Shown: positions 1 to 64,000 of the stretch, piece after piece
How the letters are laid out: each line of letters opens with the position of its first letter
How positions within the stretch are numbered: position 1 is the stretch's first letter
NCBI GenBank assembly: GCA_002700365.1
Contig: PADB01000010.1
Span: forward strand, 482,504 to 546,503
Length of the DNA stretch: 64,000 nucleotides
Direction of reading: 5' to 3'
From: Kordiimonas sp.
GTDB lineage: Bacteria > Pseudomonadota > Alphaproteobacteria > Sphingomonadales > Emcibacteraceae
Notes under the pieces: model-generated
What the model was told of the DNA's origin: nothing
Seen by the model: the letters and a program-made list of their open reading frames with translations, nothing else
Databases searched by the model: none
Position numbers and translations under genes: made by a program

Positions 1-851
1 ATGATATGTTTGGTAATATTGTCAAAGTAACACCGTCCTCCAAAGTTGTCGGTGACATGGCGCTGATGATGGTTACCAGCGACCTGACCCGTGAACAGGT
101 AGAAGATCCCGATCATGAAGTCGCCTTCCCGGATTCAGTTGTGTCCTTCTTCCGTGGGGAGTTGGGGCAACCTCCGGCTGGCTTCCCCGCGACACTCCAG
201 AAAAAAGTATTGGGTGATGAAGCTCCCTATAGCGTTCGCCCTGGCAGCATCCTGCCGGCGGCTGATCTGGATGCTATTCGCGCCGAATTGGCTGATAAAA
301 TTGGCGATGAGGTCACAGATTATGATCTGGCGTCATATCTAATGTATCCGCAGGTCTTTTTGGACTATGTCGCCCATCGCAAGGAATATGGTAACGTCTC
401 ATTATTGCCGACCAGTGCCTATTTCTATGGGATGCAGCCCGGAGATGAAATCACCGTCACTCTGGCCAAAGGCGTTGAAAGCATCATCCGCTTCCTGGCT
501 GTTTCAGAAATCAATGACGAAGGCGAACGCCATATCTTCTTTGAACTGAACGTTCAGCCTCGCTCTGTGCGTGTGAAAGACATGGACGTACAGCAGGATC
601 TGGTCAAACATGAAAAAGCTGACCCTCATAATGAAAACCATTTGGGGGCCCCAATGCCCGGACTGGTCTCTGCCGTGAATGTCATCAGCGGTCAGGAAGT
701 CAAGGCAGGAGACACCTTGCTCAGCATCGAAGCCATGAAGATGGTCACCGCCGTCCGTGCGGAACGGGATGCTGTTGTCGGCCGTGTCGTGGTCGAAGCC
801 GGCCAACAGGTCGATACAAAGGATCTGTTGCTGGAATTTAAGGCCGACTAG
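1..851 (+). CDS. pyc: Pyruvate carboxylase, C-terminal part (5' end cut by window)
   Basis: This is the end of a biotin-dependent pyruvate carboxylase, which makes oxaloacetate from pyruvate, bicarbonate and ATP. The reading frame is open from base 3, before the first ATG, and begins with the segment MFGNIVKVTPSSKVVGDMAL, typical of the conserved carboxyltransferase/PC tetramerisation region. The last ~75 residues are a biotinyl carrier domain with the motif EAMKM. The biotinylated lysine codon is at 738-740, about 36 residues from the C terminus as usual for the family. The preceding biotin carboxylase and most of the carboxyltransferase domain lie outside the window. A strong terminator follows directly. 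Confidence 0.95.
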   Translation, partial: DMFGNIVKVTPSSKVVGDMALMMVTSDLTREQVEDPDHEVAFPDSVVSFFRGELGQPPAGFPATLQKKVLGDEAPYSVRPGSILPAADLDAIRAELADKIGDEVTDYDLASYLMYPQVFLDYVAHRKEYGNVSLLPTSAYFYGMQPGDEITVTLAKGVESIIRFLAVSEINDEGERHIFFELNVQPRSVRVKDMDVQQDLVKHEKADPHNENHLGAPMPGLVSAVNVISGQEVKAGDTLLSIEAMKMVTAVRAERDAVVGRVVVEAGQQVDTKDLLLEFKAD

Positions 852-867
852 CAACATCGCCATTATA

Positions 868-907
868 AAAAAACAGGGGGACGGTTTTACCGTCCCCCTG
901 TTTTTTT
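868..907 (+). terminator. Rho-independent terminator after pyc
   Basis: A perfect 12-bp inverted repeat (874-885 and 889-900, core CAGGGGGACGGT) with a 3-base loop is flanked by an A-run before and seven T after. It begins 16 bases past the pyc stop. The A-run on the left also allows it to act on leftward transcripts. Confidence 0.9.
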
Positions 908-943
908 AACACCACCCGACAGCGCGGGTAAAGACAGGGCGCG

Positions 944-1117
944 TTAGATAGCCTTCACTTCGGAAATAAAGCTTTCCACAGCATGACGTAATTTACCCGA
1001 ATCTTCCGCCATGCGATTGGCACTTTGCAACACATTATTAGCAACCGCAGATGTTTCTTCCGCATCGTTACTAACTGTTTGTATGTTATCGACAAAAACC
1101 TGCATTACATCAACGGC
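944..1117 (-). pseudogene. C-terminal remnant of a methyl-accepting chemotaxis protein
   Basis: On the minus strand 57 codons are open between an in-frame TGA (1118-1120) and a TAA (944-946). The translation contains AVANNVLQSANRMAEDSG and ends HAVESFISEVKAI. This matches the usual C terminus of the chemoreceptor signalling domain (heptad A/S-rich helix, then a final V..FL..V segment). No start codon, RBS, membrane segments or HAMP domain are present, so this is a relic of a deleted gene. Base composition is like the neighbours. The remaining stretch to the acnA start holds no other gene I can support. Confidence 0.7.
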
Positions 1118-1449
1118 TCACTTCCCCCAAATATTCTAAAGCACTTCACCTGAATCACCGTTCGGAGCAATGCGCTTTTTCTGGAAAACAGCCTATATAA
1201 AAAGGGTAAATAAAACCGAAACCCATTATGACAATTTCATTACGCACCCCCCTAAAACTGTACAAAAGACATATATATTTATCGTTTGCTTGACAATTTC
1301 CGTGTTGATACGCTTTTTCCCTTGAGAAAAGAGTCGTTTTCGGGCAGAAAGCCAGCAGAAATCCCGTAAAATGCTATCGCTGGATATATCTTATCACTAC
1401 GGGAAGATATGGTTACATTCACACACGCAATACTGAAGGAGACACCATC
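1118..1449 (+). promoter_or_regulatory. Upstream region of acnA
   Basis: This 332-bp stretch has no credible gene. It is AT-rich between 1250 and 1320 and includes a TTGACA at 1290-1295, but I see no -10 element at a good distance. It must carry the acnA promoter and leader. A purine-rich RBS (AAGGAG, about 1436-1441) precedes the GTG start. Confidence 0.35.
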
Positions 1450-4140
1450 GTGGCATCAGTAGGTCAAGACAGCCTAAACGCCCGCCGTACACTTACCGTT
1501 GGCGGGAAAGAGTATGATTATTTCTCACTAGCCGCAGCGGCAGAGAAACTTGGCGATGTATCCCGTCTCCCTTACACATTGAAAGTGCTGTTAGAAAACC
1601 TTCTGCGTTATGAAGATGGCGGCCTGACCGTAAGCACTGAAGACGTGCAAGCCATCGTCGACTGGCAACAGAACCGTGGTAAAGATGCCCGGGAAATTCA
1701 ATATCGCCCTGCGCGTGTCTTGATGCAGGATTTCACTGGCGTTCCCGCCGTTGTTGATCTGGCTGCCATGCGTAACGCCATGAAAGACATGGGCGGCGAC
1801 GCACAGAAAATTAACCCGCTCAGCCCGGTTGATCTGGTCATTGACCATTCTGTTATGGTTGATAAAGCAGGTACCGCCACAGCCTTTAAGGAAAATGTTG
1901 ATCTGGAAATGGAACGTAACGCAGAACGTTACCAATTCCTGAAATGGGGTCAGGGCAGCTTCGATAACTTCTCTGCTGTTCCTCCTGGGACTGGTATCTG
2001 CCACCAGGTGAACCTGGAATATATCGCTAAAACCGTTTGGACTGCAGATGTGGATGGCCGCACAGTTGCTTATCCTGACACCTGTGTCGGGACAGACAGC
2101 CACACCACAATGATTAATGGTCTGGCCGTTCTCGGTTGGGGTGTCGGTGGCATCGAAGCCGAAGCCGCCATGCTGGGCCAGCCAGTTTCCATGCTGATCC
2201 CTGAAGTTGTTGGCTTCAAACTAACTGGCAAGCTGCAAGAAGGCATCACCGCGACTGACCTGGTACTGCGCATTGTTGAAATGCTGCGTGAACTGGGCGT
2301 TGTTGGTAAATTCGTTGAATTCTACGGCGAAGGCCTGGATGAATTAAGCCTGGCTGACCAGGCAACAATCGCCAACATGGCACCAGAATACGGTGCGACA
2401 TGTGGTTTCTTCCCAGTCTCCCAGCAAACACTGGACTTCCTGCAGTTAACCGGTCGTGATGAGGAAACAATCAGCCTCGTCGAGGCTTACGCGAAAGAGC
2501 AAGGCATGTGGCGCGATGCCAACTCTGCCGAGCCTGTGTACACAACAACACTGTCTCTGGACATTTCCACTGTTGAACCAAATCTTGCGGGTCCAAAACG
2601 CCCACAAGACCGCGTTGCCTTGAAAGACGCAGCACCCGCCTTTGATACCGTCCTCGGTGGTTTTGATAAACTGTCCGAAAAAGGGCAGGAATATCACGTT
2701 GAAGGCGAAGACTTCCCCATCCGTCATGGCGATGTTGTGATCGCCGCGATCACCTCATGCACCAACACATCCAACCCGGGCGTTCTCGTTGCCGCAGGTC
2801 TGGTGGCAAAGAAAGCCAACGAACTGGGTTTGAACCGCAAACCATGGGTGAAGGCTTCACTGGCCCCCGGATCACAGGTTGTGACAGACTACCTGGTTAA
2901 AGCGGGTCTGCAGGAACATCTTGACGCACTGGGCTTCAACCTGGTGGGTTATGGTTGTACCACATGTATCGGGAATTCCGGTCCGCTGGCAGCTCCGATT
3001 TCACAGTCCATCAACGGCAACGATCTGGTATGTACTTCTGTACTGTCCGGTAACCGTAACTTCGAAGGTCGTGTCTCGCAGGATGTGAAAGCTAACTATC
3101 TGGCCTCACCGCCGCTTGTTGTCGCTTACGCTATTGCTGGCACAATGACACTGGACATCACCAAGGAACCCCTTGGGCAGGACAAAGACGGCAATGACGT
3201 CTACCTGAAGGACATCTGGCCTTCTAATGCCGAAGTGGAAGCAGCCGTGAACGCCTCTCTCAACCGTGAGATGTTCATCGACCGTTATAGCGATGTTTTT
3301 GCCGGCACCGAACAATGGCAAGCCATCGAGGTGGCCGAAGGTGAAACATACAAATGGGATAGCAATTCTACCTATGTGCAACACCCACCATACTTCCAGG
3401 GCATGAGCAAAGAAGCCACAGGTGGTTTTGCGAACATCACAAATGCACGCCCGTTGGCGCTGCTGGGTGACAGTATCACAACCGACCACATTTCCCCTGC
3501 CGGCGCGATCAAGGCCGATAGCCCCGCTGGTAAATATCTGGCAGACAAAGGCGTGGCTGAAGCAGACTTTAACTCCTACGGCTCACGTCGTGGTAACCAC
3601 GAAATCATGATGCGCGGTACATTCGCCAACATCCGCCTGCGTAACCTGATGGCCCCTGGCACAGAAGGTGGCTGGACAACACATTACCCATCCGGTGACG
3701 TGACCAGCATCTACGACGCCTCCATGCGCTATCAGCAAGACGGTGTGAACCTGGTTGTTGTCGGCGGTAAAGAGTATGGCACAGGGTCTTCCCGTGACTG
3801 GGCTGCCAAAGGCACCAATCTGCTGGGCGTGAAAGCCGTGATTACGGAAAGCTTTGAACGTATCCACCGCTCTAACCTGGTCGGCATGGGCGTTCTGCCA
3901 CTGTGCTTCAAAGATGGTCAAAACCGTGAAAGCCTCAATCTGGTCGGTACGGAAACTTTTGACATCACAGGTATCGCTGATGGCATCACACCGCGCCAGG
4001 ATGTTGCTTGTAAGATCACTTATGCAGACGGCAGCACAAAAGACATCATGCTGTTATGTCGTATTGATACAGCCAATGAGGTCGAATACTACCGTAATGG
4101 CGGTATCCTGCATTACGTTTTACGTAACTTGGCCGCTTAA
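1450..4140 (+). CDS. acnA: Aconitate hydratase A
   Basis: Aconitase isomerises citrate to isocitrate in the TCA cycle using a [4Fe-4S] cluster. At 896 residues it is full length for the AcnA/IRP-type family. Cluster-ligand cysteines are visible at residue 437 (SCTNTSNP) and at 503 and 506 ([14 protein letters not shown]). The swivel domain with [13 protein letters not shown] and the [10 protein letters not shown] substrate-binding loop follows. The start is GTG at 1450 with an AAGGAG-type RBS. The gene stands alone between terminators, with a hairpin 22 bases after its stop. Confidence 0.97.
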
Positions 4141-4162
4141 TAACGCCAACATCATCTTCTAC

Positions 4163-4190
4163 AAAAGGCCGGGTTTTTACCCGGCCTTTT
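4163..4190 (+). terminator. Rho-independent terminator after acnA
   Basis: A 12-bp perfect stem (AAAAGGCCGGGT with ACCCGGCCTTTT) closes a 4-base loop. The T-rich arm continues as TTCTT. It lies between the acnA stop and the next gene on the same strand. Confidence 0.9.
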
Positions 4191-4335
4191 TCTTACTTTT
4201 GATCGATATTTTTCCATGTCCAAAAAGCGGGAACGTCCTTTACTTGCATTTTTGTGAAACTTTCCTCTCTGCCCTTGCCTTTCATAGGGAAAGACCTCTA
4301 GGATAGCGCATATTCGCTCTAGGCAGATAAACAAC

Positions 4336-4800
4336 ATGCGCTTGCGCCCCTATGTGACATCCGACACCAAAACCCTGATGCAACTGTTTCATACAACAGT
4401 GCACAGCGTTAATGTGATGGATTACACTGCAGAACAAATCGATGCCTGGGCACCCCCCAATCAGGATCCTGCTTTATGGCGTATGCGCCTCAGTGCTGGT
4501 CAGACACTGGTTGCAGAAGATAAAAATGGCAAAATCATCGGCTTTGGCAGTCTATCCGATATGGACTTTCTGGATATGCTGTTTGTCCATACGGACTATA
4601 TCCGCCGGGGTATCGGCTCTTTGCTTCTGGAGGCTCTCTGCCAATATGCCCGCAAAGAAGGCCACCGCCAATTGCGCACCATGGCGAGCCTCACCGCCCT
4701 GCCTTTTTTTAAGGCCCATGACTTTCACCTTGTGGCGCCCCATTCTGTAAAACGGCGCGGCACCACACTGGAAAACTATGAACTGACCAAGACCCTCTGA
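4336..4800 (+). CDS. GNAT-family N-acetyltransferase
   Basis: A 154-residue protein of typical GNAT length. The acetyl-CoA binding motif A is clear as IRRGIGSLLLEAL (R-x-x-G-x-G pattern, residues ~93-105) after the beta strand DMLFVHTDY. An N-terminal alpha/beta part (MRLRPYVTSDTKTLMQLF) starts with the usual LR.Y...D. The acceptor substrate cannot be told from sequence. The gene is transcribed alone, 535 bases left of the start region of a convergent membrane-protein gene. Confidence 0.85.
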   Translation: MRLRPYVTSDTKTLMQLFHTTVHSVNVMDYTAEQIDAWAPPNQDPALWRMRLSAGQTLVAEDKNGKIIGFGSLSDMDFLDMLFVHTDYIRRGIGSLLLEALCQYARKEGHRQLRTMASLTALPFFKAHDFHLVAPHSVKRRGTTLENYELTKTL

Positions 4801-4840
4801 TCACCAGAGCATACGGGCGTCCAGACATGCTTTTCTATGA

Positions 4841-5713
4841 TCAAAAGGCGGTCTCTGCCGTCCTCTTTGGTCCCGCCGTTGGCCTATGCGGGGCATCCCC
4901 TTCACGCATACCGATCAGCTTTCTAAAGGCTTCCGCATTAGCCCCCACCATGATCGCCAACATCATTAAAGATAAGAATGCCACAGGTAAGGTAATAAAG
5001 GCCGCCTGCCCAAAACCTGTAAGGCCCCACTGCAAAGAGAGGTGTTCTAGCAATGGTTCTGAATAGCGCACTAAAAGGGCATAGGGTAGAAAAGCCCGCA
5101 TCAGAATACCCCATAAGGGCAATGTATACCCGCGGGTTTGTCGCCAGACATCACGCATTTGTAACGACTTTCGCCCCAAGACAAAGCTCACCGTATAAAG
5201 AGAAATACGCGCCAGGACAGGGGACAACAACAGAAACGCCACGCCCATCGCTAAAAAAACCATCTGCCGGATCAATTCCGGTGTCATAATAGCACCCTGC
5301 CGGGTCAGAAATAACATGAGCATGATCGACAACAACAAGGTCGGCACCAATATCGCCACGGTCAATAAAATCAACCGGGTAACACTCCTGAACACTGCCA
5401 TTGCTGATGATTTCGAACGCCCCCGAAAATGGTGTGTAAGCATGCCCCAATAGGTCGCATCTTCTGGCCCGGAAATAAACAACCGGTACCAAACTAATGA
5501 GAACCCCGCAGACAGAAAACTGATAATGAAATTCAGGTCAGGGCGTACCCCTCGACTTTGTTCAATATACACTTCGAATATATCAACAATAATCCACAGC
5601 AATAATATGGGCGTTGCTAATCTTAAGAAATGCAGAAAGTGGCTGCTGAAGAAAACATAGCTTTCGCGAATAGACTCCCGAATGGGAAGTGTTTTATGAC
5701 CTCTATCGCGCAC
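4841..5713 (-). CDS. Multi-pass membrane protein of unknown function
   Basis: 290 residues with about six hydrophobic helices (near residues 33-50, 63-80, 108-135, 150-175, 195-215 and 238-262) separated by basic loops. The short N-terminal tail and the charged C-terminal tail (residues ~268-290) suggest both are cytoplasmic. No catalytic or transport motif is recognised. It resembles in organisation the small DUF-type glycerophosphoryl-diesterase/stomatin-neighbour membrane proteins, but I cannot assign a family. Its stop lies 41 bases from the convergent acetyltransferase gene. Confidence 0.7.
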   Translation of the reverse strand: MRDRGHKTLPIRESIRESYVFFSSHFLHFLRLATPILLLWIIVDIFEVYIEQSRGVRPDLNFIISFLSAGFSLVWYRLFISGPEDATYWGMLTHHFRGRSKSSAMAVFRSVTRLILLTVAILVPTLLLSIMLMLFLTRQGAIMTPELIRQMVFLAMGVAFLLLSPVLARISLYTVSFVLGRKSLQMRDVWRQTRGYTLPLWGILMRAFLPYALLVRYSEPLLEHLSLQWGLTGFGQAAFITLPVAFLSLMMLAIMVGANAEAFRKLIGMREGDAPHRPTAGPKRTAETAF

Positions 5714-5864
5714 GTGTGTTCCTTACATTATCACGTTGCCCCCGCTGCCATCCCCCAATACCGACAGCCTGAGCCAACAATCCTCACCCATTCCCCAAAA
5801 GCAGGCTACGCCCAAACTATGAATAACAGGTTACTTTATGTGCTGATTTCGTTGTAATTGCAGA

Positions 5865-5897
5865 AAAAAAGAAGGGCGTCATAACACCCTTCTTTTT
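5865..5897 (-). terminator. Rho-independent terminator after htpG
   Basis: Stem AAGAAGGG/CCCTTCTT extended by one mismatch, with a T-run on the minus-strand side (plus-strand A-run at 5864-5870). It lies 50 bases past the htpG stop and reads in the htpG direction. The A/T-flanked symmetry also permits rightward termination. Confidence 0.85.
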
Positions 5898-5946
5898 ATG
5901 GAAAATCCCGGTTCTCCGCAGACATCTTCTTAAGATATAGAAGACA

Positions 5947-7848
5947 TTATGAAGAGGCTTGTAACATCAATGCCGATAAACGCTGTGCAAACGCGATGGG
6001 ATCTTCAGGATGCTCCCCTTCCATAATACGGGCCTGATCGAATAACAACATCCCTGCATCTTCCAAATCCGTCAGCGCATTTTCCGACATCGCTTTGCTC
6101 GCCAGCCCTAAAATGAGAGGGTGGCCCGGATTAATTTCCAAAATGTGGGATTGCGGGAGGGTTGCTTGTTGGTGTTGTTGTAGAACGCGCTGAAGATGCA
6201 TGTCCATGCCGTTTTCATCCGCCACCAAGCAGACGGCACTTTCCACTAACCGCGTAGATGTTTTGACGTCTTTGACTTTATCGCCCAAAACTTGCCGTAA
6301 AACATTGATGAAGGCCTCAATCTCCGGACTATGTTTAGATCCTTCATCCTTTTTTTCTGTGTCCCCGTCTTTCTCATCGTCCGATGATAAATCCGCTGTC
6401 CCCTTGGTCACAGATTTAAGGGCCTTCCCTTCAAATTCCGGGACCATCGACAACCAAAAGTCATCCACAGGGTCCGTTAAATATAGAACTTCAATCCCAC
6501 GGGCCCGGTAGCCTTCTAATTGTGGACTGCGGGCAACGGCCTGTGCACTATCCCCTGTGATATAGTATATGCTGTTTTGTTCGTCGCCCATGCGCCCCAC
6601 ATAATCAGACAAGCTGCTCCAGCCTTCTTCGGCCGAAGATTTGAAGCGGGCCAATTTTAATAATTGGTCACGACGATCAAAATCCTCATAAATGCCTTCT
6701 TTCAAGACACTGCCGAATACATCCCAAAACTGCTGATACGCCTCGGGTTCTTTTTCTGCCTTCTTTTCCAATTCAGATAAAATGCGGTTCGTCACCGCCT
6801 TTTGCATGCGTGATAATACCGGGTTGTTTTGCAACATTTCACGGCTGATATTCAAAGGCAGATCCTGACTATCAATCACCCCGCGCAAGAAACGCAAATA
6901 GCCCGGCAGTAAATCTTCACAATCATCCGTAATAAAAACCCGCTTAACATATAGTTTCACACGGTTCTTCCGGGCAGGGTCAAATAAATCGTGCGGTCGT
7001 TCTGTGGGCACAAAAAGCAACACACTATATTCAATGACCCCTTCTGCCCGATAATGCAATGTCATCCACGGGTCATCCATGGCATGGGCGACATGATGAT
7101 AAAACTCTTTATATTGTTCATCACTGACCTCTGACTTGGGCCGCCCCCATAATGCTTTGCCTTCATTCACCCGCTCAGAACTTTCGTCCCCCTCTTTCGG
7201 CCGCACGACCAAAGTAATAGGCAGGTCAATATGATCTGAATATGTTTTGATGACAGTCTGTAAGCGATAACTTTGCAGAAACTCTTCCGCATCATCTTTC
7301 AAATGGAGTGTAATATCTGTTCCTGCCCTCTCTTTAACCGCCGGGGCTACCGTATATCCGCTCACGCCGTCAGACACCCATGACCAGGCCTGATCCTCAC
7401 CTGCCCGTCGGCTGGTAACGGTCACTTTATCAGCAACCATAAAGACAGAATAAAACCCGACACCAAATTGACCAATTAAAGAAACATCTTTCTTATCATC
7501 GCCGCTCAGCTTCTCCATAAAGGCAGATGTGCCTGAACGGGCGATCGTCCCCAGATGACTAATCAAATCATCATGATTCATCCCGATACCGTTATCGGCA
7601 ATCGTTAGGGTCTTGGCCTCTTCGTCCACTGTGATCGTGATCGCAAATTCTTCAGCGCCTTGCGTCAATTGGGGGGAGGCTATCGCAGCATAACGCAACT
7701 TATCACAGGCATCAGAGGCATTTGAGATTAATTCCCTCAGGAAAATCTCCCGCTCCGAATAAACAGAATGGATCATTAAATGTAACAGGCGGCTGACCTC
7801 CGCCTCAAATCCACGTTTATCTTCTTGTTGTGCTGCTGCCGTCGTCAT
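5947..7848 (-). CDS. htpG: Molecular chaperone HtpG (Hsp90)
   Basis: Bacterial Hsp90, an ATP-driven homodimeric cytosolic chaperone. The N-terminal GHKL ATPase shows LRELISNASDACDKLRY (catalytic Glu and Mg-binding Asn), DNGIGM and GQFGVGFYSVFMV. Middle and C-terminal dimerisation domains complete a 633-residue protein, the normal length. An in-frame TTG at 7869 would add seven residues. I prefer ATG at 7848, where the conserved family N terminus begins and a GGGAG lies upstream. A charged linker rich in D, E and K is visible around residues 480-505. Confidence 0.97.
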   Translation of the reverse strand: MTTAAAQQEDKRGFEAEVSRLLHLMIHSVYSEREIFLRELISNASDACDKLRYAAIASPQLTQGAEEFAITITVDEEAKTLTIADNGIGMNHDDLISHLGTIARSGTSAFMEKLSGDDKKDVSLIGQFGVGFYSVFMVADKVTVTSRRAGEDQAWSWVSDGVSGYTVAPAVKERAGTDITLHLKDDAEEFLQSYRLQTVIKTYSDHIDLPITLVVRPKEGDESSERVNEGKALWGRPKSEVSDEQYKEFYHHVAHAMDDPWMTLHYRAEGVIEYSVLLFVPTERPHDLFDPARKNRVKLYVKRVFITDDCEDLLPGYLRFLRGVIDSQDLPLNISREMLQNNPVLSRMQKAVTNRILSELEKKAEKEPEAYQQFWDVFGSVLKEGIYEDFDRRDQLLKLARFKSSAEEGWSSLSDYVGRMGDEQNSIYYITGDSAQAVARSPQLEGYRARGIEVLYLTDPVDDFWLSMVPEFEGKALKSVTKGTADLSSDDEKDGDTEKKDEGSKHSPEIEAFINVLRQVLGDKVKDVKTSTRLVESAVCLVADENGMDMHLQRVLQQHQQATLPQSHILEINPGHPLILGLASKAMSENALTDLEDAGMLLFDQARIMEGEHPEDPIAFAQRLSALMLQASS

Positions 7849-8305
7849 CGGTTCTCTTTGCTCCCTCAATCAATTTGAACGCCATGAAATTGTCCACTAG
7901 ACAACAGTGAATATGTAAAATTTACTGTGAATATCAAGAGGCAATCGTCTCGTCATATCTAGATAAATCTATAAAAATGGTCAGCGGCTAAAATGACGAT
8001 AGCACTCTATCCAAACCTGACCTGAATACAGATGAAAGGGCCAAAATACTGACCTGCGCAATACACATGATAAGAAGGGGGTCAGCCACAGGGGAACCGG
8101 GTGTGAGGGGTTGTATATGCTTCCCACTGTGACTGACATGGGGGACGTCTTTATATGGGGGGACGTCTTTATCATATGTCAGAGCATGACAGCCCATTGC
8201 GGCAAGATTACGCAAAGACTTTGGCAAGAATAAGATTTCTGCTTTTTTTCGACTTTTTGTGCCCACAGCCTTGCTTAAAGGCAATTTTATCGCCAAACTT
8301 CGATT
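7849..8305. other. Intergenic region between htpG and a DUF2794 gene
   Basis: 457 bases with no supportable gene; the long minus-strand reading frame here has no family resemblance or RBS. It holds two small repeat pairs. An 11-base near-repeat (AGTGAATAT/TGTGAATAT) lies at 7905-7934, in the htpG upstream region. A direct repeat GGGGACGTCTTTAT occurs at 8141-8154 and 8159-8172, spaced 18 bases and containing the palindrome GACGTC. Both are candidate regulator sites only. Confidence 0.4.
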
Positions 8306-8674
8306 ATGAGAGAAGATACATCGGTTACAAATTTCCCCCGGCAACACCGCCACCGCGGCCATGCCACCCTACCAGAAACTGTTTTTTTTACCCGTGATGA
8401 GCTCAACGCCATATTAAATATTTATGGTCGTATGGTTGCCGCGGGACTATGGCGTGATTATGCCATCGCAGACAGTCGCGACCGTGCCTCTTTTGCCGCC
8501 TTCCAACGGGCCAGCGAACGCCCGCAATACCAAATTCTCAAACAACCACAGCTTCGTCATAAGCAGGGTGCCTACGCCATACTCTCTATGCAGGGTCAGG
8601 TGTTAAAGCGGGGACATGAATTGCCCAATGTCCTAAAATATTTTGACCGGAAACTCATGAAGCTTGTGGAATAA
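8306..8674 (+). CDS. DUF2794 family protein
   Basis: 122 residues. The body matches the conserved alphaproteobacterial DUF2794 pattern: F.R.EL..IL..YGRMVAAGLWRDYAI, then FQRASERPQYQI, QGAYAI and LKRGHELPNVLKYFD. The function of the family is not known; it is usually a small soluble protein. The first ~28 residues, rich in His and Arg, are variable. The gene is monocistronic, with no RBS stronger than a GAG-rich stretch before the ATG. Confidence 0.85.
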   Translation: MREDTSVTNFPRQHRHRGHATLPETVFFTRDELNAILNIYGRMVAAGLWRDYAIADSRDRASFAAFQRASERPQYQILKQPQLRHKQGAYAILSMQGQVLKRGHELPNVLKYFDRKLMKLVE

Positions 8675-8717
8675 AAGTGATCGTTCCACCCCTTTTCATC
8701 GGACATCACCTTATCTT

Positions 8718-8736
8718 ACATTATATGTTATAATGT
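8718..8736. promoter_or_regulatory. 19-bp palindrome ACATTATA-TGT-TATAATGT
   Basis: Two perfect 8-bp arms around a 3-base centre in the 193-bp gap between the DUF2794 gene and the convergent methyltransferase. It contains TATAAT and could be an operator or a weak terminator-like element. No target gene is obvious, as both flanking genes end here. Confidence 0.3.
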
Positions 8737-8867
8737 CGGCATGCTCGCCTGTTGCGTAACCATTATATCTGTCGCTTCGGCGGCACGCTTAAACGCGATG
8801 AGGACAGCAACAAACCGGAACCGGAACCACATACCGGCTCCGGTTACCCTTCTAGTCTCTGTACCTT

Positions 8868-9728
8868 TTAATCCCGAACAACGCGAAACGCGCTACAGCC
8901 GTATACCTTGCTGCCCAGAGTCATCATCTGATACATAGAACTTACCCCCCAGCCAGCAAGCCCGCACTGTTGCATAAGGTCATCATCTTTTCGACACGAC
9001 AATTGCTGCGCAATGCGCATAATCTCATGCGCCCCATTCACCCCCCAGCGAAACCGCGCCCCCGTCTCACTGATTGAAGGATGCCAGCGGCTCATCATAG
9101 CCAGGTAAGGACTGGCGTAATCCAGCAATATTTCAACATTCTGCGGATGTGTGGAAAATGTGTCCGCTATATCACGAATCAATGCCGCGCCTTTGGAAGG
9201 CTGCAAATACATTATCACCCCTTCCAACAGAATGAGAACAGGTGATGATCTATGCAACGGCAATTGTCGCAAGCTACCGTGCCTGGACAGGTCCAAAGAC
9301 ATATTGGTCACATCGTCACGGGCCGGAAGCAACTTATCGCGTAACGCAATGACCGGTGGTAAGTCCACATTTACCCAGTCAGGCATCACTCCATTATACC
9401 TGTCTGATAAACGCTGGAAGTTGGTATTCAATCCGGCACCTAAATTCAGCACCTGTGCATGTGGATGGCGATTAAAAAAATCCAGACATTCGCGGTCAAA
9501 CCATTGTTCGCGCATAACAATGCCCCGCGCCGTTGCCCGGTCAGTGCGGATAAACCGCCACGGGTCATGCCCTAATAGACTGACAATATCTTCTGCTGCA
9601 TCGTCGCTAAATCCCATTTCCGGGAAAAGGCGGGGGGCCAACGCCCGCGCGTATAGTGGAATCAGTGACGTTTCCTCCACCGCAGCCAATAAATGGCCCG
9701 TTTCCTTACCTTTGGATTCTCTCGCCAT
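8868..9728 (-). CDS. Class I SAM-dependent methyltransferase, TcmP/leucine carboxyl methyltransferase-like
   Basis: 286 residues. The SAM-binding motif I is LNLGAGLNTNFQRL (residues ~94-107). A WVNVDLP acidic strand follows, and ILLEGVIMYLQP is typical of the TcmP/LCMT-like subfamily of O-methyltransferases. The N-terminal ETSLIPLYARA segment is also characteristic of that group (T...P...RA). The methyl acceptor is unknown. A perfect 11-bp inverted repeat lies just upstream of the start. Confidence 0.85.
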   Translation of the reverse strand: MARESKGKETGHLLAAVEETSLIPLYARALAPRLFPEMGFSDDAAEDIVSLLGHDPWRFIRTDRATARGIVMREQWFDRECLDFFNRHPHAQVLNLGAGLNTNFQRLSDRYNGVMPDWVNVDLPPVIALRDKLLPARDDVTNMSLDLSRHGSLRQLPLHRSSPVLILLEGVIMYLQPSKGAALIRDIADTFSTHPQNVEILLDYASPYLAMMSRWHPSISETGARFRWGVNGAHEIMRIAQQLSCRKDDDLMQQCGLAGWGVSSMYQMMTLGSKVYGCSAFRVVRD

Positions 9729-9738
9729 GCGTCTATCC

Positions 9739-9764
9739 CCGATGATATTTTATAATATCATCGG
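9739..9764. promoter_or_regulatory. Perfect inverted repeat upstream of the methyltransferase gene
   Basis: Arms CCGATGATATT and AATATCATCGG (11 bp) with a 4-base loop end 10 bases before the methyltransferase ATG. The position fits an operator or a leader hairpin that could mask the RBS. There is no T-run, so a terminator is unlikely. Confidence 0.5.
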
Positions 9765-9862
9765 CATAGCATTTTGGCACGCTGTTCTTCGCAGAAGAGT
9801 ATTGCCGCTGGCGAACAGAACCGTTAAGAAATAGCACCGCAAAAATAATGAAAGGTTATTCC

Positions 9863-10042
9863 ATGGCTGATTATAAGGTCACACTGCAGGCAGACCTAAA
9901 GCGAGGTACTTTTTATTGGGTAACCACTGTCTCCGCCTCTAGCGAAGACGAAGCAATCATTGCCGCAGAACATAAATTCATGGAAGAAGTTGCAAAAACC
10001 ACTGACTTCGAATTCAACGAATTTGATGTCGAGAATCTATAG
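9863..10042 (+). CDS. Small acidic protein of unknown function
   Basis: 59 residues starting MADYKVTLQADLKRGTFYWV. An upstream in-frame ATG at 9848 is possible, but the AAAGG at 9851-9855 is correctly spaced for 9863. The sequence alternates beta-like and helical segments (EDEAIIAAEHKFMEE), like small DUF-type single-domain proteins. No family is recognised. It converges with the lipoprotein gene whose stop is 10 bases away. Confidence 0.6.
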   Translation: MADYKVTLQADLKRGTFYWVTTVSASSEDEAIIAAEHKFMEEVAKTTDFEFNEFDVENL

Positions 10043-10051
10043 AAAGAATAA

Positions 10052-10705
10052 TCAGGGCCGGACCGTTTGCGGTGACCATCCCTCCGCCCATTGTGACGCA
10101 GGAACAATTTCCGGGGCAATTCCATTGCCATGGAACCAGCTATCAACCACATAATGGCCGGGCCCTTCTATATCATTATCACTGTTCTTTTCGTGGATTG
10201 TGGCCGTATTGTGGGGCCACCCATCAAAAACATATCCACGACGCAACGGGTGTCCCACCCGATGCCAGCGCAACATGCCGGCCCGGCTCAGCATGTTTAA
10301 ATATGTTGTTGTATTAAAGGCCTCATCAATACAATCCATTTGACCACTCGTGTTCAGATTGACAATCTGCGCACCCGGGGCATCATTTTCGGTATTTGTT
10401 TTCGGCCCGACAATCTGTTCAATGCGCGACACGGCCACCGCCAAAGCACGGCGTTCCGCAGCTGCATCTTCAGGTGCAGGGTCAAACGCTGCCAACACCG
10501 ACTGCCATTCCTCTGCCGTCATATTAATACGTAAATATCGCGTACAGCCATATCCCTTACAAACACCAAACGCCGCTGGCGTTTGTTCTGTTGTCTGATA
10601 TTTTTCCAACAATCCTTTGGATGGTGAACCGCCGCACCCTGTTAGAAACAGCAGGCTGAAAAATATTAAACAGCAACGCACCACATGCGGAAAACCGGTT
10701 TCCAT
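10052..10705 (-). CDS. Lipoprotein with putative Cys-His-Asp (transglutaminase-like) site
   Basis: 217 residues with a lipoprotein signal: hydrophobic core then lipobox LTGC with Cys24. The mature part contains QMDCIDEAFNTTTYLNM, then PHNTATIHE and GHYVVDSWFHGNG. This order (Cys at a helix start, His, then Asp on a strand) is that of papain-fold/transglutaminase-like proteins. That reading is an inference from pattern, not a family match. Asp after Gly-Gly (GCGG) at the mature end does not suggest inner-membrane retention. It is the last gene of the porin-FMN-binding-PepSY set, one base from the gene before it. Confidence 0.65.
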   Translation of the reverse strand: METGFPHVVRCCLIFFSLLFLTGCGGSPSKGLLEKYQTTEQTPAAFGVCKGYGCTRYLRINMTAEEWQSVLAAFDPAPEDAAAERRALAVAVSRIEQIVGPKTNTENDAPGAQIVNLNTSGQMDCIDEAFNTTTYLNMLSRAGMLRWHRVGHPLRRGYVFDGWPHNTATIHEKNSDNDIEGPGHYVVDSWFHGNGIAPEIVPASQWAEGWSPQTVRP

Positions 10706-10706
10706 T

Positions 10707-11513
10707 TTATCCCGCCTTTTTCTTCACCTGTGGCCGCATACGAAACAACCCGCTCACCAACAGAAATAATACACCCAAGGCCGTCACATCCATCACCCAT
10801 ACCCCCAGTGTGCCAAAAATGCGGCCCGTATGTACGTCATAAAAAAACTGTGTCAATAACACGCCCTGTTCATAATAAGCATCCATGACATCGGCCGTAA
10901 TCTTTTCAGGGGCACCCTGTGGCCTGGACCAGAGTATCTCCTGACCGGCGGGCTGTGCAATTGCTGTCCAGCTCATCAAGGAGGCATCTGCCACAAACTG
11001 GCCGTATGCCGTATTAATAATAACCGCCCGATTGCCATTCTGACCGATGGCCGTCATGCGTCCCGGCAATAATGCCAATCCTATTCTTTCGATTAACTGC
11101 CCATCCGGTGACATCAACACTAAGCTGTCAGCGGTTGCAACCACAAAAAAATCATCCACCATCACCGCGCCCAACACATGATCACTAACCCCGGCATCGC
11201 CATCAATAGTTGTACCATTGAGATAGAGGCGATTATCAACCTTACTCAGCCAATGCGGGCCGATCTGGTAATGTTGCACACCATCCGTAGGGGCAGGCCG
11301 GTACCAACTGGTTAGCCAGCTACTGCCTAAACGCACTTCCTCAATGCCCCAATCGGTACTCCGGTGCATTAACACGCCCGTCACCACGAGAAACAGTAAA
11401 AATAGGCTAATGGCATAGCCCACACGACGATGCAACCGCCGGATTGTGACCTGTTTTACCGATGCAAAGGGTGTGGTTTTGTTATCATTTGCGGCCATAC
11501 GGCGTGTGTCCAT
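10707..11513 (-). CDS. PepSY-associated transmembrane protein
   Basis: 268 residues. An N-terminal helix (VGYAISLFLLFLVVTGVLMH) preceded by RRLHRRVG is the signature of PepSY-associated TM proteins (R..H...G....F...TG...N/H). A large periplasmic beta-rich domain follows and a second helix (VWVMDVTALGVLFLLVSGLF) ends the protein with a basic tail. PepSY TM proteins commonly act in membrane electron transfer, including siderophore-iron reduction. The start overlaps the end of the FMN-binding gene by 29 bases; ATG at 11498 is an alternative. Context suggests it receives or gives electrons to the flavoprotein. Confidence 0.75.
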   Translation of the reverse strand: MDTRRMAANDNKTTPFASVKQVTIRRLHRRVGYAISLFLLFLVVTGVLMHRSTDWGIEEVRLGSSWLTSWYRPAPTDGVQHYQIGPHWLSKVDNRLYLNGTTIDGDAGVSDHVLGAVMVDDFFVVATADSLVLMSPDGQLIERIGLALLPGRMTAIGQNGNRAVIINTAYGQFVADASLMSWTAIAQPAGQEILWSRPQGAPEKITADVMDAYYEQGVLLTQFFYDVHTGRIFGTLGVWVMDVTALGVLFLLVSGLFRMRPQVKKKAG

Positions 11514-12030
11514 GTAAGAAAAGGGCCAAGCGCGCCTGCCGCCTTAAGGCATTCACAGAAAGGGTCGCTCCGGATATTCCATCCACTTTCTCGCTTAATT
11601 GCTGCCTGCTCGTCAAGCGTTGACCGTAAAATTGCTTGGTAAAAAAGTCATGTTGCACTTCCCATCCATGACTTTCGCGGTATATCAATACCTTTAATTG
11701 TTCAATTTTATCGGCCTGCACCACGATTCCTGTTGTAATCGGCCGGACTTTACCGATCTCGTCCAAAATCCAGACCGTTTTATTATCCCGTCCCCAGTAC
11801 CGCATCCTCAGCACCCCGAGTTTACGTCCTATAATCTTCTGGATCTCCGCCTGACGTTCCGGCGTCAACCATAGAACCTGAGGGGCAGGGGCTTGTCCGC
11901 CAAAAGACTGGTTCACGAAATCAGCCGGGCTCTGCAAGATATCATTTGCCAATGCCACAGAAGATACAGAACAAATAAACATCACCGAAACAATGGCGAT
12001 TATTTTTCTATGGCACCGCTTTAACGTCAT
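11485..12030 (-). CDS. Exported FMN-binding domain protein (ApbE target)
   Basis: 181 residues with a Sec signal peptide (IIAIVSVMFICSVSSVALA). The C-terminal half carries VDGISGATLSVNAL, which fits the D-x(2)-S/T-G-A-T flavinylation motif of FMN-binding domains, in which a Thr is covalently linked to FMN by ApbE. The preceding region (IGKVRPITTGIVVQ) also fits that fold. A gene for ApbE is 1.5 kb away, divergent. It is therefore likely a periplasmic covalent flavoprotein passing electrons with the PepSY partner, which overlaps it. Confidence 0.85.
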   Translation of the reverse strand: MTLKRCHRKIIAIVSVMFICSVSSVALANDILQSPADFVNQSFGGQAPAPQVLWLTPERQAEIQKIIGRKLGVLRMRYWGRDNKTVWILDEIGKVRPITTGIVVQADKIEQLKVLIYRESHGWEVQHDFFTKQFYGQRLTSRQQLSEKVDGISGATLSVNALRRQARLALFLHGHTPYGRK

Positions 12031-12058
12031 TTCTTCTCTATCCTGCGGGAAAAATGTG

Positions 12059-12086
12059 ATGCAGGCGGGTGCGCACCCGCCTGCAT
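12059..12086. terminator. 28-bp perfect palindrome between porin and FMN-binding gene
   Basis: Arms ATGCAGGCGGGTGC and GCACCCGCCTGCAT meet without a fixed loop. On the minus strand, the direction of both flanking genes, it is followed by ATCACATTTTT, so it could terminate a portion of the porin transcripts and let the rest enter the three downstream genes. Protection of the porin mRNA 3' end is an equal alternative. Confidence 0.55.
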
Positions 12087-12118
12087 AAGTCGCTTGTCGT
12101 TATGTTCGCAATTCCGCC

Positions 12119-13381
12119 TTAGAATTGATAACCAACACCCAAATTAATGGTGTCATCTTCCTTGGCAGCATTATCAAAGTCGTCAAACACATAATCCAGT
12201 TTAAAGACCACATTATCAATCGGCCAATAATTTACCCCAATGGTCGTTTGCCGATAGGCACTGGCCGTATTATCGCCGGCTTCATTATCCCAACGGCTAT
12301 AACGCGCGAAGACCCCAACGGCCCCTTCATTGCCGAGATTAATTTTATAAGATGGCTCAACATACCAACCAACCTGTTCGTCACGTCCCAATGCCTCGGC
12401 ACCGGCCCCTGACAGGTCCCAACGGGCATAAAGTGCGCGCAGGCCAAATGTCCCTGCATTGCCCAGCTCCCGTTCAATATCGGCATGTACCTCAAATAAA
12501 GTGGCATCGACACTATCGGCATCCTGACCCTGACGCAGGTCAGCCTGATACTGGGCCGTAGCCCCTAATTCCACGCCGGGAATGCCGGTATATTTCAAAC
12601 GTGCTGTGATCGCACCATCTTCTGCGGTGGCCTTTGCCACTTTCTGGCGGCCTCCACGGATTTTATAATCGTCACCGACATTTAACCCGGAATGCGCCAT
12701 CAGGTCATATGAGAAACCCTCACCGAACTGACCGCTTAGCCCCAGACCCGCTTCCCACCATGTGGTTGGAATGATGTTCTTTTCAACATTATTGCGTTCT
12801 ACACCATAAAATGTATTCGGCTCATGCACTTCATTTAAGATACCAACAGGTACCAACATCACCCCGGCACGGGCCTGCGTTTGTTTATTCAGATCAAATT
12901 CGACAAAGGCCTGTTCCAATTCAACTTCACCAGGCTTGCCATCTCCGGATAAGGCATGCTCAATTTCCAGTTCAGAGAAGAAACGAATGCGGTCGGTAAA
13001 CTCATGACCAAAAAACAGGACAAAACGGTGAAAATCGATTTGGTCATCGCCTTTCTTGCCGCCGTTGTAATGCAATTCGCCATAACCACCTATGCTGGTC
13101 TTATTCTGTGATGCGCTAGCACCTCCCGCCATAACCTGCTCTACGGCCGCACCGGTTGCTTCCACTTTACTATCTGTTTCTGCAATTTTCTGGCTATTCA
13201 CTTCTAAGGACTTTGTTGTCGCCCCCATCATTTTTTTCAGGGCCTGAATTTCCTGCTGCTGTTGCTGGATCATCTGCCACATCTGTTCACGTGTGGGCAT
13301 TTCTGCGGCCTGCGCCATTGACATGGACGCCCAGACCAATGCTGTTGTCGCCACCCCGGTCTTTAACATTTTGCGTGTCAT
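12119..13381 (-). CDS. Outer-membrane porin with N-terminal coiled coil
   Basis: 420 residues: Sec signal (ATTALVWASMSMAQAA), then a Gln-rich coiled coil (residues ~30-85) and a beta barrel of alternating strands starting GGYGELHYN and ending in GVGYQF with terminal Phe. This is the layout of OprO/OprP-like and related porins, with a trimerisation coil before the barrel. The substrate cannot be read from sequence. It is the first gene downstream of two Fur-like boxes, so a role in iron-limited growth is plausible. A hairpin separates it from the FMN-binding gene. Confidence 0.85.
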   Translation of the reverse strand: MTRKMLKTGVATTALVWASMSMAQAAEMPTREQMWQMIQQQQQEIQALKKMMGATTKSLEVNSQKIAETDSKVEATGAAVEQVMAGGASASQNKTSIGGYGELHYNGGKKGDDQIDFHRFVLFFGHEFTDRIRFFSELEIEHALSGDGKPGEVELEQAFVEFDLNKQTQARAGVMLVPVGILNEVHEPNTFYGVERNNVEKNIIPTTWWEAGLGLSGQFGEGFSYDLMAHSGLNVGDDYKIRGGRQKVAKATAEDGAITARLKYTGIPGVELGATAQYQADLRQGQDADSVDATLFEVHADIERELGNAGTFGLRALYARWDLSGAGAEALGRDEQVGWYVEPSYKINLGNEGAVGVFARYSRWDNEAGDNTASAYRQTTIGVNYWPIDNVVFKLDYVFDDFDNAAKEDDTINLGVGYQF

Positions 13382-13417
13382 TTATTTTCCTCACTTAATC
13401 GTACTTTAGAACTTTTC

Positions 13418-13436
13418 TATATTAATAATCATTATC
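13418..13436. promoter_or_regulatory. Fur-box-like site 1
   Basis: TATATTAATAATCATTATC matches the 19-bp Fur consensus GATAATGATAATCATTATC at 16 of 19 positions, with the right half nearly perfect. It lies 37 bases upstream of the porin start and about 100 upstream of apbE. Alphaproteobacteria may use Irr or RirA in place of Fur for iron, so the regulator identity is inferred. Confidence 0.65.
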
Positions 13437-13462
13437 AATTTATCCGTCCGAAGCTTGATATC

Positions 13463-13481
13463 AAAAATGATTTTCATTCTC
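13463..13481. promoter_or_regulatory. Fur-box-like site 2
   Basis: The site with core ATGATTTTCATTCTC matches the 19-bp Fur consensus at 14 of 19 positions. It is 57 bases upstream of apbE, 45 bases (about four helical turns) from site 1, between divergent genes. Confidence 0.5.
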
Positions 13482-13537
13482 AACTAAAATATGTCATTTT
13501 CTTTTCATGACAGTAATTTCGTGATACCGAACAAGAA

Positions 13538-14569
13538 ATGAGAACAGAAAAAACAACCATCCTCCCCCGTCGACGCCTGCTGAAGATGCTCGCTGCCTCA
13601 ACTTTGCTGCCTCTTTGCACAGGCACGCCACTTGCTGCTCAGGCGACGACCCCCTCCGTCCAACCCATCCACTGGAACGGTTATCTGTTGGGGGCTGACA
13701 GCCAGCTCACCATATATCACCCTGATCGCCAACACGGAGAATTGCTGTTACAGGATGCCATTCGTGAAGCACAACGTCTGGAAAAAATCTTCAGTCTTTA
13801 TTTGCCGAATTCTGAAATTTCCCATCTCAACAGGCAGGGCTTTCTAGCAAGCCCTTCTCCTGATTTCGTTGATCTATCTCAATTTGCCAAAAGTATCTGT
13901 GCAGCCACGGACGGCAAATTTGATATCACTATTCAACCGTTATGGGCTTTTCTCAAAAATCACTTTCACCGCAACCCGGCATCAATCGCACCGGCTACTC
14001 TTGAACTCGAACAAATTGCGCAGCGTATTGACTGGCAGGCTTACACGCTGACAAAAGAAAGAATCTCGTTTGGCAAACCGCAAATGGCCCTGACCCTGAA
14101 CGGTATTGCCCAAGGCTACATTACGGATAAAGTCGCCGCAATATTACGGCAGGGTGGATTAAAGCATGTATTAATCGACATGGGAGAACATCGCGCTATA
14201 GGACAACACCCCGATGGCCGTCCATGGACAATCGGTGTACTAAATCCGGAACAGCCTTATGAAATATCCCGGCATATTCCCTTGCAGGATCATGCCATGG
14301 CCACATCCGGTGGCTATGGCATGACCTTTGACAAGGCGGGCAATTGGCATCATATCCTGGATCCCCTCAACCACAGGAGTTCCAACCTGTATCGTTCTGT
14401 CACTGTCATTGCGGCAACCGCCACGAAAGCCGATGGCTGGTCAACAGCCTTCACACTTTTATCGCCGGACGCAATCCAGCAACATATCAACCGCGAACGG
14501 GACATGCGGGTCTTGGTCACATATAAAAATGGCGCGCAGCAATGGTTTTCGCCGCGCGCCTTTACTTAA
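13538..14569 (+). CDS. apbE: FAD:protein FMN transferase ApbE
   Basis: 343 residues. The N terminus RRRLLKMLAASTLLPLC is a Tat-like or Sec signal, placing it in the periplasm. ApbE signatures are visible: LTLNGIAQGYITDKV (the G-G/N-I-A-K/Q-G-Y motif), HILDPLN near residue 272, and the Mg-binding ATATKADGWSTAFTLL. It transfers FMN from FAD to the Thr of the FMN-binding motif. The FMN-binding protein of the divergent operon is its expected substrate. The RBS is weak. A GC-rich hairpin (14531-14560) overlaps its last codons and may serve as terminator. Confidence 0.93.
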   Translation: MRTEKTTILPRRRLLKMLAASTLLPLCTGTPLAAQATTPSVQPIHWNGYLLGADSQLTIYHPDRQHGELLLQDAIREAQRLEKIFSLYLPNSEISHLNRQGFLASPSPDFVDLSQFAKSICAATDGKFDITIQPLWAFLKNHFHRNPASIAPATLELEQIAQRIDWQAYTLTKERISFGKPQMALTLNGIAQGYITDKVAAILRQGGLKHVLIDMGEHRAIGQHPDGRPWTIGVLNPEQPYEISRHIPLQDHAMATSGGYGMTFDKAGNWHHILDPLNHRSSNLYRSVTVIAATATKADGWSTAFTLLSPDAIQQHINRERDMRVLVTYKNGAQQWFSPRAFT

Positions 14570-14593
14570 TGATCTTTAGCCTTTTGAGTCAGA

Positions 14594-15241
14594 TTAATTC
14601 ACTTCTGTGCTCAAGGATGCGAACTGGTCTGTTTTCTGATCCAGTGCCAGAACCTCACCCGCCTCAATATCAAAAAACCAGCCATGAATGGATAGATCAC
14701 CCGTATTCACGCGGTCCCGCACCCAATCAAATGTCATCAGATTATCCAGACTGACCCGTACACCTTCCAATTCCAGCTCACGGACGCGGCGCTCCTCGCT
14801 GTCCTGCCCAAATTTACGGTCGACCCTTTTTCGGGCTTCTGAAATCGCCTTCATCCAGGGAAGGATAAAATCACCGCCTGTATCTTTATTAATATCCCCG
14901 CTCATCAAGGCTTTAATCCCGCCACAATGGGCATGTCCCATAACGATAATATGCTTTACTTCCAAATGGCACACCGCGAATTCCAGTGCCGCGCTAGTCC
15001 CGTGGCTTTCGCCGTCCGCCTTATACGGTGGCACCAAATTCGCGACATTTCGCACAACAAACATGGAACCCGGGTCCGCCTGCGTAATCATATTTGGATC
15101 AACGCGACTATCGCAACATGACACCATCATAACATCCGGGGATTGTCCTTCAGTCACAAGCTTCTGAAACAATGCTTTGTGTGCTTCAAAATCACCTGAA
15201 CGGAACGATTGATACCCTTTTAGCAAATCATCAAACGACAC
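14594..15241 (-). CDS. Beta-class carbonic anhydrase
   Basis: Hydrates CO2 to bicarbonate with a zinc ion. The ligands are Cys42 with the Asp44-Arg46 dyad (SCCDSR), His103 and Cys106 (GHAHCGG). I chose GTG at 15241: it follows AAGGAG by six bases and gives MSFDDLLKGYQSF, the usual family N terminus. The longer frame upstream to 15325 lacks both. 215 residues is normal. Bicarbonate made here can feed pyruvate carboxylase, encoded earlier in this window. The gene converges with apbE. Confidence 0.93.
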   Translation of the reverse strand: MSFDDLLKGYQSFRSGDFEAHKALFQKLVTEGQSPDVMMVSCCDSRVDPNMITQADPGSMFVVRNVANLVPPYKADGESHGTSAALEFAVCHLEVKHIIVMGHAHCGGIKALMSGDINKDTGGDFILPWMKAISEARKRVDRKFGQDSEERRVRELELEGVRVSLDNLMTFDWVRDRVNTGDLSIHGWFFDIEAGEVLALDQKTDQFASLSTEVN

Positions 15242-15390
15242 ACTGATCTCCTTTTTCTTCTGCCTTGTTATACCCATTAGATCTACAAAACATCCGCCGA
15301 CAAACAGCATTATTTTGCGGCGCAAAAAACGTCCTTTTCACCATATAGGGAGGAAAAGCAGAATGTGAAGAAAAAAAGACTCTTTTCGTA

Positions 15391-16242
15391 TTATTTAAAT
15401 ACGACGGTCTTAATGCCATTTCGTAAGACACGATGTTGTGCAAAATATTGCACCGCGCGGGCCAGAACCCGACACTCCGTATCTTGACCGCGGTGGACCA
15501 TATCTTCCGGGCCATACGTATGGTCTACATGTTCCACAGCCTGTTCGATAATTGGTCCTTCATCAAGGTCAGCCGTCACAAAATGCGCCGTCGCACCAAT
15601 GATTTTCACCCCACGGGCATGGGCCTGATGATAGGGCTTGGCCCCCTTGAACCCGGGCAAAAAGCTGTGATGAATATTGATAACGCGGTCCTGCAACTTA
15701 TCGCACATTTGTTCTGACAGCACCTGCATATACCGCGCCAGAACAACCAGATCCACATCATGTTCATCGATAATATTCAGCAGCTTTTCTTCCTGTACCC
15801 CCTTGGTTTCTTTGGTGACTGGCAAATGATAAAATGGCAATTCGTGCCAGACAGCTACCTGCTCAAAATCCGTATGATTGGAGACAATCCCCACAATATC
15901 CACGGGCAGAAAACCACTTCGCCACCGATACAGCAGGTCATTAAGGCAATGACCAAAACGTGACACCATCAATAAAACCCGCGTTTTAATGGCCGAATCA
16001 TAAATATGCCATTCCATAGCAAAACGTTCGCCAACCGGGGTGAAGTCCTGAATTAATTGTGCCAGTGTGACCTGACGTTCACGGGCCTCAAAGACAACAC
16101 GCATGAAAAATTGATTGGTAATCGGGTCACCGTACTGGGCTGATTCTTTTACAAAGCAACCGCGCTCTGTCAAAAAACCGGAAATCGCCGCCACAAGGCC
16201 CATCTTATCATCACAGGAAATAGTCAGAATATAATCAGACAT
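15391..16242 (-). CDS. purU: Formyltetrahydrofolate deformylase
   Basis: Hydrolyses 10-formyl-THF to formate and THF, balancing one-carbon pools. 283 residues: an N-terminal ACT domain (ILTISCDDKMGLVAAISGFL) and a formyltransferase-fold domain with INIHHSFLPGFKGAKPY and GATAHFVTADLDEGPII, which hold the catalytic Asn/His/Asp set (N of INIHH, H of HHSF, D of ADLDEG). The gene is monocistronic; 149 bases separate it from the carbonic anhydrase start. Confidence 0.95.
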   Translation of the reverse strand: MSDYILTISCDDKMGLVAAISGFLTERGCFVKESAQYGDPITNQFFMRVVFEARERQVTLAQLIQDFTPVGERFAMEWHIYDSAIKTRVLLMVSRFGHCLNDLLYRWRSGFLPVDIVGIVSNHTDFEQVAVWHELPFYHLPVTKETKGVQEEKLLNIIDEHDVDLVVLARYMQVLSEQMCDKLQDRVINIHHSFLPGFKGAKPYHQAHARGVKIIGATAHFVTADLDEGPIIEQAVEHVDHTYGPEDMVHRGQDTECRVLARAVQYFAQHRVLRNGIKTVVFK

Positions 16243-16424
16243 ATCGTTTCTATATCTTTATGCTCATCATCGGATCAAACAATATTTATAAAGGTCGCCG
16301 CGCATCTTTAGCAAAGTGCAAATCAAACGCCTGGCACCGTAATACGTAAAAAGCGTGACATATTGTCACTGAAACCATTAAAACTTCAACAATAAGCAAC
16401 GGTTTTATTAAAAAAAGCACATTA

Positions 16425-18335
16425 ATGGTCACCAGTCCCGCATCAGATATCTGGCTTTTATTTGAAAACACCCTCCCGCCGACAAAGGCCGGATCAGGCA
16501 AGAAGCCCCATGCCGTATATTATCAGAACCCGGAAAAGGTCATTACGGCACGAACGGCACAAGAACTCACCGCCGCCTACGCCGCACTACAACAATCCCT
16601 CGATCAGGGATATCACGCCGCAGGGTGGGTTGCCTATGAAGCCGGGTTGATGCGGGAAGCACGCCTTTCCCCACTGGCCCCCGCCACCCTCCCCGGTGGC
16701 TATATGTGGATGGGCCTGTTTAAAGAACAGCATCGTCTTGACCAACAAACCGCAAATGCATTCTGGAAAGAAAAAAAACAGCGCGGATCACAGGGTTATG
16801 TTTTACGTAATAACCGCCTCTCACAAAGCAAGGCCGACTATACTTCCGCCTTACGCCGTATACAGGACTATCTTCAGGCCGGGGATGTCTATCAGGTCAA
16901 CTATACGCTGAAAAGGCTCTTTGACCTTTATGGCAGTGCCGAAGATTTCTACATCGCCCTGCGCCAAACCCAACCCGTTGGCTATAGTGCCTATCTGCAT
17001 CTGGAGAATCAGCATGTTTTATCCCTGTCTCCGGAACTGTTTATCCATAAAAAAGCCGAGCTGATTACAACCCGCCCGATGAAAGGTACATCCCCACGCG
17101 GTATGGGCTGGGCAGATGACCAGCAGCTCCATCACGCCCTGCAGCATGATGAAAAAAACCGCGCCGAAAATTTAATGATTGTCGACCTGTTGCGTAACGA
17201 TCTGGGGCGTCTGGCAAAAATCGGCAGTGTCAATGTTCCCCACCTCTATGATGTGGAACAATACCGCAGCGTCTTACAAATGACCTCCACAATCACCGCT
17301 GAGCTACGCGATGACCTGGGGCCGCTTGATGTCTTAAAATCGCTTTTTCCCTGTGGTTCCATTACCGGCGCCCCCAAAATTCGAGCCATGGAAATTATTG
17401 ACGAACTGGAAACAGCCCCCCGCGGGATTTACACAGGAACTATCGGCTATATCACGCCAGAAGGCGACATGCAGTTTAGCATTCCCATTCGCACCATCAC
17501 GCTTACCCCAACGGGCATTTCTCAGGCTCATAGTACTTCCTCGCCGGAATCACATCCCGCCTATCATGGTGAAATGGGAATAGGGAGCGGCATTGTCGCC
17601 GATTCTGACCCGGAAACCGAATATCAGGAATGCCTTCTAAAGGGGCAATTCGCCTTTAACCCCTCCCCACGATACGACCTGATTGAAACGCTGCGCTGGA
17701 CCCGGAAAGAAGGTTATTACCTCAAGGCGCAACATTTTGACCGCCTGGAAAAATCAGCCGCTTATTTCGGTTATCCTTACGACCCGGCAGAACTGACTTC
17801 TTTGTTAGACATGCAGGAAAATAGCCTTCTGAACAACGAACAGGACATTGCCTCCAACCCATGGCGCATCCGCGTTCTCCTGTCCCCCCTTGGTGCCTTA
17901 TCCATTACCGCCACACAGATGGATACCACGCCCCTTTCCCCGCCCGCAAACTATCCCCACATCTGCCTTTCTGCCACAACCGTCCAGCGCGATAATATCT
18001 TCCTCTATCACAAGACAACACAGCGTAAATTTTATGATGACGCCCTCTCCCGGGCGCGCGCAGAAAATGGTTGTATTGATGTCATCTTTACCAATGAAAA
18101 CGGTGAACTAACCGAAGGGGCGATTAGTAATATCTTTGTGGAAAAAAATGGCCGCCTCTATACGCCGCCACAACACTGCGGCTTACTCGCCGGCACACTT
18201 CGCCAATCGCTACTGGATGATCCCACAGTGGATTTGACAGAAAAAGTCCTGACCCCTGATGACCTTAAAACAGCAGATCGCCTATTCATCGGTAATGCCC
18301 TACGCGGCCTCATCGAAGTCCGGCTTCAGACCTGA
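16425..18335 (+). CDS. pabB: Fused aminodeoxychorismate synthase component I / aminodeoxychorismate lyase
   Basis: 636 residues with two folate-pathway enzymes in one chain. Residues ~130-405 are the chorismate-binding domain, with PCGSITGAPKIRAMEIIDEL and GIYTGTIGYITPEG. Residues ~415-636 are a class IV aminotransferase fold with EGAISNIFVEKNG and GLLAGTLRQSLL, fitting PabC. Together they turn chorismate plus glutamine-derived ammonia into 4-aminobenzoate. The PabA glutaminase is not in the window. The PabB-PabC fusion is known in many alphaproteobacteria. Confidence 0.93.
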   Translation: MVTSPASDIWLLFENTLPPTKAGSGKKPHAVYYQNPEKVITARTAQELTAAYAALQQSLDQGYHAAGWVAYEAGLMREARLSPLAPATLPGGYMWMGLFKEQHRLDQQTANAFWKEKKQRGSQGYVLRNNRLSQSKADYTSALRRIQDYLQAGDVYQVNYTLKRLFDLYGSAEDFYIALRQTQPVGYSAYLHLENQHVLSLSPELFIHKKAELITTRPMKGTSPRGMGWADDQQLHHALQHDEKNRAENLMIVDLLRNDLGRLAKIGSVNVPHLYDVEQYRSVLQMTSTITAELRDDLGPLDVLKSLFPCGSITGAPKIRAMEIIDELETAPRGIYTGTIGYITPEGDMQFSIPIRTITLTPTGISQAHSTSSPESHPAYHGEMGIGSGIVADSDPETEYQECLLKGQFAFNPSPRYDLIETLRWTRKEGYYLKAQHFDRLEKSAAYFGYPYDPAELTSLLDMQENSLLNNEQDIASNPWRIRVLLSPLGALSITATQMDTTPLSPPANYPHICLSATTVQRDNIFLYHKTTQRKFYDDALSRARAENGCIDVIFTNENGELTEGAISNIFVEKNGRLYTPPQHCGLLAGTLRQSLLDDPTVDLTEKVLTPDDLKTADRLFIGNALRGLIEVRLQT

Positions 18336-18380
18336 ATTAAAGTCTACCGTCCCCCCCCTATGGGCAACCCTACTATCAGC

Positions 18381-19490
18381 CTAACGGGCCTTCACCACAA
18401 AACAACTGTGCCCGTGTTCCGTAAGATCAGCACAGCGTAATTTTGCCTCACGTCGTTCTTTGAAAGGACCAAGCTGCAGACGGTAATACACCCCTTTTTC
18501 CACACCCAGGTCCGCCCGTTGCACATAAGCTGTAAGGCCGAAAAACACCTCTGGAGAGGCCTGCAACAGACGCGCCCAGTTCTTTTGGGCCATTTCTTCT
18601 GTACGGTAAGAAGCCAACTGCAAAAGGTAACGCCCCGGAACGGCAGACGCCTGCACAAGGCGGCGACGCTCCACCATATCTTTGTCAGAGGCATCTGACG
18701 CTGATGCCTCTGACGGTGCAGGTTGATCCATATTTTCTTGTTTTGCCCGGGACATATCATCCCGTAGCATCATATCTTCCGCTGGCGCATCAGCATTGTG
18801 TGTCGCCGTCAATTCCCGCTTCTGCACCAAACTATTGCTGTAATCCACAAGCCCGCGAACTTCATCACGCCCCCGTTGTTGCTCACTCATATCCAAATAA
18901 TCCGCAAGCTTCTTTTCCGCGGCAATGGCTTCGGGCAGCCCCTGTTGCGCCGCATGCCATATCCAGCCATAACCCGTCAGGGTCCGTTGTTCGACGGCTT
19001 CCCCATTATGATAGAGGATACCTAGCATATACTGTGATCGGGCATCACCTGACCGGGCGGCTTTTTGCCACCAGTCAAAGGCAAGCTTGGCATCTTTGTG
19101 GATGGGACCCTTGCCAAAATAATAAAGCGTTCCAAGATTTCCTTGCGCCCCGGTATGACCCTTTTCCGCCGCGCGCTCATAATAATATTCCGCCATTTCA
19201 TAGTCTACAGGCACACCCTTACCCAGACGGTACATCTGTCCCAGATTAAACAAGGCATTGGCATCCCCCATCGCCGCATAGGGAAGCCATTCTTCCATTG
19301 CCATCTGGTAATCACCATTCTTGTAGGCCCGCACACCATCAACCACAGCGGTCGCCGCTGATTGTACGCCGCCCCACCAGAAGACCATTAGGCACGCCCC
19401 CCCGATCACTGATCGCCAGTTCTGAAGCAACCTATTCTTTATAAAAAAGTTAATCATGCCACCCATATTATCCCCGGCATTATTAGCCAC
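18381..19490 (-). CDS. Sel1-repeat and SPOR-domain envelope protein
   Basis: 369 residues. One N-terminal membrane segment (WRSVIGGACLMVFWWGG) is followed by about four Sel1-like repeats (residues ~65-185; units such as ALFNLGQMYRLGKGVPVD). A low-complexity linker rich in D, E, A and S comes next, then a C-terminal SPOR domain (~290-369; RYLLQLASYRTEEMA ... YYRLQLGPF). SPOR domains bind denuded septal peptidoglycan. The start is uncertain: GTG at 19490, with ATG at 19457 an alternative. It is divergent from a ParA/SPOR set. Confidence 0.8.
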   Translation of the reverse strand: MANNAGDNMGGMINFFIKNRLLQNWRSVIGGACLMVFWWGGVQSAATAVVDGVRAYKNGDYQMAMEEWLPYAAMGDANALFNLGQMYRLGKGVPVDYEMAEYYYERAAEKGHTGAQGNLGTLYYFGKGPIHKDAKLAFDWWQKAARSGDARSQYMLGILYHNGEAVEQRTLTGYGWIWHAAQQGLPEAIAAEKKLADYLDMSEQQRGRDEVRGLVDYSNSLVQKRELTATHNADAPAEDMMLRDDMSRAKQENMDQPAPSEASASDASDKDMVERRRLVQASAVPGRYLLQLASYRTEEMAQKNWARLLQASPEVFFGLTAYVQRADLGVEKGVYYRLQLGPFKERREAKLRCADLTEHGHSCFVVKAR

Positions 19491-19746
19491 TTACACTTAG
19501 AGTTATAACAAAGTAACGGTTTATATAAAAAGATATGATTTTTACTTAAGTAAAAAACAACAATAAATAAATTACATTTAAATTATATTTAGTATTTACC
19601 AATAATTAACGGTTAAGCTCAAAAAGAAGCAAATATTTTACTATTTCTTAAGACCTGTTGGTTCAAATATACAGTTGAACATAGCCGGAAAAGAGACCTT
19701 TCGGCAAGAACGACAAAGACTAAAGCATAATGAAAAGGGCACGAAT

Positions 19747-20454
19747 ATGCGTGTAATGGCTTTTGCTTCCCAAAAAGGTGGTTCAGGAAAGACAACCCTG
19801 AGCGGACATGTTGCAGTTGCGGCGGAACGTGCGGGCGAAGGCCCTGTCGTCCTTGTCGATACCGACCCTCAGGGCAGTTTAGCCGCATGGTGGAACGAAC
19901 GTGAAGACGATAGCCCCGCCTTTGCCAAGACTAATATTTCACGCCTCATGACCGATTTGGATGATTTACGTGCTCAGGGTTTTAAGCTGGCAATCATCGA
20001 CACGCCTCCCGCAATTACACTGGCCATCCAAAGCGTCATTGCTGTTTCTGATCTTGTGGTTATTCCCACACGCCCCAGCCCGCACGATTTACGCGCTGCC
20101 GGGGCAACGGTGGAATTAGCCGACCGCACAGATAAACCATTTGTTTTTGTCGTTAATGGCGCGACTCCACGGGCCCGCATCACTTCCGAAGCTGCAATCG
20201 CTCTCTCACAACATGGTACGGTCGCCCCTATCACGATACACCAACGTACTGATTTTGCCGGCAGCATGATTGATGGCCGCACTGTGATGGAACTAAACGA
20301 TTCTTCTAAATCCGCTTTAGAAATTGATGACTTGTGGGATTACCTCAATGACCGTTTAGAAAAGAACTTCCGGCGTACTGTTTTCCAGACAAACGCAACT
20401 ACACATCGGCGGCCCGCAGCAGGTTTTGGTCGCCGTCAGGTATCCGGATCTTAA
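19747..20454 (+). CDS. ParA-family ATPase
   Basis: 235 residues starting MRVMAFASQKGGSGKTT, a deviant Walker A of the ParA/MinD type (residues 10-17), with VDTDPQG and IIDTPPA following. The ATG at 19747 has AAAAGGG upstream; the frame extends 24 codons further but without family resemblance. No parS or ParB gene is nearby. The next gene encodes a ribbon-helix-helix protein, as in RHH-type partition or orphan positioning systems. The 256 bases upstream are AT-rich and hold the promoter region. Confidence 0.88.
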   Translation: MRVMAFASQKGGSGKTTLSGHVAVAAERAGEGPVVLVDTDPQGSLAAWWNEREDDSPAFAKTNISRLMTDLDDLRAQGFKLAIIDTPPAITLAIQSVIAVSDLVVIPTRPSPHDLRAAGATVELADRTDKPFVFVVNGATPRARITSEAAIALSQHGTVAPITIHQRTDFAGSMIDGRTVMELNDSSKSALEIDDLWDYLNDRLEKNFRRTVFQTNATTHRRPAAGFGRRQVSGS

Positions 20455-20473
20455 AGGCAGGGAGTGACGATCA

Positions 20474-21073
20474 ATGAAAAAAGCCGCTCAACTCAGCAGC
20501 CGTCTATTGGCACGCAAAGGTGAGGCTATCCCTTCACCTGGCGCCACAAATTTTGACCCCCTGGCGGAACGGCTCCGTAATGCTGGCAAACGCCCTCCGC
20601 AAGTCGATTTTTCTGACGATGCGAAAAATGCCTTGCTGCACGACAACGACACAACACAAGAAACCGTCCCCTCTTCGACAGCTGTAGTAGAAAGTCAAGG
20701 CGTACGCAAACAATTGGAAAAAGCTCGCGCGACCTTCCTTTCAACAAACCTAGACAAGAAAGAAAAAAACGCTGCTGTTGAAGGCCTAAAAAGCTCAGCT
20801 GAACCCGCATCCGCCACGAGCGCACAAGATATAACAAGCGAACAAGAGACAGTCGCGGAAACAGTCCCTGACATTAAAATTGCCCCTGCGGGAAAACGCG
20901 TGGCAATGACATTGCGTATGGAAAGTGAACAACATTTAAAACTACGTCTGTTTTCTGCTCATACGAATAAAAGCTGCCAGGACATATTAACAAAAGCACT
21001 GGACGCTTATCTTGATGCACATCAGCAGGATATCGGCGCCTCAAATTGCCCCTGCCTGAACACAGAGAGCTAA
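20474..21073 (+). CDS. Ribbon-helix-helix-like protein, ParA partner
   Basis: 199 residues. A long, charged, probably disordered N-terminal region rich in K, A, E and T is followed at the C terminus (~145-190) by KRVAMTLRMESEQHLKLRL then SCQDILTKALDAYL, which fits an RHH DNA-binding fold (strand, then two helices). It begins 17 bases after the ParA gene with a GGGAG RBS, so it is co-transcribed. By analogy it may be the DNA- or cargo-binding partner that regulates the ATPase. I infer this from position. Confidence 0.65.
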   Translation: MKKAAQLSSRLLARKGEAIPSPGATNFDPLAERLRNAGKRPPQVDFSDDAKNALLHDNDTTQETVPSSTAVVESQGVRKQLEKARATFLSTNLDKKEKNAAVEGLKSSAEPASATSAQDITSEQETVAETVPDIKIAPAGKRVAMTLRMESEQHLKLRLFSAHTNKSCQDILTKALDAYLDAHQQDIGASNCPCLNTES

Positions 21074-21143
21074 GCCAAAGTCAACAATACCAGAACACAT
21101 TTTTTAGAAAATACCGCCGCACAGATAGGCAAGAGTAGAACAA

Positions 21144-22703
21144 ATGCAACAAAAACGCCCTGTATCACCATATCGCGCCACGAAACGCCGCCTTGGTCTC
21201 CGCCTTGCGTCCACCGCATTATGTTGCTCTTTACTTTCTGCGTGCAGTCTCTTTCCGTCATCTGATGGAACGGTGCCCCCGTCCATGCCACATCGTCCGG
21301 CGAAAATCGCCAGCATTGACCCCGCCAGCGGCCTGACACAAGGTCTGCGTGGTCGAAAACTGCTGGAAATGGCAGAAAACATGGCCGAAGACGGCCAGCA
21401 TCACGCGGCTATTCCGCTCTTCCGTCGGGTCACAAAAATGTCCCCGATGGCCCAACGTCCGCTTATTTCCCTTGGTGATAGCCTTATGGCCCTTGGCCAA
21501 TATGAAGAAGCCGTGACCGCTTATGAAACGGTTCTGGACGGCGATGACAACAATGTCCCGGCACTGATAGGGGCAGGAAAAGCCTATTTAGCCCTAAACC
21601 GCCCGGCCATGGCTGAACGTAATCTTCAAATTGCTGCAACCAAGGCCCCCGAGAACCCCTCGGCCCTTAATGCACTGGCTTTGTCTTTTGACCTTCAAGG
21701 CTATCATGAAGCCGCACTCGAAGTGTATCACGATGCGATTACGTCTGACCCGAACAGTCTCAGCCTCCAGAATAATTATGGCCTTTCACTGGCATTACAT
21801 AACGACCCGCGGGCAGCGATTTCCATACTAAAACAGGTTGCCTTGCACCCTCAAAGCAATGCCTCTCATCGTCAGAATTTGGCATTGGCCTATAGCCTTG
21901 CCGGCCATGATACGATGGCCTTACGCCTGCTAAGCATTGACCAGGACAGCATCAGTGCCCGTCAAAACATGACATTTTTCCATAACCTGGCCGGTATGAC
22001 CCCGAATAATCGTCTGCGCGCCATGACAGGATTGGCTGTGCAGCCAAAACATGACCTGCACGCACCGGCAAACGTGGCCTTCGCCGGGGACGAAGAAATC
22101 AAACAGCAAACCGCAGCGCGATTAGTCACGCCCGCTCCGGCCCCCGTGGCAGAGGTGTTCGAAGACGATGTCCCGCCGTTACTTGGCCCTGAAGGCTGGG
22201 CCTTGCAAATTGCCGCTTACCGTAAAAAATCGGAACTGATGCCCGGCTGGCGGATGTTAAAGAAAAAATACGCCGATATCATTGGCCATTTGGAACCACG
22301 CCGGTCAGAAGTTGATTTTGGCCCACGTAAATCCAAGCCCAGCGGCTTTTTCTACCGTCTGAACGCTGGCCCACTCACGAGCTATAAAGAAGCCAAAGAA
22401 GCTTGTCAGGAAATCCGTAAACGCGGGACTGATTGCTGGGTGCGCCCGCCAGAACCCACCGAAGGCGAAGTGCCTGAAGCCGATAAAGATAAAAAAGAAA
22501 CCCGCCTGATTGTTGGTAGCAACGATAATGCGACCACGAAACAACCGGCCCGCACTGTTGATGTGTCCTCACCCCCACAACCTATTGGACACACAGCCAC
22601 TCCCACAAAAACGGCATCGCTCAACACAGATGGCGATACCGTCTGGGTCCCCACGGGACGCACGCAAACACTGACTGAAGGCGATAGCGGCGAGGAAGAA
22701 TAA
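21144..22703 (+). CDS. TPR and SPOR-domain lipoprotein
   Basis: 519 residues. A basic N terminus and lipoprotein signal end in LSAC (Cys34). TPR repeats run from ~75 to 270 (e.g. LISLGDSLMALGQYEEAVTA, ALNALALSFDLQGYHEAALE). A SPOR domain follows at ~345-432 (GWALQIAAYRKKSEL ... FYRLNAGPLTSYKEA), then a disordered Thr/Pro-rich tail. It is likely an outer-membrane lipoprotein reaching septal peptidoglycan. It lies 70 bases after the RHH gene on the same strand, and pairs with the divergent Sel1/SPOR protein. Confidence 0.82.
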   Translation: MQQKRPVSPYRATKRRLGLRLASTALCCSLLSACSLFPSSDGTVPPSMPHRPAKIASIDPASGLTQGLRGRKLLEMAENMAEDGQHHAAIPLFRRVTKMSPMAQRPLISLGDSLMALGQYEEAVTAYETVLDGDDNNVPALIGAGKAYLALNRPAMAERNLQIAATKAPENPSALNALALSFDLQGYHEAALEVYHDAITSDPNSLSLQNNYGLSLALHNDPRAAISILKQVALHPQSNASHRQNLALAYSLAGHDTMALRLLSIDQDSISARQNMTFFHNLAGMTPNNRLRAMTGLAVQPKHDLHAPANVAFAGDEEIKQQTAARLVTPAPAPVAEVFEDDVPPLLGPEGWALQIAAYRKKSELMPGWRMLKKKYADIIGHLEPRRSEVDFGPRKSKPSGFFYRLNAGPLTSYKEAKEACQEIRKRGTDCWVRPPEPTEGEVPEADKDKKETRLIVGSNDNATTKQPARTVDVSSPPQPIGHTATPTKTASLNTDGDTVWVPTGRTQTLTEGDSGEEE

Positions 22704-22987
22704 ACCATTCCCGCTATTGCCGACACGACACCACATGGCCATGATAATTACGGCCCTTTTCTAATTCGCGCGCCCTTCAGCCACAAACTTTTGAGCAACA
22801 CCATAACAAGGCAACCGTGATAATAATTCACATAACCCTTGTCTTTGCGCTGCAACATACTACATTTGATATGAAATAAGATCAGCAGATGATTTTGCGA
22901 TGCTCACGTTATCGTGTGGCTCATGTGCCTTAACCGCCGCTGCATGGCACGCACGCAGCTTCAATGCCCCTAACGGAAAGTTATAAT

Positions 22988-23212
22988 ATGTATATAGAAG
23001 ACAAAAATGCCGATCTGGAAAACATGCCGAAAAATATTTTGGCCTGTTTGGGTGAGGCCGATATTGTCTATATCCGCCCCGTGCTAGAAGATGGAAAAAC
23101 ACTGTACGGTGTTTTTACCGCTAGTGGCTACCCGATTAATAATTACAGCACCCTGGATCAGGCACGCTCTGCTGCATGGCTATCAGAAATGACCCCTCTT
23201 TATTGTCATTAA
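22988..23212 (+). CDS. DUF1150 family protein
   Basis: 74 residues starting MYIEDKNADLENM; an earlier in-frame ATG at 22964 lacks a better RBS. The core (GEADIVYIRPVLEDGK, TLYGVFTASGYPI, ARSAAWLSEMTPL) fits the alphaproteobacterial DUF1150 family of unknown function, often next to small heat-shock protein genes elsewhere. It is alone here. The 284-base gap before it holds no other gene. Confidence 0.8.
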   Translation: MYIEDKNADLENMPKNILACLGEADIVYIRPVLEDGKTLYGVFTASGYPINNYSTLDQARSAAWLSEMTPLYCH

Positions 23213-23261
23213 ACAACCTTCTGTGGCAAAAAGCATTTCATCATTTGCAAACACAACAATT

Positions 23262-23292
23262 AAAAAAGCCCCTTTATGAAGGGGCTTTTTTA
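23262..23292 (+). terminator. Rho-independent terminator between DUF1150 gene and ptsN
   Basis: Perfect 13-bp stem AAAAAAGCCCCTT/AAGGGGCTTTTTT around TATG. With A-run and T-run on both sides it can serve both convergent genes. Confidence 0.9.
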
Positions 23293-23325
23293 ATAAGATA
23301 ATTCAGTGCGGCCTTGTATTCTATA

Positions 23326-23793
23326 CTACGCCGCATTTGATGATGTCGTTTTATCCGTCAATAACGTATAGAGCGCATCCGCACTATCAGAACCGCGCAA
23401 CTTTTCACAATTCCCATGGTCCCGTAACAATCGGGATATACGAGCCAGGGCCTTCAGATGATCCGCACCCGCTTCTTCCGGTGCCAACAACATAAACACC
23501 AAATCAACCGGCTGGTCATCTATAGCCTCAAAATCAACAGCCGCTTCAAGTCTCGCAAACACACCATAAAGCCGGTCCAGCTCCGGTAGCTTGCCATGGG
23601 GAATGGCCACACCACGTCCGACACCCGTCGTCCCTAACCGCTCACGGTCCAAGATGACATCTAAAATACGACGTGCCGGAATGCCCGTCACCGCTTCAGC
23701 GCGAGACGACATTTCCTGTAAAAGCTGCTTCTTGCTTGAGGCCTTCAATGACGGCATCACTGCGCCAAGGTCCAGAAGCTCGATCATATCCAT
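23326..23793 (-). CDS. ptsN: PTS IIA-Ntr nitrogen-regulatory phosphocarrier
   Basis: 155 residues. The EIIA fold is marked by GVGRGVAIPHGKL, with the phosphorylated His in IPHG, and by VDLVFMLLAPEEAGADHLKAL. It is part of the PTS-Ntr regulatory relay, not sugar transport. It follows hpf by 34 bases, in the conserved order lptC-lptA-lptB-rpoN-hpf-ptsN known from many proteobacteria. Confidence 0.95.
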   Translation of the reverse strand: MDMIELLDLGAVMPSLKASSKKQLLQEMSSRAEAVTGIPARRILDVILDRERLGTTGVGRGVAIPHGKLPELDRLYGVFARLEAAVDFEAIDDQPVDLVFMLLAPEEAGADHLKALARISRLLRDHGNCEKLRGSDSADALYTLLTDKTTSSNAA

Positions 23794-23827
23794 TACGACT
23801 CTATCCGTTTATACGGTCTTGCACCGT

Positions 23828-24400
23828 CTATTCGACTTTGGGATCAATCCAGCCAATGTTGCCATCAGGCCGACGATAAATCACATTCAACCGCCCGTGT
23901 GCGCTATTGCGGAACATCAATGTTGATGTATCTGCCAAATCCATACGCATAACCGCTTCGCTCACCGTTACTTCTGGAATGCTTGTTTCCATTTCTGCAA
24001 CAATTATAGGGTTACTATCTTCAGCAGGTTCATCGGCATTCTCTTCCTCCGCAGCCAAAACATAGCTTTGTGCTGCCAGAAGATCATAGCCGTTCTCTTT
24101 ACTTCTGTGATGATTTGTCAAGCGACGCTTGTAGCGACGTAATCTTTTTTCAATCTTGGCGCAGGCATCATCGAAGCTCACATATACTTCATCCGCCTCA
24201 CCATGACTTTGCAATAATACACCATGACCCAATTGAATATGACATTCAGCTTGGAATAAATGGCGATCTTTATGAAACGTCACTACGCCTTCGAATGCTT
24301 GATTAAAATACTTACTGACGATGTCTGTCAGGCTATCTTCAACATAGGTCCGCAGGGCATCCCCTACGTCCATCTGCTTACCAGTAACGACAATGCTCAT
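23828..24400 (-). CDS. hpf: Long ribosome hibernation promoting factor
   Basis: 190 residues. The N-terminal ~105 form the RaiA/YfiA ribosome-binding domain (MSIVVTGKQMDVGDALRTYV ... FEGVVTFHKDRHLFQAECHI, then a basic RLRRYKRRLTNHH). The C-terminal ~55 (VMRMDLADTSTLMFRNSAHG) are the dimerisation domain of long HPF, which joins two 70S ribosomes into 100S particles. A perfect TTGACA -35 element lies upstream, so it has its own promoter in addition to any read-through from rpoN. Confidence 0.93.
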   Translation of the reverse strand: MSIVVTGKQMDVGDALRTYVEDSLTDIVSKYFNQAFEGVVTFHKDRHLFQAECHIQLGHGVLLQSHGEADEVYVSFDDACAKIEKRLRRYKRRLTNHHRSKENGYDLLAAQSYVLAAEEENADEPAEDSNPIIVAEMETSIPEVTVSEAVMRMDLADTSTLMFRNSAHGRLNVIYRRPDGNIGWIDPKVE

Positions 24401-24473
24401 ATATACTGATCCAACTTTCTCAGATGATCAAACAGCCCCCATTGATCCGGGTGCTTTATTTTCAAGGTGGGGA

Positions 24474-24502
24474 TAATTAGTGACTACACCCATAGTTGTC
24501 AA
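24474..24502 (-). promoter_or_regulatory. Sigma-70-type promoter for hpf-ptsN
   Basis: On the minus strand TTGACA (24497-24502) is followed after 17 bases by TAATTA (24474-24479). It lies in the 213-base gap between rpoN and hpf, leaving a leader of about 65 bases. The -10 is imperfect. Confidence 0.5.
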
Positions 24503-24613
24503 GCATATCACATTTTGGCGGATCTCTGAAATGCTCCGATACTGCCCGGCATCCCACACCCAAATTGTCCAAATTATTCAGCAACATATTTTAAATATGG
24601 TGCAAGCTGTTGT

Positions 24614-26200
24614 TTACAAGGCAGCTTTCTTTTCACGACGGCGTTGCACAGAGGACGGAATCCGCATCGCCTCACGGTATTTTGCCACCGTTCTTCGTGC
24701 AATATCAATGCCTTCTGACCTTAATAACTCGACGATTTTGTCATCAGACAATATTTTTTTGACATCTTCCGCATCAATTAATTCGCGAATCTGATGCTTA
24801 ACAGACCCGGCTGAATGGGCCTCTCCCTCATCGGAAGAGGCAATCGCAGACGTAAAGAAGTACTTCATTTCAAAAATGCCGCGGTTAGTCGCAATATATT
24901 TATTCGATGTCACCCGACTAACGGTGCTTTCATGCATGTCGATGGCTTCCGCAATCATCCGCAAATTCATCGGTCTTAAAAAACGAATGCCTTTTTCAAA
25001 AAAATCTTCCTGTTGGCGGACCAGCTCACTGGCTACCTTTAAAATCGTCCGCGCCCGCTGGTCCAATGCCTTGACTAACCAATTCGCCGACGTAAGGCAT
25101 TCAGATAAAAATTCTTTTTCTTCTTTGCTTTTGCTTAAGCCTTTTATTTCCAGATGATAATGACGGTTCAACAAAACCCGTGGTAAGGCATCGTTATTTA
25201 ACTCGACCGTCCAGCTCCCTTTCGTTGTCTTTTTTACAATCACGTCAGGAATCAGGGTTTGCACCGTCTCGCCCCCAAAGGCTAAACCCGGCTTCGGATT
25301 TAACGTCTGTATTTCCGCGATCATATCTTTCAGGTCATCCTGATCCACCCGACAAACACGCATTAAGCCTCGCATATCCCGCTTGGCCAGCAGGTCTAGG
25401 TTATCCAGAAATGCCTCCATTGCCGGATCCAAACGGTCACGTTCCGCCTGTTGTAGCTTTAAACATTCCGAAAGATCGCGAGCGAACACACCCACCGGAT
25501 CCAAACCCTGTAGCCGCTTCAGCACCACTTCCACCTGCGCCACATCACATTCCAAACGTGCCGCAATACTTTCCACATCATCCTGCAGATAACCGGCTTC
25601 GCTCAGCATATCCAACATATAACGGGCAATAATCCGCTCTGTAGGATCTAAGATTTCCAGATTCATCTGTTCTTCAATGTGGTCTTGAAGACTGATGTTG
25701 CCACTTAAGTTTTGTTCAAAACTTTGTTCGGGTAAGTCATTACGCCCGCTGACGCGGATACTGCCCATGTCATCAAATCCTGGGCCCGTATCACGATTAT
25801 TATCGACCTGATCGCCCGGACTATCATGATTGAAGACATTATCATAATTTGTGTCCAGGGGCGCATCCCCCTGCTCATCCTGCAGCCCGGACTGCGCCAA
25901 CAATTCGTCTGCGCCTGTATTGCTGGCCGCTTTTTCACCGTCCTCACCTTCATGACGGCGGTCATCACGGGCCTGATCTTCACGGTTATCGGCGGCCCCT
26001 GCCTCGCCCGCATTACTGTCCGCCGGGCTATTATCCTGATTGTCACCCACCTCCAGCAGCGGGTTACGTTCTACTTCCTCTCCAACATAATCCATCAATT
26101 CCATATTGGAAAATTGCAGCAACTTGATCGCCTGCTGTAACTGCGGCGTCATCACCAGACTTTGGCTTTGTTTTAACTGTAATTTTGGTGAAAGACCCAT
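24614..26200 (-). CDS. rpoN: RNA polymerase sigma-54 factor
   Basis: 528 residues, normal length. Region I is the Gln-rich activator-contact segment (LKQSQSLVMTPQLQQAIKLL). A long acidic region II (residues ~50-165) follows. Region III holds the core-binding and HTH parts (MHESTVSRVTSNKY), and the RpoN box ARRTVAKYREAMRIP lies near the end. It directs enhancer-dependent promoters, fitting the downstream ptsN. It starts 9 bases after lptB. Confidence 0.97.
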   Translation of the reverse strand: MGLSPKLQLKQSQSLVMTPQLQQAIKLLQFSNMELMDYVGEEVERNPLLEVGDNQDNSPADSNAGEAGAADNREDQARDDRRHEGEDGEKAASNTGADELLAQSGLQDEQGDAPLDTNYDNVFNHDSPGDQVDNNRDTGPGFDDMGSIRVSGRNDLPEQSFEQNLSGNISLQDHIEEQMNLEILDPTERIIARYMLDMLSEAGYLQDDVESIAARLECDVAQVEVVLKRLQGLDPVGVFARDLSECLKLQQAERDRLDPAMEAFLDNLDLLAKRDMRGLMRVCRVDQDDLKDMIAEIQTLNPKPGLAFGGETVQTLIPDVIVKKTTKGSWTVELNNDALPRVLLNRHYHLEIKGLSKSKEEKEFLSECLTSANWLVKALDQRARTILKVASELVRQQEDFFEKGIRFLRPMNLRMIAEAIDMHESTVSRVTSNKYIATNRGIFEMKYFFTSAIASSDEGEAHSAGSVKHQIRELIDAEDVKKILSDDKIVELLRSEGIDIARRTVAKYREAMRIPSSVQRRREKKAAL

Positions 26201-26209
26201 CTAGACGCC

Positions 26210-27013
26210 CTATAAACTAAACCGTTCACCAAGATAGACCCGGCGCACATCGGCATTCGCAACAATCTCCTGCGGCGTCCCGGTAAACAGCACCGTTCCA
26301 TCATGAATAATATAAGCCCGATCAATAATATCTAATGTTTCGCGAACATTATGGTCCGTAATCAGAACACCGATACCACGATCCTTCAAATGCGATACCA
26401 GACTACGTATTTCGTTAATCGCAATCGGATCAATGCCCGCGAACGGCTCATCCAACAGAATGAAGCTGGGGCGGGTTGCCAGGGCCCGTGCAATCTCCAC
26501 CCGGCGCCGCTCCCCCCCTGACAGGGCCAATGATGGCGAATGACGCAAATGTGATATGGAAAATTCGTCCAGAAGATTATCCAGAAACTGGTCCTGTTCA
26601 ACCGGGTCGGGTTCCACAACTTCGAGTATTGACCGAATGTTATCTTCCACATTCAAACCACGAAAAATAGAAGCCTCCTGTGGTAGATATCCCACCCCAA
26701 GACGTGCACGCCGATACATAGGTAATTTGGTAATGTCGTGGCCATCCAACAGGATTGATCCTGAATCCGGGGCGACCAGTCCCGTAATTGCATAAAAAGA
26801 TGTCGTCTTCCCCGCCCCGTTGGGGCCCAACAAACCCACGACTTCCCCGCGATGAACGGAAAGGTCGATGCTCTTCAACACCGGTCTTTCCTTATAGCTT
26901 TTGCCTACACCACGCACAACCAATCCCTCGCCCGCGGCCACCCCACCAGATACCGGGGAAACTGCGGTCGTCACGTCCTGCGGTGAAACCTGTTGTGCTT
27001 CTGACTTTTCCAT
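26210..27013 (-). CDS. lptB: LPS export ATPase LptB
   Basis: 267 residues. The ABC ATPase shows Walker [12 protein letters not shown]-loop [10 protein letters not shown], signature LSGGERRR and Walker [14 protein letters not shown]. It energises extraction of LPS from the inner membrane with LptF/G (not in the window). Relative to short LptB proteins it has an extra disordered N-terminal segment of ~28 residues, seen in many alphaproteobacteria. It precedes rpoN by 9 bases. Confidence 0.96.
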
Positions 27014-27101
27014 AGATATTTTCTACACTTTAGCTCTTAATATTTTCTTCCATCACACACAAAAAGCAGCCGATATCATCATATTTTCATCATGCGGGGG
27101 C

Positions 27102-27662
27102 TTATTGTCCGTTTTGTTCTGGTATTCGGAATTCACCCGTTACACGCCCCGTAGTACCTTGCTGGCGCGCGCCTTCCATCCGTGTCAGGCCCGTCCGTAA
27201 ATTCAACACCAACCGCTCCCCCTTCAAGGTCCCGTCTTTGTGAATCATCACCACATTGCCACCTAATGTAACGATCTGTTCTTCCATGTCATAAACCCCC
27301 CAGCTACTTTCGATCTTCTCTGTCGGTGAAGACAACTTAACATGACCCGATGCATCCAACCGCATAATCGAAGGTGCATCCCCCTGCTTCGCTGACTTAC
27401 GGTTCCCGCGATAAAATACCGCTACCCGATCCGCCTGCAGGGTTAAATTCTTTTGCACAGCCTCGACCTGGCCCTCAAATACGGCCATATTTTCTTTCTG
27501 CTTCACATCCAGACGGTCTGCGGAAATATGAATGGGTTGTTTGACATCATGCTTTTTCAAGGCCGAAACCTGCGCCATCGCGGGCGGGCTCATAATCCCC
27601 CATAGCAAAACCACCGCAAAAATCGCCGCGCCTGAAAAAAACTTATACATTTGCATCGTCAA
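27102..27662 (-). CDS. lptA: LPS transport periplasmic protein LptA
   Basis: 186 residues with a Sec signal ending AMA near residue 30. The OstA-like beta jelly roll is marked by ISADRLDVKQKENMAVFEGQ and repeated strands such as LTLQADRVAVFY, typical of the LPS bridge protein. It lies between lptC and lptB as expected, with 83 and 88-base gaps. Confidence 0.92.
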   Translation of the reverse strand: MTMQMYKFFSGAAIFAVVLLWGIMSPPAMAQVSALKKHDVKQPIHISADRLDVKQKENMAVFEGQVEAVQKNLTLQADRVAVFYRGNRKSAKQGDAPSIMRLDASGHVKLSSPTEKIESSWGVYDMEEQIVTLGGNVVMIHKDGTLKGERLVLNLRTGLTRMEGARQQGTTGRVTGEFRIPEQNGQ

Positions 27663-27745
27663 TTATCTCTCTTTTCCCAAACTATCGTCACGGGACTGTG
27701 CCTCAAATTGCCGCCCAACCGTTGAAAACATATCGTTCACACATC

Positions 27746-28504
27746 TCATTCCACGCCCACTGGCCCTGTTTGTTCTGTACTTTTTACGCCCGTCCCACCT
27801 GCTATGGGTGGAGTCTCACGTATGGTGACATGACCAGGATCAAGCCGCACTTTCACACGACCCTCAAATTTTAATTCCTCCGCGGTCACATCGGCCCAGA
27901 AACGCTGTGCGGCAAAAACGCCAAACGGGGCTTTTCCAGTAACACCTTTGTCACCTTCGGCTGTCGCTTGGGACAAATCAACCAGACCGCCGCCAGCCTG
28001 CAGCTCATAGCCATTGCTGGAAATCAGCTCTATTTCATCATCCAGATAAAGAAGGCTTGCCCCGGCATCATATTGTCCGGCCTTCGCTGTCACATTAATC
28101 TGCAGGTCTTCTTTCACGGTTAAGGCCGCGGCCAAACCTTCCAGCGTGACCTGCATCCCGCCGTCATAGGTCTGTACTGCTGTTTGTGCGGAAATTTTAA
28201 AGGGTCGCCCTTTATCATCCAACCCGCTGTAGTGGGGATTTACAACACGCAAGGATCGATCGCGTTTTTCTAAACTTTCGACAGAAAGGGTAAATTTACG
28301 TTCTTTGTTATTAAGTACAGGCCACAACACCATGACCACGACCAACAGTCCGGCCACAAACGGCAATAACCGCTTCATCAAAGCGATCAGCGCAACAGAA
28401 CGCACGCTGTCTTCATAAGACGCGGTAGGATGGGGGGCCATTTCCGACAGGACATCATCCTGCGCGTGAAGGCCTGGGGATGTATCGCCGGCTTTTCCGG
28501 TCAT
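27746..28504 (-). CDS. lptC: LPS export protein LptC
   Basis: 252 residues. One membrane anchor (LLPFVAGLLVVVMVLWPVL, residues ~49-67) follows a cytoplasmic tail of ~45 residues. The periplasmic part has DDKGRPFKISAQTAVQ and repeated jelly-roll strands (DLSQATAEGDKGVTGK), typical of alphaproteobacterial LptC. It is the inner-membrane partner that passes LPS from LptBFG to LptA, and is the first gene of the lpt-rpoN block. Confidence 0.88.
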   Translation of the reverse strand: MTGKAGDTSPGLHAQDDVLSEMAPHPTASYEDSVRSVALIALMKRLLPFVAGLLVVVMVLWPVLNNKERKFTLSVESLEKRDRSLRVVNPHYSGLDDKGRPFKISAQTAVQTYDGGMQVTLEGLAAALTVKEDLQINVTAKAGQYDAGASLLYLDDEIELISSNGYELQAGGGLVDLSQATAEGDKGVTGKAPFGVFAAQRFWADVTAEELKFEGRVKVRLDPGHVTIRETPPIAGGTGVKSTEQTGPVGVE

Positions 28505-28672
28505 TACGTTGTTGGGTTCCCTAATCTACGCGCGGACGTGGAGGCGCGCGTTTCAATCCAAGCAAAAGTCATGCCCAGTCGTAAATGTAATATGCTTTTC
28601 TATAGACTGCAAGCCGATACCACCCACATTTGCCATAACCGCAATGTTTAAGATGATATAAAAAATAATCAC

Positions 28673-29287
28673 TTAGCTATGCGCGAAAATATCTGTATCG
28701 TCCCAGCCTGACAGGTCCAGTTCTGCACGTGTTGGCAGGAAATCAAAGCACTGCCGCGCCAGATGCGTCCGGCCCAGCTCCGTCAGTCGCTCATCCAGAA
28801 TGGCCATAAGACGATGCAGATGCAACACATCGCTCGCGGCATATTCCATCTGTGCCTGACTTAATGTCTCCGCCCCCCAGTTCGAACTTTGCTGCTGTTT
28901 CGAAATATCCACCTGTATGAGTTCCCGACACAAATCTTTCAGGCCATGGCGGTCGGTATAGGTCCGCACCAGTTTCGATGCGATCTTGGTGCAATAAACC
29001 GGGTTTACATGAATACCCAGATTATGGCGCAGCACGGCCACATCAAAACGGGCAAAATGGAAAATTTTGGTCACGGCCGCATCTTCCATAACTTTTTTCA
29101 ACTGCGGGGCGTCTTGCTGTCCGGCAGCAATCTGCACCAGATGCGCCGTTCCATCCCCCGCCGACAACTGCACAACGCACAGCCGGTCCCGATGGGGACG
29201 CAGGCCCAGTGTTTCCGTATCCACGGCCACTGCCCCGTCAAAGGTCACAGATGCGGGCAAATCCCCCTTGTGCAATTCAATAGTCAT
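28673..29287 (-). CDS. rnd: Ribonuclease D (short form)
   Basis: 204 residues: only the DEDDy 3'-5' exonuclease domain, without HRDC domains. Metal-binding motifs are VAVDTETLGL, FHFARFDVAVLRHNLG and EYAASDVLHLHRL (Tyr and final Asp). This short version is usual in alphaproteobacteria and acts in RNA 3' maturation. It is the last host gene before the prophage boundary. Confidence 0.92.
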   Translation of the reverse strand: MTIELHKGDLPASVTFDGAVAVDTETLGLRPHRDRLCVVQLSAGDGTAHLVQIAAGQQDAPQLKKVMEDAAVTKIFHFARFDVAVLRHNLGIHVNPVYCTKIASKLVRTYTDRHGLKDLCRELIQVDISKQQQSSNWGAETLSQAQMEYAASDVLHLHRLMAILDERLTELGRTHLARQCFDFLPTRAELDLSGWDDTDIFAHS

Positions 29288-29487
29288 TCATATAGCCCTT
29301 TCAACGCATCCGTCTTTCACTGCGCGCGTATTACACAGACGTCATTATAAACCTACAGCCGCCTGAAAGCACAGCCATAAATAAACATTACACGGGAGAT
29401 ATAACGCTATCCCATATAAATCGAAACTATCCAGTTATGATGGAGGACCCTGTCTTAATGGGTACGTAAAAGTATATCAATGAGGAT

Positions 29488-29503
29488 TGGTGCCCAGGAG
29501 AGG
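29488..29503 (-). other. Probable prophage attachment site (attL): tRNA 3'-end fragment
   Basis: On the minus strand the 16 bases read CCTCTCCTGGGCACCA: a T-stem half, an acceptor 3' strand, discriminator A and CCA. The pairing 5' arm would be GCCCAGG, as in alphaproteobacterial tRNA-Leu. No T-loop or tRNA body continues upstream, so this is a fragment. It sits in the 379-base gene-free stretch (29288-29666) between rnd and the first prophage gene, exactly where phage genes start. The rest of the stretch is AT-rich and holds no other element I can name. Confidence 0.65.
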
Positions 29504-29666
29504 CCCACGAACATTTTATAATATCAATATCTTATGATATCATTTGCGTAAATTTTGCGGAATAAGGAAAAGATTTCAGATGTTAATCTTGATGTGATTT
29601 TATTTCCTAAGTAATTTAAAAAATCGCCGTAGGGGACCACCTTAATTCTATCAGAAAGTAAAGAAC

Positions 29667-29912
29667 ATGAAAGGCACCTTCGATTTTCTGGAAAAAATTA
29701 TGAATGCTGCTATCACCCATAAATTTAAAAAAATGGAAATTTTCTTAGAAGATGACGATTTCTGGCAAATGGTCAGGGATATTTATGACGATCCTGCATA
29801 CCACCCCCCAATTCAGCCAATGGGAAGGGAAAAAGTGAACGCTTATGGTTTTTTTGAATATAACCATATTCGATTTATTAACAAATCGCGGGTGGCTATA
29901 CGCCCGCGATAA
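29667..29912 (+). CDS. Small hypothetical protein at prophage left end
   Basis: 81 residues, AT-rich codons, sequence like KFKKMEIFLEDDDFWQMVR then DPAYHPPIQPMG. No family is recognised. It reads opposite to the lysis operon and lies next to the attachment site, the usual place for accessory (moron) genes. The RBS is weak (AGAAAG). A later start at residue 12 is possible. Confidence 0.4.
   Translation: MKGTFDFLEKIMNAAITHKFKKMEIFLEDDDFWQMVRDIYDDPAYHPPIQPMGREKVNAYGFFEYNHIRFINKSRVAIRPR
29885..29910. terminator. Hairpin at the junction of convergent prophage genes
   Basis: ATCGCGGG and CCCGCGAT (8 bp) enclose 10 bases and overlap the final codons of the small rightward gene. It is flanked by AAAAA on the right and TTTGTT on the minus-strand side. 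It may end the late leftward transcript about 100 bases after its last gene. Confidence 0.4.
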
Positions 29913-30007
29913 AAACGCGCCACACTAACACCCACAAACATCACTCCAAATTCTACCTACCCAATAGGGGAAGGATACCCAGCTACAGAGTCCACACAAG
30001 ATGATAA

Positions 30008-30238
30008 TTAATGCCGCACAACTTCCCCCTCAAAAACCACTGCACGGCTACTGTTCTTACTATCCAGATAAGGATGATCCTCATGAGTATAGCTGAACTC
30101 GTTACCGTGGCTGGACACCCACCTTACATGGAAGTGCAGCCACCAGTAGGGGGAGTAGACGAACTTTATCCGTCCCCCCTTCTTTAACCGCATCGCCACC
30201 GCCCAGAATAAACAGTTAGAACGGCGGGGGCCGGTCAT
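30008..30238 (-). CDS. Small phage protein at end of lysis cassette
   Basis: 76 residues with CLFWAVAMRLKKGGRIKFVY and WWLHFHVRW. This pattern (short, aromatic, W/F-rich with basic residues) recurs in proteins located in alphaproteobacterial phage lysis cassettes, of unknown function. It follows the membrane protein gene with a 2-base gap. Confidence 0.6.
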   Translation of the reverse strand: MTGPRRSNCLFWAVAMRLKKGGRIKFVYSPYWWLHFHVRWVSSHGNEFSYTHEDHPYLDSKNSSRAVVFEGEVVRH

Positions 30239-30240
30239 CG

Positions 30241-30507
30241 CTAATCTTTATCGGCCTTTGTATCCAGCTTATCCAGGATACGCTGTAACTGCTTTTCAAT
30301 GCGGATTAGCGTGTCTTGATCGTGGACGCGATTTACTTCCAGCGTGGTTAATCGTGGTACGATATGCGCATTTTCTATCATTGCAATCCTGCTCTCGACC
30401 TGCATACCCCAGGCAATCGCCGATACAACAATAGTGGCTGTGGTGATAATGTGGCTGACAGACACCTCTTTTTTAATGTGCCACTGCGTTCTTTCCGGTT
30501 CAGCCAT
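30241..30507 (-). CDS. Small membrane protein with coiled coil, lysis region
   Basis: 88 residues from ATG 30507, preceded by GAGGA. One hydrophobic helix (IITTATIVVSAIAWGM, ~17-34) is followed by a heptad-rich helix (RLTTLEVNRVHDQDTLIRIEK). The layout resembles small phage membrane proteins next to spanins; a holin-like or antiholin role is possible but unproven. Confidence 0.6.
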   Translation of the reverse strand: MAEPERTQWHIKKEVSVSHIITTATIVVSAIAWGMQVESRIAMIENAHIVPRLTTLEVNRVHDQDTLIRIEKQLQRILDKLDTKADKD

Positions 30508-30525
30508 AGCGGGCAATTCCTCTTT

Positions 30526-30747
30526 TTAACGATTGTTCTTATGACACGCCCGCACATTCTTGCGCAGAGTCGCATAGTCTATGATGTAGTAGGGCCATAC
30601 CTGTTGCGGCCCTGCGCCTTCCAGATCACGAATTAGCTGTTGTGTTTGCACGGCCGTATAATCAACCAGCGGCGGGCAACTAGAGATCGCCGTCCTTGCG
30701 CAGCCGGTCAACAAAATCATCAACACTGCCAGGCTTATTCGCTTCAT
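30526..30747 (-). CDS. Outer-membrane spanin subunit (Rz1-like lipoprotein)
   Basis: 73 residues from ATG 30747 with a clear lipoprotein signal MKRISLAVLMILLTGC (Cys16). It overlaps the preceding membrane-anchored gene in another frame by 68 bases, the classic embedded Rz/Rz1 arrangement. Spanins fuse inner and outer membranes at lysis. An upstream in-frame start (30777) would add ten residues but weaken the signal peptide. Confidence 0.75.
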   Translation of the reverse strand: MKRISLAVLMILLTGCARTAISSCPPLVDYTAVQTQQLIRDLEGAGPQQVWPYYIIDYATLRKNVRACHKNNR

Positions 30748-30880
30748 TGTGTGCATACTCACCTTGTAAATCTTCATTGCTTTCCGCCTGTCTCTTGCGC
30801 TCGTTAGACCGCCCCAGACGGTAGGCGAGCCAGAAGCCCGCCCCCGACATGGTAAGGGCTATCAGAACAAGCCAGGTCAT
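30680..30880 (-). CDS. Inner-membrane spanin subunit (Rz-like)
   Basis: 66 residues: an N-terminal membrane anchor (WLVLIALTMSGAGFWLAY) and a charged, helical periplasmic tail (RSNERKRQAESNEDLQGE). Unusually short for Rz. Its start overlaps the holin stop in an ATGA, and its end overlaps the Rz1-like lipoprotein gene. Confidence 0.68.
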   Translation of the reverse strand: MTWLVLIALTMSGAGFWLAYRLGRSNERKRQAESNEDLQGEYAHNEANKPGSVDDFVDRLRKDGDL

Positions 30881-31101
30881 TTAGGGAGTACCGTGACGGA
30901 CTCTTTAGCTGTAAATCGACCATATACAGCCAACAACGCGCCGCCCGCCGTGATAGTGGCATCAACGGCACCGTTAACCAGGCCGACCTCTTCCGTGGAA
31001 AACGACACGCCAAACACTGGCAAGAGGGTAGGCAGGATTGCCATGATTGCACCAATCACGGTTTTAGATTTAAGAAACCATTTAGGCTCATTTTCAGACA
31101 T
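30877..31101 (-). CDS. Holin
   Basis: 74 residues with two hydrophobic segments (VIGAIMAILPTLLPVFGVSF and TITAGGALLAVYGRFTA) between polar ends. The start KSKTVIGA with a final KES resembles small holins beginning 'W..SKT..GA'. It lies between the endolysin and the spanin genes, the expected place for the pore-forming lysis timer. Confidence 0.75.
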   Translation of the reverse strand: MSENEPKWFLKSKTVIGAIMAILPTLLPVFGVSFSTEEVGLVNGAVDATITAGGALLAVYGRFTAKESVTVLPK

Positions 31102-31111
31102 AATTTCACCT

Positions 31112-31501
31112 TTAATATGTGTAAATCACAGGGGGGAGTGGTGTGTATCGGGACCGCTTGTCCAGATGCACGAATGTCTTGGCTATGCCGATTGACCAGC
31201 CAAGAGACGTGGCGGCATGGAGCAATCGGTGAAGATCGCTCCCGACCGGACGTTTAATATCAACAGCGCAAGCGCCTTGCAGATTGTGGTGTGGATTTTC
31301 TGTCAGGTGCAGGCTGCGCGGATGACCGCCAATCGCTGCGTTGTGTTCCGGCGAACGACAGCCTGACGTGATAATCATTGGCCGGTCATAGCCAATGCGC
31401 AGCAATTCCAAGGCATTCAAAAAACCATCGGCCAGCACCATTTCCCCGCTGCCCTTACATTGTAACTCTGCGCGGGTAAAGTGGGGGGAAATTCGGGTCA
31501 T
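31112..31501 (-). CDS. Endolysin, M15A peptidase family
   Basis: 129 residues. Zinc-peptidase motifs: ITSGCRSPEHNAAIGG, SLHLTENPHHNLQGACAVDI (H-x-x-G..A-x-D) and FVHLDKR. This is the M15A family that cuts peptidoglycan peptide cross-links, used by many phages. No signal peptide, so release depends on the neighbouring holin. Confidence 0.88.
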   Translation of the reverse strand: MTRISPHFTRAELQCKGSGEMVLADGFLNALELLRIGYDRPMIITSGCRSPEHNAAIGGHPRSLHLTENPHHNLQGACAVDIKRPVGSDLHRLLHAATSLGWSIGIAKTFVHLDKRSRYTPLPPVIYTY

Positions 31502-31502
31502 T

Positions 31503-32267
31503 CTAGGGCCAGTCTATTTCTTTTATGCCGATAATCTCTGCAGGCGTCATCGCAACATCCACCGCCATTTTTGCGGAAATCCGCAGGGCTTCAATCTGCC
31601 CCGCTAACACTGCCCATTGCTGCGCTGTACCGATAACCACCGCCGCCAGGGCTGTAAGTGTCGTATTTGTCGCCGCGGATTCTGCATTCAATATCGGATA
31701 ATCAGACGCAACGGGATTCGCGCCAGCATCAAGCACCGCCTGGACAGCCTGCGCCTCTTTATGCTTATGCTCATACACCATCGCCTGCGTACTGCCCGCC
31801 GTTGTGTATTTGAGCCGCGCGGCCTCCGCATCTGCATCAATTTGCGCTTTTATTTTTTCGCGCAAGGCCGCCAGGTCATGGGCTTTAATCACAAAGTCGT
31901 TACAGATATATCTGCCCACAAGACGGCATAGGATAGGGTCAGGCGCATCGCTGGCAATCACGGCCTCGCCGCCAATAACCTCCCGCACATCCCCCGCAAC
32001 GTATAAGTAACAAGAATCCGGCAAGCCAGATATATGCGCCTCATCGCCGCCCGCCTCAATATCGTTCTTATCAACTTGCGGCGTCACGCGCACCCTATCC
32101 ACTAGAAGGGGGTTATCTGGATCTGATAAGTCTACATATTTTTCCGTGACATTCTCGTCTGAAAGAATGTAAGGCAAACCATCTGGGCGATAAGGCGCAG
32201 GCCCCACCGCCTGCCGGATAGATTCAATATGGCCGGTGACTGGGTCATAAAAAATTGCCTGGGTCAT
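31503..32267 (-). CDS. Phage tail fibre-associated protein (DUF4376-like)
   Basis: 254 residues. The middle helix (LREKIKAQIDADAEAARLKY) followed by TTAGSTQAMVYEHKHKEA is the pattern of the tail-fibre accessory domain often annotated DUF4376. It abuts the tail-tip gene with a shared base and is followed by the endolysin. It probably contacts or assembles the fibre. Confidence 0.6.
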   Translation of the reverse strand: MTQAIFYDPVTGHIESIRQAVGPAPYRPDGLPYILSDENVTEKYVDLSDPDNPLLVDRVRVTPQVDKNDIEAGGDEAHISGLPDSCYLYVAGDVREVIGGEAVIASDAPDPILCRLVGRYICNDFVIKAHDLAALREKIKAQIDADAEAARLKYTTAGSTQAMVYEHKHKEAQAVQAVLDAGANPVASDYPILNAESAATNTTLTALAAVVIGTAQQWAVLAGQIEALRISAKMAVDVAMTPAEIIGIKEIDWP

Positions 32268-35200
32268 TAATTCAGTGCCTCTTGCAGATAACCGACTCTC
32301 TCATTTACATAAAAATCGTCGTTGCCGTTCGCTTTTGTCACTTCCAGCGTGTAAGTCGCATCATCCCCAGATGAAAGGCCGGTATCTACGGCGGACAGGC
32401 CGATCAGAGTCCCCTCCCCATCAATCTCAACCTCTTTGCCGTTGCCCGCCCCGTCACCGTAAATATAACTTGTTGTCGTGCCATTCAAAACTTTACGAAT
32501 GCGCAATTTTACATCCGTGACGCCACTCTCACCTTGCAGATAAACGTTAAAGTTAAGCAAGATTGGCTTGCCCTTACTATCTGTCACCGCAACGTCAGCA
32601 ACATGATTCCACGAATACCTGTTTGCGGATGTAGTAAGATAGCCAGTAGGGGAATAATACGTATCAAGAATAGACGTGCTGCCATCGTCTATTTCATCAT
32701 AAGAAACTGTATTCAAATCGGCCAGATCGCCCGTGTTATATGTGGCGTTGTCCGCGGGCTTGCCCGTCCCTGAAACATCGTTCCATGTCTGATTAGTATT
32801 CAACACCGCGGCATCAGATGGTTGACCGCTGATATCCGTGCCCCAGGTCGCGCCCGCCGTAGCACCAGGTTCCGCGTCCATAACTTCCAGCACAATTTCA
32901 TCAATTTCAGTGATGCCCGCCGTAGATGAATGATTTACAAGGAACATTGGGCGAATGTAGCGGGCGTCCTCATGGATTGTCGCAGGGTCATTGTAATTTG
33001 GGTGCTCGCCACCATTGCCAGATACAGCATGGCCTGTAAAGTAGCCTACAAAATCCGTCCAACTGGCACCTACAGACTGCGCTGTTGCTGCTATGTAATG
33101 TTGATTACTTGCGGTATTCAAACCCGCGGTATTAACCAATGTTGTGCCATCTGCCGCAACACCAGCAACTCCGATATACAAAACACCGGAACCCGCAGTC
33201 TTGCGGGCGCGGCCCCTAATTCTATAAATTTTACCAGGATCGTATGGGACATTAATTTCGAACTGAAACCACCTTTGGTCATTACCCGAATTATCGCCAA
33301 CTCTTAGGAACTTGCCGCCCGCTTCGCCGCCCTCGACAATAGATATCTCACCGGCGCCGCTAAAGTTTTCCCAAGGTAAGTTACTTGTATCGGGATAGTC
33401 AAACGTTTCACGGACTGATATTCGCGCGTTAAGCTCTACATCTGTAGGCTGTCCCGCGATATTGCTGGACCATGTCGCGCCCAACGTCGCATTATCATCC
33501 GGCTTGCCCGTGCCGGATACATTATCCCATGTCACAGACGCAGCGTCTGCACTCGTCATATCAGCCGGCGCCGTCACATTCGTTACTGTCACCCACGCAG
33601 ATCTAACGCCCTGCGTTGTGATATAGCGAATACGAAAATCGTATTGCAGGCCATTTAACAGACCAAGAATCTCTAATTCACCCGCCTGCGCATCTTCGCC
33701 GCGGACTGGACTCCAACTCCCACCGCTCGATAGTTTATATTGTATTTCTGTCTCCCGAATAAACGGGCTGGCATTCGGCGTCCAAGTACAAACGGCAGCA
33801 GGCGTCTTTGCGCCCCCCGTCCCTGTTTTTACAACAGGCGAAACGGTAAACCCGTCAGGCGTGATCGCTGTAGTCGGGTCAAGAACACTCACCGCGCCCG
33901 CCGTACTTGCGTCTAACTCATCTGTTGCTGGCACCCATGAATAATCGGCGGATTGCTCTTCTTTCAGCGTTAAATCAACGCCGCCGTCCTGCGGATTATG
34001 CGCCCAGGCAATTACGCGAAACGTCTTTCCCGACCACCCAAACCGGTCATTATCCAGCATAACCGTATCCCAACATTTAAGCTGTAATGCCCCGATCTTG
34101 CAGGGCAGAGTGACGGCGATCTGATTCCGGCTGCGCCGCAAGTCTAGCAGGGCGAGGCGTTGCGCACGGCGATGATCTACCGTTGCGGGGAATGTCAAAT
34201 CATGCCAATGCCGTTCGCCCGCGTCCTCCGTCTCCCATGTCGCATTAACCCGTAAAGGCATGTCCGCTGGCTTATAATGGTCATCCGCATTGATATACAA
34301 ACCTTTTACCGCGTTGCGCAATTCCTTGCGACTTAGATAAGGCGTCAGGCGAATATCGCCGCGCAAGGCGGTTTCATCCAGTGTCACTGTCGGCACTGTC
34401 CAGGCCGCCACGTAAATATGGAACTGCCCTTGCTGGAATATCTGCCGGCCACCCATCGCCGATAAAATCATTTCTATGTTATCACCAACCCGTGACGCGG
34501 TATCCAGCACCCCGTCAAAGGTATAGCGCGCATGTGTCCCGCCTTCTTTAAGTGAAACTGCCTCATCGCAGATATTTGCCGCCGTAAAAACACTTTCCAT
34601 ACTAATTGCGGATAGGGGATTTTTAGGGCCATATAAACTAAGGCTGCGGTAATGCAGCCATACCAAAACGGGATTGCGCGACCATTCCCACGTTGTATGG
34701 TCATCAGGGCGGTGTGTGCCTGATCCGCCCAGAGCCGCATAATTCAGGCCATCTTTGCGGGGGTCATAAATTTTTAGCCCACGGACAATGATAGATGATG
34801 GTTTTATTCCATTCGGAAAAACGTCAATGTCATATTGATATTTGACATGGTAATAGGCAATCCCGCGCAAGCGATGATCTGCCGTCCATTTTGTGGGGGC
34901 CGCCGCCGTCATTACGCTGTCGGCCACCTGATCCGCCGTCCCAGTGTGTGTATAAAGCCACATCTTGCCCGCAAATTCGCCCTGCGCCGCGTTTGAGACA
35001 AAAGTCACTTCTTTGTCACCAAAATAAAAACTTTCAAAGCCATCAATGCCGGCATCCTCCCCCGCGCACACCGCCCATAACTGGGACATAAATTCATTAT
35101 CTGTCCCATAGCTTTGTGCAAAAACAGCAACGCCGCCAATCTCCGCGCGGCCATAGGCAATAGTGCGGGGCGCCGTGCCAGACCGCACCTGGACGCGGTT

Positions 35201-35404
35201 TTCTGGCATATCAATGCTAGGACGGGGGGATAAAACCCGTGCAAGGCCCGTCAGGGCAAGGCCCGCCCCAACAAAGAAAACGATTTCCGCCAGCGTGACA
35301 GCGCCAATCGCGGCAATCCCAACTGTCGTGGCAAAAAAAGCAGGGGCGGCCATAGGCAACAGCATTAGGCCAACGCCGATGGCTATAGGGAGCACTTTAC
35401 CCAT
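32267..35404 (-). CDS. Tail tip protein J-like (host specificity)
   Basis: 1045 residues. It starts with hydrophobic segments, then the conserved tip-attachment core. A fibronectin III-like domain covers ~523-610, and a jelly-roll-like domain ~667-841 (FRVG..., WFQFEINVPYDPGKIYRIRG). Repeated linkers resembling NVSGTGKPDDNATLGATW occur at ~625 and ~855. It is the tail tip and receptor-contact protein of lambda/HK97-type siphophages. It overlaps the upstream NlpC-like gene by 8 bases. Confidence 0.85.
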   Translation of the reverse strand: MGKVLPIAIGVGLMLLPMAAPAFFATTVGIAAIGAVTLAEIVFFVGAGLALTGLARVLSPRPSIDMPENRVQVRSGTAPRTIAYGRAEIGGVAVFAQSYGTDNEFMSQLWAVCAGEDAGIDGFESFYFGDKEVTFVSNAAQGEFAGKMWLYTHTGTADQVADSVMTAAAPTKWTADHRLRGIAYYHVKYQYDIDVFPNGIKPSSIIVRGLKIYDPRKDGLNYAALGGSGTHRPDDHTTWEWSRNPVLVWLHYRSLSLYGPKNPLSAISMESVFTAANICDEAVSLKEGGTHARYTFDGVLDTASRVGDNIEMILSAMGGRQIFQQGQFHIYVAAWTVPTVTLDETALRGDIRLTPYLSRKELRNAVKGLYINADDHYKPADMPLRVNATWETEDAGERHWHDLTFPATVDHRRAQRLALLDLRRSRNQIAVTLPCKIGALQLKCWDTVMLDNDRFGWSGKTFRVIAWAHNPQDGGVDLTLKEEQSADYSWVPATDELDASTAGAVSVLDPTTAITPDGFTVSPVVKTGTGGAKTPAAVCTWTPNASPFIRETEIQYKLSSGGSWSPVRGEDAQAGELEILGLLNGLQYDFRIRYITTQGVRSAWVTVTNVTAPADMTSADAASVTWDNVSGTGKPDDNATLGATWSSNIAGQPTDVELNARISVRETFDYPDTSNLPWENFSGAGEISIVEGGEAGGKFLRVGDNSGNDQRWFQFEINVPYDPGKIYRIRGRARKTAGSGVLYIGVAGVAADGTTLVNTAGLNTASNQHYIAATAQSVGASWTDFVGYFTGHAVSGNGGEHPNYNDPATIHEDARYIRPMFLVNHSSTAGITEIDEIVLEVMDAEPGATAGATWGTDISGQPSDAAVLNTNQTWNDVSGTGKPADNATYNTGDLADLNTVSYDEIDDGSTSILDTYYSPTGYLTTSANRYSWNHVADVAVTDSKGKPILLNFNVYLQGESGVTDVKLRIRKVLNGTTTSYIYGDGAGNGKEVEIDGEGTLIGLSAVDTGLSSGDDATYTLEVTKANGNDDFYVNERVGYLQEALN

Positions 35405-35849
35405 TCGAAACCTTCTCTATATCCCATGCCAAGCGCACTTCCGCGCGGGCCATAGGCACAAAAACCAAACCCTTCTGGGAAATTGTTGCAAACGCCGCCA
35501 CTTGCCCAAGACAAACGCCCACCGCCCATTCATCAAGAATCCGGCCCAACACCACGTCCCCGCGTTTAGCTTGGCCCTTGCGGCCACGATAAGGCCGCCC
35601 AAGCACCGCACGGGCCGCCTTTGATAGACTGCCAAACTCGTTAATGATTTCTTGCGCGGCATCTTCTCCGCGATATCCCCTAATCCCCGCCATAGGATCA
35701 ACGCCTGTCTGCGCCATGACACAATCCGCCGCGAACACGCAACAATCATGCACCCCATAAGCAAAACGCCGCTGGCGGGCGGCGTCTATAACGGCAAATA
35801 GTTTTTGATCCCAGTCATCCAGCCGCCTTACCAATAGTAACCTCCCCAC
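35397..35849 (-). CDS. NlpC/P60-like phage tail protein (DUF6950)
   Basis: 150 residues with FAYGVHDCCVFAADCV, the conserved Cys-containing helix of the DUF6950/NlpC-like group seen in the K/I position of phage tail operons. Such proteins are thought to cut or handle peptidoglycan during infection. It follows the 207-residue tail protein with an overlap of 22 bases. Confidence 0.7.
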   Translation of the reverse strand: MGRLLLVRRLDDWDQKLFAVIDAARQRRFAYGVHDCCVFAADCVMAQTGVDPMAGIRGYRGEDAAQEIINEFGSLSKAARAVLGRPYRGRKGQAKRGDVVLGRILDEWAVGVCLGQVAAFATISQKGLVFVPMARAEVRLAWDIEKVSNG

Positions 35850-36451
35850 CCATACCGTACCGGCGTACTAGGGGCCACGGCAGGGCCAGACTGCCCAGGG
35901 GATCCCCAAAGCAAATCAACGTCCGGCATCTGTGGGACATAGTCCAGCCCCAGATCGTCTGGATATTCTAATTTCTGATCGTCAGGCGTAAATCGCCGCT
36001 CGATATTGCGGCCATCGGTTCGCGCCCAACTTTCACAATGAAGCGAAATCGTGCCTGTCTTGCCGTCCTGAATTTCCAGCATGTCCATAACACCACCGAA
36101 TAAAATAATCGGGTCAGCAATTAACTGATATGTGTTGTCCAGCAAGCCGATCCAGATTGTTATTGTCCGGCCCTGTATGGGGTCATCGAGCACAGAAGCC
36201 AGCACGTCAGGATCAACGCCTGATAGTGACAATGTGACTTTGTCCTCTCTATTATCGCTATTTTCTTCAATCGCCCCGATTCCGCCTAGCTCGCCGATCC
36301 CCGCCCATGTGTCGCCATTCCATGATACGGTCCCCACGCCAGACCACACGTTCCTGGCGCCGCTATCAAACTCCATCTTGCAGAAATAGACCGGACAAAC
36401 CTCATTTTCCGCCATGCCCGCCAGAAAGGCCGGTGTGATTTCACGCGTCAT
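35828..36451 (-). CDS. Tail protein, DUF2163-like
   Basis: 207 residues, with DDPIQGRTITIWIG and GTISLHCESWARTDGRNIERR patterns of the minor tail proteins in the GTA/lambda L position. It contributes to the tail hub next to the tip protein. It is followed directly by the peptidase-like gene. Confidence 0.65.
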   Translation of the reverse strand: MTREITPAFLAGMAENEVCPVYFCKMEFDSGARNVWSGVGTVSWNGDTWAGIGELGGIGAIEENSDNREDKVTLSLSGVDPDVLASVLDDPIQGRTITIWIGLLDNTYQLIADPIILFGGVMDMLEIQDGKTGTISLHCESWARTDGRNIERRFTPDDQKLEYPDDLGLDYVPQMPDVDLLWGSPGQSGPAVAPSTPVRYGWGGYYW

Positions 36452-37471
36452 TTAAAAACGCTCCCGAATACCAAAACTCATGCCAAACTGTTTAAATTGA
36501 TCCGCCCGCCACCGCACATCGTCGGTCAAAGCAAATATGCCCTGGGGATTGTCGAAAATAACCAACTCCCCATCCGCTGGACTAGATCGCAACGCCGGCT
36601 CTATCTTTACCGTTGCCTCACCGTTGCTGTCGCTCGATGCATTCCAGGTCGCCTGAAAAAGCTGGGTGCCCACCTGAAAATAATCACCGGCCGCAATAAC
36701 GGCCTCTGTATCCACGGGCAGACCGCGCAAGGCGATTTCATCCCCTGTCTGCCCGCCGCCATTAACAACAATAGGATCAGTGTAGCTTGAAGCAGTGTCG
36801 CCCACCTCCACCATAGCATTACGACAATAAGCCAGGCCCGCCGTCTCTGTCGAAGGATAGTGATACAGACCTAACCGGATATAATCAAAGTTATCTTCGA
36901 TCGTCAGGGTGCGCGTATAGCGGGTATAGGTCAGATCAGATGAATGCGCGTAAACCTGGCTCCACCAGACGCCGTTTTTAATGATAAATAACGTAAAATA
37001 GCTTGTTACGCCCGCGGCGGCGGCGGCGGCATCAACTTTCAAATCAACAGAGACGGTCAACTTGTCGCCTGCACGGACTCCCTTGTTAACGCCAGGATAA
37101 GGCGTCCGCACCGCTATATCTTCCGTATAAAAAGGATAGCTGTTACTGGATTGTTCTCCGCCGCCGTTGAGCAAAAGATTACGGCCGTAATTCTTAATCT
37201 CTCCCCGCGGGCGGCGATTGTCAGGATCACCCGCCCAGAAGGTGCCATATTGTCCCTTTAATCCGGTAACAAACCCCCGCCAGACCGCCGCCTGATCTTC
37301 CGTCATGGGCGGCAATTCCAGCATTCCTGACCAATAATTACCCACACGGGAAATAACCTGTTGCTGGCCAGTAAATGGGCTTTCATGCACCACATTGTTA
37401 CTGGTCAATCCCCATTCACTGGCACGAATGCCCGCAGTGCCTGGCAAATGAAGTGGATAAGTCAACGGCAT
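36452..37471 (-). CDS. Distal tail protein with inserted sugar-binding-like domain
   Basis: 339 residues. The ends (residues ~1-95 and ~240-339) fit the usual distal tail protein in the TMP-adjacent position (EWGLTSNNVVHESPFTG, WRADQFKQFG). The middle starts with GRNLLLNGGGE and runs through repeated beta strands to ~235, a jelly-roll pattern like carbohydrate-binding modules inserted into phage proteins. Stop and start of its neighbours are within one base. Confidence 0.7.
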   Translation of the reverse strand: MPLTYPLHLPGTAGIRASEWGLTSNNVVHESPFTGQQQVISRVGNYWSGMLELPPMTEDQAAVWRGFVTGLKGQYGTFWAGDPDNRRPRGEIKNYGRNLLLNGGGEQSSNSYPFYTEDIAVRTPYPGVNKGVRAGDKLTVSVDLKVDAAAAAAGVTSYFTLFIIKNGVWWSQVYAHSSDLTYTRYTRTLTIEDNFDYIRLGLYHYPSTETAGLAYCRNAMVEVGDTASSYTDPIVVNGGGQTGDEIALRGLPVDTEAVIAAGDYFQVGTQLFQATWNASSDSNGEATVKIEPALRSSPADGELVIFDNPQGIFALTDDVRWRADQFKQFGMSFGIRERF

Positions 37472-39402
37472 CAGGCCAAAGCTCCTTTACGATAAGCACC
37501 GCCGCGATTCATCGCATCAAGCACCGCACCCTTACTCGCCTCAACAAGACGGGGGGCGGATTGCGCGATCCGCGTATCAACGCTTTCAAGTGTTGTGTCA
37601 AAGTGTAAATGCTGTGTGATATGCACTGCAGGCGCCGCGGCGGGGCCAGCCGTTGGCATTCTATGATTAGGGATGATGTCGCCATTACCGCGTGGCACGA
37701 ATAATTCTGGCCCGCGCTCCCCCACAATATAGGGCTGTTTACCCATCACGGGACCACCAACGGCACGACCAAATAAACCGCTTAATAATCCACCGCCACC
37801 TGTTAAGCCGCCTGTCAGCGTCCCTAAAAGATTTTGCAGCGGCGCAATGATTAATGCGTCCGCCAACATTTTCAGCAACGCATTTTTAAAAGACTTCGCC
37901 ATATTCGAAAATGAATCGCCGACGCTGTCGGTCCCTTCAATGAATATCGCGCCGAAATCCTCTGCAAATTGATCTGTTAATTCCCGCAGCCTACTAAACT
38001 CATTCTCTTGAATATCTTTTATTTCGGCGGCGGTGTTCTTGTTGATTAATATCCGCGCTTGCGCAAGCTGTTCTTCTGTCGCAATACCCTGGTCATGGCG
38101 TTGACGCCATATCGCTAACTCCTGCGCCGCCTCGGCCCTTGCCGCCTCAACTAGCCTGTCACTCGATTTTAACGCCTCAATCTCCAACTCTTTTAAAAGC
38201 TGGACCGTCTCCTCTCGCCCCTCATAGACACGGTCCCGCGCCTCTTCTCGGGCTGTGTCATCCGAATCCATTCTATCGGCAATGTCAATTCCGATGACGC
38301 CCCGATCTGTCCGCGCGGCCCCGTCTATGCGCGGCGGTTTCGTCACAATGGGTATGTTGCCATCGTCCAGCGCGCCGCCAACTATAAGAGAATCGCGCTC
38401 GGCCTCTGCGGCGCTGATCTTTTTTCTGATCCGCTTATGTGTCTGTGACTCTCCCCCCCAGATAGTAGGGGCATTAGCCAACTCACGATTAAGCCGCGCG
38501 ATTTCATCGGTTAGGCTTTTTATCCGCTCTTCTGCGTTTGGCGGGGCGATAATCTCCGCAAGATTTTCGTAAATCTCGCCCATTTTCGCAGTGACGCCAA
38601 ATTCTTCATTAACATCACCAAGCCGCGCCTTAATGGCTGTCAGATAACTTGAAAAGCCGCGACTAAGTGAAGACGGCATATCTTCAAACCGTTGATTAAT
38701 TTCCTCTTGCTGTTTGAGAAGCGCCGCAAACACGTCCTGGGATAGAACCTTGCCTTCAAGAACCATTTTCCGCAATGCGCCCACGCCTTCAACACCCAGG
38801 CCGCGGGCCAATGCGAGCGCCACCTCTGGCAGATTTTCAACAACAGAATTAAATTCCTCCGCCCGCAAAATCCCCGCGCCTAAACCTTGCGCAAGCTGCA
38901 ACGTGCCAGCATTTATCGCCTCTGTGCTGGAACCGCCCAAAACGCCTAATTGCTGGATCACAGCATTAAGCCGCGTGACATCTTCCGTGGTTGCCCCAAG
39001 GGCAGAGGCCGAATGATTGACGCGCTGGAACATATCAACATTGGCCGCCAAGGCTGTGCCTGTTTTGATAGCCGTTTCCAGCAATCGTTCATACACATCC
39101 TGATAATCACCGGTCGCCTTGGTCGCAGCCTCTATTCTTGCTCTCAAAATCGCCTGTTCATCGGCCGCCCGTACAGTGCCACGGATTGCCATAGCAGACG
39201 CATAAACGGCCGCAAAGGCGGCGCCGGCACGATTCAACCGCTTAAACGATTTATCAATACTTTTCAGGGATCGATCAACACGCCGCTGGGAAGAAGCCGT
39301 CTGTTTTTCCATGCGCCGCAACTCACGACGCAGGCGCTCCGTATTTGCATCAATGTTAACAAGTAGGTCTTGGGCTATTGTTGCCACGGCGGCGCCTTTC
39401 AC
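37471..39402 (-). CDS. Tape measure protein
   Basis: 643 residues. N-terminal coiled coil (LRRELRRMEKQTASSQRR), then the tape-measure domain (~70-270; LLETAIKTGTALAANVDMFQ, EEFNSVVENLPEVALALARG), a long helical region, and a Gly-rich C-terminal part with GPMAVGG-like VGERGPELFVPRG. It sets tail length. It starts with GTG at 39402, inside the 3' end of the frameshifted tail chaperone, as in lambda. Confidence 0.88.
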   Translation of the reverse strand: MKGAAVATIAQDLLVNIDANTERLRRELRRMEKQTASSQRRVDRSLKSIDKSFKRLNRAGAAFAAVYASAMAIRGTVRAADEQAILRARIEAATKATGDYQDVYERLLETAIKTGTALAANVDMFQRVNHSASALGATTEDVTRLNAVIQQLGVLGGSSTEAINAGTLQLAQGLGAGILRAEEFNSVVENLPEVALALARGLGVEGVGALRKMVLEGKVLSQDVFAALLKQQEEINQRFEDMPSSLSRGFSSYLTAIKARLGDVNEEFGVTAKMGEIYENLAEIIAPPNAEERIKSLTDEIARLNRELANAPTIWGGESQTHKRIRKKISAAEAERDSLIVGGALDDGNIPIVTKPPRIDGAARTDRGVIGIDIADRMDSDDTAREEARDRVYEGREETVQLLKELEIEALKSSDRLVEAARAEAAQELAIWRQRHDQGIATEEQLAQARILINKNTAAEIKDIQENEFSRLRELTDQFAEDFGAIFIEGTDSVGDSFSNMAKSFKNALLKMLADALIIAPLQNLLGTLTGGLTGGGGLLSGLFGRAVGGPVMGKQPYIVGERGPELFVPRGNGDIIPNHRMPTAGPAAAPAVHITQHLHFDTTLESVDTRIAQSAPRLVEASKGAVLDAMNRGGAYRKGALA

Positions 39403-39625
39403 GATCTCGCGCCTCTTCCAGCGCGACGCGGTTTAGGAAATCAGGATCAGGATCAGAAGATTGATCATCTTCCGTGTTTGGATTGTTAATTTTGACGTAA
39501 GTATTAATCGCAATAGTGTATTCAAGCGGGGTTGCCCGCCAGAAGGTGCGGGGCGACCAGCCAAGAACGGCCATCGCCACGCCAAAGGATTGTTCAATAG
39601 GGAAATGCGTTAGGTCATCGCCTAC
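39356..39625 (-). CDS. Second tail assembly chaperone domain, made by -1 frameshift
   Basis: The 89-codon frame from 39625 reads VGDDLTHFPIEQSFGVAMAV and continues LGWSPRTFWRATPLEY, resembling the GTA rcc01693-type tail assembly chaperone. The family-like part begins before the first ATG (39580), and there is no RBS for it. It is entered by -1 slippage at the A-AAA-AAG heptamer ending the preceding gene, giving a 204-residue fusion, like lambda gpG-T. Confidence 0.75.
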   Translation of the reverse strand, partial: VGDDLTHFPIEQSFGVAMAVLGWSPRTFWRATPLEYTIAINTYVKINNPNTEDDQSSDPDPDFLNRVALEEARDRERRRRGNNSPRPTC

Positions 39626-39969
39626 TTTTTTTTATTGCCTGACGCCGGCTGATCCTCATCGGCGCCAGCGTTGCCATTCAAAACGACAAACAGCACGTCA
39701 GCAAGCACGGCCGTTGTGTCTGTCAAAGGATGTACTAACAGCCCTTGGCCAATATCATTTTTTGACAACGCGCCGCCATGATCAATGGTTGCCCAGAGAA
39801 AAGCCGCAATTTCTGTTAGGCTGGCCTGCCCTACCGCCACGCGGCGGGTAAAATCCAACAGGCCAACGCCGCTGGCCTGCTCAAAACGGGCAATGTTCTC
39901 AAATGTCGGATCAATGGTCCATTCATCCGGCCCTAGTTTTATCCGGCCTTCGCCTCTTGCTTTATTCAT
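39622..39969 (-). CDS. Tail assembly chaperone (GTA family, Phage_TAC_11-like)
   Basis: 115 residues: LGPDEWTIDPTFENIARFEQ followed by ASGVGLLDFTRRV and LTEIAAFLWATI, typical of the 'gene transfer agent family' tail chaperones (G position). It ends in NKKK encoded by an A-rich run, followed by TAG. Upstream lies the tail tube gene with a 5-base gap. Produced in excess over its frameshifted extension. Confidence 0.8.
   Translation of the reverse strand: MNKARGEGRIKLGPDEWTIDPTFENIARFEQASGVGLLDFTRRVAVGQASLTEIAAFLWATIDHGGALSKNDIGQGLLVHPLTDTTAVLADVLFVVLNGNAGADEDQPASGNKKK
39625..39631 (-). promoter_or_regulatory. Slippery heptamer A-AAA-AAG (programmed -1 frameshift site)
   Basis: The last three sense codons before the TAG of the upstream chaperone gene are AAA AAA AAG. 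The heptamer is in the zero frame. Moving back one base joins exactly the next frame, open for 89 codons. I see no obvious downstream stem-loop. Confidence 0.7.
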
Positions 39970-39974
39970 TCAAA

Positions 39975-40397
39975 CTAAGCCTTTGTGTCGGTCAAAGCAC
40001 CCGTTGGCACAAATTCAACCTGATACTGGATCACATCCTGGCTGTCGCCGTCTAACTGGAAATTGCTGATTGTGAATGTGCCGGCGTACTTGTCGCCGTC
40101 CGTGTTATAAACAATCTCAAGCTGCACATCTGTAGGGGAGGAACCATCGCCCCATTTGCTTTGCAGGCGCTCGAAAACAGTATTGCCGCCCCCTGGATAC
40201 TTGCCGGAAACTGATACATTGCCGGAACGATTGACAGCACGGCTTGTCGCCCAGCCATCATCGTCTTTTGTCGTTGTGTCAACTGTGGTTGTGCTGCCGC
40301 CGAATGTTGTTGACTCCTGCCCTGGTATTGTATCGTAGGCAGAAACATCATCATATAGTTTGACAAGAACCTTCTTGCCCAAATCTGTTGCAGACAT
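39975..40397 (-). CDS. Major tail tube protein
   Basis: 140 residues with KKVLVKLYDDVSAYDTI and repeated beta strands, ending YQVEFVPTGALTDTKA, fitting the TP901-1/GTA tail tube group. The polymer of this protein makes the tail tube. It follows the DUF3168 tail-completion gene with a 24-base gap, the standard order. Confidence 0.8.
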   Translation of the reverse strand: MSATDLGKKVLVKLYDDVSAYDTIPGQESTTFGGSTTTVDTTTKDDDGWATSRAVNRSGNVSVSGKYPGGGNTVFERLQSKWGDGSSPTDVQLEIVYNTDGDKYAGTFTISNFQLDGDSQDVIQYQVEFVPTGALTDTKA

Positions 40398-40421
40398 AAG
40401 AGAACCTTTCCTTTGTTAAAA

Positions 40422-40802
40422 TTAATCTATCCGCGCAGTAAAGCGTTGCTGCGCCACGTAAAGCTGCTCATCTGGTATTGATTCAATACTTGTTGAAATC
40501 CATCGCAGATCAACAAAATCATGTGACGGCAGAACTAGCGCCGCCTCATCTATGGCCGACACAATCGCCGCCGCGATTTCTTCCACCTCTTTTCGGCCCG
40601 CCGCGGACGACCACGTAAACAGACTAAACGTGATTGTCTTTAATGATGCATCCTTGTACCGCGTGGGGGCCGTCTGAAAATCACCGAACTGTGTATATGG
40701 AAGGGCTGTAGAAGACGGCACGTAATCATAAACTGGCGTGGCCAGCGCTTGTGACAAAGCCGCATAGACGGCCTGCTGTAATTCCCAGGTCTCACTTGGC
40801 AC
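40422..40802 (-). CDS. Tail completion protein (DUF3168)
   Basis: 126 residues beginning WELQQAVYAALSQALATPVYD, with PYTQFGDF and a KTITFSLFTWSS strand, typical of DUF3168 proteins that join the head-tail interface. It overlaps the gp10-like gene by 11 bases. Confidence 0.85.
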   Translation of the reverse strand: MPSETWELQQAVYAALSQALATPVYDYVPSSTALPYTQFGDFQTAPTRYKDASLKTITFSLFTWSSAAGRKEVEEIAAAIVSAIDEAALVLPSHDFVDLRWISTSIESIPDEQLYVAQQRFTARID

Positions 40803-41253
40803 GGCGGGTCACTTTCCTTAGCGTTGATTCAACGGCACCATCCAGGCGCCGCGTGATATAGTGAAAATTATTTTGTAAAGCCGGCTGCAGGAATGGCCGC
40901 GCAGGCAATCCACTGTGGCCCCGCTTTGTTTTACCTTTACGCGCCCCTTTCTTAAAAAGCCGCGGCGCCGTCTTTTTTGTTCCGAACTCAATAAACCGCG
41001 CATAAAAGGCTTGGCGATTAGCTTTTTTCCCGCGAAAGCCGATTTTTGCCGTCAGCCCATCACGGGCGACCTTATAGGATATCTGGCTGGCCAGATTGCC
41101 CGTGTCTTTTGGCGCCAACTTAATCGCGTCCGCCTGCACAACCTGGGCGGCATGTTCGACCTCGTCCTCTACCTCTTTACGCAATTCTGGCTCGATGCGC
41201 CGCAATGTTTTTCGCAGTTTTGAGACATTGGCATAAGAACCACGCCGCGCCAT
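40792..41253 (-). CDS. HK97 gp10-like tail-head joining protein
   Basis: 153 residues. The core LAPKDTGNLASQISYKV and the later ARFIEFGTKKTAPRLF (F/Y-x-EFGT) are characteristic of HK97 gp10-like proteins. The C terminus is strongly basic. It starts in a TAATG overlap with the adaptor gene. Confidence 0.88.
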   Translation of the reverse strand: MARRGSYANVSKLRKTLRRIEPELRKEVEDEVEHAAQVVQADAIKLAPKDTGNLASQISYKVARDGLTAKIGFRGKKANRQAFYARFIEFGTKKTAPRLFKKGARKGKTKRGHSGLPARPFLQPALQNNFHYITRRLDGAVESTLRKVTRRAK

Positions 41254-41576
41254 TAAGTAACCTCTCCCTCAAGACAGGCCATCGTCAAAAACCGCCGCCT
41301 CTCATCCCTATTTTGCGCCGTTTCAATATTCAATATACGGCCTTGCCACTGTAGGCGCATGGCCGTTGTTACGCCGTCACGATAACGCATCGTCACTTCA
41401 TAACGGCTCTGGGCTATCTCTTGCCCCGCTTGGGCAACTTCTCGCGCCGTCAAAGGCCGCACACGGGCAGGAAAAACACCGACACTTTCCCATGACTGGC
41501 TATAACCGCCGCCTCCGTCCGCTGTTTTTACTGTTTGTTCAAGCGTGACACGTTCGCGCAGATCACCAATATTCAT
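41253..41576 (-). CDS. Phage head closure/head-tail adaptor protein
   Basis: 107 residues starting MNIGDLRERVTLEQTVKTAD, the signature of SPP1 gp16-like/HK97 head closure proteins, with RYEVTMRYRDGVTTAMRL. Start overlaps the connector stop in an ATGA. Confidence 0.88.
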   Translation of the reverse strand: MNIGDLRERVTLEQTVKTADGGGGYSQSWESVGVFPARVRPLTAREVAQAGQEIAQSRYEVTMRYRDGVTTAMRLQWQGRILNIETAQNRDERRRFLTMACLEGEVT

Positions 41577-42148
41577 ATTGGGAGTGCCTCACCGGCCAAT
41601 AATGCCGCCGCCGTTTCCGGAACCGTTGTCGCGGCCCGCCCGTATGTCACGATTGACCTCTCATCGTAATAATGCCCCGTCAACATAAGAACCGCATGGC
41701 GGACCGCAGCCGGTACAGACGTCCAGTCCGCGCCATATCCCGCCGTAAAATCAACTTTCACTGTGTTATAATCGCTGGCTGTTGCGGGCCATGTTATCCC
41801 CGTGGCAGGGGAAATTCGTGCAGGGCGGTATCTATCACCCAGATCAACCCTGTAATTTTGGGAAACAAGTGTCTGTGACGCGCCGTCTGTGTCAATGTAT
41901 GTGATAGAATCCACGGATAACACCGGCGATTTCTTCAACTCAAACGCCGCAGGAAAACAGTCATATTCAGCGCGATACTGCCGCGCAATAATAGGACGAT
42001 TTAAAATCACCTCCGCGCGGCGCGTGGCAACGGCAATCATATCAATAATGGTCGCGTCATCTTCACCATCCAGAACCCGCAAATATGACTTTGCCTGTTG
42101 TAAAGTCACAGGCAGGCAAGGCGGATTAGTCATTTCCGTTGTATTCAT
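41573..42148 (-). CDS. Head-tail connector protein (gp6-like)
   Basis: 191 residues. LQQAKSYLRVLDGEDDATI (LxxAKxyLRVD..DDxxI) is the gp6-like connector signature, followed by RPIIARQYRAEYDCFP and a helix ending ADWTSVPAAVRHAVLML. The conserved YG/YYDERS segment is present. Next to the 91-residue gene by an ATGA-type overlap. Confidence 0.88.
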   Translation of the reverse strand: MNTTEMTNPPCLPVTLQQAKSYLRVLDGEDDATIIDMIAVATRRAEVILNRPIIARQYRAEYDCFPAAFELKKSPVLSVDSITYIDTDGASQTLVSQNYRVDLGDRYRPARISPATGITWPATASDYNTVKVDFTAGYGADWTSVPAAVRHAVLMLTGHYYDERSIVTYGRAATTVPETAAALLAGEALPI

Positions 42149-42420
42149 AGCTGCCCCATCTGCAAAACTATAGACCGCTGATCCACACGCCCCGCCCCAG
42201 ATGTGACATTTGCCGTCAGGCGGTATTGATTGCCACGCACTCCGCCGCTAACAAGCACCGTCGCAACGGCACCATTAATTGTGGGGGAAGATAAAACAGG
42301 GCCAGCGGGCCAAACCGTCCAGTCAACAGTCGAAACGGTATCACCGGCCGCCAGCCAATCTGTAAAATCTATGCTGTAATCCAGCGATCCGGCGTCAGGA
42401 TCATGTGCAAAAAACGACAT
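42145..42420 (-). CDS. Hypothetical phage protein (beta-rich)
   Basis: 91 residues with alternating strands (DSLDYSIDFTDWLAAGDT... TVDWTVWPAGPVL) like the small Ig-like proteins of capsid regions. Likely a structural or decoration part; no family assigned. Coupled to the connector gene. Confidence 0.55.
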   Translation of the reverse strand: MSFFAHDPDAGSLDYSIDFTDWLAAGDTVSTVDWTVWPAGPVLSSPTINGAVATVLVSGGVRGNQYRLTANVTSGAGRVDQRSIVLQMGQL

Positions 42421-42422
42421 GA

Positions 42423-42623
42423 TTATTTCCGCTTCCGTGGACGTGGCTTATTCGCCCCCGCCTTTTCCATGTCATTCACTGCCCGAAAAGGGCGGGCGAT
42501 GCCCGCTTCAATGAGCCGTGCCGCTTCACCTGTTGGAAACTCCGCAATATCACCAGGCGAATATGTGTAGTTAGGGCCAGATAAGCTGGACACCAGCACA
42601 ATTTTTAGTTTTTTCTCTGCCAC
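42423..42623 (-). CDS. Small basic phage protein downstream of capsid gene
   Basis: 66 residues with LSGPNYTYSPGDIAEFPTGE and a strongly basic tail (KPRPRKRK). The pattern GPN..Y.PGD...F...EA..L is common in short proteins following phage capsid genes. Function unknown. Confidence 0.6.
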   Translation of the reverse strand: MAEKKLKIVLVSSLSGPNYTYSPGDIAEFPTGEAARLIEAGIARPFRAVNDMEKAGANKPRPRKRK

Positions 42624-42649
42624 CTGATATTCCCTTCCGTTGTAATAAG

Positions 42650-42674
42650 AAGGCGGGGGATAAACCCCCGCCTT
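42650..42674 (-). terminator. Hairpin after the major capsid gene
   Basis: Stem AAGGCGGGGG/CCCCCGCCTT (10 bp) around five bases, 21 bases after the capsid stop. On the minus strand it is followed by TTCTTATT, on the plus strand by TTTTGTTG. It probably reduces read-through from the capsid gene into the next genes. Confidence 0.7.
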
Positions 42675-42694
42675 TTGTTGTGAAACCGCCGATC

Positions 42695-43972
42695 TTATGA
42701 CGCGGCCGTTATAAGATGCTTCACAGCGGCGCTGTTGGTCAGCACCCCGTCCAGACGGGTATAAGCCATAAAGCCAACTTGCAGATTTTCCGCGTACCGT
42801 TCTGAAAGACGGATCATCTGCGGTGTACCTACACGGCGAACAAGATATTTTTTCATATCGCCGAAAAGAACAACCTTTTTCGCAGCGGCCAGGCTGTCCA
42901 TCGCCTGGTTAACGCTATAGCGGTACCCCGCAATTAAGTTAGGCTCGCCGGACTGGATATTGCCAAGCTGCCAGAGATAATTGCCGTTGCCGTCTTTCAA
43001 TTTGCGGATCGCCTTCAACGTGTCATCATTGAACATCAGACGACAAGTCGGCGCATCACGATACGCTGGGTCAACCGAATGGATCAGGTCCAAAATCTCA
43101 TCGGACGTGATCGCCGCTGTTGCGGCGGCCGTTGTCCCCGCGGCCGAACCTGTGACGATCCCCGCCGGCTGGCTTGAGCCTGTGCCGGTTGTCAGAACCT
43201 TATTGGCACCACGGCTTAACCGCTCGCCGAACAATTCAGAAACCAGGCGATCAATATTGTAAGCAGAGTCGGTCAGAAGCTGAATCGGCACACGCACCAT
43301 TTTTGAGCCACAGAGATACGCGCCCAGACTCTTTTGACCAAAAACAATATCGCCGGAACCGTCATCTGTAACGGCGGCATTTTCTGCCACTAGCTCCGTG
43401 CCGTTGGCAGTATCATCAACAGTCGGCAACTCAATAGGGTTACCGCTATCTGTCTGCATCAAATCAATTACGCCGCCGTCCAACATTGGACCCCATGCCG
43501 CCATTGATTTTTCAATGGTCGCCAGAAGCTCCGTGGGCACTGTGTAGCCGCCCGCCGCATCGGTCCCCGTGGCTTGCGCACGAATTTCTTGTGGCACAGA
43601 GGCAAGGTGATCCGCCATTTGCTGCCGCTCTTCTTGTGATAGGGCCGACATGCCATGCTTGATCGCTTTGGCGAACGTCTCACGATATTCAGTCGGCTTT
43701 ACTTCCGCGCGGCCTTCCGCTTCACTGTCTACCTGTTCGGGTGCGCGGGCATCGCCGGACTCTAGCGCAGCATTCGCGCGGGCCAGTCGTTCTTCACGTT
43801 GAATACGCTCGCCGATCTGGTCATATTCCGCCATTGCGGCGTCATATTGGCCTTCTAGCTCTTGCGCCCGCTCTTCTGTCGTATCATTCTTATCAACTTC
43901 CGCCAAAATCCCACGGGCATCATGGACGATTTTAGCTTGCTTTTCTCGTAGCTCTTTCAAAATATCCGGCAT
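42695..43972 (-). CDS. Major capsid protein, HK97 fold
   Basis: 425 residues from ATG 43972 (AAAGGA seven bases upstream; an earlier in-frame ATG at 43987 lacks an RBS). The N-terminal ~100 residues are a coiled-coil delta domain (ELREKQAKIVHDARGIL) cut off by the prohead protease. The mature part includes TGTDAAGGYTVPTEL, FGQKSLGAYLCGSKMV and LIAGYRYSVNQAM, standard for HK97 capsids. It is flanked by hairpins on both sides. Confidence 0.93.
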   Translation of the reverse strand: MPDILKELREKQAKIVHDARGILAEVDKNDTTEERAQELEGQYDAAMAEYDQIGERIQREERLARANAALESGDARAPEQVDSEAEGRAEVKPTEYRETFAKAIKHGMSALSQEERQQMADHLASVPQEIRAQATGTDAAGGYTVPTELLATIEKSMAAWGPMLDGGVIDLMQTDSGNPIELPTVDDTANGTELVAENAAVTDDGSGDIVFGQKSLGAYLCGSKMVRVPIQLLTDSAYNIDRLVSELFGERLSRGANKVLTTGTGSSQPAGIVTGSAAGTTAAATAAITSDEILDLIHSVDPAYRDAPTCRLMFNDDTLKAIRKLKDGNGNYLWQLGNIQSGEPNLIAGYRYSVNQAMDSLAAAKKVVLFGDMKKYLVRRVGTPQMIRLSERYAENLQVGFMAYTRLDGVLTNSAAVKHLITAAS

Positions 43973-44000
43973 TTTAAATCCTTTCATATGCCATAAAAAA

Positions 44001-44020
44001 AGCCCCGCTCTTGCGGGGCT
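44001..44020 (-). terminator. Terminator between prohead protease and capsid genes
   Basis: Stem AGCCCCGC/GCGGGGCT with TCTT loop and, on the minus strand, a T6 run directly after (43995-44000). It is a strong rho-independent terminator upstream of the capsid gene in the direction of transcription. Capsid expression must then use read-through, antitermination or a promoter in the 30-base gap. Confidence 0.8.
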
Positions 44021-44037
44021 GTTAAATAGGCAGTTTA

Positions 44038-44655
44038 CTAATCTGCCGTTCTCCGAGACCGTAATCCCAGGTCCATTTTAAGGCGTAACCGCCTTTGCGT
44101 GGCCTTAAAGTTTTCTCTTTTCTGTTCTTGCCGCTCGTTCCGAAAATGGTCTAGCGACCGTAAACCAATATCTGTGCCCTCATAAGCCGGTGTGGTAACA
44201 ATGGACACATCCCCCAACGCGGCAGACAGTATGCGGCGGCGGGGAATATCGCCTGTGTCGTCCCATTCCTCGCGCTGTGCATAAAAAGCAAACGACATTT
44301 TTGTCATATCGCCACGGCGCATTTTTGGGACAATTTGCTGCACATCTGGATCATCCGCAGCAAGAACCGTCTCCATATAAAGGCCCTTATCATCCTCTTT
44401 TAGGGTCAATGTGCCAGATGTAGAACGGGCCAATGGCAGGCCCTCATGATTGACTAAAAAAACAACATCATCGCCGCGGGCCAGCGCATCTGTAAACGCG
44501 CCGCGCTCGATCACCTCTATAAAATGCCCGCCAATATCGGCATCCTCACCAAAAACCGCAGCATATCCAGCGACCTTGATTCCGTCATCATCCGCCCGCA
44601 CCTCCGCGGGACCGATTTTAGAAAATCGTCTTTCTAATTCCTTGGGATTAGTCAT
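44038..44655 (-). CDS. Prohead protease, HK97 family
   Basis: 205 residues. The HK97 protease (U35/S78) pattern is clear: KVAGYAAVFGEDADIGGHFI, FLVNHEGLPLARSTSGTLTL (catalytic His and Ser region) and MSFAFYAQREEW. It processes the capsid delta domain during assembly. Overlaps portal by 4 bases (ATGA). Confidence 0.9.
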   Translation of the reverse strand: MTNPKELERRFSKIGPAEVRADDDGIKVAGYAAVFGEDADIGGHFIEVIERGAFTDALARGDDVVFLVNHEGLPLARSTSGTLTLKEDDKGLYMETVLAADDPDVQQIVPKMRRGDMTKMSFAFYAQREEWDDTGDIPRRRILSAALGDVSIVTTPAYEGTDIGLRSLDHFRNERQEQKRENFKATQRRLRLKMDLGLRSRRTAD

Positions 44656-45890
44656 TCTTGCGCCTCGTTTTCATCCGTCTCGTTCTGTATCACGCCCTGC
44701 TGGTCCAAAGGCACGGATGCCCCCTGGATAAATAAATCATCCGCAAGGCCGTCCATTTTCGGCCAGTTTTCCATTGTCCGCGCCCTGTTCGGCTCCATAA
44801 AGCCGTTTTGAATGCCTTTTGCGTAAGCCTCATAACGGGACTTAATGTCGCCGCGCAAAAGCCCGTCCAGGCTAAATTCCACAAAATAATCTGAATTGCG
44901 GCCAAATAATTTCAGGTTCAACTGTGACTCCGCTTGCACCACCAGCGAGCGCAACCGATGCTTGACCAGATTCAAATCTTGTTGCTCTGTGTTGTTGTAT
45001 GTGCCGTGCGTCAAATCTTGAAGAAAGACGGGCGGCAAGCCGTAAATGCGCGCGATTTCCTCAATCAAAAACCGCTGATCCTCGGTCATTTGCATCTTTT
45101 CAGGATCTGCGCCTAGTGTTTTAATTTCGTGGCCGGTAGGCAACGGCAAAACAGACCTATTTTCCTTACTCGCTTTAACAATCGCCGCCGCCAGGTCAGA
45201 TTGTGCGCGATCTGTTGCCTCCCGCGACTGGAACGGACCGACAAGCGCAAACGGCGGAACCCCACCATTCCCAAATATCTTGGCGCCGTACTTCGTAATG
45301 GCAAGCGCCTTTGCGATAGACTCTTTATGTGAAGATATCGGGCTTCTATGACTCAACAAGTCACTTTTCAGCATAAAAGGAAGATCGATAACCTCCCCCG
45401 CCTTGTAAACGTGCGTCCGGCCATTTTCGTTATAAATATATTCTTTTTTGCCGCCGCTGCGCCTGACTTTGACAAATTCCGGCGGCAACGGATGCAAATT
45501 TATTACCTCACCGCGCCCGTTGCGCTCAATGAACGTAAATGCCCGCCCGCCCGTCAACATCTGTTCATAACTATATTTGCGCCAGTCAAAAGACGTCATA
45601 TCATCACTGACAGACTTGCCCAGAACATCAGCCAGCCCACCCGTGATGCGCTCTCTGTTATCATCGCGCTTGCGGTAAGTGTGTAGTGGCAAAGCTGCCA
45701 TCGTCCAGGATAGAAAATTAACCGCTGCCCATACAGCCGGCACCCCCAGCGCCGTTTCAATCGTCACACTCTCCCCTGAAACCGTATCACCGCTAAGGCC
45801 CAAAAAGTTGATTATCTCCGCATTGCTGATATTCACTTGTGGATTTTCTAAGCTACGCTGCTCTGTTTTTTGCCAAGGCCATTTCATCAA
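44652..45890 (-). CDS. Portal protein, HK97 family
   Basis: 412 residues. PAVWAAVNFLSWTMAALPLH, then MTSFDWRKYSYEQML and ARIYGLPPVFLQDLTHGTYNNTEQQ are standard portal signatures. It forms the dodecameric DNA gate and interacts with the large terminase encoded just upstream (4-base overlap). Confidence 0.93.
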   Translation of the reverse strand: MMKWPWQKTEQRSLENPQVNISNAEIINFLGLSGDTVSGESVTIETALGVPAVWAAVNFLSWTMAALPLHTYRKRDDNRERITGGLADVLGKSVSDDMTSFDWRKYSYEQMLTGGRAFTFIERNGRGEVINLHPLPPEFVKVRRSGGKKEYIYNENGRTHVYKAGEVIDLPFMLKSDLLSHRSPISSHKESIAKALAITKYGAKIFGNGGVPPFALVGPFQSREATDRAQSDLAAAIVKASKENRSVLPLPTGHEIKTLGADPEKMQMTEDQRFLIEEIARIYGLPPVFLQDLTHGTYNNTEQQDLNLVKHRLRSLVVQAESQLNLKLFGRNSDYFVEFSLDGLLRGDIKSRYEAYAKGIQNGFMEPNRARTMENWPKMDGLADDLFIQGASVPLDQQGVIQNETDENEAQE

Positions 45891-47437
45891 AACTGTCCAA
45901 TTCTAAAATCAGGGTCTTCCCACGGGCTAATGGCGAGCGCCTCCGGCTGGTCACTCTGTGCAGCCACAAGGGCCATAACCATCGACACCATCCCGTCAAT
46001 GCGGCCGGAAGATTTTGCCTTTGTTAGCTTTCTATTGCCCGCCGGATCCGTCTGCACAACCGCGTTGCCGGCGCACATATTCATGACCGGATTCCCGTCC
46101 TGTACTAGTCGGGATGCTAAAAGAATACTCTCCGTCTCCCGCAAAGCTGGCGACATACTGCGGAATCCTTGACCAAATTCCACGAAACAATTTTCTATCT
46201 CATCTTCCGAAAAACCGGCCCGATGAAGGCTGCCGCGAAAATGTTTGAAATTCCATCTATCAAACGCCGCCGCGCGGACGTTATGACTATCAAAAATACC
46301 CCGTAGAAAATCCGCCACAAAATCATATTCAACCGCCTGCCCTGGCGTGGTTAGCAAATACCCTTGCTGTTGCCATAAATCATAAGGCACCCGATCCGCG
46401 CGGGATTTATCCACCAACCCAACCTCCGGCAACCAAAAATAGGGGCGGTGATAAAACTTGCCGTCTATCTCCGCAATCAATGACAACGCCGTCAAATCCT
46501 GCGTGGATGATAAATCCAACCCCAGATAAACTGGATTATCCCCCATATCCAAAGGCACTGCCCCCTCCGCGCCTTGCCATAAAGGCCGCGATATGAAGGG
46601 CGAATGCGCTTCAACGCGCTGATTTAAAATCAGATTTAAGTAAGCCGGCTGGGCAGACGGCATTCGCTTTGCCGCGGCCGCCTGGCTCTTCACCTCTGAC
46701 GCCATTTGAAAATCATTGTAGGCCGGATTCGCCTGCCTTATCGCTTTTACAGAGAACGGGTCTAGTTCTTTATCTGCAGTGTACAGGCTTAATGTCGTTT
46801 TGGGATCATGCCCGCCTGCCGCATCATCAATAAGGATAGATAATAAATCCGCATCCGTGGCGGCCTGTGTAGAAATAATAATAGATAAAGGGCTTTGTTG
46901 CGCCGCCGCCGCCGTCTCTAACGCCTCATAAAGCGGATAAGTGGGGCCGCGCACTTGCCCCAATTCATCATGAACAATAAAAACCGGTGACAAGCCGTGC
47001 GCCGTCTTTGATTCCGCTGATAGCGCCTGGTAAACACTACCCAGACTCGGGCATGATAACTTTTTGCTTGTATCCCCTATTTTCACATATGCCTTTAACG
47101 CTGGCGACATTCTCACAATCTTTGCAGCCAATTCAAAAAGCACCGCCGCCTGCCCTCTGGATTGCGCCGCTGAATATAACTGACTGTTTCGCCGTGCAAG
47201 GGGGCCACATAATGCACACAATAACAAAAAAGCTGCCAAGGCCGTTTTGCCATTCTTGCGACCAAATGACAAAATCGCGCGGCGGGTAATAGCGGGATTA
47301 TCAAAAATCTTTTTGATTTCCCGCTTCTGCCAGGGCCGCAATTTAACACGCTGCCCCATATGCGCCCCCTCCGGTACATAACAATGCTTTTCAATCCAGA
47401 CAATAACTTGCTGACCTAGCGACCGCTTTTTTGCCAC
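45887..47437 (-). CDS. Terminase large subunit
   Basis: 516 residues. ATPase Walker A-like SFGRKNGKTALAAFLLLC, Walker B VFIVHDELGQ, and nuclease acidic motif YLGLDLSSTQDLTALSL are present. It packages DNA as an HK97/YmfN-type terminase. Its start lies within the end of the small 81-residue gene. Confidence 0.93.
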   Translation of the reverse strand: MAKKRSLGQQVIVWIEKHCYVPEGAHMGQRVKLRPWQKREIKKIFDNPAITRRAILSFGRKNGKTALAAFLLLCALCGPLARRNSQLYSAAQSRGQAAVLFELAAKIVRMSPALKAYVKIGDTSKKLSCPSLGSVYQALSAESKTAHGLSPVFIVHDELGQVRGPTYPLYEALETAAAAQQSPLSIIISTQAATDADLLSILIDDAAGGHDPKTTLSLYTADKELDPFSVKAIRQANPAYNDFQMASEVKSQAAAAKRMPSAQPAYLNLILNQRVEAHSPFISRPLWQGAEGAVPLDMGDNPVYLGLDLSSTQDLTALSLIAEIDGKFYHRPYFWLPEVGLVDKSRADRVPYDLWQQQGYLLTTPGQAVEYDFVADFLRGIFDSHNVRAAAFDRWNFKHFRGSLHRAGFSEDEIENCFVEFGQGFRSMSPALRETESILLASRLVQDGNPVMNMCAGNAVVQTDPAGNRKLTKAKSSGRIDGMVSMVMALVAAQSDQPEALAISPWEDPDFRIGQF

Positions 47438-47661
47438 GGACGAACACCCCGCTTTTCTAATTCTTTAATAACCTTCAACAATTCTGCCGACGCTGTCCGC
47501 TCAACGGCCAACCACGGATTTTCGATAGGGAAGCCATTCGCGCCGCCGACCAATTCCCCATTGTCTTCAATTTTGGCTATCGCCTTTTCTTTACGCGCAA
47601 GAAGACGCTCATAATCTGCCCGCAGAATTGAGATAGCCGTCTCATTAATCGACCGGCTCAT
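47416..47661 (-). CDS. Small phage protein between PLD-like and large terminase genes
   Basis: 81 residues, mostly helical (ILRADYERLLARKEKAIAKI), overlapping the terminase start by 22 bases and the PLD-like gene by 4. Small charged proteins in this place occur next to P27-type terminases; role unknown. Confidence 0.6.
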   Translation of the reverse strand: MSRSINETAISILRADYERLLARKEKAIAKIEDNGELVGGANGFPIENPWLAVERTASAELLKVIKELEKRGVRPWQKSGR

Positions 47662-48323
47662 GACAACAACGCCGCCGCGGGAATAACATCATAGAAATCA
47701 CCCTTTTCTGCGGTGCCCAACTCGTCTAACTCCCGCGCTCGCCGACTACCGTTTCCATCAAAACCAACGCCTGCAGGCTGTAGATCAAAAATATCCCGCA
47801 CCAGACCGTCAAAAAGGGCATAAAGCTCCTTGTCATCCGCAATGCAAAAATTTTCAATACGCTTATTCTGATTCAAATTCATTGACGTTTGCATGACCAC
47901 GGACCAATCAGAATTTTTAAGCAAGACGAATTTTGCATGTGTGGCAATAGTCCTGATACAATCAGCCCCGAAAGTGTCCTGCAACTGCTGGCAAAAAACA
48001 GGCTGACGACTTTTAAAACTGTGATCAACAAGCCATAGCGCCGATGACATGCGGCCTTTATTAATAAAACTTTCAACACGGGATAGATCAGCACTCGCCG
48101 CCGTCCATGTGGAAATAACCACATCCGCCGGACCGGTTTTCTGTAAAACCGCCTCCAACAGATCAACCATTGAGAATTGCCCCTTGGTAAAGCCGAAAAC
48201 CTCTAAATTTTTATCCCATTCAGAAATGGCAGCAAATGCAGTCTCGCCATTAAAAAACCGTTGTCGCTGCCGCTTTTTCACAGGCCGCGTTACCGAAAAT
48301 TCATTCATTGGTCGGACTCCCAC
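47658..48323 (-). CDS. Phospholipase D-like domain protein between terminase subunits
   Basis: 221 residues. ADVVISTWTAASADL and a later THAKFVLLKNSDWSVV then TSMNLNQNKRIENF give one HxK(x)n..N..E site of the PLD superfamily. Only one such site is present, as in dimeric nuclease members. The Asp normally after HxK(x)4 is not in the usual place. It overlaps the small terminase gene by 19 bases. Function in packaging or DNA processing is an inference. Confidence 0.65.
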   Translation of the reverse strand: MGVRPMNEFSVTRPVKKRQRQRFFNGETAFAAISEWDKNLEVFGFTKGQFSMVDLLEAVLQKTGPADVVISTWTAASADLSRVESFINKGRMSSALWLVDHSFKSRQPVFCQQLQDTFGADCIRTIATHAKFVLLKNSDWSVVMQTSMNLNQNKRIENFCIADDKELYALFDGLVRDIFDLQPAGVGFDGNGSRRARELDELGTAEKGDFYDVIPAAALLS

Positions 48324-48751
48324 GGCGGCGGCAAGCCAGGCGTGTTGTCCTTAGCCGTCTGGCCGTTTAATGCGTTATATGTACTTTGTTGGAGTAACCG
48401 CATCTTTGTTGCTAATGACGCTAACAATCGTGTCTGCTCGCCCTTGTCCCTCAATAACTGGCGATACGTCTTTAAACTCTTATCATCATCAAGAATTGAT
48501 GGACGGATCATCTCTATCATGGACTGCAATTCCGCAGCCTCCGCCACACACTCGCAATATCGCTCAAACGTGGATTCCGTTTCAGGCGTGAACCAATCTG
48601 GCGGCATAGCATTAACGACTTTATGCCATTCATTTTGCGCCTGTGTGGATAAGTGTGCCGGCGCCGGACGGCGGGCAGACATATTCACAACGGCAAGGCC
48701 AGCAACGTTTAGCGCCTCTTCTGCCTGTGATTTTCTTCCTCGCTTTGCCAT
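48305..48751 (-). CDS. Terminase small subunit, P27-like
   Basis: 148 residues: basic start RGRKSQAEEALNVAG, then HLSTQAQNEWHKVVNAM, the P27-family small terminase pattern (P.H.S..A...W..V). It recognises packaging sites, with the HNH gene upstream as in HK97-like cos phages. A 93-base gene-free stretch precedes it and may hold the cos site. Confidence 0.82.
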   Translation of the reverse strand: MAKRGRKSQAEEALNVAGLAVVNMSARRPAPAHLSTQAQNEWHKVVNAMPPDWFTPETESTFERYCECVAEAAELQSMIEMIRPSILDDDKSLKTYRQLLRDKGEQTRLLASLATKMRLLQQSTYNALNGQTAKDNTPGLPPPWESDQ

Positions 48752-48844
48752 CTAAAAAAAACTTTTTTTCTTATGGTTTATAAAAAGACGACTACCCACA
48801 CGGTCTATAGAGCACCTCGATTTAGAAATTCGATACACCCCCCC

Positions 48845-49183
48845 CTATGATACGGGCCAGCCGTCCGCGCCGATAGTTACTTGGGGGCCAGAGTCGCCCT
48901 TTTGCTGATCGCGCCGCGTCTTTGTCGAATGACAACTTTTTCGCAACACTTGATGATTGCCGTCCGCATAAAACAACGGATCGTCTGGACCAGATACCGC
49001 CTTAATATGGTCAACCTCGGCATTGTCTGCATGCCATGGCTTGCCCGTGGTTAACCGACCACCGCAACCACAACCACATACTGGCCCGTTCTCCTGAATG
49101 TGTTTGATAATCACACCACGGCGGAAAGCCTGCCACCGCGCATCATAACCGCGTGACGTGGAAGAGCCACGGCGGGCAGACAT
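48845..49183 (-). CDS. HNH endonuclease
   Basis: 112 residues from ATG 49183. The first part RRGSSTSRGYDARWQAFR is typical of phage HNH proteins located by terminase genes. Zn/metal motif: CGCGCGGRLT, then AEVDHIKAVSGPDD and NHQVLRKSCHSTKTRRD. Such nucleases assist DNA cutting at cos. Confidence 0.88.
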   Translation of the reverse strand: MSARRGSSTSRGYDARWQAFRRGVIIKHIQENGPVCGCGCGGRLTTGKPWHADNAEVDHIKAVSGPDDPLFYADGNHQVLRKSCHSTKTRRDQQKGDSGPQVTIGADGWPVS

Positions 49184-49194
49184 ACAACTCTTCA

Positions 49195-49647
49195 CTATGA
49201 TCCCGCGCTATAAGCGCCAGGCGTCACAGAGAACGCCCCACTGGCGTTAATACCAATATCAAAGTTGGCCGCCGTGCTGGACGCAAGGGCAGACGTGGAC
49301 GCAGTATTAAGATCAACAAAACCAACAATCTTGCCAGACGTGTTGTGTTTAATGATGAGATACTTGGCCGATATTGTGACCGTGTTGCCGAAATCCAGAT
49401 CAGCAAAATCCCAGTAGATCACGCCGCCTGATTGCGTCAGCGTCAGGCCGGATAATGCCAATGCGCTATAATCGCCGTCTGCACACTCTTTTGCAGAGAT
49501 TGACGACCACAAGTCATCTGTGTTCTGGGCTGGCGTCCATGTCTCATCAACAAGGTGCGCCGTGAATGCGTCTGTATTCAGGTCAATCGTACCATCTAAC
49601 GTGGCCAACAGCCCTTTTGTGATCCAGTGAAAATTACCGATCGCCAT
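49195..49647 (-). CDS. Phage structural protein, beta-rich
   Basis: 150 residues with DGTIDLNTDAFTAHLVDETW and alternating strands; the pattern is that of small virion proteins coded near packaging/fibre genes. Start ATG is 12 bases after the repeat-protein stop. Confidence 0.6.
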   Translation of the reverse strand: MAIGNFHWITKGLLATLDGTIDLNTDAFTAHLVDETWTPAQNTDDLWSSISAKECADGDYSALALSGLTLTQSGGVIYWDFADLDFGNTVTISAKYLIIKHNTSGKIVGFVDLNTASTSALASSTAANFDIGINASGAFSVTPGAYSAGS

Positions 49648-49659
49648 TTGAAAATTCCT

Positions 49660-51318
49660 TTACACAATTAATGTTCTGTTAGCCGCCGCGGACCTCACTG
49701 TACGGGCCAGCCACGGCGGGGTTAATGTTCGGTCAGGGTGCGGTGTATAAACCTCTCCGTTATCAAGCGCAGGCTGTATCCCCACCGCATTAGCCGCCGC
49801 AATCGCCGCCGTAGATGTATAAGCCGCGCCGATAGTTAAATCCGGCGCAAGGCCAGCCGCATTAGCAACACTCTGGCCCGCAGTGACAATATAACTTGCC
49901 GTCAGGTCTAGCGCAGGCTGTATCCCCGCCGCCTGCGCTGTCCCTTGCGCCGCCGTAGATGTATAAGCCTCACCAATAACCAGACTAGGCTGCAACGCCG
50001 CGGCGGTGGTTGCACCCTGTCCCGCCGTGGCGGTGTAGCTGCCATTTAACGAAAGTGTAGGCGCAAGGCCCGCTGTTGTGGCTGTGCCAACGCCTGCCGT
50101 CTCTGCGTACGCCTCACCAATAACAAGGCTGGCTTGCCCACCCGCTGTGACGGCGGCACCAATGCCCGCTGTCGCGGTAAAGCTGCCATTTAACGAAAGT
50201 GTAGGCGCAAGGCCCGTCGCCGTTGTTGTCCCTTGCGCCGCCGTCTCTGTATAACCCGCGCCAATGGTCAGGTTAGGCTGCAACGCCGCGGCGGTGGCTG
50301 TTCCCTGCCCCGCGGTGGATGTATATGCGGCCCCTGTTGTAAGGGCGGGGGCTAACCCCACCGCCTGCGCTGTCCCTTGGCCCGCTGTCGCTGTATAGGC
50401 CGCGCCAACTGTAAGGCTGGGCTGCACACCCGCGGCGTTGCCCGTGGCTTGGCCTGCGGTGGCAATGTAATCCGTCCCACCGCCCGCACTCGGCGCAACA
50501 AAACCAACGTCAGCGCCGCCAGTAGCCGCCCCTTCCAGAACATTACCAGCCTTAAATGACCAGTCCCCGTTTACAGGATCAGTGTACTGGCTGTACGGGT
50601 CAACATTATCTAGCAAGTCCGCCGTAGTGTCAGCCGACGCACAATCTGTCAGCGTAGCCTGATTGAGAAAATCACGATAGCCAGACGTTGGGCCATAGTA
50701 GGCAGCATAAGACCGGATCACATGGGCATAGCGATAAGGCGTGTACTGAACATTGTTGGGGTCAGTCTCGCGTGAAATCCATGTACAGTTAGTGTAAGTG
50801 ACGCTAGAACCGCCGCCCGCCGTGTTCATGCGGAACCCAAGACAATTTGTTACTTCATAATCGCCTTTCGGCGCGTATAGAAGATTACCGCCCGCGTTAC
50901 TACCCTCGCCATACACAAAGCAATCGTCAATTTTGTATAAACCACCCGCAGGCGCGCTGCTGCGCCAATCTCTAAGCGCATGAGAATTGCTCCCAAGCAA
51001 AACAAATTCAACGCCCTTGATCTCGACATGATCGCAGCCAGTATTTAAATCAATGGCCGCGTGGGACTGGCTTTGACTACAGTAAATCGACGGCCCTGAA
51101 CCTTCTTGCCCTGTTGTTTCCTCGCCTGTTGCAGCTCTGATTATGATCTTGGCAGACGTGGACGTGGTTACACCGGCAATTGAAATGTCCGTGCCTACAT
51201 GCCCCACCGAAACGTAACACTCGGCGATCTCGTCTTCTGTCAACGTGGCGGGCAAGGCCGCTTCCCACGCCGTCAGGGTGCTATAATCTTTGCCGTCACC
51301 AATCGTAGATGTTGCCAT
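49660..51318 (-). CDS. Repeat-containing virion/fibre protein
   Basis: 552 residues. The first ~260 look like a beta-helix surface protein (STIGDGKDYSTLTAWEAAL, then repeated short strands with conserved N, C and G), the pattern of right-handed parallel beta-helix phage proteins. Residues 284-523 are ten tandem 24-residue repeats with consensus YTaTAGQGTA-aaGL-P-L-iGaa, followed by a 29-residue tail. It is the second gene of the late operon, where fibre genes are not usual. Confidence 0.65.
   Translation of the reverse strand: MATSTIGDGKDYSTLTAWEAALPATLTEDEIAECYVSVGHVGTDISIAGVTTSTSAKIIIRAATGEETTGQEGSGPSIYCSQSQSHAAIDLNTGCDHVEIKGVEFVLLGSNSHALRDWRSSAPAGGLYKIDDCFVYGEGSNAGGNLLYAPKGDYEVTNCLGFRMNTAGGGSSVTYTNCTWISRETDPNNVQYTPYRYAHVIRSYAAYYGPTSGYRDFLNQATLTDCASADTTADLLDNVDPYSQYTDPVNGDWSFKAGNVLEGAATGGADVGFVAPSAGGGTDYIATAGQATGNAAGVQPSLTVGAAYTATAGQGTAQAVGLAPALTTGAAYTSTAGQGTATAAALQPNLTIGAGYTETAAQGTTTATGLAPTLSLNGSFTATAGIGAAVTAGGQASLVIGEAYAETAGVGTATTAGLAPTLSLNGSYTATAGQGATTAAALQPSLVIGEAYTSTAAQGTAQAAGIQPALDLTASYIVTAGQSVANAAGLAPDLTIGAAYTSTAAIAAANAVGIQPALDNGEVYTPHPDRTLTPPWLARTVRSAAANRTLIV
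49750..50469 (-). repeat. Ten tandem 72-bp coding repeats
   Basis: The region translates to ten units of exactly 24 residues without length change. Units vary at about a third of sites (for instance QPNLTIGAG, APTLSLNGS). Two units (YTETAAQGT and YAETAGVGT types) are followed by near-identical APTLSLNGS endings, indicating repeat duplication or conversion. Confidence 0.85.
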
Positions 51319-51674
51319 TACACCGCCTCAAGCGCCGCTGTAAAGACAAGGGCATTGAACGTCAATTCCCCCAAGAAAAAACCCTTTTGAATTGTCTCAT
51401 TCTTGACCACGGCTTTTGACAGCCTCATACCCGTGCGAAATGAGCTTGGGCGATTATACAAACTCTGCGCCTCTTGCAGCGTCATATCCGGCACTTTGAC
51501 CACGACAAAATGATTAGGCCAGTCGGACTCCACACCGCCCGCCGCAAGAAAGGTCGGTTTATGCTCGAACTTACCCCACACATGGCCGTCAGGATGCACA
51601 GAGACGATATCGCCCTGTTGCCAATCAGTATTATCTAACGAACGGGAAAATGACTTGACTAGAAATTCTGCCAT
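51318..51674 (-). CDS. Hypothetical phage protein, first gene of late operon
   Basis: 118 residues, starting MAEFLVKSFSRS. DWQQGDIVSVHPDGHVWG is a PGD-type hairpin pattern also seen in phage head-region proteins. It begins the leftward late operon, directly left of the toxin gene promoter. Its stop shares one base with the start of the repeat-protein gene. Confidence 0.6.
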   Translation of the reverse strand: MAEFLVKSFSRSLDNTDWQQGDIVSVHPDGHVWGKFEHKPTFLAAGGVESDWPNHFVVVKVPDMTLQEAQSLYNRPSSFRTGMRLSKAVVKNETIQKGFFLGELTFNALVFTAALEAV

Positions 51675-51720
51675 CTTCGCACCTCGTTAGACCAAACCGC
51701 CGATTGAATAGATTAAATAA

Positions 51721-51779
51721 TGCTTTTTTGTGATTTTATGCGCTTTTTATATTGCTTTTATATGCTTTTCTGATATAGT
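51721..51779 (+). promoter_or_regulatory. Promoter with phased T-tracts before the toxin-antitoxin genes
   Basis: Five units of form TGCTTTT/TGATTTT/CGCTTTT begin at 51721, 51731, 51741, 51753 and 51763. A promoter fits with -35 TTGCTT (51752-51757), a 16-base spacer and -10 TATAGT (51774-51779). Phased T-tracts suggest intrinsically curved DNA. Confidence 0.5.
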
Positions 51780-51803
51780 TAGATCATAAGGAAAGCGGAA
51801 AAC

Positions 51804-52052
51804 ATGAAAATCAATTACAGCAGAACAGCGTTAAAGTTTTTACGCAAAGCCAACAAAAAAACCAGCGAGATGATTGTTTCTGATATTGAAACGCTCGCTA
51901 AGAACCCAGACGCTATGAAAAATAGAACCAAAAAATTAGAGGCCCGCGAAGGATATCGTTTAGTCGCAAAAAAATATCGCGTGCTTTATGATTTTGAAGA
52001 TGAAGCCCTCACGATCTACAAGATCGGCCATCGAAAAGATGTTTATCGATAA
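51804..52052 (+). CDS. RelE/ParE-type toxin
   Basis: 82 residues, mainly a RelE/ParE fold: MKINYSRTALKFLRKANKK, then KLEAREGYRLVAKKYRVLYD and IYKIGHRKDVYR, a standard C-terminal segment (I..I.HR..VYR). As a RelE-type it would cut mRNA at the ribosome; ParE-type would act on gyrase. It precedes its antitoxin by 17 bases (HigBA-like order). Confidence 0.88.
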   Translation: MKINYSRTALKFLRKANKKTSEMIVSDIETLAKNPDAMKNRTKKLEAREGYRLVAKKYRVLYDFEDEALTIYKIGHRKDVYR

Positions 52053-52069
52053 CAAAAAGGATAATACCA

Positions 52070-52450
52070 ATGACTATTCAAAAAATTTTAAGCCCCAGCG
52101 GTGAAACGATGGTGGTTTTACCTGAAAACGAATATCTGAAATTAGTTGCCGCCAGCGGCCTCGGCGCAGAAGATCAGCGAGACGCGGATCTGATCGAAAG
52201 CCTAAAAAATGAAGAGACCTTCCCCCATAGTGTGGTTTTACGCCTGCTTAATGGTGAAAACCCTATCAAGGTCTATCGTGAACACCGTGGAATGACTGTT
52301 GCGGACCTTAGCCGTGCCGCTGGCATCAGCTATCGCTATTTGCTCAAGCTGGAACAAGACGGCGGCAATCCCCGCCCAGCAACCCTAAACAATCTAGCAA
52401 ACGCCCTGGGCGTTGATCCTGACGACCTCACCCCCTGGCCGCAAGATTAA
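52070..52450 (+). CDS. HTH-domain antitoxin
   Basis: 126 residues. The C-terminal half has an XRE helix-turn-helix (GMTVADLSRAAGISYRYLLK) with NPRPATLNNLANALGVD. The N-terminal half resembles a Phd-like segment (MVVLPENEYLKLV). It neutralises the neighbouring toxin and likely represses the pair through the upstream sites. Confidence 0.85.
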   Translation: MTIQKILSPSGETMVVLPENEYLKLVAASGLGAEDQRDADLIESLKNEETFPHSVVLRLLNGENPIKVYREHRGMTVADLSRAAGISYRYLLKLEQDGGNPRPATLNNLANALGVDPDDLTPWPQD

Positions 52451-52587
52451 ACCTTTAGCAGGCACCCGTCACAAAGGGCGAATACCATAAAAAGGTTGAG
52501 CCTCGCCCCCTAGGCTAAAAAGCCGCTGCAATAGCAGATTCCCCTAACGTCATTAAGGGTTTCGGAAGACGCAACCCAACCATAAAA

Positions 52588-52611
52588 AAAGCGCCTCGGC
52601 TTAATCCTAGG
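52588..52611 (-). terminator. Minus-strand rho-independent terminator in a gene-free region
   Basis: GCGCCT and AGGCGC pair around 12 bases, followed on the minus strand by seven T (52581-52587). No annotated leftward gene lies upstream for more than 1 kb, so it may end a short RNA or block transcription arriving from the convergent operon. Confidence 0.55.
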
Positions 52612-52694
52612 CGCATTTCCTCAACTGCATTACGTGTACGGTAAGCGATTTTTCCAACAAAGTCAAAAAAGTTTTATTTTGTTCTCTTTTTTCC

Positions 52695-52723
52695 TTGACT
52701 GTTAGCGCCGATGGCACTATATT
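52695..52723 (+). promoter_or_regulatory. Strong sigma-70-type promoter
   Basis: TTGACT (52695-52700), 17 bases, TATATT (52718-52723), about 49 bases before the 52772 start codon. Close to consensus, with no operator sequence of the CI type overlapping. Suggests expression in the lysogen. Confidence 0.7.
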
Positions 52724-52771
52724 GAGTCTTGTAAGGCCCAAGGGTGGCCGCCAAACAATGGAGACTTAAAA

Positions 52772-53260
52772 ATGGCTGGATACAATCACACAATGGGAAT
52801 GAGCAACAACGCCGTAGCCGCATACGACGCAGGCGTTAAGCCTTTATCCAAAATCACGGTGCAGGATCTGCGTGACGCAGGCCTGAAAATCACAAAAACT
52901 TTCGCGATCTGGCTGGCCAAAGAAGGCCATTGGCACCGCGCCGAATGGCACCACAGCGGCGGCACCTGGTACAATGAAGTCGATTTTTATGATCCCGCCG
53001 AATTGGCCGAAGATATTGAAGATGGCGATATTGATCTGAAAGAACTTGAGGACGCATTTAAGGCCAGCAAAGCCAAAAAAGACGCCCCCACCGCAATCAA
53101 GGTTAAAGGCACCTATAAAATCTGGGGCGGTTCACGCCGCCGGCCCCGTGTGATCGGTGAACAGGAATTTGTCGGCGAATTGCGCGGCAACTGGATCGTT
53201 ATGCAAGACGGCAGCAAGAAAAAAGCGGACGGCAATCACATCGAATGGGATAAGATGTAA
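52772..53260 (+). CDS. Phage protein of unknown function (possible moron)
   Basis: 162 residues. The first part resembles short repeats of AYDAGVKPLSKITVQDL; middle WLAKEGHWHRAEWHHSGGTWY has many Trp and His; later a VKGTYKIWGG and EFVGELRGNWIVM beta hairpin. No family. It uses its own promoter and is coupled to the next gene (TAATG). Confidence 0.6.
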   Translation: MAGYNHTMGMSNNAVAAYDAGVKPLSKITVQDLRDAGLKITKTFAIWLAKEGHWHRAEWHHSGGTWYNEVDFYDPAELAEDIEDGDIDLKELEDAFKASKAKKDAPTAIKVKGTYKIWGGSRRRPRVIGEQEFVGELRGNWIVMQDGSKKKADGNHIEWDKM

Positions 53261-53748
53261 TGAACAAAGAATTTTTGAAAACAATCATCCATGAACTCGG
53301 CCTGTCACAGGTCGGCTTCGCCCGCAAAATCGGTGTGAATGATGCCGCTTTACGGCGGATGCTCATGCCTGACACAAAGCCAACTGGGAAGCCAAACACC
53401 ACCGCCAGGCCCATATCGCCCTATGTGGAAGCCGAAGCCTTGAGCCTGTTGGCCCATCATCGCAAGCAACTGCCGGAATGGACGGTCGGCATGGACGCAG
53501 ACGACCAGCTAGAAGTCACCACCATTCACCATAATATCTATCCCCGCTTCACCGCCTTTATCGGTACTGACATGCCGTCAGGCGTCAGCATGGACGCAGG
53601 GGGCGAGGATGATATGGGAATCGTCTGGCACAGCCATGTGGGGGGTGCTGACCTTGATTTCCACCGCGACTGGATGAAACGCGCCTTGTCCGCAGAGTCC
53701 TGCTACAACACTGCGTTGCAGATGGATGATCGTGAGGAAGATTTTTAA
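53260..53748 (+). CDS. HTH-domain phage protein of unknown function
   Basis: 162 residues. N-terminal lambda-repressor-like HTH (FLKTIIHELGLSQVGFARKI, GVNDAALRRML). The C-terminal ~90 residues contain VTTIHHNIYPRFTAFIGTDM and a conserved-looking IVWHSHVGGADLDFH. It may regulate or work with the first gene. It converges with, and overlaps by 4 bases, the leftward early operon. Confidence 0.6.
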   Translation: MNKEFLKTIIHELGLSQVGFARKIGVNDAALRRMLMPDTKPTGKPNTTARPISPYVEAEALSLLAHHRKQLPEWTVGMDADDQLEVTTIHHNIYPRFTAFIGTDMPSGVSMDAGGEDDMGIVWHSHVGGADLDFHRDWMKRALSAESCYNTALQMDDREEDF

Positions 53749-54359
53749 CCCTCCCACTCTGATCTGGCCTTGAGCAAGGCCCGCAGCCCATCGAACAAGG
53801 CTTGTCTGTTGCGCTCATCGACGGGGGTCATGGTCCCCGCCACCGCCCGCTCAAACCATTCTGGCAAGTCGTGATCTGCTGTAATGCACCGCACTTCCAG
53901 ATAACAATCACGCCCCACCGCCACCATGGCATCCGTCAAATGCTTATAAAGGCGTTCGCGGCGCTCATCGTTTAGCGTCAAAATATCCATTGGATCGCTA
54001 ACGCTCCCCTTCCCCACCGTTGCGCCATAGAACGGCACTTTTCCGAACGGCTTGCCGATATTATGCCAGTACAGGGCCGCATAACCCATCGCCACGCCTT
54101 CAAGCACTCCCAGATCTTCGTCAATGTCGTCCAACATGCCGCGATAAGCCATGATCGCGATCGGTGATCTTGTGGCCGCCAAATCGGCGGCGGTTGCCCC
54201 TGGACCAAGCACCGCCAGCTTTTTCGCTATCTGCTCATCTGGGGGGATTATCTTTTCCTCCCGCCCCTGCCCTTGCCGTGTCGTCTCCCGCCGTTTTGCC
54301 GTCATCTGCCGCTTGCGCCCAACCCGTCTGCCCATTGTCGCGATATCCTCCACAATCAT
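53745..54359 (-). CDS. Hypothetical protein at the end of early operon
   Basis: 204 residues with a basic N terminus rich in R/K/Q (possible nucleic-acid contact) and helical body (YLEVRCITADHDLPEWFERAV is too long to be cut here; see residues ~150-172). The start overlaps the preceding stop as ATGA. No family recognised. Confidence 0.55.
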   Translation of the reverse strand: MIVEDIATMGRRVGRKRQMTAKRRETTRQGQGREEKIIPPDEQIAKKLAVLGPGATAADLAATRSPIAIMAYRGMLDDIDEDLGVLEGVAMGYAALYWHNIGKPFGKVPFYGATVGKGSVSDPMDILTLNDERRERLYKHLTDAMVAVGRDCYLEVRCITADHDLPEWFERAVAGTMTPVDERNRQALFDGLRALLKARSEWEG

Positions 54360-54838
54360 TCACTTGTTTGCTGAATATTAAAATTTTCCACATAACAACG
54401 GAATGCCGACAGCGCGGCCGTCACATTAATTGAATTAAGCGAAAAATAAGACGCCGTCTGCGGAATGTGTCCCAGAAAAACGTCATCATCATCAAGAATT
54501 GATAAATAAATATCTTCCTCAAAGGCGCCACCGTCGACCAAGGAGGAAACAACATCGGGCCGCAAGCACTCTTCACTGCTAAAAAGTTTTTCAACAATCG
54601 CCACCGCCCTTTTGACTGTGTAATGCCGCGATAAATTGCCAGCCAAACAAGCGGCAAACAAGAACTCACAGGAAAGAAGCCTATTTTCTGAAATCCCTTT
54701 ACCGCTATTTTCTATCAAACTTTTTAAAAATGGGTGCAATATCATTGCCCTGAAAGTCGGCATCTTCATCCCCAGCGCATTAGCCATCACCGAATTTGAT
54801 ATGCGTCTTATTTCCCATTCAGAATGCGACTTGCTCAT
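54356..54838 (-). CDS. Hypothetical protein
   Basis: 160 residues, mainly helical, start MSKSHSEWEIRRISNSV. The body has two Cys but no clear motif, and ends FNIQQTSE. ATGA-coupled on both sides with its neighbours, so it is really translated. Higher AT than its neighbours. Confidence 0.55.
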   Translation of the reverse strand: MSKSHSEWEIRRISNSVMANALGMKMPTFRAMILHPFLKSLIENSGKGISENRLLSCEFLFAACLAGNLSRHYTVKRAVAIVEKLFSSEECLRPDVVSSLVDGGAFEEDIYLSILDDDDVFLGHIPQTASYFSLNSINVTAALSAFRCYVENFNIQQTSE

Positions 54839-55116
54839 ATGTCCTCCTGGTCAGGTCGATTTTCCAAACTGCGGGCCACCAGCGTTGCATAACCCGCGAT
54901 GTCGCACCAATGGTCCGGCTCGTCGGGATTGCCAGCCAATATACGGGCGATCTTGTGCACAATCATTTCCAGGGATTCTAGCTGCTCCGGCTCCCAGTCA
55001 GCCCGCCGTTCGCATCCTAACAGCAAAACACGCTTAAGCCGCTGCGACAACATGGCCTGCGTAGCAAAATCGCCGTGCGTCTTTTCGCGTTCGTTCAAAA
55101 TATCTTCGATTTCCAT
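54835..55116 (-). CDS. DUF6378 family phage protein
   Basis: 93 residues from ATG 55116. NEREKTHGDFATQAMLSQ and KIARILAGNPDEPDHWCDI, then AGYATL are the conserved blocks of DUF6378, a family found beside phage replication genes; function unknown. Overlaps the next gene by ATGA. Confidence 0.8.
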   Translation of the reverse strand: MEIEDILNEREKTHGDFATQAMLSQRLKRVLLLGCERRADWEPEQLESLEMIVHKIARILAGNPDEPDHWCDIAGYATLVARSLENRPDQEDI

Positions 55117-55141
55117 AGGCAATTATCCGTTTTTCTAAATA

Positions 55142-56230
55142 TTAGACTTTTATCCGCTCTTCCGGTGAAGGGGCTTTCTCCACAACAATCTCAACGGCAG
55201 GGGCGGGGGCGCCCTCCACCGCTAACTCCGCCAACATCCCAGAAATCGCGTGTAGATAATCCCCGCGGATTTTATCCGCCTTGAACGCGCTACCAGTCAC
55301 GATCTCATACCCGCCACCGGATTCTGCCCCGCGAAATTCCACATCCAGCAACCACGACCTGAAAGCCGCATCGCCAAAACGGGCGATAAACAATCGCTCG
55401 ATCCGCCCCCATAAGGCCGCATCGGTCCCACCCATACCGCGGCGGCGTTGTGCGGCCCGCTCGTCGGGGTCTGGCACATCCTCCCAACCACGCTTGCGCA
55501 GCCAACTTGTCGGCAACATCGCCGAATGCCCGTTCTTGCGCAGATTAGCGTTGTAGTGGCGCAGGCCATCGGCGATCCATGCCGCACTCACACCCTCGCC
55601 CCTCGCCACGGCATAAGCCGCCAAAGCCTGGGGCCGTGATTGCTGATTTGGGTAATCCTGCCAGAACCTCGAAAAATCTTGTTCGACCACCTCCGGCGCA
55701 ACAATCTTGTTTTCCTGCCCTGAATTTTTCCCTTGATCGGCCCCCAGGGGGGCTTTGGGGGGTAAAGGTTCTAATGGTGGTTCTATATAGGGGGCGCACC
55801 GTGGTACACCCCCCCCGTGCATATTTTGCACCCCCCCGTGCATATTTTGCACCCCCTCCTGGGTGGGCTGTTCATCGTCCTTCTGTTCCTCTTCTGTACA
55901 CTTCTGTTCCTCACTTGTTCTAGGGGGTGCATATTTTGCACCCCCTATATTTTGGGGGTCATCCACCGCCATTTTTAGTATATATTGATTACTCGCATTG
56001 CTGCCGTTATCACGATAACGCGCCGCCCGGGCGATAATCCCCGCCTCTTCTAACGCCTTAATCTGTTTTTGCACCGCGCGTCTTGATAGCCGCGATTTGT
56101 GCATAATCACGTCCAGGCCAGGCCAGCACTCGCCATCGTCATTGGCATAGTCAGCAAGGGCCAATAGCACCACTTTGGCCGATGGTTTTAAGTCCTGCTC
56201 AAAGGCCCAATGAATCGCTTTAACACTCAT
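55142..56230 (-). CDS. Phage replication initiator (HTH_36 N-terminus, DnaA-like C-terminus)
   Basis: 362 residues. The N-terminal winged HTH covers ~1-95 (SVKAIHWAFEQDLKPSAKVV, LSRRAVQKQIKALEEAGII). A low-complexity linker with GVQNMHG repeats lies near residues 125-155. After ~260 a segment LWGRIERLFIARFGDAAFRS then FKADKIRGDYLHAI fits the DnaA N-terminal/helicase-contact domain. It is likely the lambda O counterpart, with the origin inside its gene. The start overlaps the upstream stop (ATGA). Confidence 0.75.
   Translation of the reverse strand: MSVKAIHWAFEQDLKPSAKVVLLALADYANDDGECWPGLDVIMHKSRLSRRAVQKQIKALEEAGIIARAARYRDNGSNASNQYILKMAVDDPQNIGGAKYAPPRTSEEQKCTEEEQKDDEQPTQEGVQNMHGGVQNMHGGGVPRCAPYIEPPLEPLPPKAPLGADQGKNSGQENKIVAPEVVEQDFSRFWQDYPNQQSRPQALAAYAVARGEGVSAAWIADGLRHYNANLRKNGHSAMLPTSWLRKRGWEDVPDPDERAAQRRRGMGGTDAALWGRIERLFIARFGDAAFRSWLLDVEFRGAESGGGYEIVTGSAFKADKIRGDYLHAISGMLAELAVEGAPAPAVEIVVEKAPSPEERIKV
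55817..55941. repeat. Three iteron-like repeats GTGCATATTTTGCAC inside the initiator gene
   Basis: Identical 15-bp copies at 55817-55831, 55838-55852 and 55927-55941 in the same orientation, each embedded in C/G runs. Starts are 21 and 89 bases apart. Copies 1 and 2 encode VQNMH, but copy 3 is in another frame (AKYA), so the DNA is conserved, not the peptide. An AT-rich stretch (55975-55990) lies beside them. Confidence 0.7.
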
Positions 56231-56517
56231 AACATCACCGTCGATTTGAAAGCGGAGGTCAATAGATGTGACAGCCAGAACAATGTCTGAATTTTAAACG
56301 CAAAAGTCCCTGTGATTTTTGTGATTTGGGCGACTGTGAGCCGACGCGTCTCTGTTTGGCGAATGATTAACCAGGCCATAACCCACACTGCCACAGGGAC
56401 ACTTGTAAGGCACAGCGAATGAATAAAGGGGTAAGAGCTAAACATGCCCGCAAAAATGACAGATATTAAGAACATCTTATCGATTGTTTTAATCATAATC
56501 GCCGCCAGAATTTTCAT
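56227..56517 (-). CDS. Small membrane protein of early operon
   Basis: 96 residues from ATG 56517, with GGAGG eight bases upstream. Two hydrophobic segments (FLISVIFAGMFSSYPFIHSL and SVPVAVWVMAWLII) then a basic tail. The longer frame upstream belongs to shadow sequence. Function unknown. Confidence 0.6.
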   Translation of the reverse strand: MKILAAIMIKTIDKMFLISVIFAGMFSSYPFIHSLCLTSVPVAVWVMAWLIIRQTETRRLTVAQITKITGTFAFKIQTLFWLSHLLTSAFKSTVML

Positions 56518-57264
56518 TTTCGCCCCTCCACCGCCATAATCGTTTGGCCGATAATCATGGGAATATGCGGCACAACCGCGTTGCCTACTCCGCCAAGTCT
56601 GTCCACCCCTTGGGGTATCCCATCGCCGCTTCCGCAAAGTTTGGATGGGTATAAATGGGATCGCTCTGGCAAGTCCTCAGCCCTTCTGACATCTTCGCAC
56701 CACGAAAATGCGGGCTGCCTTTGTATCTGTTCCTTGCAGATCCTTTGCCCTCGTTCTTTCCCAGGGTAGGCAATAATCCATACCCGATCTCTGATGTGCG
56801 CCAACGGCGGCAGCCGGAATGCAATGTCATTCAGCATTAAACCCGATCTCGGCCAAGTCCCCAAGAACTCGGCCAAACCATCCGCCTCGTTTTTCACTTG
56901 GGCCAGCAAGCAAGTTTGTGACGTTCTCCACGATGATGTAACGGGGTCTAATCTGGCGAGCCAGTCGGACCATTTCACTCCATAGCCCGCTACGGTCGCC
57001 GTCAATGCCTGCCTTCCTGCCGGCGATTGATAAGTCCTGGCAGGGGAATCCCCCTGTGATAATGTCAACTGCACCCGCGAATTGATCACCGTCTAACTCC
57101 TTAATGTCGTCATAAATCGGCACATGTGGCCAGTGCTTGGCCAGCACCTTTTGGCAAAAAGGGTCTATCTCGCAAAACCCGACCGTCTCGAACCCGCCAG
57201 CCCATTGCAGGCCAAGGGCAAAGCCGCCAATGCCGGAAAATAGGTCTAGATGCTTTAAATTCAT
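56514..57264 (-). pseudogene. C5-cytosine DNA methyltransferase, broken by a stop and a frameshift
   Basis: The N-terminal half is normal: LDLFSGIGGFALGL (motif I), GGFPCQDLSIAG (catalytic PCQ, motif IV) and IIVENVTNLL (motif VI). At 56827-56829 a TGA stands where the family has Trp (EIGFNAE-W-HCIP). About 30 bases on, HIRDRVWIIAYP is in a different frame; loss of one CA in GCACAC explains it. The C-terminal part ends normally with GGVGNAVVPHIPMIIGQ. Two lesions mean no full enzyme. Confidence 0.88.
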
Positions 57265-57722
57265 CAATCACACCCCCGCCCGATCTCGCGGCCATCTTCT
57301 GTGGTAAAATCTGCCCAGTGCCGCCAGCCATTAGGGCAATGAAATCCCCATTCACGGATACGGGGTCCAGTTATAAAAATAGTGACTGGCCAAGAGCGGT
57401 TACCATGAAGGGACAGCCGGTGGGCAGACGCCGCCCGCCGAAAAATCAAGGATCCTGCCTCATAAAGAGTCTTTTTGTGAATGCCACCGGCTTTAATACG
57501 ATGATCATAATATGCCCCCCATACGATATATGAGATCGACCACCAGGGATGATCGTGTAAGGCCCTGTTATCGTCATCGCGGCGCACCTGGTGCAGATAA
57601 ATATTAAAAAACCGATTGCGGGGTATGATATACCACCGCAACAAATATGGATTTTCTTCCCCGCCAATTACGACATCAGGTTTTCGCGCAAAAATATTCA
57701 AGATTGCTTTTTTCAGGATCAT
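57264..57722 (-). CDS. Cupin-like phage protein
   Basis: 152 residues from ATG 57722 (TGATG overlap). Metal-like HDHPWWSISYIVWG and YEAGSLIFRRAASAHRL with paired His fit a cupin barrel. Similar proteins occur in phage early regions near methyltransferases; substrate unknown. Confidence 0.68.
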   Translation of the reverse strand: MILKKAILNIFARKPDVVIGGEENPYLLRWYIIPRNRFFNIYLHQVRRDDDNRALHDHPWWSISYIVWGAYYDHRIKAGGIHKKTLYEAGSLIFRRAASAHRLSLHGNRSWPVTIFITGPRIREWGFHCPNGWRHWADFTTEDGREIGRGCD

Positions 57723-58483
57723 CACAGCATTGGCTCCTGTTTATAGGCAGGGGCGGGCTGTACGAAAAAATCAGGCTGGCTGTACGCTTCCTCAATCCGC
57801 TTGCAGGCGATGTCAAAATATTTAGCGTCCAACTCAATGCCGATGAACCGCCTGCCCATTTTGGCGCAGGCAACGCCCGTGGTGCCACTCCCCATAAAAG
57901 GGTCAAGGATCGTTTGGCCTGGGTTCGTAAAATCCGCGACAAGCTCTGACATAAGCGGTATTGGCTTTTCTGTCGGATGGCCGCCGTGGCGTGTGGGACC
58001 ATTAACGCAGTGCTGATAAACGCCCCGCTTGCCTCCCGCGTTCCAGCGGGCATGACCTTTACCCGCCCAGGCGGTAACAAAGCACTCGGCACCTTGCGCT
58101 GGGCCTTGCCCGTTCAACTGTGGTGTTGAATCCGGCTTAATCCATGTGCATGCACGTTTGTATTTCATTGCGGCAGGGTTAATCGCATCCGCCCACCTGG
58201 CCACACCCTCAACCGTGCAGAACGCGACAAACCACCCATCACAAACATTAGAAGAAAGGCGAACAAATTCCCCACGGATGCTATCAATAGGGCCAAAGTC
58301 TAGCTTGCGCAGGCCGGCATTAGCCCCACCCTTCATTACTCGCGAACTATTCTTGCTATCATGCATAATTTTCTCATAGGGGGGATCAGTTATAACGTGG
58401 TCCACCTTGTCCAGCATGGGCATCACCTCAAGGCAATCGCCGCGGTAAAGTGTGCAATCGCCGATCTGGACGCATTCCGTCAT
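57722..58483 (-). CDS. Site-specific DNA methyltransferase (adenine or N4-cytosine)
   Basis: 253 residues with catalytic VITDPPYEKI (DPPY, residues 33-36), then the SAM-binding LDPFMGSGTTGVACAKMGR near the C terminus. Motif order catalytic-then-SAM places it in the beta class. No cognate nuclease is near, so it likely protects phage DNA or regulates. Coupled to its neighbours by overlaps. Confidence 0.9.
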   Translation of the reverse strand: MTECVQIGDCTLYRGDCLEVMPMLDKVDHVITDPPYEKIMHDSKNSSRVMKGGANAGLRKLDFGPIDSIRGEFVRLSSNVCDGWFVAFCTVEGVARWADAINPAAMKYKRACTWIKPDSTPQLNGQGPAQGAECFVTAWAGKGHARWNAGGKRGVYQHCVNGPTRHGGHPTEKPIPLMSELVADFTNPGQTILDPFMGSGTTGVACAKMGRRFIGIELDAKYFDIACKRIEEAYSQPDFFVQPAPAYKQEPML

Positions 58484-58965
58484 TTCTTGATCCCCAGCAG
58501 TTTCGCCATGCCGCCTGCAATATCTGCGGGCAGGCCGTCACAAAGGGCCTTCCGATATTCGTCTTCACGCAGGCCAGCGGCATCGGCCACCGCTTCCCAG
58601 CTCCAGCCATTGTCAATTAAACTTGAAACGCCGCGATAAATCTCTGTGGCCGTCAGGCGGCGACGGAAGGGGAAAATCTTCCCTTTCGGGATTTTGTTAT
58701 AGACCAGTGTTTCCTTGACGTTCTTGGCGGTCGCGCCTGGGGGCGTATGCGCCAGCCTCGTCTTCACTCTGGCCTTGTTCGCCGCCGCGTGGCCTATCTC
58801 GTTACGCTGTAAGCCAAGCAAGTTTCCTCTATGCTGCACAGCCAACACGCTACGGCTGAAACCAGCAGCGGCAAGAGCCTGCACAACTTGCGAATTAGGC
58901 ATAAACGGGAAAACCGCCTTCAAGATTGCGTCCTCCTCCGGTCGCCATGATCGCCCGTTCATCAT
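58480..58965 (-). CDS. DNA-binding protein, SANT/GcrA-like N terminus
   Basis: 161 residues. SWRPEEDAILKAVFPFM, then VQALAAAGFSRSVLAVQHRG is a Myb/SANT-like helix-turn-helix. The C-terminal part (ATEIYRGVSSLIDNGWSWEA, AVADAAGLREDEYRKAL) looks like a second helical domain. Likely a phage regulator. Overlaps the RusA gene stop (ATGATG). Confidence 0.65.
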   Translation of the reverse strand: MMNGRSWRPEEDAILKAVFPFMPNSQVVQALAAAGFSRSVLAVQHRGNLLGLQRNEIGHAAANKARVKTRLAHTPPGATAKNVKETLVYNKIPKGKIFPFRRRLTATEIYRGVSSLIDNGWSWEAVADAAGLREDEYRKALCDGLPADIAGGMAKLLGIKK

Positions 58966-59321
58966 GCGCCCCCCTCTTTAATCTCAATTCCAGGCATTAG
59001 GCCCCACAACTTGCGCGCACGTATATCGTGCACAACGCTGTCCTCTGCCATTGTTGCATCCAACAGCGCTTTTAGAAGGTTATCGACGTCTGGCCGCTTG
59101 GTATGGGGGGTGCCGTCCAGAGCGGCACGACGCTTCTGTGAATAACTCGCCGGAATCGGCATGTGAAAAGTAACCATCGCGCCCGCCGTGGGCACCTCAA
59201 CGCCTAACAGGCGGCAATGATCTTTAAACGCCCGATAGGACAACACACACGGGCGGGCGGCCCACTTATCGCGGCGGGTCATGCGCGGTTTTGCGACCGG
59301 CGGCACAGAATAAAACGTCAT
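58962..59321 (-). CDS. rusA: Holliday junction resolvase RusA
   Basis: 119 residues from ATG 59321. TFYSVPPVAKPRMTRRDKW, then KRPDVDNLLKALLDAT with EDSVVHDI give the RusA fold, with catalytic Asp residues in RPDVDN and ED. It resolves Holliday junctions in phage recombination/replication. Its start overlaps the stop of the 32-residue peptide gene. Confidence 0.9.
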   Translation of the reverse strand: MTFYSVPPVAKPRMTRRDKWAARPCVLSYRAFKDHCRLLGVEVPTAGAMVTFHMPIPASYSQKRRAALDGTPHTKRPDVDNLLKALLDATMAEDSVVHDIRARKLWGLMPGIEIKEGGA

Positions 59322-59416
59322 ACTGTCAAAAACTCCACCACCGCCAGAGCGGCCTCGATGACGCCCCACCACAACAGTGCGCAGATAATATGAAATCGCA
59401 GATCAAAAATAATCAT
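59318..59416 (-). CDS. 32-residue membrane microprotein
   Basis: Starts MIIFDLRFHIICALLWWGVI and ends EAALAVVEFLTV, one hydrophobic helix of ~22 residues with two Trp. Its ATG overlaps the CII-like stop (ATGA) and its TGA overlaps the RusA ATG (ATGA), so both ends are translationally coupled. No RBS of its own is visible. Confidence 0.65.
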   Translation of the reverse strand: MIIFDLRFHIICALLWWGVIEAALAVVEFLTV

Positions 59417-59871
59417 GCGTCACCGTCCTGCGCGGTATGGCGCACCACGTTGTCGACATCGTCAATCTCTGCACGGGCGGCGTTAAGGGCATCACGAATA
59501 ACGGCCCGTTCCTCCTCTGTTATCTGTCCGTCTTCCGCCGCCATAGCGACAACATTAACCGCGTCGCTGGCGGCCGCGTTCATTTCTGTAACTTCTTTCA
59601 GGATTGATCCGAATTTCCCCGCGCCCATAGGCACAAGATCATAACCGCAGGCATGGGCGATATATCGCAGCAAGGCTGGATTGCCGCTATCGCGCGTCAG
59701 GTCAACCAACACATCAACCGGCATATGATCTTTATCATTCTGATTTTGATAATGTGACAACGTGCTGGCCCGCACCCGCGTCACGGTCGCCGCACTTTCC
59801 AACCCGCCGCTTGCCTGCGTCTGCCGCTTTGCAGCAATTTTAATCTGGGGGGAAAGACTGGAACCCGTCAT
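59413..59871 (-). CDS. CII-like regulator (Phage_CP76 family)
   Basis: 152 residues. STLSHYQNQNDKDHMPVDVL (S.LS.YQ....D..MPVDV) is the DNA-contact pattern of Phage_CP76/CII regulators. The C-terminal helical part is EDGQITEEERAVIRDALNAA. It follows the Cro-like gene across a structured gap, the position of cII in lambda-like phages. Confidence 0.8.
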   Translation of the reverse strand: MTGSSLSPQIKIAAKRQTQASGGLESAATVTRVRASTLSHYQNQNDKDHMPVDVLVDLTRDSGNPALLRYIAHACGYDLVPMGAGKFGSILKEVTEMNAAASDAVNVVAMAAEDGQITEEERAVIRDALNAARAEIDDVDNVVRHTAQDGDA

Positions 59872-60077
59872 GGAAAATTACCTTTGTTTTTACCGTATAT
59901 CTCGCCGCTGATACGGCTTATTCTTTAAAAATCAGGGGGCGGCGCTGTAGGCCACCGCCCCCAAGTTGAGGAGACCATCGGGGGGTCTCATGGGTAATAG
60001 TTGCAGGGCGGCTGCCGTTGGGGGTCGTGCCACCGCCCCGCCCCGCTTCCTTGAGGTATAAAAGGAAGCGAAAGGGG
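59872..60077 (-). other. Structured leader between Cro-like and CII-like genes
   Basis: A gene-free 206-base stretch with several hairpins on the minus strand: 9-bp stem at 60044-60070 (CGCTTCCTT/AAGGAAGCG) directly after the Cro-like stop, GAGACC/GGTCTC at 59971-59989, and a terminator at 59935-59962. The short reading frame here does not look coding. Confidence 0.6.
59935..59962 (-). terminator. Rho-independent terminator, tR1-like
   Basis: Minus-strand stem GGGGGCGG/CCGCCCCC (8 bp) around 12 bases, followed by TGATTTTTAAAG. It stands between the Cro-like and CII-like genes, as tR1 of lambda does, about 60 bases before the CII-like start. Confidence 0.65.
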
Positions 60078-60266
60078 TTAGACGTAAAGGCTCTCAAGCG
60101 ATACGCGGCCGCCTGTTGCCTCAACAATTTTCAACGCCATTTCAGGGCGGGGCTGGCGCTTGCCTGCACACCACCTGTTTACAGTCAAAGGCGTCACATC
60201 AAGCCGCGCCGCAAAGGCCCTCTGGCTGTCTTCAAAATCGCGGATGTAGTCTTTCAAAGTCATCAT
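60078..60266 (-). CDS. Cro-like repressor
   Basis: 62 residues from ATG 60266. HTH: SQRAFAARLDVTPLTVNRWC with AGKRQPRPEMALKIVEATGG, the form of phage Cro/Cro-like YdaS proteins. A longer version starting at ATG 60275 would overlap the -10 element of its own promoter; I prefer 60266 or 60263, giving a leaderless mRNA. It is divergent from the CI-like gene. Confidence 0.8.
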   Translation of the reverse strand: MMTLKDYIRDFEDSQRAFAARLDVTPLTVNRWCAGKRQPRPEMALKIVEATGGRVSLESLYV

Positions 60267-60273
60267 GAGCGCC

Positions 60274-60302
60274 ATGGTATCCAATATGGATATCTAAGGT
60301 CA
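60274..60302 (-). promoter_or_regulatory. Leftward early promoter (PR-like) with operator O1
   Basis: Minus strand: TTGACC, then six bases, operator ATCCATATTGGAT (60279-60291), and -10 TACCAT (60274-60279) at an 18-base spacing. The operator sits in the spacer, so bound repressor excludes RNA polymerase. TSS is expected at or next to the cro ATG. Confidence 0.65.
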
Positions 60303-60313
60303 AGTAAAAATAT

Positions 60314-60326
60314 ATCCTGTTTGGAT
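60314..60326. promoter_or_regulatory. Operator O2
   Basis: ATCCTGTTTGGAT matches the operator core ATCCA-N3-TGGAT with one mismatch. It lies midway between the cro and cI starts, close to a TATAAA/GATAAT region that may be the CI promoter. Confidence 0.6.
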
Positions 60327-60348
60327 AATTTATAAATTTTGAAGGTCT

Positions 60349-60361
60349 GCCAATATGGCTA
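60349..60361. promoter_or_regulatory. Operator O3 overlapping the cI start
   Basis: TGCCAATATGGCT keeps the central CCAATATGG of O1 with changed ends. It contains the cI ATG (60355), so binding would block cI expression. Confidence 0.45.
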
Positions 60362-61047
60362 TTATGAAGAATCGTTTAAAAACGCTGCGCCAGGAAGCCG
60401 GTTTCTCCCAAGCCGAACTCGGAGAGAAGGCGGGGACTACTAAGCTGCAAATATGGCGTCTGGAACATGGCGAGCGGCAATTAACCCAACGCTGGATGGA
60501 ACGGCTTGCCCCGCATCTGGACTGCCGACCGGAAGAATTGATTGCGGAAATATCGCCGCCAGACACCCTCACCCTCTCCCCCATCTCTGTCATAGGCTAT
60601 GTGCAGGCGGGAGACTGGGCAGAGGCCCACGAACTACCAGAAGACGACCGGACGCAAGTTGTGCTTCCAAATACCGCGCCCTACTCCACCGCTTTTGGCT
60701 TACAGGTGCGCGGCGACAGCATGAATTTGAAATACGAACCTGGGGATATCGTCGTTTGCGTCCCTTATGCAGATTATGACAAGGAAATCACAACGGGGAA
60801 ATGCGTGATCGTTGAGCTTGAATGCTTCCAGGGGCTGATCGAATCCACCGTCAAGGAACTGCACAAAGACGACAATGGCACGATCTGGCTAGTGCCACGG
60901 TCCAGCAATCCGATACATCAGGCAATACAGTTTCCTAATCACCTGCCAGAAACAGAGGAAGACCTAAACCTCACCGTCAGCGGGCGGCGCATCCGTGAAA
61001 TCCGCGTACAGGCCGTGGTCATCGGCTTTTTTCGTGATGATAGCTAA
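60355..61047 (+). CDS. CI-like repressor, S24 peptidase fold
   Basis: 230 residues. XRE HTH at ~1-60 (LKTLRQEAGFSQAELGEKAG, TKLQIWRLEHGER), a linker, and an S24/LexA-type domain with GYVQAGDW (likely cleavage region), RGDSMNLKYEPGD (catalytic Ser) and TGKCVIVEL (catalytic Lys). It keeps lysogeny and would be inactivated in the SOS response. Start ATG 60355 has GAAGG upstream. Confidence 0.92.
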   Translation: MAIMKNRLKTLRQEAGFSQAELGEKAGTTKLQIWRLEHGERQLTQRWMERLAPHLDCRPEELIAEISPPDTLTLSPISVIGYVQAGDWAEAHELPEDDRTQVVLPNTAPYSTAFGLQVRGDSMNLKYEPGDIVVCVPYADYDKEITTGKCVIVELECFQGLIESTVKELHKDDNGTIWLVPRSSNPIHQAIQFPNHLPETEEDLNLTVSGRRIREIRVQAVVIGFFRDDS

Positions 61048-61077
61048 CTAAATTAACCGTTAATGGGGGATAAAGAA

Positions 61078-61755
61078 ATGACGCTTGGCCTTGTTTTAAC
61101 AGCAGTAATAGTTCTGATATTTTTATACGCGGCATATAAAGCCAGAGGGAAACAAACTAGGCCACCGCAAAGATCGCAGTCTGTAAAATCGACACATGCA
61201 GATATTCGTGAAGACGTTGCAAAATTGGCCCGCGCTCTATTATCTGACACCGGCGTTGTTTATCTTGATGCAGAAACAACCGATATCAATAAACCGGAAA
61301 TAGTCGAACTGGCTATTCTTAATTTTGAGGGTAAAACCCTATTCAATCAACGAATTAACCCTGCAACGCCTATACGCACCGCGGCGACAGAAGTACACGG
61401 CATTAAAAAACGTGACCTGAAAAACTGCCCCACATGGCCCGATGTGCATAAACAGGTTGATCGCCTATTGCTCGGAAAAACCGTGATTATATACAACGCA
61501 GATTTTGACGTTAAAGCTCTCAAAACGACATGCGACATCCACGGATTGCGATTACCTAGATTCAAAGATGTATGCTTGATGAAGATATATGCCTCATATG
61601 TGGGGGAATGGAACGAATACAGGGAAGATTTCAAATGGCATAAATTGACAAAGGCGTTGCGGGACTGCGGGCTGGGCGATCAGTCCCAAATCCACCGCGC
61701 CGAAGATGATGCCCGCCACGTTTACCAACTGGTGCAGTATCTCGCCGCGCAATAA
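61078..61755 (+). CDS. Membrane-anchored DEDDh 3'-5' exonuclease
   Basis: 225 residues from ATG 61078. N-terminal membrane helix (LGLVLTAVIVLIFLYAAY), linker, then an exonuclease domain: VVYLDAETTD (D-x-E), IIYNADFDVKAL (D), and HRAEDDARHVYQL (H..D). The DnaQ-like fold degrades DNA or RNA ends; a membrane anchor is unusual. It follows CI by 30 bases and ends in a terminator. Confidence 0.85.
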   Translation: MTLGLVLTAVIVLIFLYAAYKARGKQTRPPQRSQSVKSTHADIREDVAKLARALLSDTGVVYLDAETTDINKPEIVELAILNFEGKTLFNQRINPATPIRTAATEVHGIKKRDLKNCPTWPDVHKQVDRLLLGKTVIIYNADFDVKALKTTCDIHGLRLPRFKDVCLMKIYASYVGEWNEYREDFKWHKLTKALRDCGLGDQSQIHRAEDDARHVYQLVQYLAAQ

Positions 61756-61776
61756 CCAGCATATACAGCAATCATT

Positions 61777-61805
61777 GAAAAGAGGGCAAAAGCCCTCTTT
61801 TTTTA
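61777..61805 (+). terminator. Terminator after the cI-exonuclease unit
   Basis: AAAGAGGGC/GCCCTCTTT perfect stem with AAAA loop, then a T-run to 61804. It separates the repressor unit from the second rightward operon. Confidence 0.9.
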
Positions 61806-61859
61806 TGGCCCTTTTCATTCTGGAAATAACCACCGCCACTACCCCCGTAAATAAATAAT

Positions 61860-61872
61860 ATCCAATTTGGAT
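61860..61872. promoter_or_regulatory. Operator O4
   Basis: ATCCAATTTGGAT, a perfect ATCCA-N3-TGGAT site, ends 10 bases before the -35 of the rightward early promoter. Confidence 0.65.
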
Positions 61873-61882
61873 ATTTTTACTG

Positions 61883-61912
61883 TTGACTATAGTTATCCAT
61901 TATGGATATTAT
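61883..61912 (+). promoter_or_regulatory. Rightward early promoter (PL-like) with operator O5
   Basis: TTGACT (61883-61888), then ATCCATTATGGAT (61895-61907), and -10 TATTAT (61907-61912) at 18-base spacing. The order and distances equal those of the leftward promoter at 60274-60302. It starts the operon at 62 kb. Confidence 0.68.
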
Positions 61913-62005
61913 ATCTCCATCAGCCGCGATGATCCGAAAGCGAAGACTTGCACTGATAGGGGGAAGATCCTCTTCCCCCACCCCTTAATTTGAACAAAAG
62001 GGCGG

Positions 62006-62374
62006 ATGATGGACGATAGTTTAAAAATGAATTGTGTGCAGTTTTCAGGCACCGTGCAGCCAATGGCCCGCAATAGTGCCGAATACACCCGTCTGGGCGG
62101 CGCAACACCTTATAACTATACGCAGATAAGGTTAAAGGGGCGCACGAGCCACGGGAAAGACGTCTATATCACCGCCCGCATATATCAGGGGCTAGGCCAA
62201 CAATTATTAGCAGAACGCCCACCGCGCCCACGCGATGAAATCAGGGTTATTGGCGAACTGCGCCCCCACCGTGACGGGAAATTATATATCGCCGTCACCA
62301 ACCCCAAGGGCCAGCCGCACAGCCTGATTGAATATCTCACCGCCGCCCGCACACTTGAGGATCAGACCTTATGA
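62006..62374 (+). CDS. Phage early protein, possible OB-fold/ssDNA-binding
   Basis: 122 residues (ATG 62006 or 62009). MNCVQFSGTVQPMARNSAEY, YTQIRLKGR, VYITARIYQGLG and EIRVIGELRPHRDGKLYIAV give a series of strands like SSB/OB-fold proteins. No direct family match. First gene of the second rightward operon. Confidence 0.55.
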   Translation: MMDDSLKMNCVQFSGTVQPMARNSAEYTRLGGATPYNYTQIRLKGRTSHGKDVYITARIYQGLGQQLLAERPPRPRDEIRVIGELRPHRDGKLYIAVTNPKGQPHSLIEYLTAARTLEDQTL

Positions 62375-62547
62375 CGCGCAGACCACGAATTAAGAAAAGC
62401 ACCTTATTGGAAATTGCCGACACAATCGGTTTTGTGGTTGTTGTGGCGGTTCTTATCGCTGGACTCTGGCTTGTCGAACCCTTCAACGCCGCTGTGAGTG
62501 AAGCAAGGGGATTCACCCCCACCGCTCACAACAATAATTTGAACTAA
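62371..62547 (+). CDS. 58-residue single-pass membrane protein
   Basis: Its ATG overlaps the preceding stop as ATGA. A basic N terminus (MTRRPRIKKSTLLEIAD) and helix IGFVVVVAVLIAGLWLVEPF make a type II or N-in membrane protein. Function unknown. Confidence 0.6.
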   Translation: MTRRPRIKKSTLLEIADTIGFVVVVAVLIAGLWLVEPFNAAVSEARGFTPTAHNNNLN

Positions 62548-62647
62548 TTGCCTCTGGGGTCCACGTCGCGCTGCCTCCTAGCGCGTTCTGCACGCCCCAT
62601 TGTCCGGTGAAGCGTGGATAGCTGGGCAGATTTTGGAAGAAATAAAC

Positions 62648-63202
62648 ATGACTATTAACTACAACGCACTTGCTAGAGATATCTTCGAACAAAACAAGGC
62701 TATGGGCTGGTGGGACGACATGGACCGTTGTATCTACCAATGCCTGCAACTGGTGATTACCGAAATCGCAGAGGCCACAGAAGGCGAACGCAAGAACCTC
62801 ATGGACGATCACCTACCCCACCGCAAGATGGGAGAAGTGGAATTGGCGGACGCAATGATACGTATGCTGGACTTAGGCGGACGTTATGGATGGGAATATG
62901 AAGCGGACGATCATATGTTCGAAATGATATTAGGTAGTTATAATAGTTTTCTAGCTCTACCTATCGGCGGCAAGCACTTCCTACTATCGGCTATGGTGAG
63001 TGCATTAGGCACAGACTATAAACACCAACGTCAATCGCGCATTGAAACATTTTATTCAGCCTTTTTGTACTTAGTCGCCAAAACAGCACAGTTCCAAGGC
63101 TACGACCTTGAAGGCGCTATACACGAGAAACTAGCCTACAACCGTACCCGTCACGATCACAGCCGTGAGGCCCGTGCCGCAGAAGGTGGAAAGGCATTTT
63201 AA
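62648..63202 (+). CDS. MazG-like NTP pyrophosphohydrolase
   Basis: 184 residues from ATG 62648, with GGAAG upstream. Starts NYNALARDIFEQNKAMGWWD; then LVITEIAEATEGERK and GEVELADAMIRMLDLGG form the all-alpha NTPase metal site (E-x(2)-E..E-x(2)-D). Ends with KLAYNRTRHDHSR, typical phage MazG-like. It may clean or modulate nucleotide or ppGpp pools. Confidence 0.85.
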   Translation: MTINYNALARDIFEQNKAMGWWDDMDRCIYQCLQLVITEIAEATEGERKNLMDDHLPHRKMGEVELADAMIRMLDLGGRYGWEYEADDHMFEMILGSYNSFLALPIGGKHFLLSAMVSALGTDYKHQRQSRIETFYSAFLYLVAKTAQFQGYDLEGAIHEKLAYNRTRHDHSREARAAEGGKAF

Positions 63203-63250
63203 GGAGAGTAAGCAATGACCCGCGCCGTCCGACCTAGAAGGGAGCAGGAA

Positions 63251-63484
63251 ATGAGTGAGTGGAGACCGATGAACACAGCACCGAAGGATGAGGAAACAAT
63301 CTTGATCACAGTAGCCACAGGTGAAGAATTTCCAGTGAAATTTGACAGTACAGCAGTCGGGTCTTGGGTTGCCACCACTGACGAATATCCAGATTGTTGG
63401 ACGGGTGGCGTTTGTTGGGAAACAAACGAATATTATAGGTCTTCTATGCTCCCTATAGCTTGGCGACCTATCGAGAAGGAATAA
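63251..63484 (+). CDS. DUF551-like phage protein
   Basis: 77 residues from ATG 63251 with GGAG upstream. EWRPMNTAPKDEETILITVA and WRPIEKE at the end form the conserved W.PM..AP...ETIL...W.P pattern of small phage proteins; function unknown. Confidence 0.75.
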   Translation: MSEWRPMNTAPKDEETILITVATGEEFPVKFDSTAVGSWVATTDEYPDCWTGGVCWETNEYYRSSMLPIAWRPIEKE

Positions 63485-63486
63485 TC

Positions 63487-63699
63487 ATGACTAAATTTAT
63501 CAAAGTTCCACTAGTTAGTGATGAGGCGGGACAATATGTAATAATTAATAAGGATATGATCTCTCGCTGTGAATCTTCGTACTCTTTCGACCCAGATAGA
63601 TCAACTACAGATGTCGTTATTGCACATTGTTCACTTGTAAAAGTTGATATGCCTTTAGATAAATTTACAGCACTTCTTACCTCTGAAGGGGATGTGTGA
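63487..63699 (+). CDS. Small hypothetical phage protein
   Basis: 70 residues from ATG 63487 with AAGGA upstream. VSDEAGQYVIINKDMISRCE suggests a small beta-rich domain. It is in the rightward operon and shares one base with the next gene. No family. Confidence 0.6.
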   Translation: MTKFIKVPLVSDEAGQYVIINKDMISRCESSYSFDPDRSTTDVVIAHCSLVKVDMPLDKFTALLTSEGDV

Positions 63700-64000
63700 T
63701 GGCCGTGATCCGGCAAAAGAAAGAGACCCCTCACCGCCCAAAGGTATTAAGCGCACACGATGCGTTAGCCCACGATCTGGCGGCCTATTTAGCACAAAGG
63801 CAGGACTACCGAATTGTCTTTGAAAATATATCTATGGGTGGTCCCGGCAACGTGCGGCCAGATGTGTACGTGCTTCATAAATCATACACCTGCCCTTGCC
63901 CAATAACTTATGAGATTAAAATAAGCCGCTCTGATTTCCTATCAGACATCCGTACACAGAAGTGGCGGGAATATCGCCCATATAGTGAGTGCATCTATTT
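63699..64000 (+). CDS. Putative MmcB-like nuclease, 3' end cut by window
   Basis: 100 codons to the window end. RPDVYVLHKSY, then YEIKISRSDFLSDI is a D..E-x-K core of the PD-(D/E)XK fold, similar to MmcB DNA repair proteins (EVKVSRADF). It follows the preceding gene by a TGATG overlap. The end and the integrase gene likely lie beyond. Confidence 0.7.
   Translation, partial: MAVIRQKKETPHRPKVLSAHDALAHDLAAYLAQRQDYRIVFENISMGGPGNVRPDVYVLHKSYTCPCPITYEIKISRSDFLSDIRTQKWREYRPYSECIY

What the first reader, a model, noticed from the sequence alone, without database searches (positions are those of the whole stretch)
39356..39969. Programmed -1 frameshift joining two tail chaperones (lambda G/T style)
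Seen: the upstream chaperone gene ends AAA AAA AAG TAG, a canonical A-AAA-AAG heptamer in frame. Slipping -1 enters a frame open for 89 codons, whose family-like sequence (LTHFPIEQSFG...) begins before any ATG and has no RBS. Known: siphophages make G and G-T tail chaperones this way. In typical GTAs the two domains are separate genes, so a frameshift version with GTA-like domains is a useful intermediate.
Basis: partly seen in the sequence, partly recalled or inferred. Interest (0 to 1): 0.75.

Follow-up and report, generated by a model that had tools for sequence, protein, structure and literature searches.

The report
Frameshift-joined phage tail chaperone genes
This prophage appears to make a second, longer tail-building helper protein by letting some ribosomes slip back one base at AAAAAAG, a well-known phage trick that the sequence and dozens of relatives support strongly; it is ordinary for a phage, but the same signal also turned up in some domesticated gene transfer agents.

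Summary
On the minus strand, the gene at 39969..39622 (Pfam Phage_TAC_11, "GTA-gp10") ends AAT AAA AAA AAG TAG. The -1 frame opens directly after a TAA and runs 89 codons beyond the slip, encoding Phage_TAC_6. The two frames overlap by only 7 nt, and those 7 nt are the A_AAA_AAG heptamer. The first in-frame start codons (GTG 39580, ATG 39574) lie inside the second domain and have no ribosome-binding site. In 208 non-redundant relatives, 50 of 63 minus-one pairs lacking an own start carry an in-phase XXXYYYZ heptamer, against 7 of 117 with a start; wrong-phase controls give 5 and 8 of 63. Best explanation: lambda G/G-T-style programmed -1 ribosomal frameshifting, a new member of a known kind. 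Frameshifting is the usual state in phage-like relatives (29 of 40 with long tape measures), so this is not an intermediate. It also occurs in some true RcGTA-type clusters: four clusters with the GTA "megatron" protein have the heptamer and no start. I found no paper mentioning that. Function, ratio and protein products are inferred.

The parts
39622..39969 (-). First tail assembly chaperone (gpG-like), 115 aa, Phage_TAC_11 / GTA-gp10 family; ends ...GNKKK-stop
   Evidence: Pfam PF11836 E=1.2e-8; AlphaFold2 model pLDDT 88.7, matches predicted viral proteins, several named tail assembly chaperones; best E 8.2e-5
39625..39631 (-). Slippery heptamer A_AAA_AAG, in phase, inside an A8 tract; it is the whole overlap of the two frames
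   Evidence: Sequence
39622..39624 (-). Zero-frame stop TAG directly after the heptamer
   Evidence: Sequence
39356..39631 (-). Minus-one frame: second domain (T-like), 89 codons after the slip, Phage_TAC_6 / rcc01693 family; no start codon before the domain
   Evidence: Pfam PF09550 E=1.5e-7, residues 14-42; TIGR02216 weak, below cutoff; LTHFPI.. aligns with L083 LTHFPI.. and FP motif of L034
39578..39580 (-). First GTG in the minus-one frame, inside the domain, no Shine-Dalgarno (next is ATG 39572-39574)
   Evidence: anti-SD duplex +0.4 and -1.5 kcal/mol
39975..40397 (-). Major tail tube protein, directly upstream
   Evidence: PF06199 E=4.9e-15; phrog_1407
37471..39402 (-). Tape measure protein, directly downstream, overlapping the end of the chaperone frame
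   Evidence: PF20155 TMP_3 E=1.3e-42

Best explanation
The pair is a lambda G/G-T-type tail assembly chaperone expressed by programmed -1 ribosomal frameshifting. Most ribosomes stop at TAG 39622 and make the 115-aa chaperone. A minority, with tRNA-Lys(UUU) in the P and A sites on A_AAA_AAG, slip back one base, miss the TAG and make a 204-aa fusion whose C-terminal Phage_TAC_6 domain is made in no other way. By analogy with lambda, the first domain would coat the tape measure protein and the fusion's second domain would recruit tail tube subunits, the ratio being set by the slip. Shown: frames, heptamer, domains, missing start, recurrence in relatives, a single host tRNA-Lys. Inferred: that slipping happens, its rate, and the chaperone function.
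For: Frames overlap by exactly the 7-nt heptamer. Domain 2 similarity starts upstream of the first start codon. No Shine-Dalgarno. Same 7-nt overlap with A_AAA_AAA-TAG in a divergent contig, L034. Of 180 non-redundant minus-one pairs: no own start, 50/63 with in-phase heptamer; own start, 7/117; Fisher p=1.3e-24; wrong phases 5/63 and 8/63. Clustered at 50% identity: 33.3 of 45 clusters in phase against 5.0 and 8.0. Heptamer identity varies (GGGAAAC 17, GGGAAAG 10, CCCTTTC 8, AAAAAAG 5, AAAAAAA 4) while the arrangement is kept. Host has one tRNA-Lys, UUU, and no CUU among 36 tRNAs; bacterial tRNA-Lys(UUU) is described as highly shifty, above all on AAG (PMC4066793). G-T frameshifting is widely conserved in long-tailed phages (PMC5009743) and has been measured at 6-7% for two HK97-like chaperones (PMC3711429).
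Against: No stimulatory downstream structure beyond chance (z=-0.09) and no clear upstream Shine-Dalgarno-like stimulator. The A8 tract also permits transcriptional slippage. The Fisher p-value overstates independence: the own-start class is largely one clade, and the tree-corrected pair test had too few supported pairs to decide. The only near-identical sequence (IMG/VR contig) is nucleotide-identical, so it adds no substitution evidence. No protein data.
Confidence: 0.9

Rival explanations
1. Programmed transcriptional slippage: RNA polymerase adds one A in the A8 tract, giving an mRNA in which both domains are in one frame.
For: A8 tract here, A9 in L034 and L176. Run lengths above 7 A have been implicated in transcriptional realignment (PMC3711429); in many genomes selection against runs is evident from nine (PMC1088944).
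Against: A-type relatives have runs of only 6 (L120, L137, L170) or 7 (L084, L127), and most relatives use GGGAAAC/GGGAAAG/CCCTTTC, which are poor transcriptional slippage sites (own knowledge), in the same arrangement. A8 is below the commonest length of nine.
Confidence: 0.06
2. The second domain is made on its own by re-initiation at GTG 39580 or ATG 39574 after termination at TAG 39622.
For: These are the first start codons in the frame; many relatives do have own starts, mostly overlapping the stop.
Against: It would cut off the conserved N-terminal FP motif, lies about 42 nt or more after the stop, and has no Shine-Dalgarno.
Confidence: 0.03
3. Sequencing error or decay: one A is missing from the homopolymer and the true gene is a single open frame, or the gene is a pseudogene.
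For: One extra A would fuse the frames; homopolymer errors exist.
Against: The IMG/VR contig agrees over 6 kb (perhaps not independent); L034 and dozens of diverged relatives have the same two-frame design; no relative in the survey was seen fused in one frame; the module around it is intact.
Confidence: 0.01

Closest known systems
Phage lambda G/G-T tail chaperones and the conserved frameshift in tail assembly genes (Xu, Hendrix, Duda 2004; reviewed in PMC5009743)
   Same: Two ORFs between major tail protein and tape measure, -1 relation, slippery heptamer at the end of the first, second ORF with no start
   Different: Different protein families (Phage_TAC_11/TAC_6); heptamer A_AAA_AAG rather than lambda's G_GGA_AAG (lambda's from memory); frame overlap only 7 nt
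RcGTA g10 and g10.5, 'tail chaperone 1 and 2' (PMC11409702)
   Same: Same first-domain family (pfam11836) and, by TIGR02216 (rcc01693 family), the same kind of second gene; same gene order
   Different: In RcGTA-type cluster L258/L043 the second gene starts at an ATG overlapping the first gene's stop; the window is in a prophage with a long tape measure and no megatron protein. R. capsulatus itself was not in the data
E. coli dnaX frameshift (A_AAA_AAG)
   Same: Same heptamer; E. coli too reads both lysine codons with tRNA-Lys(UUU) (own knowledge)
   Different: dnaX shortens the product and uses an upstream Shine-Dalgarno and a downstream hairpin; neither is evident here
IMG/VR contig 3300037604_000012 (L034)
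   Same: Same 7-nt overlap: A_AAA_AAA-TAG, then a short linker and the FP motif
   Different: Proteins 15-19% identical to the window's over the alignments; A9 tract

Membership tests
Lambda G/G-T-type frameshifted tail assembly chaperones | Two small ORFs between the major tail protein and the tape measure gene | tested here: met
   PF06199 upstream, TMP_3 downstream
Lambda G/G-T-type frameshifted tail assembly chaperones | Second ORF in the -1 frame with an in-phase slippery heptamer in the overlap | tested here: met
Lambda G/G-T-type frameshifted tail assembly chaperones | Second domain has no usable start of its own | tested here: met
Lambda G/G-T-type frameshifted tail assembly chaperones | Arrangement conserved in relatives with diverged sequence | tested here: met
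   50/63 against 7/117; wrong phases 5/63, 8/63; cluster level
Lambda G/G-T-type frameshifted tail assembly chaperones | First product folds like a tail assembly chaperone | tested here: met
   Model pLDDT 88.7; best BFVD match E 8.2e-5 unnamed; several annotated tail assembly chaperones at E 2e-3 to 0.02 with probability near 1; no PDB match
Lambda G/G-T-type frameshifted tail assembly chaperones | Low, fixed ratio of fusion to short product, both needed for tail assembly and absent from the virion | not testable with these tools
   Needs protein and genetics
RcGTA-type gene transfer agent | Megatron baseplate protein (NF048004) | tested here: not met
   No hit for window 32267-35404 at E<=1e-3
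RcGTA-type gene transfer agent | Short RcGTA-type tape measure; no phage regulation genes | tested here: not met
   643-aa TMP_3; S24 repressor, methylase, HTH/DnaA_N protein
Programmed transcriptional realignment | Homopolymer run long enough to slip, conserved as a run | tested here: inconclusive
   A8 here; relatives A6-A9 or not homopolymeric

The most novel reading that the evidence does not exclude
The G-T type frameshift has been retained in a set of domesticated RcGTA-type gene transfer agents, while other GTA lineages have replaced it by an overlapping start codon. Four clusters with the megatron protein (L254/L046, L255/L052, L256/L061, L261/L068) have the two chaperone domains in -1 relation, no ATG/GTG/TTG before the second and an in-phase heptamer (C_CCT_TTC or G_GGA_AAG). 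In one bacterial family all five examples keep CCCTTTC. Chaperone ratio control would thus have passed from recoding to separate initiation more than once during domestication.
Probability: 0.7. Interest if true: 0.5.

Novelty: new member of a known kind. Interest (0 to 1): 0.35.

Why it matters
For the window itself: it corrects the annotation (one 204-aa fusion instead of a lost or truncated second gene) and adds a clean case in which the frame overlap is nothing but the heptamer. More broadly, the survey shows that the GTA-type chaperone pair exists in two states, frameshift and own start, across phages and GTAs. It makes testable how a domesticated phage keeps or replaces a recoding step that sets tail assembly.

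Tried and rejected
Stimulatory RNA structure: the 90 nt downstream fold no better than shuffles (z=-0.09). Nucleotide comparison with the near-identical IMG/VR contig: no differences over 6 kb, so no substitution test. Solved structures: no sequence relatives for either domain and no fold match in the PDB. Tape measure scan of genome contigs found no relative. Loose alignments gave no searchable pattern. Tree-corrected pair test was underpowered; the tree does not place the window with support. A conservation test in the family of the GGGAAAG GTA (L052) found no second example: 1 of 4 genomes. 'Intermediate between phage and GTA' rejected: the frameshift is the common phage state.

Full report
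OBSERVATION. The minus-strand gene 39969..39622 ends AAT AAA AAA AAG TAG. In the -1 frame the reading is ...CAA TAA | AAA AAA GTA GGC GAT GAC CTA ACG CAT TTC CCT ATT.... The -1 frame therefore opens at the first base of A_AAA_AAG and the zero frame closes at its last base: the frames share exactly 7 nt. AAAAAAG is not rare in this window (37 copies, 15.4 expected), so the heptamer alone would mean little.

WHAT THE TWO DOMAINS ARE. The first is Phage_TAC_11, 'GTA-gp10' (PF11836, E=1.2e-8); the second is Phage_TAC_6 (PF09550, E=1.5e-7), with a weak hit to TIGR02216, the rcc01693 family. They sit between a tail tube protein (PF06199) and a tape measure protein (TMP_3). A model of the first domain (mean pLDDT 88.7) matches predicted viral proteins, several of them named tail assembly chaperones; no solved structure matches. 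The second domain's family similarity begins before the first start codon: LTHFPIEQSFGVAMAVLGW aligns with LTHFPIRRYIQLGCGVMGY in L083 and with EYFPLQDYIKIALGVLKL in L034. GTG 39580 and ATG 39574 lie inside the domain and have no Shine-Dalgarno pairing (+0.4 and -1.5 kcal/mol; other genes of the module -3.0 to -8.5).

RELATIVES. I collected 253 loci from whole genomes, IMG/VR contigs, GTDB contigs and phage records. A profile of TAC_6 found 251 of them and TAC_11 was found next to 246; 208 were non-redundant: 180 in -1 relation, 19 in +1, 9 in the same frame with a stop between. Overlapping starts (ATGA, GTGA) also give a -1 relation, so relation alone proves nothing. The informative split is by start codon. 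Of 63 minus-one pairs with no ATG/GTG/TTG before the second domain, 50 carry an in-phase XXXYYYZ heptamer at the end of the first gene. Of 117 with a start, 7 do (Fisher p=1.3e-24). The same heptamer set in the two wrong phases occurs in 5 and 8 of the 63. The rules were set after a first look at 113 loci, so the p-value is descriptive. Relatedness inflates it too: the own-start class is mostly one clade (93 rows, support 91) and the tree-corrected pair test was underpowered. Clustering the start-less loci at 50% identity still gives 33.3 of 45 clusters in phase against 5.0 and 8.0. The heptamers differ between lineages, which speaks for selection on slippage rather than inheritance of one sequence.

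NEAREST DESIGN. L034 (IMG/VR 3300037604_000012) ends ...EEDKKK with A_AAA_AAA TAG and has the same 7-nt overlap; L127 has 10 nt. The contig IMG/VR 3300020466_000334 is nucleotide-identical to the window over 6 kb.

MECHANISM. The host has one tRNA-Lys, anticodon UUU, and none with CUU among 36 tRNAs. PMC4066793 reports that X_XXA_AAG heptamers are the most proficient in E. coli and attributes this to the shiftiness of tRNA-Lys(UUU) on AAG. No downstream structure is better than shuffled sequence, so a low rate is likely (inference). In lambda the ratio is about 30:1 (PMC5009743), and two HK97-like chaperones measured 6 and 7% (PMC3711429). Transcriptional slippage in the A8 tract is the main rival. 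Relatives with runs of 6 or 7 A and with GGGAAAC or CCCTTTC keep the same design, which argues for the ribosome.

PHAGE OR GTA. Using the length of the following tape measure gene as a guide, phage-like loci (long) are 29 frameshift-type, 6 start-less without canonical heptamer and 5 with a start; GTA-like loci (short) are 18, 8 and 136. The guide is crude: some short ORFs are artefacts of flank ends. The window belongs with the phages: S24 repressor, DNA methylase, M15 peptidase, 643-aa tape measure, no megatron hit. So the frameshift here is the ordinary phage state, not an intermediate.

FRAMESHIFT IN GTAs. Four clusters with start-less TAC_6 and a heptamer contain the GTA megatron equivalog at about 1800 bits (L254 and L255; L256 and L261); for L254 and L255 I also checked TIGR02217/02218/02219, and for L255 terminase, portal and capsid. 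L052/L255 has G_GGA_AAG directly before TAG. L046/L254, L061/L256 and L068/L261 have C_CCT_TTC, coding the PF of the conserved PFPW motif in the -1 frame. In the bacterial family of L046 all five examples keep CCCTTTC; in L305 the -1 frame opens only 3 nt before it. L071/L257 has GGGAAAG plus a TTGA overlap and is ambiguous; L043/L258 has an own ATG. Caution: CCCTTTC is partly dictated by the protein motif, and its slip rate was not found in the papers read. I found no paper describing frameshifting at GTA g10/g10.5; the library lacks most subscription journals. PMC11409702 calls these genes tail chaperone 1 and 2. PMC8601537 says frameshifting is usual in the chaperone genes of R. capsulatus phages.

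VERDICT. Observation confirmed; mechanism very likely ribosomal -1 frameshifting; known kind; modest interest, raised a little by the GTA comparison.

Noticed in passing
L254 (G224), L255 (G322), L256 (G108), L261 (G241); also L303-L305: RcGTA-type clusters with start-less second chaperone domain and an in-phase heptamer (CCCTTTC or GGGAAAG); CCCTTTC kept in all five examples of one bacterial family.
   Followed up: partly
L118, L119, L125, L179: Start-less pairs without a canonical heptamer share TCG GGG GAA (or TCG GGG AAG) near the end of the first gene, perhaps a non-canonical G-rich slip site.
   Followed up: no
L039 (Sinorhizobium phage phi2LM21, MF614627.1): The second chaperone is annotated as starting at the CTG that overlaps the first gene's stop; the in-phase GGGAAAG upstream suggests it is a frameshift product.
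   Followed up: no
L203 (JAHREI010000002.1): A contig titled Bacillus subtilis SK6B4 carries an alphaproteobacterial-type prophage module close to that of Pseudochrobactrum (L202); probably a mislabelled or contaminated assembly.
   Followed up: no
49660-51318 (-): 552-aa protein made largely of degenerate repeats of the type TATAGQGTAQAAGLAPxLxxGxxY, upstream of the terminase gene; function unknown.
   Followed up: no
51804-52450 (+): Small RelE-like ORF (by eye) followed by a 126-aa HTH_3 protein, a likely toxin-antitoxin pair on the opposite strand of the late genes.
   Followed up: no
window, whole: AAAAAAG is over-represented (37 against 15.4 expected) in spite of a single shift-prone host tRNA-Lys(UUU).
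   Followed up: no
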